Part shown: piece by piece, positions 1 through 15,835 of the stretch | How the letters are laid out: each line of letters opens with the position of its first letter | Position numbering within the stretch: position 1 is the first letter of the stretch | DNA from: Falciphora oryzae | Taxonomy: Eukaryota; Ascomycota; Sordariomycetes; Magnaporthales; Magnaporthaceae | Reading direction: 5' to 3' | DNA: 15,835 nucleotides | NCBI GenBank assembly: GCA_000733355.1 | Contig: JNVV01000059.1 | Coordinates: forward strand, 205,255 to 221,089 | Translations under genes and position numbers: made by a program | Notes under the pieces: model-generated | The model's input: the letters and a program-made list of their open reading frames with translations, nothing else | The model's database searches: none | Told to the model about the DNA's origin: nothing

Positions 1-129
1 GCGGGAATTATAAGGGATTTAAAGTAACGAATATGTGCAATAAAAAGAAAATGTATGCAATCTAATCAAATAGCATACGCCCTAAGCAAATCGCAAATGT
101 AAAAACTAAAATGTAATAAAAAGGATAAA
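1..129. other. AT-rich, RIP-like decayed DNA, no gene
   Basis: This stretch is strongly A/T biased and has no open frame of useful length. It resembles the DNA at 344-600, and the two are separated only by the solo LTR insertion at 130-338, so they were probably one continuous degraded stretch. I recognise no element or gene in it. Confidence 0.5.
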
Positions 130-338
130 TGTTAGAGGGCTGGATCCCATTGGCTCAGCCACGGGCTCGTGCCCGAGGCCTGCGCCTTTGGGTCCGCGCC
201 ACAACGCTCGGCCCCCGAGCTGTATATAGCGGATTCCGCGCGTGGCCCTGCGGAGCAGGCCACCCTCCCCTTTACCCCTCGTAGTTCGTCAATACAACCA
301 AGTCCCTACAAGCGCGCCAACGTTGTAGGACCCTTACA
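130..338 (+). mobile_element. Solo LTR, 209 bp, with 5-bp target duplication
   Basis: The segment starts TGTTAGAGGG and ends CCCTTACA, the TG...CA ends of a long terminal repeat. It is flanked on both sides by the same five bases, ATAAA (125-129 and 339-343), a normal target duplication for an LTR retrotransposon. It contains a TATA-like box (TGTATATAG near 221-229), so its promoter direction is probably the + strand, and a small inverted repeat (CCTACA ... TGTAGG) near its 3' end. There is no internal coding region, so it is a solo LTR left by recombination. It is GC-rich while the DNA on both sides is AT-rich, so it arrived after most of the surrounding RIP or was too short to be mutated. 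Its family is unknown. Confidence 0.8.
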
Positions 339-609
339 ATAAATTTAGGAATAAAAAAAAAAGGAAATTAAACAAACGCAATAGGATCCTATCTTACATA
401 TATCGTAAACTGGATATTTTACTAAAATAAAAATATTAATTTGGATTAAAGTTTTTTATTTTTAACCTCGGCAAAAAAAAATCTCGCATACAAAATTTAA
501 TCCTTACGGATAGTTTTATCTAAACCCCGAACTCCATTCCCAATATCGCGCTGCTTTCACCTTTCCATTTAACCGTATTCTCTATTTAACCGTGTTTTAT
601 TTAAACCCC
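339..609. other. AT-rich decayed DNA
   Basis: Low-GC sequence with A and T runs, starting with the right copy of the LTR target duplication (339-343). Read on the minus strand, it continues in frame from the decayed gene at 610-1488 for a short distance, but with stops every few codons. It could be the eroded 3' end or 3' UTR of that gene. Nothing else is recognisable. Confidence 0.4.
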
Positions 610-1488
610 CTAGCCGTAAACTTTAACCACGCGATCGGAAATCTCATCTACTGTGTGCTATTCTGCCATTTCCAAACCTGCCATAGACAAATGTATGGCG
701 TGAATTTCGGTAAACTCCAAAACGCTACCGCTTCCTCCAGGGCGTCGACGAGCCGCCTTCTTAGCGGCCAGCTCTGCGTCTAGGGGGATGTTAGTTTATA
801 TATGTTTCACCTATATAGAAGTGCTTACCTTTGCAAATGGAGCATTTGTTTCCCAAAAACTTGTAATAGCAATTAGTACAAGCCCCGGACATCGCCTTGC
901 CGCCAATAACGACACATATTTCGAATAAACCCTTGGAGGTGTGGTTAGCGCACTGCTAACACTCCTCTTTCTGCTAATCTACGCTAAACACTTAGTGGTA
1001 AAAAGCCATTTGCTGATTAAAAGTCTCGAACTCGATAGGAGCTTCCACTAAGCAAAGGGTTTTGGGGTTTCTAGGGTTCTCATCGTAGGTAATCTAAGGC
1101 TGGATAAGGCGCAGGACATCCTAAAAACATTAGTAGCTGCGTGAAAAATAGGGTTTCAAAATAAACTTACTTTGGCCGTGCTCATCAGCTTCTGGATCTC
1201 GCTCTTCTCGCTTCTTCTCAGCTCCTCAACGACGTAGGCTGTGTTCAGCTCATTAGTGATACATGCCTGCCAGGTTTTCGGCGGCGCAGGCAAATACGCG
1301 CGCTTGTCCTCGTTCTAACAGCGAAGCGGGCGGCCAATTCGGTAATCTCAACTGGCAGGAATATCTGCAAGCCGCCGGGGAAATGGGGGAAGCGGCATAA
1401 AGCCCGAGTGAAAACCACCAGATTTGCTAGTAAAGGCCTCGGCGGGTTCGCGTCCACGCCTGCGGCTGCGCGTGGAGCTGGTAAACAT
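610..1488 (-). pseudogene. Decayed three-exon gene with a Cys-rich (DUF3716-like) domain
   Basis: An ATG at 1488-1486 opens a frame (MFTSSTRSRRRGRE...) that can be followed through three exons: 1488-1171, 1120-829 and 779-610. Both introns have good signals. Intron 1 (1170-1121) has GTAAGT, a CTAAT branch site and TTTTTAG. Intron 2 (828-780) has GTAAGC and CCCTAG. The frame is kept across both, giving about 259 codons. Exon 2 encodes cysteines in the order C..C, C, C..C, C..C, ending in KCSICK. This resembles the zinc-binding domain of fungal DUF3716 proteins; the family match is from memory, not a search. At least seven internal stops interrupt it, all explainable by C-to-T or G-to-A change, for example AE-stop-HT near 630. 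Exon 1 is GC-rich and only lightly damaged, while exons 2 and 3 are AT-rich. Function unknown; a regulatory or transposon-derived protein is possible. Confidence 0.65.
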
Positions 1489-2862
1489 GCTGCAAGGATA
1501 AAAAAGGCCGCGATCTAATCAGGTTGCAGGCGAAACGGACAGAACGAATGGGATGGTAAAGGAAAGGATCCCTAGTGTTGAAATCGCGGTACCGGTTATT
1601 GTGTGGGTAGGTTGGTGGTTGTGGGAGTGGGTGAAAATTTTTTCCAGTGAAGTGGAGGCGGGGTAGGTCTATAAATTGCGCTAACCGCATTAGGAGTTTT
1701 GGCACCTGAATACATATGGACCTCCGTACTCGCTTCGAGCTCGGACCTAGCTTCTGCAGCTGCTGCGGCGCACTAACCGCGCCTCCATCTGCGGTGCTGA
1801 TGCACCGTGGGGCTTCGGTTGCATTCCATGCCTCCATCGTTGGGGTGAGCCGAAGATAGCGGACGTGATCTCCATGTCGTTTCGCTTTGCTTTTTTTTTT
1901 TTTTTTTTCTCCTCTGGGCGGTTCGCAAAGCGAACAATTCCCCGCCCCCAATAGCAAGCAGTACGTCAATGGGGGCTGTCGGCGGCGCCTCCGTCAGCAC
2001 GGCATCGGGTGGGATGGATCGCTGCACCGCGAGGAAGCGGCGCCGAAGATCGCGCCGCTCAACAGATTGACAAGCTTGTCTTGACAGGCTCCGCCCTCCT
2101 CGCCCGGGAGGATAGAGTGGAGGCTGAGGACGGGCAGACCGACAATGGGCCAGTGAAGATTGAAGTTGGAATAACCTTCGGATGAGCGCGTCAATCCTTA
2201 CAATTGAGTTGGATCCACAAGGCCCCTTGCTCAATTGCGGCTCAAACATCTTTTCGGAAACAACGAGGGACTGCGACTCGGCAAAGCGGTGGTCGATGAC
2301 GCCTGCCCGGGCGGTCCGACTTCGATTTCGGAAGCCAACAGAAATCGGCGGCCCTCAGAGCACTTGCGGCATCGGCCGCGGCCCTGTCGAATTGGGTTCG
2401 ATCTCGCGTCATCCCGAGTCCTCTTCCAGAAGCCTCTCTTGGCCGTAGCCATTGAGCGCCTCGCCGGTCCACCATTGCAGCTGAGTTCGGTTGCATTGAG
2501 TGTGCATGAACCTTGGCTGATATCTCTTGATCGACGCGGGCCGCCCTTAACAATTTGAGTGCGGTGGCGCTCGGTTCGGCGGACCGCGCATCCCGCGTTT
2601 GCCGAGCTGGTGGGAAAAAAAGGGCAGGCTGTATCGTCCGCCCGGTGAGCAAGTCGTTTTAGACCCTAAGCTGCCTAAGGCGCGCATTTCCTCGGTGCAG
2701 CCGGTGGGCTGCCTCTTGCCTTTCAGCCAGTTCGGTTCTGGCTACGTGCATATCACTGTTCAGTAGAAGTTCTTCGATGCTCGCATCCCGGAGGTTGCAT
2801 GGGGATGGGTTGGATGTTAGAGGAGGGTGCGAGAGAATAGAGCCAGCCAATGACGTACGTCC
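1489..2862. other. GC-rich region, no gene recognised
   Basis: About 1.4 kb of GC-rich DNA upstream of the minus-strand pseudogene. Many open frames on both strands overlap one another, and none shows a domain I recognise. The longest minus-strand frame (2850 to 2242, one TAA at 2656-2658) is unremarkable in composition. Visible landmarks are a CTATAAAT box on the + strand (1669-1676), an 18-base T run (1891-1908) and a short palindrome, GTTCGC AAA GCGAAC (1921-1935). The part nearest 1489 is pyrimidine-rich when read on the minus strand and could be the leader of the gene at 610-1488. Confidence 0.4.
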
Positions 2863-3710
2863 ATGCAGGCGCCATTATTCAGAGTCTCCCCTCACCCACA
2901 ATCCCCATCCGGTCTCGCTCGAAAGGCCTCGAGTGAAACTGGGCGCCTGACGGCTGGACAACACGCATGGACAGTTCCCACTCATGCCAAACATGAGGGG
3001 CAGAGGAATTTCAAGGCAAATAGGCACTGGGCACCCAGGCAGACCATTGGCCTGCAAGTTGGGTCCCGCATAGGGCTTCGGCTACCTGCCGACGGGAGTC
3101 ACCAGAACTGCCAATTAATGGCCGTTTGTCTCGTATGGTTAGACTCACAGAGTGGCTAGCTGGTCAGGTACCTAGGTAGGGCCACAAGGACAATTTCCAC
3201 TTGCCACGAGTCCATTGCGATGCGTGTGTCTCGCGGACGTGTGGGCTGACTGGTAGACCGCATATGTGTGCCCTTCGTTCGCGACACCGGACCTGTGGCG
3301 TGGTAAAGGAGCGCCCGGCAGAGCTCCGGAGGCCCACCGGGCTTACTGTGTTAGGTATATGAAGTATGTGTGTGTGGAGGGCAACCTCGCCCAAGTGCCC
3401 AATAGGCTCCCACGCCCCTTGTCTGGCCGCCCATCGACCTCCATGCAGTGCGACTCAATGGTGCGCCACGTTCGCTAGAGCGGCCTCCATGTTGTCCCTC
3501 CCAGGGAGGCCCTCCACTCCTTCGCCTCCCACATATACGGGCTGGCCTCCCGCCCCTCGGTTTACGCAGGGGCTCTCTGGTCGATTTTGGCAGAGTCCTG
3601 CCCTCATTGCCAATTCCAACGTAAACCAGACGTCCGACGACGACGACCTCAACTGCCCCTTTTTTTTCTCTCCATATCGAGCCCTCATACATATATAACA
3701 GTCAACTGTC
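2863..3710. other. Intergenic host DNA upstream of the small gene
   Basis: GC-balanced DNA without RIP-like decay. Open frames exist on both strands (for example + 3366-3698 and - 3692-3351), but they overlap on opposite strands and have low-complexity, Pro/Ser/Arg-rich translations, so I do not call them. The last 60 bases look like a promoter leader and are listed separately. Confidence 0.45.
3656..3710 (+). promoter_or_regulatory. Pyrimidine tract and TATA-like box before the small gene
   Basis: A C/T-rich run (about 3656-3673) is followed by TATATAA at 3692-3698 and the ATG at 3711. Pyrimidine-rich leaders before the start codon are common in filamentous fungi. The TATA-like box is only about 13 bases from the ATG, too close for a normal 5' UTR, so either the box is fortuitous or translation begins further downstream or upstream. 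Confidence 0.35.
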
Positions 3711-4108
3711 ATGACCCTTCTGTCCGGTCACGCCTTTCCTGTCGGAGCACACCCTTGCAAGGTGCCAACCAAATACATCTCCGACTCGGCCTGTCTGCTC
3801 CAGGCGCTCAACACTGTCATGGGCGGGAGCAGCTACGCTATCTTTGTAAGCAGCAATGCTTACAACATCATATCGACCGAGCAGCTGGTCGATTTGGTAA
3901 GTCCTCAAGTGAAGCTCGAAGGGGACGAAGGAAAACACATGGAATGATAGCATCCTAACTAGCCCGTGTGTTGCAGAAAGAAGTGGTGCGGCAGTATGGG
4001 ATCCTGCGCAAGAAGAAGCGCGTGGGCACCAGGCCATCGCGCGGTGTCCGCTCCCCCAAGTCAACGAGGATAAAATCCCAGAACAGGATATCACCAGTTG
4101 GCGCCTGA
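3711..4108 (+). CDS. Small two-exon hypothetical protein, about 105 aa
   Basis: Exon 1 (3711-3896) and exon 2 (3977-4108) are joined by an 80-base intron with a textbook donor (GTAAGT at 3897), a CTAAC branch-like site near 3956-3960 and a TTGCAG acceptor at 3971-3976. The splice keeps the frame (phase 0) and removes the stop that would otherwise end the protein at 78 residues. The product begins MTLLSGHAFPVGAHPCK and ends in a basic tail rich in Lys, Arg and Ser (KKKRVGTRPSRGVRSPKS). I see no signal peptide, membrane helix or known domain, and I do not recognise the family. There is no RIP-like damage, which separates it from everything to its right. The basic tail could bind nucleic acid or direct nuclear import, but that is a guess. 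It may be a fragment of a longer gene whose 5' exons I cannot see. Confidence 0.5.
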
Positions 4109-4440
4109 GAGAGACCGGTGATTAATTGCAAGGCGGAACCTGTAACTTCCAAGCAGTGTATTCCTTGCTTTTTTTTCTAATGCCCCAAGACAACACGCTC
4201 TAGTGATACCCCCGCAGGGCGGTTTTAGGGCGCAAACGAGACCGTGGGCCACCGGGGATGTGGTACCGAGAAGATGGGGCTTACTGGGTCGGGCAGGTGT
4301 GCCTAGAAGCCCTGGGTTCCGTGGATCTAGCAGTTCTTGCACCATGTACCTCTGTCACGAGGGGGGCTGCAGACGACCAGATGCTTGCAAAGGAAGAACG
4401 CTAGCGTACCAAAGCAGGCGTTTTCGGCGTGGAAGATATA
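4109..4440. other. Region between the small gene and the MITE
   Basis: Mostly GC-balanced sequence. A plus-strand open frame from 4203 runs into the MITE and has no recognisable domain. The last 35 bases before the MITE (about 4406-4440) can be read in frame with the decayed Copia DNA beyond it (VPKQAFSAWKIY, then LKHFIKQYNEL), so the Copia left edge may lie inside this stretch. Confidence 0.35.
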
Positions 4441-4852
4441 ACGTGGTTCACAAGCGAGTCGGTCACACAAGCGAGTCGATCACTTCAAAATCCCATATTA
4501 AACAGCGTTTTTTTCAATTAAATAACTCGTTCAATTTGGAGCTAAATTCCACCAAATTTAACATACTTATATTTAACTTTAAAGTGATTATAATTTGAAT
4601 TTTCCGCATTTTTATTATTACCCCTTTTAGGTTAGTTTGCAACACTGTATGTTACACTGTGAAAATATGCAAACTAACCCACAAAGGGTAATAATAAAAA
4701 TGCGGAAAATTCAAATTATAATCATTTTAAAGTTAAATATAAGTGTTTCAATTTTAGTGGAATTTAGCTCTAAATTGAACGAGTTATTTAATTGAAAAAA
4801 AACGCTGTTTAATATAGGATTTTGAAGTGATCGACTCGCTTGTGAACCACGT
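4441..4852. mobile_element. Fold-back MITE of the Fot1/pogo type, 412 bp
   Basis: The element starts ACGTGGTTCACAAGCGAGTC and ends with its reverse complement, and is flanked by TA on both sides (4439-4440 and 4853-4854), the target duplication of Tc1/mariner-pogo elements. The two arms are inverted copies over nearly their whole length, so a single strand could fold into a long hairpin. The arms meet around 4640-4670, leaving only a short loop region (CACTGTATGTTACACTG). There is no coding capacity. The left arm carries an extra 17 bases that duplicate a GAGTCG-ending unit, which the right arm lacks. The first 21 bases match the terminal repeat of the Fot1 element at 13189-15147 at 18 positions, so a related pogo transposase probably mobilised it. 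Confidence 0.85.
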
Positions 4853-4854
4853 TA

Positions 4855-5789
4855 TTTAAAGCACTTTATTAAACAATATAACGAGCTTATATCTAAAGCT
4901 ATTAGTAAATGCATTTATAAACCGTAATAAACAAAATGGAAATTTATAGAAAATAAGTGTTTAATTGCATGTGGGTATTCGTGCATAAATTTGATAAATA
5001 CGGCCGTTTCTAAAAAGCTAAAATACGATTTATTGTTTGGGGTAATTAGCAAAAGGTGGCATCGGGAAAATCCATTTACGCGTCCACCCTCGTTGCGCGT
5101 TTTTTTAAATTTTTGCTAGCATTTGCAGCGACTTTCGACTAAAAAGTGGATTAGTACGATGTTACCAACGCTTTCGTTTACGCCCCTTTACGCAAAAAAA
5201 CGTTTATAAAAATGCTAAGCGGATTTCGAGTCCCCGGTAAGGTTTGCAGGCTTAGGAAAGCGCTATACGGTTTGCGTAAATCCCCGCTACTTCAATAAAA
5301 AGATTTAAAAGGCAAGCTTTAAAAATTAAGCTTTTAGCCCCTTTAAAAACGAACTATGCGTTTTTTAAAAAGGGAACGTTATAATTTTTATTTATATAAA
5401 CGACCTTTTAGTTGTTTACCCGCGAGCTGCCCGTATAAAAGCTAAATCCGTTATCGCCGGCTTTTAAAAAAAAATACGCTATAACCGGAAGCATTTATTG
5501 CAATAGTTATTAAGGATAACTACAAATTTTTAAAAACAAATTAAATAAACGTATTTATTTATCCCAAGCCGGTTATATTAACAAAATAGCCGCTTTAGCA
5601 AACGAACTAATACCTTTTCGATTTTTAAATACGTTTATAACAGTTACAAAGCTACTTCCAGCGGAAAAGCGGGCATCCGTTACTATAATCTGGAGCTATT
5701 AGCGTAAAATCGGCTCGCTGCTATATGCAGCAATTACGGCCCGCCCGGACGTAGCCTTCGCCGTTTTAAAACTAAACCGGTTTAATACC
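4855..5789 (+). pseudogene. Copia reverse transcriptase, decayed fragment
   Basis: Several Copia reverse-transcriptase landmarks can be read in order. FVHKFDKYGRF lies near 4978-5010. DVTNAFVYAPL is near 5160-5190. KVCRLRKALYGLRKSPLL is at 5239-5292. YINDLLVV starts at 5393, where the polymerase motif would be YVDD, so the first catalytic Asp is now Asn (GAC to AAC). KIGSLLYAAITARPDVAFAV is at about 5705-5765. Reading-frame shifts occur near 4920-4960 and 5300-5390, and there are many stops of the CAA/CAG/TGG type. The fragment ends at RFNT (5789), exactly at the solo LTR insertion, and its next codons (NPF...) are found at 13024. It encodes no functional protein. Confidence 0.85.
5785..5789. 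repeat. Left 5-bp target duplication (ATACC) of the solo LTR
   Basis: ATACC here is repeated at 13019-13023. Removing one copy and everything between the two rejoins the Copia reading frame (FNT to NPF). Confidence 0.85.
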
Positions 5790-6360
5790 TGTCACACGGA
5801 AGAACCTGTGGACTCACCTAATCGGCCCCACAGAAGGTCCGGGAACCGGTATAGGTGCCCAACGGCCCCGAGGCCCAAAGGCCGAAGGCCGGAAGGGCAG
5901 TGTGAATCATGTACTCGATACTTCGCACGGATCACAGGGTGGTTTATATAAACCCTACCATCTCCTATGTCCTCCATGAAATATTCCTTCTTCCTCAAGC
6001 ATCTCTTGAGCCCACAGAAAGATTATCTGCAATATAGAGATCCTTCTCCAAGCCGTCTTTGACCCCTTGTTACAATACCTGTTGGAAGGATAATTGACGG
6101 TCGCACGAAGGGAAAAGGGCATTGCACGGGAATCCCCAATAGCCAGGGACTTCGAGGCAGAGAGGCCCCGCCTCTCTGACACGGAGGGTCCGGCAATGGG
6201 GATCACCGGTCATGCACGGAGACGGTGCAAGTCACAAGTCAGGCCCGGCACCGGGACTGGCCTTGTGCGATCGCACCCCGCGGCCTCCGTGATTGGGATA
6301 TATGTATCTAGAGGGCTCGCACGAGGAGCCCTTCCGTTGTTTCTAGAAGACAGACGACTT
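5790..6360 (+). mobile_element. Solo LTR, left part (continues at 12949)
   Basis: The LTR begins TGTCACACGG at 5790 and, after the inserted 6.6-kb element, ends CACGAACA at 13018. It is about 641 bp when the insert and one 9-bp duplication are removed. Its ends are TG...CA and it is flanked by ATACC. It has no coding capacity and is GC-rich compared with the Copia DNA on both sides. A perfect 14-base palindrome, GGTTTATATAAACC (5941-5954), contains a TATA box. A second inverted repeat, CAGAGAGGC ccc GCCTCTCTG (6158-6178), lies further in. The orientation is not certain, because the TATA palindrome reads the same on both strands. The last nine bases (6352-6360) are the target duplication of the nested element. 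Confidence 0.8.
6352..6360. repeat. Left 9-bp target duplication (AGACGACTT)
   Basis: Identical to 12940-12948. It immediately precedes the left terminal inverted repeat. The right copy immediately follows the right one. Confidence 0.9.
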
Positions 6361-6376
6361 TAGTCTCAGTGACTCA
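6361..6376 (+). repeat. Left terminal inverted repeat of the 6.6-kb element
   Basis: TAGTCTCAGTGACTCA matches the right end perfectly over 16 bases. Position 17 differs (A versus G, a RIP-type transition) and positions 18-19 match again. The repeat has internal symmetry (AGTC tcagt GACT), a possible binding site for a dimeric protein. Confidence 0.9.
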
Positions 6377-6523
6377 AACGTGATGACAAAGATGGAGCCG
6401 CCTCAACCCGTGGCTGATTGTGGCTCCGCCAGGTCGCTTGGTCTTCGCTTGGTCTGTGCGCATGTATTTGTGGGGCGGCCATCTTTGTGAGAATCACGTC
6501 TGAGGCAACATGGTGATTTTTTC

Positions 6524-6731
6524 GAGGCTCTGGCACACACTCCCATACAAATTGAAAAAATCCATTTTGAACACTTGTGAATACCTTCATCGCCGCATTT
6601 CGCCGGCCAAAATAAACCAATGGCGGAAGGTTAGAATTGCTCCAGCTTTCGTATGGTATTTTCCTATTTTTTTTTCAATCGCCGGAAAACGCATGCTAAC
6701 TCCAAACGGAAAAATGAGGCTCTGGCACACA
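6524..6731 (+). repeat. Subterminal 16-bp direct repeat
   Basis: GAGGCTCTGGCACACA occurs at 6524-6539 and again, identically, at 6716-6731, upstream of the helicase start at 6766. A related motif (TGGCACAATTCG in reverse orientation, about 12775-12790) lies near the other end of the element. Repeated subterminal motifs are often transposase-binding sites. Here that is only a possibility. Confidence 0.6.
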
Positions 6732-6765
6732 ATTCGGGAATAAATAGCTTCGTTCCCGATACCCC

Positions 6766-9187
6766 ATGGCTAATCAGCCACAAGGGCCGGCATTTATCCC
6801 AAACTTGCTGGGGGGCATCTTTGGGCCCATGCCAAGGGCCGAGTATATGCAGCAAGCTCTCAAAGCAATTAGCAACTGCCGCGACCTAGCCCAGGGGCAA
6901 TATCAAGGGGTTCCTTTCCGAAATATCATCCTTGATATCTACAACCACACGTCAAGCCCGGAAAATTCCGACGTCCAGCATGAATTCGTGGCGTCCATTG
7001 CAAGTTCCCTTTTAAACCAGGGTCGGGAGGGTCAAACCGGACGGCGTGAACCGAAAAACGAACAGGTTAAATGCATTCAACGCATTGTATACCAGCTCGG
7101 AGACACTATTCTCATCGCCAAAACAGGATACGGCAAAAGCATTGTGTTCCAAGCAGTATCTGTTATCCGAAACAAACATGTCACCGTTCAGCTTGTTCCA
7201 TTAAACAAGCTGGGAGAAGAACAGGCCCGAACCGTCGCTGGATTCCCGTGGGCTAACCCCTTGTTGCTTAACCATTTAACACGCCAGGTAAAAATCTCAG
7301 TAACAAGCCAATTTATATAAATAAAGTAGGTACTTAAGCTAATTATAAAAACAAGACGACGACATTTGGGATCCCGCCAATCCAGCAGGATATACACATA
7401 TCATTCTTGGACCAAAGCAAGCCACAAGTTACCGGTTCCTTCAACTTCTTCGCAACCCCCTATTTAGCAGCCGAATTGCCTTTATTGCTATCGACGAGCT
7501 TCACACTATCTACCAATGGAAAGATTTCCGCACGTCCTATCCTAATCTCCATATCATCCGTTCCGCTATCCCCAAATCTATTCCTTTATTCGGATGCACA
7601 GCAACCCTTACGGAAAATGCCGAAAAGTTCGTCCTCACCCACGCGGGATTCAGGTTCCTCGGGCCAAATAAAAACCAGCTACAAATTATTCGCACATCTG
7701 TGGATAGACCGGAGATTTCTTTCGTGGTCCAATGCATTACTAGACAAGAAAAACAAGGCGATTACCGTCGCCTTTTTTTCCTAGTAAAGGACGTCCGACC
7801 CGGCTTCACCCCTTCATCTATTCCTAAAACCATTATCTACATAGACGCACGCGCGGCCCTCGTTAAAGCTCGCTATGCCCTTCTCTCACACCTGCAAGCC
7901 CAAGGGGTGGATAATGCAACTGCTAGTCGTACCATTGTTATTTACCACTCCCTTACACCGACCATCGACCAACAAAGCATTTTTAACACGTTTCGTCAAG
8001 TGGATTCTCCTATCCGCATTATCTTATCTACTGTATCACTTGGAATGGGTATGGATATACCAGATGTGGCGCGTGTAGTGCAATTTGGACCACTTCTGTC
8101 ACAGGATGTTGGGGATCTTATTCAGCGGTTCGGTCGGGCGTGCCGTTCCGGTGTGGGGTACGGCATAGGTTATTTCTTCGCCCCTTATTGGTATTTCGAC
8201 CTAATGGGCACAGGCGAGAAAAAACCTACGAAAAAAAAGGGCCGGCAAAGCCAACCTCACGCACCCGCTACCCCAAGCACATTACGCCTAACAATGGGAG
8301 CGGAGGACATTGCTTCAGATGCTTCCAACGAATCGGGCTATTCTGCGGCACATTTCATACCACTTGACGTCGAAGGAGCAGTTGCTGGCGGGCAGTTTGT
8401 GTCAGCAAGCCAAAATGATGTGAACTTCACGCTCGGCATCTTCTCAGGGAGCATCCCCCTGCCATGGACACGCGAAAATATCACGCACCGAGCCAAATTT
8501 CGAAACGAGCACCCCGATATGTACAGTTTCATCAACGCCCCTTGTTTTCGAAAAGAAAGCCTTCGTCAGCTGCAGGAACCGGATGCTCCTGTTGTGCCCC
8601 CAGAGCAGTGCTGCAACGCCTGTTCCCACAAACTAGGAACTCTCGAAGTTCTCCCTAAACTGGAAACGCCTCCAGTTGAGATCCGGAAAAACACAAAGCT
8701 TTGGTTTATACGCGAGGAACTAATGGAGGTTTTATCGCGCATTGCCAACAACAAATTATACCATTGCCCAACCCGACCATATTCGTTACCTGGTTCGTTC
8801 TTAATGGAAAACGCTGTAGCCAACCATCTCGTTAAAGCCATCGACGCAAAAAACGGCATACTCGACCTACGAAGCATATGTTCGGTGGCACAAAAGGTTG
8901 GAAACTGGGAATAGCATTAATGGCTGGAAACAGAAGGCGAGTTATTGCAACGAAAAATAAGGGATATGCTGCGCCGGGGCATTGCGGCATACCAGAAACA
9001 TCGATGCCGATTTAACGCGAAAATAAACCAGCATCAACAAACGGGAGCGCAGCCGACAAGCTCGCAGCCGACAAGCTCGCAGCCGACAAGCTCGCGACCT
9101 GCAAAAAGCGCCAGCCAGAAAGCGAACCACCGACTATCGGAAACACATGCATCCTCGTCCCAAGCAAAAAAAGCCAAAAGGTTGTAA
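6766..9187 (+). pseudogene. RecQ-like superfamily-2 DNA helicase, RIP-inactivated
   Basis: Exon 1 (6766-7287) starts at the ATG after an upstream in-frame stop. It holds a Q-motif-like segment (residues 93-107) and a Walker A box, AKTGYGKS (119-125). The frame from 7355 onward gives IAIDELH (DEAH-type box at 7493-7504) followed by a Trp as in RecQ enzymes, then GCTAT (motif III), TIIYID, STVSLGMGMDIPDV (motif V) and QRFGRACRSG (motif VI, from 8123). A Cys cluster (CF...CCNAC) resembles the RecQ zinc site. An intron with donor GTAAAA at 7288 lies between the two frames, but the only AG after the last in-frame stop (7354-7355) joins them one base out of frame. TAG (8912-8914) and TAA (8918-8920) interrupt the C-terminus. 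Translation beyond them stays protein-like (WLETEGELLQRK...) to the TAA at 9185-9187. A role in unwinding DNA during transposition or repair of the excision site is inferred from its position. Confidence 0.85.
9050..9094 (+). repeat. Three tandem copies of a 15-bp unit in the helicase tail
   Basis: CAGCCGACAAGCTCG is repeated three times without change. It encodes QPTSS repeats in the low-complexity C-terminal tail of the helicase frame, followed by a basic Lys/Ser-rich end. This is probably a replication-slippage expansion. Confidence 0.85.
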
Positions 9188-9248
9188 TAAACGGTGTCAC
9201 GGTTCGGCAGTAGGAGCCTCCACCCACTTGCTACTAAAAAGACGACTA

Positions 9249-9270
9249 AGCCAAAGTCGAGACTTTGGCT
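9249..9270. repeat. Hairpin with 10-bp perfect stem
   Basis: AGCCAAAGTC is followed after GA by its exact reverse complement, GACTTTGGCT. It lies 62 bases after the helicase stop and may take part in 3' end formation, but no function is shown. Confidence 0.6.
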
Positions 9271-9569
9271 CAATTGGAGGCTCAAGTACCCTCTGTGAGG
9301 CAAGGCTGCACGAGAGGGCACGCCACGCCATAACAAACGGCTGGATCGTGCATTTTGCAAGGGGTTCGGATCGAGCCGAGTAAGTTCAGGTGAATTTTGG
9401 TTGATGGCGGGACCACAGCCCAATCGTAATATGCGGCCAGGAAAGGGGAAATAGGTTACAGATTTAATACCGAGGTCACCGGGTTACAACTGTCCTCGGA
9501 TACGGCGCCGTGGATATTTGCAGGTGGGAAATGCATCGGGTATTTCCACCGGAGTTTTTTTTCGCGGCA

Positions 9570-9604
9570 GCAAGGTGCTGTTGGTCCCTTTAACAGCACC
9601 TCGC
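9570..9604. repeat. Long hairpin between convergent genes
   Basis: AGGTGCTGTT (9573-9582) and AACAGCACCT (9592-9601) form a perfect 10-bp stem with a 9-base loop. Extending outward gives a 13-bp stem with one mismatch (GC-A versus G-GC, an A/G difference of the RIP type). A two-sided terminator or a protein-binding site is possible. Confidence 0.55.
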
Positions 9605-11550
9605 GTAAAATATTATCTAAAGATTAGCCTTCATTACCGCATTTACATCTACCATAATCGCGATGATTCGAAACATCCCAGGCCGTGTCATGTCGTCTAA
9701 TTAAGCATATTCTGCTGTTAAAGTCTGACTTCAAACTTAACGCTGGCGCACATTTTAGATCACCCCGCATTTTCCTCCGCATCGTCGTTACTGTCTATGC
9801 CTCCAAGCGGATATTCCCGTTCCCCTTCCCGGCCGACAATTGCTAAGCTTTCCTCCTCCACAGCACGCGGCAAATCCCGCTGGCTGTGTACACCAGCCGG
9901 TCTTACCATAGCCTGGTTAAAACTGTTTAGCTTGCTCCCAAGCAGGCTTACGAAGCCTTGCTCGAATACCGGCGGCGCATCGAATATTTCGTCCTGGTTG
10001 ACTTGGTCGGAACAGCTTCCCCACCCGTTTTTATACAGCACGCACGCCCACTGAGCCGCGTCTGCTTTGGTTGCCGCAACCGTGTGTGCCGTGTTTCTGT
10101 ACGTGCCAAACTTGGATTCGAACGTGGCCCGTAAGGTTGCCGCGATGGGACCAAGGGCAGCACATTGTTGGAAAGTTATCCACATGTCGTGCGTGGAATT
10201 GCGGTTGCTTTTAATGTCTGCAGAGAACCCCCTGTTCGTGTGTTCCATGGCTTGGTCGATTGCTTTAAAGCCCTTTCCAACGGTAGTGCAGCGGACTAAT
10301 CCAGATCGAAGGATGGCGGTGCGCAACGGCTCGTCCGTAATTTCTGGGCGTATAAGCCAGGTCAGGTAAAGCATTTGTGGCCCGTAGTTTTTAGCCCCTT
10401 TGCACCCGTAAAAAAACAGGGTAAGCATAGGCATGTACTGGCGAAGGACGCCGTGATCTCCGGCGCGAACAGCCTCGTCGATCACCCAAAGCAGCTCGAT
10501 AACGGCAAGATATCTGCATTGGGAGCGGAAAGAAACGTTGACATCTTTTTTGTCGGCATAAATGCCGGTACTAGCAGCGTGTCCAAACGCCTCTTGCCTG
10601 ATTTGGCTGTACACACAGTTGATGTCGTCTGTGGATGCTTCGGCCAACACCTTTTGTACAACAGACGGGGTTATATCATCGAGTTCGTGAAGTAGCCCTG
10701 CTTGTCGCAACTGGTATATTACCATGGCTAAAACTCGGGCGCGGTATGCGTCTTGAAGTAGCCGGATGGCGTGGTAATATTCCGGCATAGGTACGGATAG
10801 TTTTTGCGTCCGCCCTAACCCTTTGACGTCCATTCGTACCAAAGGTTCAAACTCCTTCCAAATGTGGTTGATGAAGTTAAGTTTGATGTGGAAAAAGGCA
10901 GGGATTGGGAGGATCCATTGCTTTCGATCGAATGGTTGGCTGGTTTCCAGTTGGGCAAATTGGATATGCTGAATAAAGGAGATTGTTTTTTAGTCGCCGT
11001 AAACAAGTACCAAGTTTTCGTTATAGTCAAATCCAGGGTTCCCAAGTCGAAATCCCAGCAGCTGTTGGAAAAGCTGCTCGTGGATGCGGATAACCCCGTT
11101 TAATTCACCTTCGTTTTCCATAATAACCGGGGTTTGGATAGCATAGGAAGCTGGGGTTTGTACACGAAAAACTTGTGGGAAAGGAAATTCCGGAAAGTCC
11201 AAAGTTAAAGGCGTGGACTCGTCGCTTTCTAAAGCGCCAAAGGCTAAAGTTCCGCCAAACAAATGGTGGAGGACCTAGTGGCGGAAAAGGAATTGTGCAC
11301 ATTGTGGTTCGGCAGCAGGAGGGTTCGACATGTACATCTCTCGGAGCCATTGCTTTTCAAACGGTACAGTAGCATGCCATTGGGATTGGGTATACCGTTC
11401 GACGTCAGGGCATCCAATGGCAAGGCAGGTGGTGATATTCCGCATGATATCGTTGCGTCCATGTCCAAGGTCTTGAACGCGATCCATAAAGTTGAAATTA
11501 TCGTACACGAAAACGAGGGAGGGGTCATGGGCGATCCGGCGGAGGTTGTG

Positions 11551-11617
11551 CTATAAACGTAATAATACTTTAATATTCAAATCACAGAAAATGCTATTCC
11601 GCCGCAGGCATACGTAC
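11551..11617 (-). other. Intron in the DUF6589-type gene
   Basis: A GTACGT donor and TTATAG acceptor define a 67-base intron. Splicing joins AVAK to HNLRRIAHDPSLVFVYDN without a frame change, and without splicing the frame ends at a TAG inside the intron. Confidence 0.75.
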
Positions 11618-12430
11618 TTTTGCAACCGCCACCAACTCGTTCATCTGCGTCCTTGCTTGCCGATAGGAACAACAAACTCCAAGCCCTGCCAGCACTTCGA
11701 CCACCGGCCTAGGAACACCACTGTTAAGCAGATAGATTCCCAAACTTTTCGACAAATAATTGCTTCGCTTGGGGGACCGGGCGTTCGCTAATATGCTCGC
11801 AAGCATAAAGCGGGGACCAGCATGTTTATTGTGACGAAGGCGAGCATCTTGTGACGACGGCTGGTTCGGCCCATATAACGACCAATGGTCACGATCATTG
11901 GCCATCAGGTGGTCGAAAAGTGCAGATAAATCTGACGCATTTTGACGGAAGACGATATCTGCTTGGCCGAGGTCTGTGCTGATCCATGAATTGTCGCAAA
12001 GATCTTTGGCGGATGCTGGCCCATCCCCTTGTGCCACGGCAGCAGGGTCGAACTGGTTGAAAGGCGCGTACGCGCTCAATGTGGCAAGGTCGTCGCGTAA
12101 TTTCGGAAAGGCTGCCGATGGCGATGTCGTCCTTTTGTTCGCAAGCTGGATCGTGATGCCGGCAGCGTGGAACGCGCGTAAAATTTCGTCGTCGTTAATG
12201 AGTTGAAGCAGGGTTCGAATGCGAGGACCTTTGGATGGGCTTGTCGTGGTGTTGATTTCGCATATCCATTGTTTAAAAAAGGAGGCGAATGAACCTCTGA
12301 CTCTTCGCCTTCCCCTTCCCAACCCTTGAACATTTCGTCCTCTCCAAAACTGGAGGGTATCTTGTACGAGCTGTAGGTTTTCTTCAGGATCGTCGTTATA
12401 ATCGCTGTCATTTCTGTCGTCGCTATCATC

Positions 12431-12501
12431 GCCATCCTCATCCCCGCCATCCCCATTCCCATCCCCATCCCCGCCATCCCCGCCATCTCTATCCCCGCCA
12501 T
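12431..12501 (-). repeat. Low-complexity minisatellite coding the Asp/Gly-rich segment
   Basis: Imperfect short repeats of the type CCCCATC and CCCCGCCAT (plus strand) encode alternating Asp and Gly on the minus strand. The acidic stretch lies at residues 59-97 of the DUF6589-type protein and is probably disordered. Confidence 0.7.
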
Positions 12502-12673
12502 TTTTACTAATATCCATACGGTCTGGGATAGGTGTTGGGGGTTGCGGGGTGGAGCTAAAAGGCGTAGTAAGGTCGGAATCTGGCAGTTCGACACCCGACA
12601 GCCCTGCAGTGATAGATGGCTGGGACTGCTGGGATTGCGCGAGAAGTGACGGCGACGAAGGCGAAATAGACAT

Positions 12674-12923
12674 TTTGCCTATAGGTGAAATATTGTTTAT
12701 TGCAAATAGAAGGTATATTGAGGGGAAAATACGGTGGCTGTTCGTGGGCACAAAAGTTGTGGTTGGGGGTTGGGAACGAATTGTGCCAAACCCCGACTTT
12801 TTCGCACCATCTTACCTCAGACCAGATGGTGGTGAAGTTAAGGGGGGGTTGTGATTGGCTGGGGGGGTGGTGGGGCCGGGGAGGCGGGGCCGGGGACTTG
12901 GGGAACTTCGCGCCACACTGGTC
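12674..12923. other. Right subterminal region of the 6.6-kb element
   Basis: About 250 bp between the DUF6589-type start codon and the right terminal repeat. It should hold that gene's promoter (AT-rich stretch near 12680-12735) and includes a G-rich tract (12842-12895) immediately inside the terminus. Confidence 0.5.
12842..12895 (+). repeat. G-rich tract with G-quadruplex potential
   Basis: Six runs of four or more G lie within 54 bases, at 12842-12848, 12861-12867, 12872-12875, 12878-12881, 12886-12889 and 12892-12895. This fits a quadruplex-forming pattern on the plus strand. It lies about 30 bases inside the right terminal repeat. Confidence 0.7.
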
Positions 12924-12939
12924 TGAGTCACTGAGACTA
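12924..12939 (-). repeat. Right terminal inverted repeat of the 6.6-kb element
   Basis: TGAGTCACTGAGACTA is the exact reverse complement of 6361-6376 and is followed directly by AGACGACTT. Confidence 0.9.
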
Positions 12940-12948
12940 AGACGACTT
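12940..12948. repeat. Right 9-bp target duplication (AGACGACTT)
   Basis: Identical to 6352-6360. The solo LTR sequence resumes after it. Confidence 0.9.
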
Positions 12949-13018
12949 TGGATACACAGAATATACCAAAGCCTTCTCACCCCAACCGGTTGATATCGAT
13001 ATCAGCGTGCCACGAACA
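12949..13018 (+). mobile_element. Solo LTR, right part
   Basis: The final 70 bases of the LTR that begins at 5790 end in CACGAACA at 13018. They are followed by the second ATACC (13019-13023) and then by Copia coding sequence. Confidence 0.75.
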
Positions 13019-13023
13019 ATACC

Positions 13024-13186
13024 AATCCTTTTACAGCCTACTACAAAACCGCTAACCAAATCCTGTATTATTTAAAAGGCACGCGGGATTTCAGGCTATC
13101 GTTTGGTGGTTAGGATAGCTTAGTGGTATATATAAACGCTTCGTACGCGGATAATACTTTAAACCGGGTTAATTCCTAAAAATACA
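13024..13186 (+). pseudogene. Copia RNase H region, decayed middle fragment
   Basis: Directly after the LTR target duplication the frame reads NPFTAYYKTANQILYYLKGT, the region that follows the reverse transcriptase in Copia polyproteins, then VVYINASYADNTLNR, matching the usual DA.YA motif with Asp changed to Asn. Stops after FGG and NS are RIP-type. The fragment ends at KYI, where the Fot1 element is inserted, and continues at 15150. Confidence 0.8.
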
Positions 13187-13188
13187 TA

Positions 13189-15147
13189 ACGTGGTCCATT
13201 AGCGAGTCGCGCATATCACCGAGTCGCGCACCCACACCCGACCTCCGGTCAATCGACGCGCATGCCAACCCAACAACGCCAGGAATCCATTTAAACCACT
13301 TAGAACTATATACATCGGGCATTTCTACTTCTTTTTGACAAGTGCGCGCATTGTGTCCGGTTTTGCCGTAGGTGCCATATCGCCGACGAGTCGTCGTCGC
13401 CCTCCTTTCCTGACCCCTATGGTCGAGCATTTCTTGCTGTAGTTGTCCATCCAGCTCCTGCTGGTCCAAAACATCTCGTACCTGTTAATAACAAGCTATA
13501 TAATAGCTCCTGGACTGCATTGCAAATGTAGTCGGCTACACTTTTCAGTGCGCCGTGGCCAGATTGAACTCAACAGTACCTCGTCGATGGTAAGTGACCT
13601 TCCAAGTCGGACACGTGTTTTTTTGGCCCTCCGGCGTTTGCTTAGTGCTTCGTTCGCCTTTCGTAGCTTGGAACACTCTTCTTCCAAAAGGTTAACCCGA
13701 TGCATGATTGCCTTGGCCCCTTTCGCAAACTGGTCTACAGCCGTTAGCATGGATGTCGGAAAGCTGCTTTGGTGATTGGAGATCCGAGTTTTGATATGTT
13801 CGGATTGCGAAGTTGCTTCCCTGGCCGTCCGGGGCGTTTTGGAGGTTTAAGGTTCGGGGTCGTTCAAAGGCGTCCTTGGGGGAGTTGGAGTTCGTAGCTT
13901 TACATTTAGCTTTTCTAAAACCGAATCCGGATTGAAAGGAGTAAGGCCAGCCCTTCGGAAGCCTCTTTGGATGTTTTCTTTAGTTATGGAGTTAAAAAAT
14001 GCCGCTTTGAACGCCGAAAGGAACTCGACCTTGGTTACGTAGTTAACGTGCGACCTCATCAGGTTTTCGATTTATCGACCGTACGCCTTTTTCATTGGGT
14101 TGAAGCACCTAACGTCAAGCGGTTAAAGGAAGTGAGACGAATGCGGAAGCATGCAAAGCGTAATAATGTTGTGTTCCTAGCAGTAGAGCTCGAAATCCGT
14201 CGAGTGGTGGCTTTCGTGGCCGTCTAGCACTAACAAACGATGTAACCCCGTGGAATGAGCTGCAATGTGTTTATCGAAATGCCGAATCTATTCCAGGCCG
14301 AGCTCATTCGTAGTCCACCCGTTAGAACTTGTTGCGATAACCCAGTTGCGTGGAAGGTCGGTTTCCGAGTACCAATTAGCTAGGTGGTACTGCCCTTTGA
14401 CGATAATAAAAGGAGGGACCGCCCAACCGCAACAATTAACCCCTTGGATAATTGTGGCCTATTTCCGGTTGCCAAGCTGGACTAGCTTTGCTTTGCCTCG
14501 CCCTTCTGATGTTGTAATAACCATAACGGCCGCGATCATGCCTATAAGGAAGCCGGTTTCGTCGAAGTTGTAAATGTCGTCATCCTGAATGCTATATTTG
14601 GCCACAATGTTCCGTACAAGGCCGAACCACGCAGAAACGAGCTTGGGATCTTCGCATTTGGCCCTTTGGTAATCGTACTTTCGAATCCAGCGCGTGCCGA
14701 GCTCTGCGCGGCGTTTAACGAACCTTTCGACCCAGCACTTACCAACGGTGCCCGCGTCGCGTTCGGCAAGCAGTCGGTTGGCCATAGCTTCAACACCAGA
14801 AGGCCGGGGAGGAAATGCGCGAGAATCCAGCTCGAGTATGTATTTGACAAGAGCCTCCTTTTCGGATTCCGTTAATTTCCGAGAATTGAGCATGCTGTCG
14901 CGTCGAGCAGGTCGTCCGGCGCGTCGGTCGCGCAGTGTGGATTTAGGAATATCGTAGATTTTAGCTGCCGAACGCAAACCCAATCCCCGATTAGATTGGA
15001 TTGCCTGCATGGCGAGAACAATCCTAGCTTCTTTCGATGTTGATGCCATTTGTGGTTGTTGAGGAATTGAGATTGGAAGTGGGAGACGCGGGTCGCGATG
15101 GAAAACGCGCGACTCGGTGATATGCGCGACTCGCTGATGGACCACGT
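13189..15147 (-). mobile_element. Fot1/pogo (Tc1-mariner) transposon, 1,959 bp
   Basis: The ends are 41-base inverted repeats beginning ACGTGGTCCATYAGCGAGTC, with one difference (T/C at base 12), at 13189-13229 and 15107-15147. They are flanked by TA on both sides (13187-13188 and 15148-15149). Removing the element and one TA restores the Copia frame. It carries one transposase gene on the minus strand, broken by several stops. The terminal repeats contain two GAGTCG copies, as do those of the MITE at 4441-4852. Confidence 0.92.
13308..15049 (-). pseudogene. Fot1/pogo-type DDD transposase, RIP-inactivated
   Basis: The ATG at 15049-15047 starts MASTSKEARIVLAMQAI. A psq-type helix-turn-helix follows (AAKIYDIPKSTLRDR), then a CENP-B/Tc5-like DNA-binding region, NFDETGF (first catalytic Asp), LVLDGHESHHS (second) and a PLDV segment (third). 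Near the end are a coiled, basic region (LLEEECSKLRKANEALSKRR) and TGHNARTC, the remains of a zinc-knuckle-like motif in which two expected Cys read Tyr (YGTYGKTGHN). In-frame stops lie at 14459-14461, 14288-14290, 14177-14179, 14123-14125, 14072-14074 and 13847-13849. Most replace Trp or Gln, as RIP would do. The C-terminal motif is in another frame past about 13,490, so a short intron or frameshift lies there. The Asp residues survive, but no full protein can be made. Confidence 0.85.
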
Positions 15148-15149
15148 TA

Positions 15150-15596
15150 ATTAAATTATGTAAAAGAATTATTGGCTGGAAAGCGAACAAATAATTTATA
15201 GTAGCTACTTTTATTTGCGAAACGGAGCTTTTAGCACTTTTTTAAAGTGCTAAAAAAAGCATTTTCGTTATTCGCTTATTGTAGGAGTTATACCCAACTT
15301 TACCCGTCGATTTTAACCTGGTTGATTTAAATATTTGGACTATTCGGATCCTATGTAACAACACGTTAACTATTTAAATCGTTACGTTTAAAAAAGCCCG
15401 TATAAACTTTCAGTTTAAGCACGTGGATATATATAACTGCTAGGTAAGGGAGGCGGTGCGGATAAACAAAATCTCCGTGGAATACGTGCTAACGGATTGC
15501 CAATTGGCCGATGGCCTAACCAAAGCCCTGTTTAAGCATAAATGGAACGACTTTTTACAGCAAATGGGATTTGTTAACGTTTTCCAATTAATTTAA
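15150..15596 (+). pseudogene. Copia RNase H and C-terminus, decayed last fragment
   Basis: The frame continues from KYI (13186) as IKLCKRIIGWKANK, then VATFICETELLAL (the TEAE-type RNase H motif with substitutions), and later KHVDIYNC, VREAV and LADGLTKAL, the usual Copia C-terminal motifs, to the TAA at 15594-15596. Stops after WKANK, LALF, RLL and YNC fit CAA/CAG/TGG changes. The last 150 bases are much less damaged than the rest. Confidence 0.85.
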
Positions 15597-15734
15597 CAGG
15601 CGAAATGGACGGAAATCGACCTAAAAAAAAGGGAAAAAACATTTCCCGGCGGAGAGGCCGGCTTAAAGGATATCGCAGCCTTGAGAGGCGCCTATTAAGG
15701 CCAGGCAACGCCTTTTGGGCGTTATTTAAGAGGG
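15597..15734 (+). other. Copia 3' non-coding region with polypurine tract
   Basis: Non-coding DNA after the Copia stop. A/G-rich runs occur near 15624-15638 and directly before the presumed LTR (AAGAGGG, 15728-15734). The second is the best candidate for the plus-strand primer site. Confidence 0.45.
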
Positions 15735-15835
15735 TGTGTTGCACCACGTGCAAGTTTGTTTAGTCACGTGTAATTTTAATTAGTAATAGTGCACGAGCTG
15801 TGTGGCCGTAGACGCGTTTAGTGCAAATTTTGCAA
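15735..15835 (+). mobile_element. Probable start of the Copia 3' LTR (cut by window end)
   Basis: After a purine tract the sequence reads TGTGTTGCACCACGTG, so an LTR could start at the TG of 15735 or 15737. Two CACGTG palindromes (15755-15760 by the first, with a second near 15765-15770) lie in the first 40 bases. The other LTR is not in the window, so the boundary cannot be confirmed here. Confidence 0.4.

What the first reader, a model, noticed from the sequence alone, without database searches (positions are those of the whole stretch)
6352..12948. A two-gene DNA transposon pairing a RecQ-like helicase with a DUF6589-type protein
The sequence shows a perfect 16-base terminal inverted repeat and a perfect 9-bp target duplication enclosing exactly two large genes, in a solo LTR that is itself flanked by a 5-bp duplication. 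Helicases are rare cargo in TIR elements, and DUF6589 proteins have no assigned function that I know of. The boundary evidence makes this a discrete mobile unit and suggests RecQ-DUF6589 neighbours elsewhere are transposons too. Novelty is inference.
Basis: partly seen in the sequence, partly recalled or inferred. Interest (0 to 1): 0.92.

Follow-up and report, generated by a model that had tools for sequence, protein, structure and literature searches.

The report
Helicase-carrying fungal transposon (AcademH type)
This is a real jumping gene of a fungus that carries a likely DNA-cutting enzyme and a DNA-unwinding enzyme; it looks like a member of an already described class, and it suggests that a protein family listed as of unknown function is that cutting enzyme.

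Summary
Of 17 TIR pairs tested in this genome, 14 have an exact 9-bp duplication, one has it with a mismatch, two do not; 272 mismatched pairings gave none. Of 42 DUF6589 loci, 35 have a RecQ-like helicase convergent within 2.5 kb. In two other ascomycetes both proteins come from contigs of identical length, so probably the same contig. DUF6589 is most likely the transposase itself: for two predicted models the best solved matches are DDE transposases (P element, Hermes). Both genes show purifying selection. A 1.5-kb gene-less derivative with the same ends and duplication suggests movement in trans. Helicase, DDE transposase and 9-10 bp duplication are what is published for AcademH (Kojima 2020, seen only through citing papers). 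KolobokH does not fit: TTAA duplication. Verdict: new member of a known kind; the gain is an inferred function for DUF6589. The window copy is broken: two stops in its DUF6589 gene, two more in the helicase tail.

The parts
6361..12939 (.). whole DNA transposon, 6579 bp
   Evidence: TIR and TSD; copies elsewhere start and stop at these bases
6361..6376 (+). left terminal inverted repeat TAGTCTCAGTGACTCA
   Evidence: 94 vs 8 control hits in genome
12924..12939 (-). right terminal inverted repeat (exact reverse complement)
6352..6360 (+). target site duplication, left copy AGACGACTT
   Evidence: present once in the empty LTR copy L008
12940..12948 (+). target site duplication, right copy AGACGACTT
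6766..7287 (+). helicase gene, first exon (from ATG; end approximate, splice sites not established); motif I AKTGYGKS
   Evidence: ORF and weak DEAD match, 25.1 bits, E 1.6e-5, just under the Pfam cut-off
7356..8914 (+). helicase gene, main exon (start approximate): DELH, TAT, GMGMDIPDV and QRFGRACR motifs, RecQ-like; open to 8911, then two stops in the C-terminal tail
   Evidence: Helicase_C 46.7 bits; recQ_fam 74.9 bits, below that model's cut-off of 219.8; BLM, WRN and RecQ1 chains in PDB at E 2e-9 to 1e-8; stops
11618..12673 (-). DUF6589 (putative transposase) gene, first exon: acidic low-complexity N-terminus and further region
   Evidence: ORF; ATG and GT donor read from the sequence, inference
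9760..11550 (-). DUF6589 gene, main exon: putative DDE catalytic domain; two in-frame stops in this copy
   Evidence: PF20231 165 bits when the search reads through stops; stops counted; fold of relatives
5790..13018 (+). probable solo LTR (TG...CA) interrupted by the transposon
   Evidence: ATACC at 5785-5789 and 13019-13023; ends not confirmed by the two copies compared

Best explanation
It is an AcademH-type DNA transposon. The DUF6589 protein is the DDE transposase: it binds the TAGTCTCAG ends, cuts the element out and joins it to a target with staggered cuts 9 bp apart, giving the 9-bp duplication. The RecQ-like helicase made from the second, convergent gene is a required partner, probably unwinding DNA during strand transfer or repair at the ends. 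Shown here: the boundaries, the duplications, the empty sites, the gene pairing, conservation of both genes, and a gene-less derivative with the same kind of ends and duplication. Inferred: catalysis by DUF6589, its three acidic residues, the cut-and-paste route, and the helicase's exact step.
Against: No Academ sequence was on hand, so kinship with Academ transposases was not tested. Model confidence is middling (mean pLDDT 67.7 and 68.5), rmsd to P element and Hermes is 5.1-8.4 A, VIA-align only re-ranks Foldseek's list, and Foldseek alone gave no match at E<=0.001 (best Hermes 3.1e-3). Two of 17 TIR pairs (C70, C85) show no clear duplication. dS could not be computed (saturated) for 9 of 15 DUF6589 pairs and 4 of 6 helicase pairs, and the one close pair gives weaker ratios, 0.28 and 0.43. 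No excision or transposition was observed.
Confidence: 0.8

Rival explanations
1. A KolobokH element: Kolobok transposase with a RecQ helicase, known only from fungi.
For: KolobokH carries a RecQ helicase and is fungal, and one red-alga Kolobok has its RecQ helicase on the complementary strand, as here (PMC9587614).
Against: Kolobok makes TTAA-specific 4-bp duplications, and the lineage KolobokP 3-5 bp; here 14 of 17 are 9 bp with no shared sequence.
Confidence: 0.03
2. A separate, unnamed superfamily that shares helicase and 9-bp duplication with AcademH only by convergence.
For: Helicases occur in several transposon groups (AcademH, KolobokH, Helitron). No paper held mentions DUF6589. Kinship with Academ transposase was not tested.
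Against: AcademH matches in gene content, duplication length and presence in Ascomycota and Basidiomycota; DUF6589 proteins occur in both.
Confidence: 0.12
3. A different transposase moved the unit and both genes are passenger cargo.
For: TIR plus 9-bp duplication is also seen in MULEs (recalled).
Against: Only two large genes lie inside; relatives of one have a DDE-type fold; both are conserved between diverged copies and stay paired in 35 of 42 loci.
Confidence: 0.02

Closest known systems
AcademH (Academ superfamily; Kojima 2020, Mob DNA 11:15, not held, seen through citing papers)
   Same: Helicase-encoding transposon with 9 or 10 bp duplication; found in Basidiomycota, Ascomycota and Mucoromycota.
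   Different: No difference established. AcademH is called low-copy in fungi, while this genome holds 42 merged DUF6589 loci, many of them decayed; ends and transposase were not compared with named AcademH families.
KolobokH
   Same: DDE transposase and RecQ helicase, fungal.
   Different: Kolobok duplicates TTAA, 4 bp, against 9 bp without a shared sequence here.
AcademX
   Same: The other lineage of the Academ superfamily.
   Different: Encodes a nuclease, not a helicase, and makes 3-4 bp duplications.
P element and hAT (Hermes) transposases
   Same: Closest solved folds of the two DUF6589 models.
   Different: 7-12% identity in the structural alignments; they make 8-bp duplications and carry no helicase (recalled).
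Subtelomeric RecQ helicase repeats of fungi
   Same: Repeated RecQ-like genes in fungal genomes (passages).
   Different: Those lie at chromosome ends; here the helicase lies in TIR elements on many contigs. Whether any of these copies is subtelomeric was not tested.

Membership tests
AcademH | 9 or 10 bp target site duplication | tested here: met
   14 of 17 TIR pairs exact 9 bp, 1 with one mismatch, 2 without
AcademH | encodes a helicase | tested here: met
   RecQ-like helicase in the window; 35 of 42 DUF6589 loci paired with it
AcademH | encodes a protein with a DDD/E transposase fold | tested here: met
   By predicted fold only: two models of relatives rank DDE transposases first; Foldseek alone weak
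AcademH | three catalytic acidic residues in place | tested here: inconclusive
   D319, D466 and E717 proposed; E717 lies in a low-confidence stretch and is K in 15 of 29 copies
AcademH | transposase core groups with Academ transposases | not testable with these tools
   No Academ sequence or profile on hand; the defining paper is not held
AcademH | terminal sequence resembles known AcademH families | not testable with these tools
   No library of named elements on hand
KolobokH | TTAA-specific 4-bp duplication | tested here: not met
   9-bp duplications of mixed sequence
KolobokH | RecQ helicase encoded | tested here: met
AcademX | 3-4 bp duplication | tested here: not met
   9 bp duplications
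AcademX | nuclease gene | tested here: not met
   The six window ORFs scanned gave helicase and DUF6589 domains, no nuclease

The most novel reading that the evidence does not exclude
DUF6589 marks a superfamily of its own, or a deeply separate branch of Academ: a P/hAT-like DDE transposase that needs a RecQ helicase made from a convergent gene, spread through Ascomycota and Basidiomycota and hidden so far behind a domain of unknown function.
Probability: 0.12. Interest if true: 0.6.

Novelty: new member of a known kind. Interest (0 to 1): 0.4.

Why it matters
It gives a Pfam family of unknown function (DUF6589, PF20231) a testable role as a DDE transposase, so fungal genes annotated DUF6589, or RecQ-like genes beside them, can be recognised as transposon genes and kept out of host gene counts. 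The family is also a tractable case for asking why some DDE transposons keep a helicase: several diverged subfamilies, clean 9-bp duplications and gene-less derivatives in one genome.

Tried and rejected
Chance repeat: rejected. Giant cargo transposon: the C35 TIR pair is 27.5 kb apart with an exact duplication, and the helicase match there was reported in a 1605-aa open frame; that frame runs through a long stretch of N and LTR-like sequence lies in it, so nested insertion and unread sequence are the likelier cause. Only 5.5 kb of its interior and 4.2 kb around its DUF6589 gene were read, so cargo is not excluded. A gene-less element type: C69:39033-44911 has no DUF6589 or helicase match, but is the 1.5-kb C16-type derivative with nested repeats. 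YGPEM glutamate as third catalytic residue: put second, not excluded. Other ends of C92 and C44: looked for at guessed places, no TIR motif found, so these two are not among the 17 pairs; for C9 only the outer pair was counted, since the inner left end belongs with another right end. Search of IMG/VR contigs for DUF6589 relatives: none. Profile search with A1: 7 hits, one of them a basidiomycete (Exidia), no animal protein (capped candidate list). Papers naming DUF6589: 0; PF20231: one unrelated optics paper.

Full report
What was checked. The window is a piece of a genome of 50.18 Mb in 123 contigs (G000:C59:205255-221089); protein relatives point to an ascomycete fungus (inference). The element runs from 6361 to 12939. 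Its ends are a perfect 16-bp inverted repeat and it is flanked by AGACGACTT on both sides. It interrupts a probable solo LTR, 5790-13018, which begins TG, ends CA and is flanked by ATACC; the two LTR copies compared match only from 6099 onward and one runs 14 bases past 13018, so the LTR ends are not confirmed. The left flank without the insert is listed at 32 places and the right flank at 28, both capped lists. 13 places list both flanks joined, 11 with an overlap of 10 bp (the 9-bp target plus one base) and two with 7. One empty copy, L008, was read: it has a single AGACGACTT.

Other copies. Five further copies of the left part start at 6360 or 6361 at 92-97% identity over the matched stretch. 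Three copies of the right part match without a break up to 12939 and stop there, two more have separate end pieces that stop there, and one diverged piece (C70) runs one base further. The TIR motif with up to two mismatches has 94 places against 8 for the pattern read backwards. From these I picked 17 opposed TIR pairs with both flanks fetched: 14 have an exact 9-bp duplication, C41 one mismatch, C70 and C85 none; 272 cross pairings gave none with two mismatches or fewer (flanks). Two of the 17 (C16, C69) are gene-less, and C35, C41, C72 and C9 are longer, probably through nested insertion. C92 and C44 were tried but their second ends were not found. The 14 targets share no sequence. End variants fall into at least four groups (TAGTCTCAGTGACTCA...TGCCTCA...TGGCTC...AGGCTCA).

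Genes. The + strand gene is a RecQ-like helicase: Helicase_C 46.7 bits, recQ_fam 74.9 bits (under that model's cut-off of 219.8), BLM, WRN and RecQ1 chains at E 2e-9 to 1e-8. The - strand gene is DUF6589 (PF20231), 165 bits when read through. The genome holds 47 DUF6589 matches and 59 helicase matches, merged within 1.5 kb to 42 and 46 loci; 35 of the 42 DUF6589 loci have a helicase convergent within 2.5 kb. Of the seven others, C35 and C72 have their helicase 12 and 16 kb away, convergent, between the same TIR pair; C16 and one C69 locus have a convergent one at 2.9 and 9.8 kb; two C30 loci and C36 have none near. Eleven helicase loci are not in such a pair; three of these are weak matches (24-35 bits) that may be host helicases. 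In Annulohypoxylon truncatum both proteins are on a contig of 7473 bp, and in Achaetomium macrosporum on one of 14770 bp (same contig inferred from species and equal length).

Selection and age. Between diverged copies synonymous sites are near saturation while proteins hold: window against C51 gives dN/dS 0.09 (DUF6589, 583 codons) and 0.12 (helicase, 516 codons); pN/pS over all pairs is 0.21-0.42 (15 pairs) and 0.27-0.43 (6 pairs); dS was undefined for 9 and 4 of these pairs, and the one close pair, C92 with C44, gives 0.28 and 0.43. So the helicase is conserved, which argues against idle cargo. Against its nearest copies the window differs almost only by transitions: transversions are 4 of 408, 6 of 204, 4 of 593, 8 of 569 and 6 of 512 differences (C25, C72, C85, C4, C41; sums), and most of the rest are C to T or G to A in the copy, most often at CpA but also at CpT. 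That looks like repeat-induced point mutation after recent spread (inference; direction not polarised by an outgroup). Many copies carry TAA and TAG stops. The window copy has two stops in DUF6589 exon 2; its helicase is open to 8911 and then has two stops in a tail that another copy keeps open. At least one copy has both main exons open with the three acidic residues kept.

Movement in trans. C16:215673-217204 is 1.5 kb, has an exact 9-bp duplication and no match to the two proteins; the C69 element is 97-98% alike over the main blocks, also with an exact duplication, and holds nested repeats.

Comparison with the known. I could not read the AcademH paper. From citing papers: AcademH makes 9 or 10 bp duplications and encodes a helicase, AcademX makes 3 or 4 bp and encodes a nuclease (PMC10045372, passages and section 11); AcademH is low-copy in Basidiomycota, Ascomycota and Mucoromycota (PMC10799480, passages); KolobokH has a RecQ helicase, is fungal, and Kolobok duplicates TTAA (PMC9587614, passages). 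PMC8290104, PMC12210899, PMC4522978 and PMC5576322 were seen in passages only. The features that could be tested fit AcademH; the transposase tree could not be made. No held paper mentions DUF6589, and PF20231 gave one unrelated paper, so the link DUF6589 = DDE transposase may be unstated in print; that rests on two searches of an open-licence library.

Verdict. A real, multi-copy, probably recently active AcademH-type transposon family. The finding is sound in observation and ordinary in kind; the worth lies in the DUF6589 assignment.

Noticed in passing
window 13187-15149: 43-nt inverted repeats (98% complementary) bound a 1963-bp unit; a minus-strand ORF (14462-15241) that overlaps it matches HTH_psq and HTH_Tnp_Tc5: a pogo/Tc5-like transposon remnant.
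   Followed up: partly
window 4438-4855: AT-rich 418-bp palindromic element whose ends resemble those of the 13187-15149 unit, so possibly its MITE; similar pieces lie in L098.
   Followed up: partly
G000:C9:1029390-1041537 (L075, L076): Two elements of this family look nested: a second left TIR sits 19 bp inside the outer one; the outer pair keeps an exact 9-bp duplication.
   Followed up: partly
G000:C35:62164-89625: TIR pair 27.5 kb apart with exact 9-bp duplication, with LTR-like sequence and a run of N inside; its DUF6589 main exon is open.
   Followed up: partly
DUF6589 copies of the window's clade (L011, L013, L016, L021, L025): The YGPEM motif, invariant in 16 homologues of other origin, reads YGPQM in this clade, a change that C-to-T mutation does not explain.
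   Followed up: no
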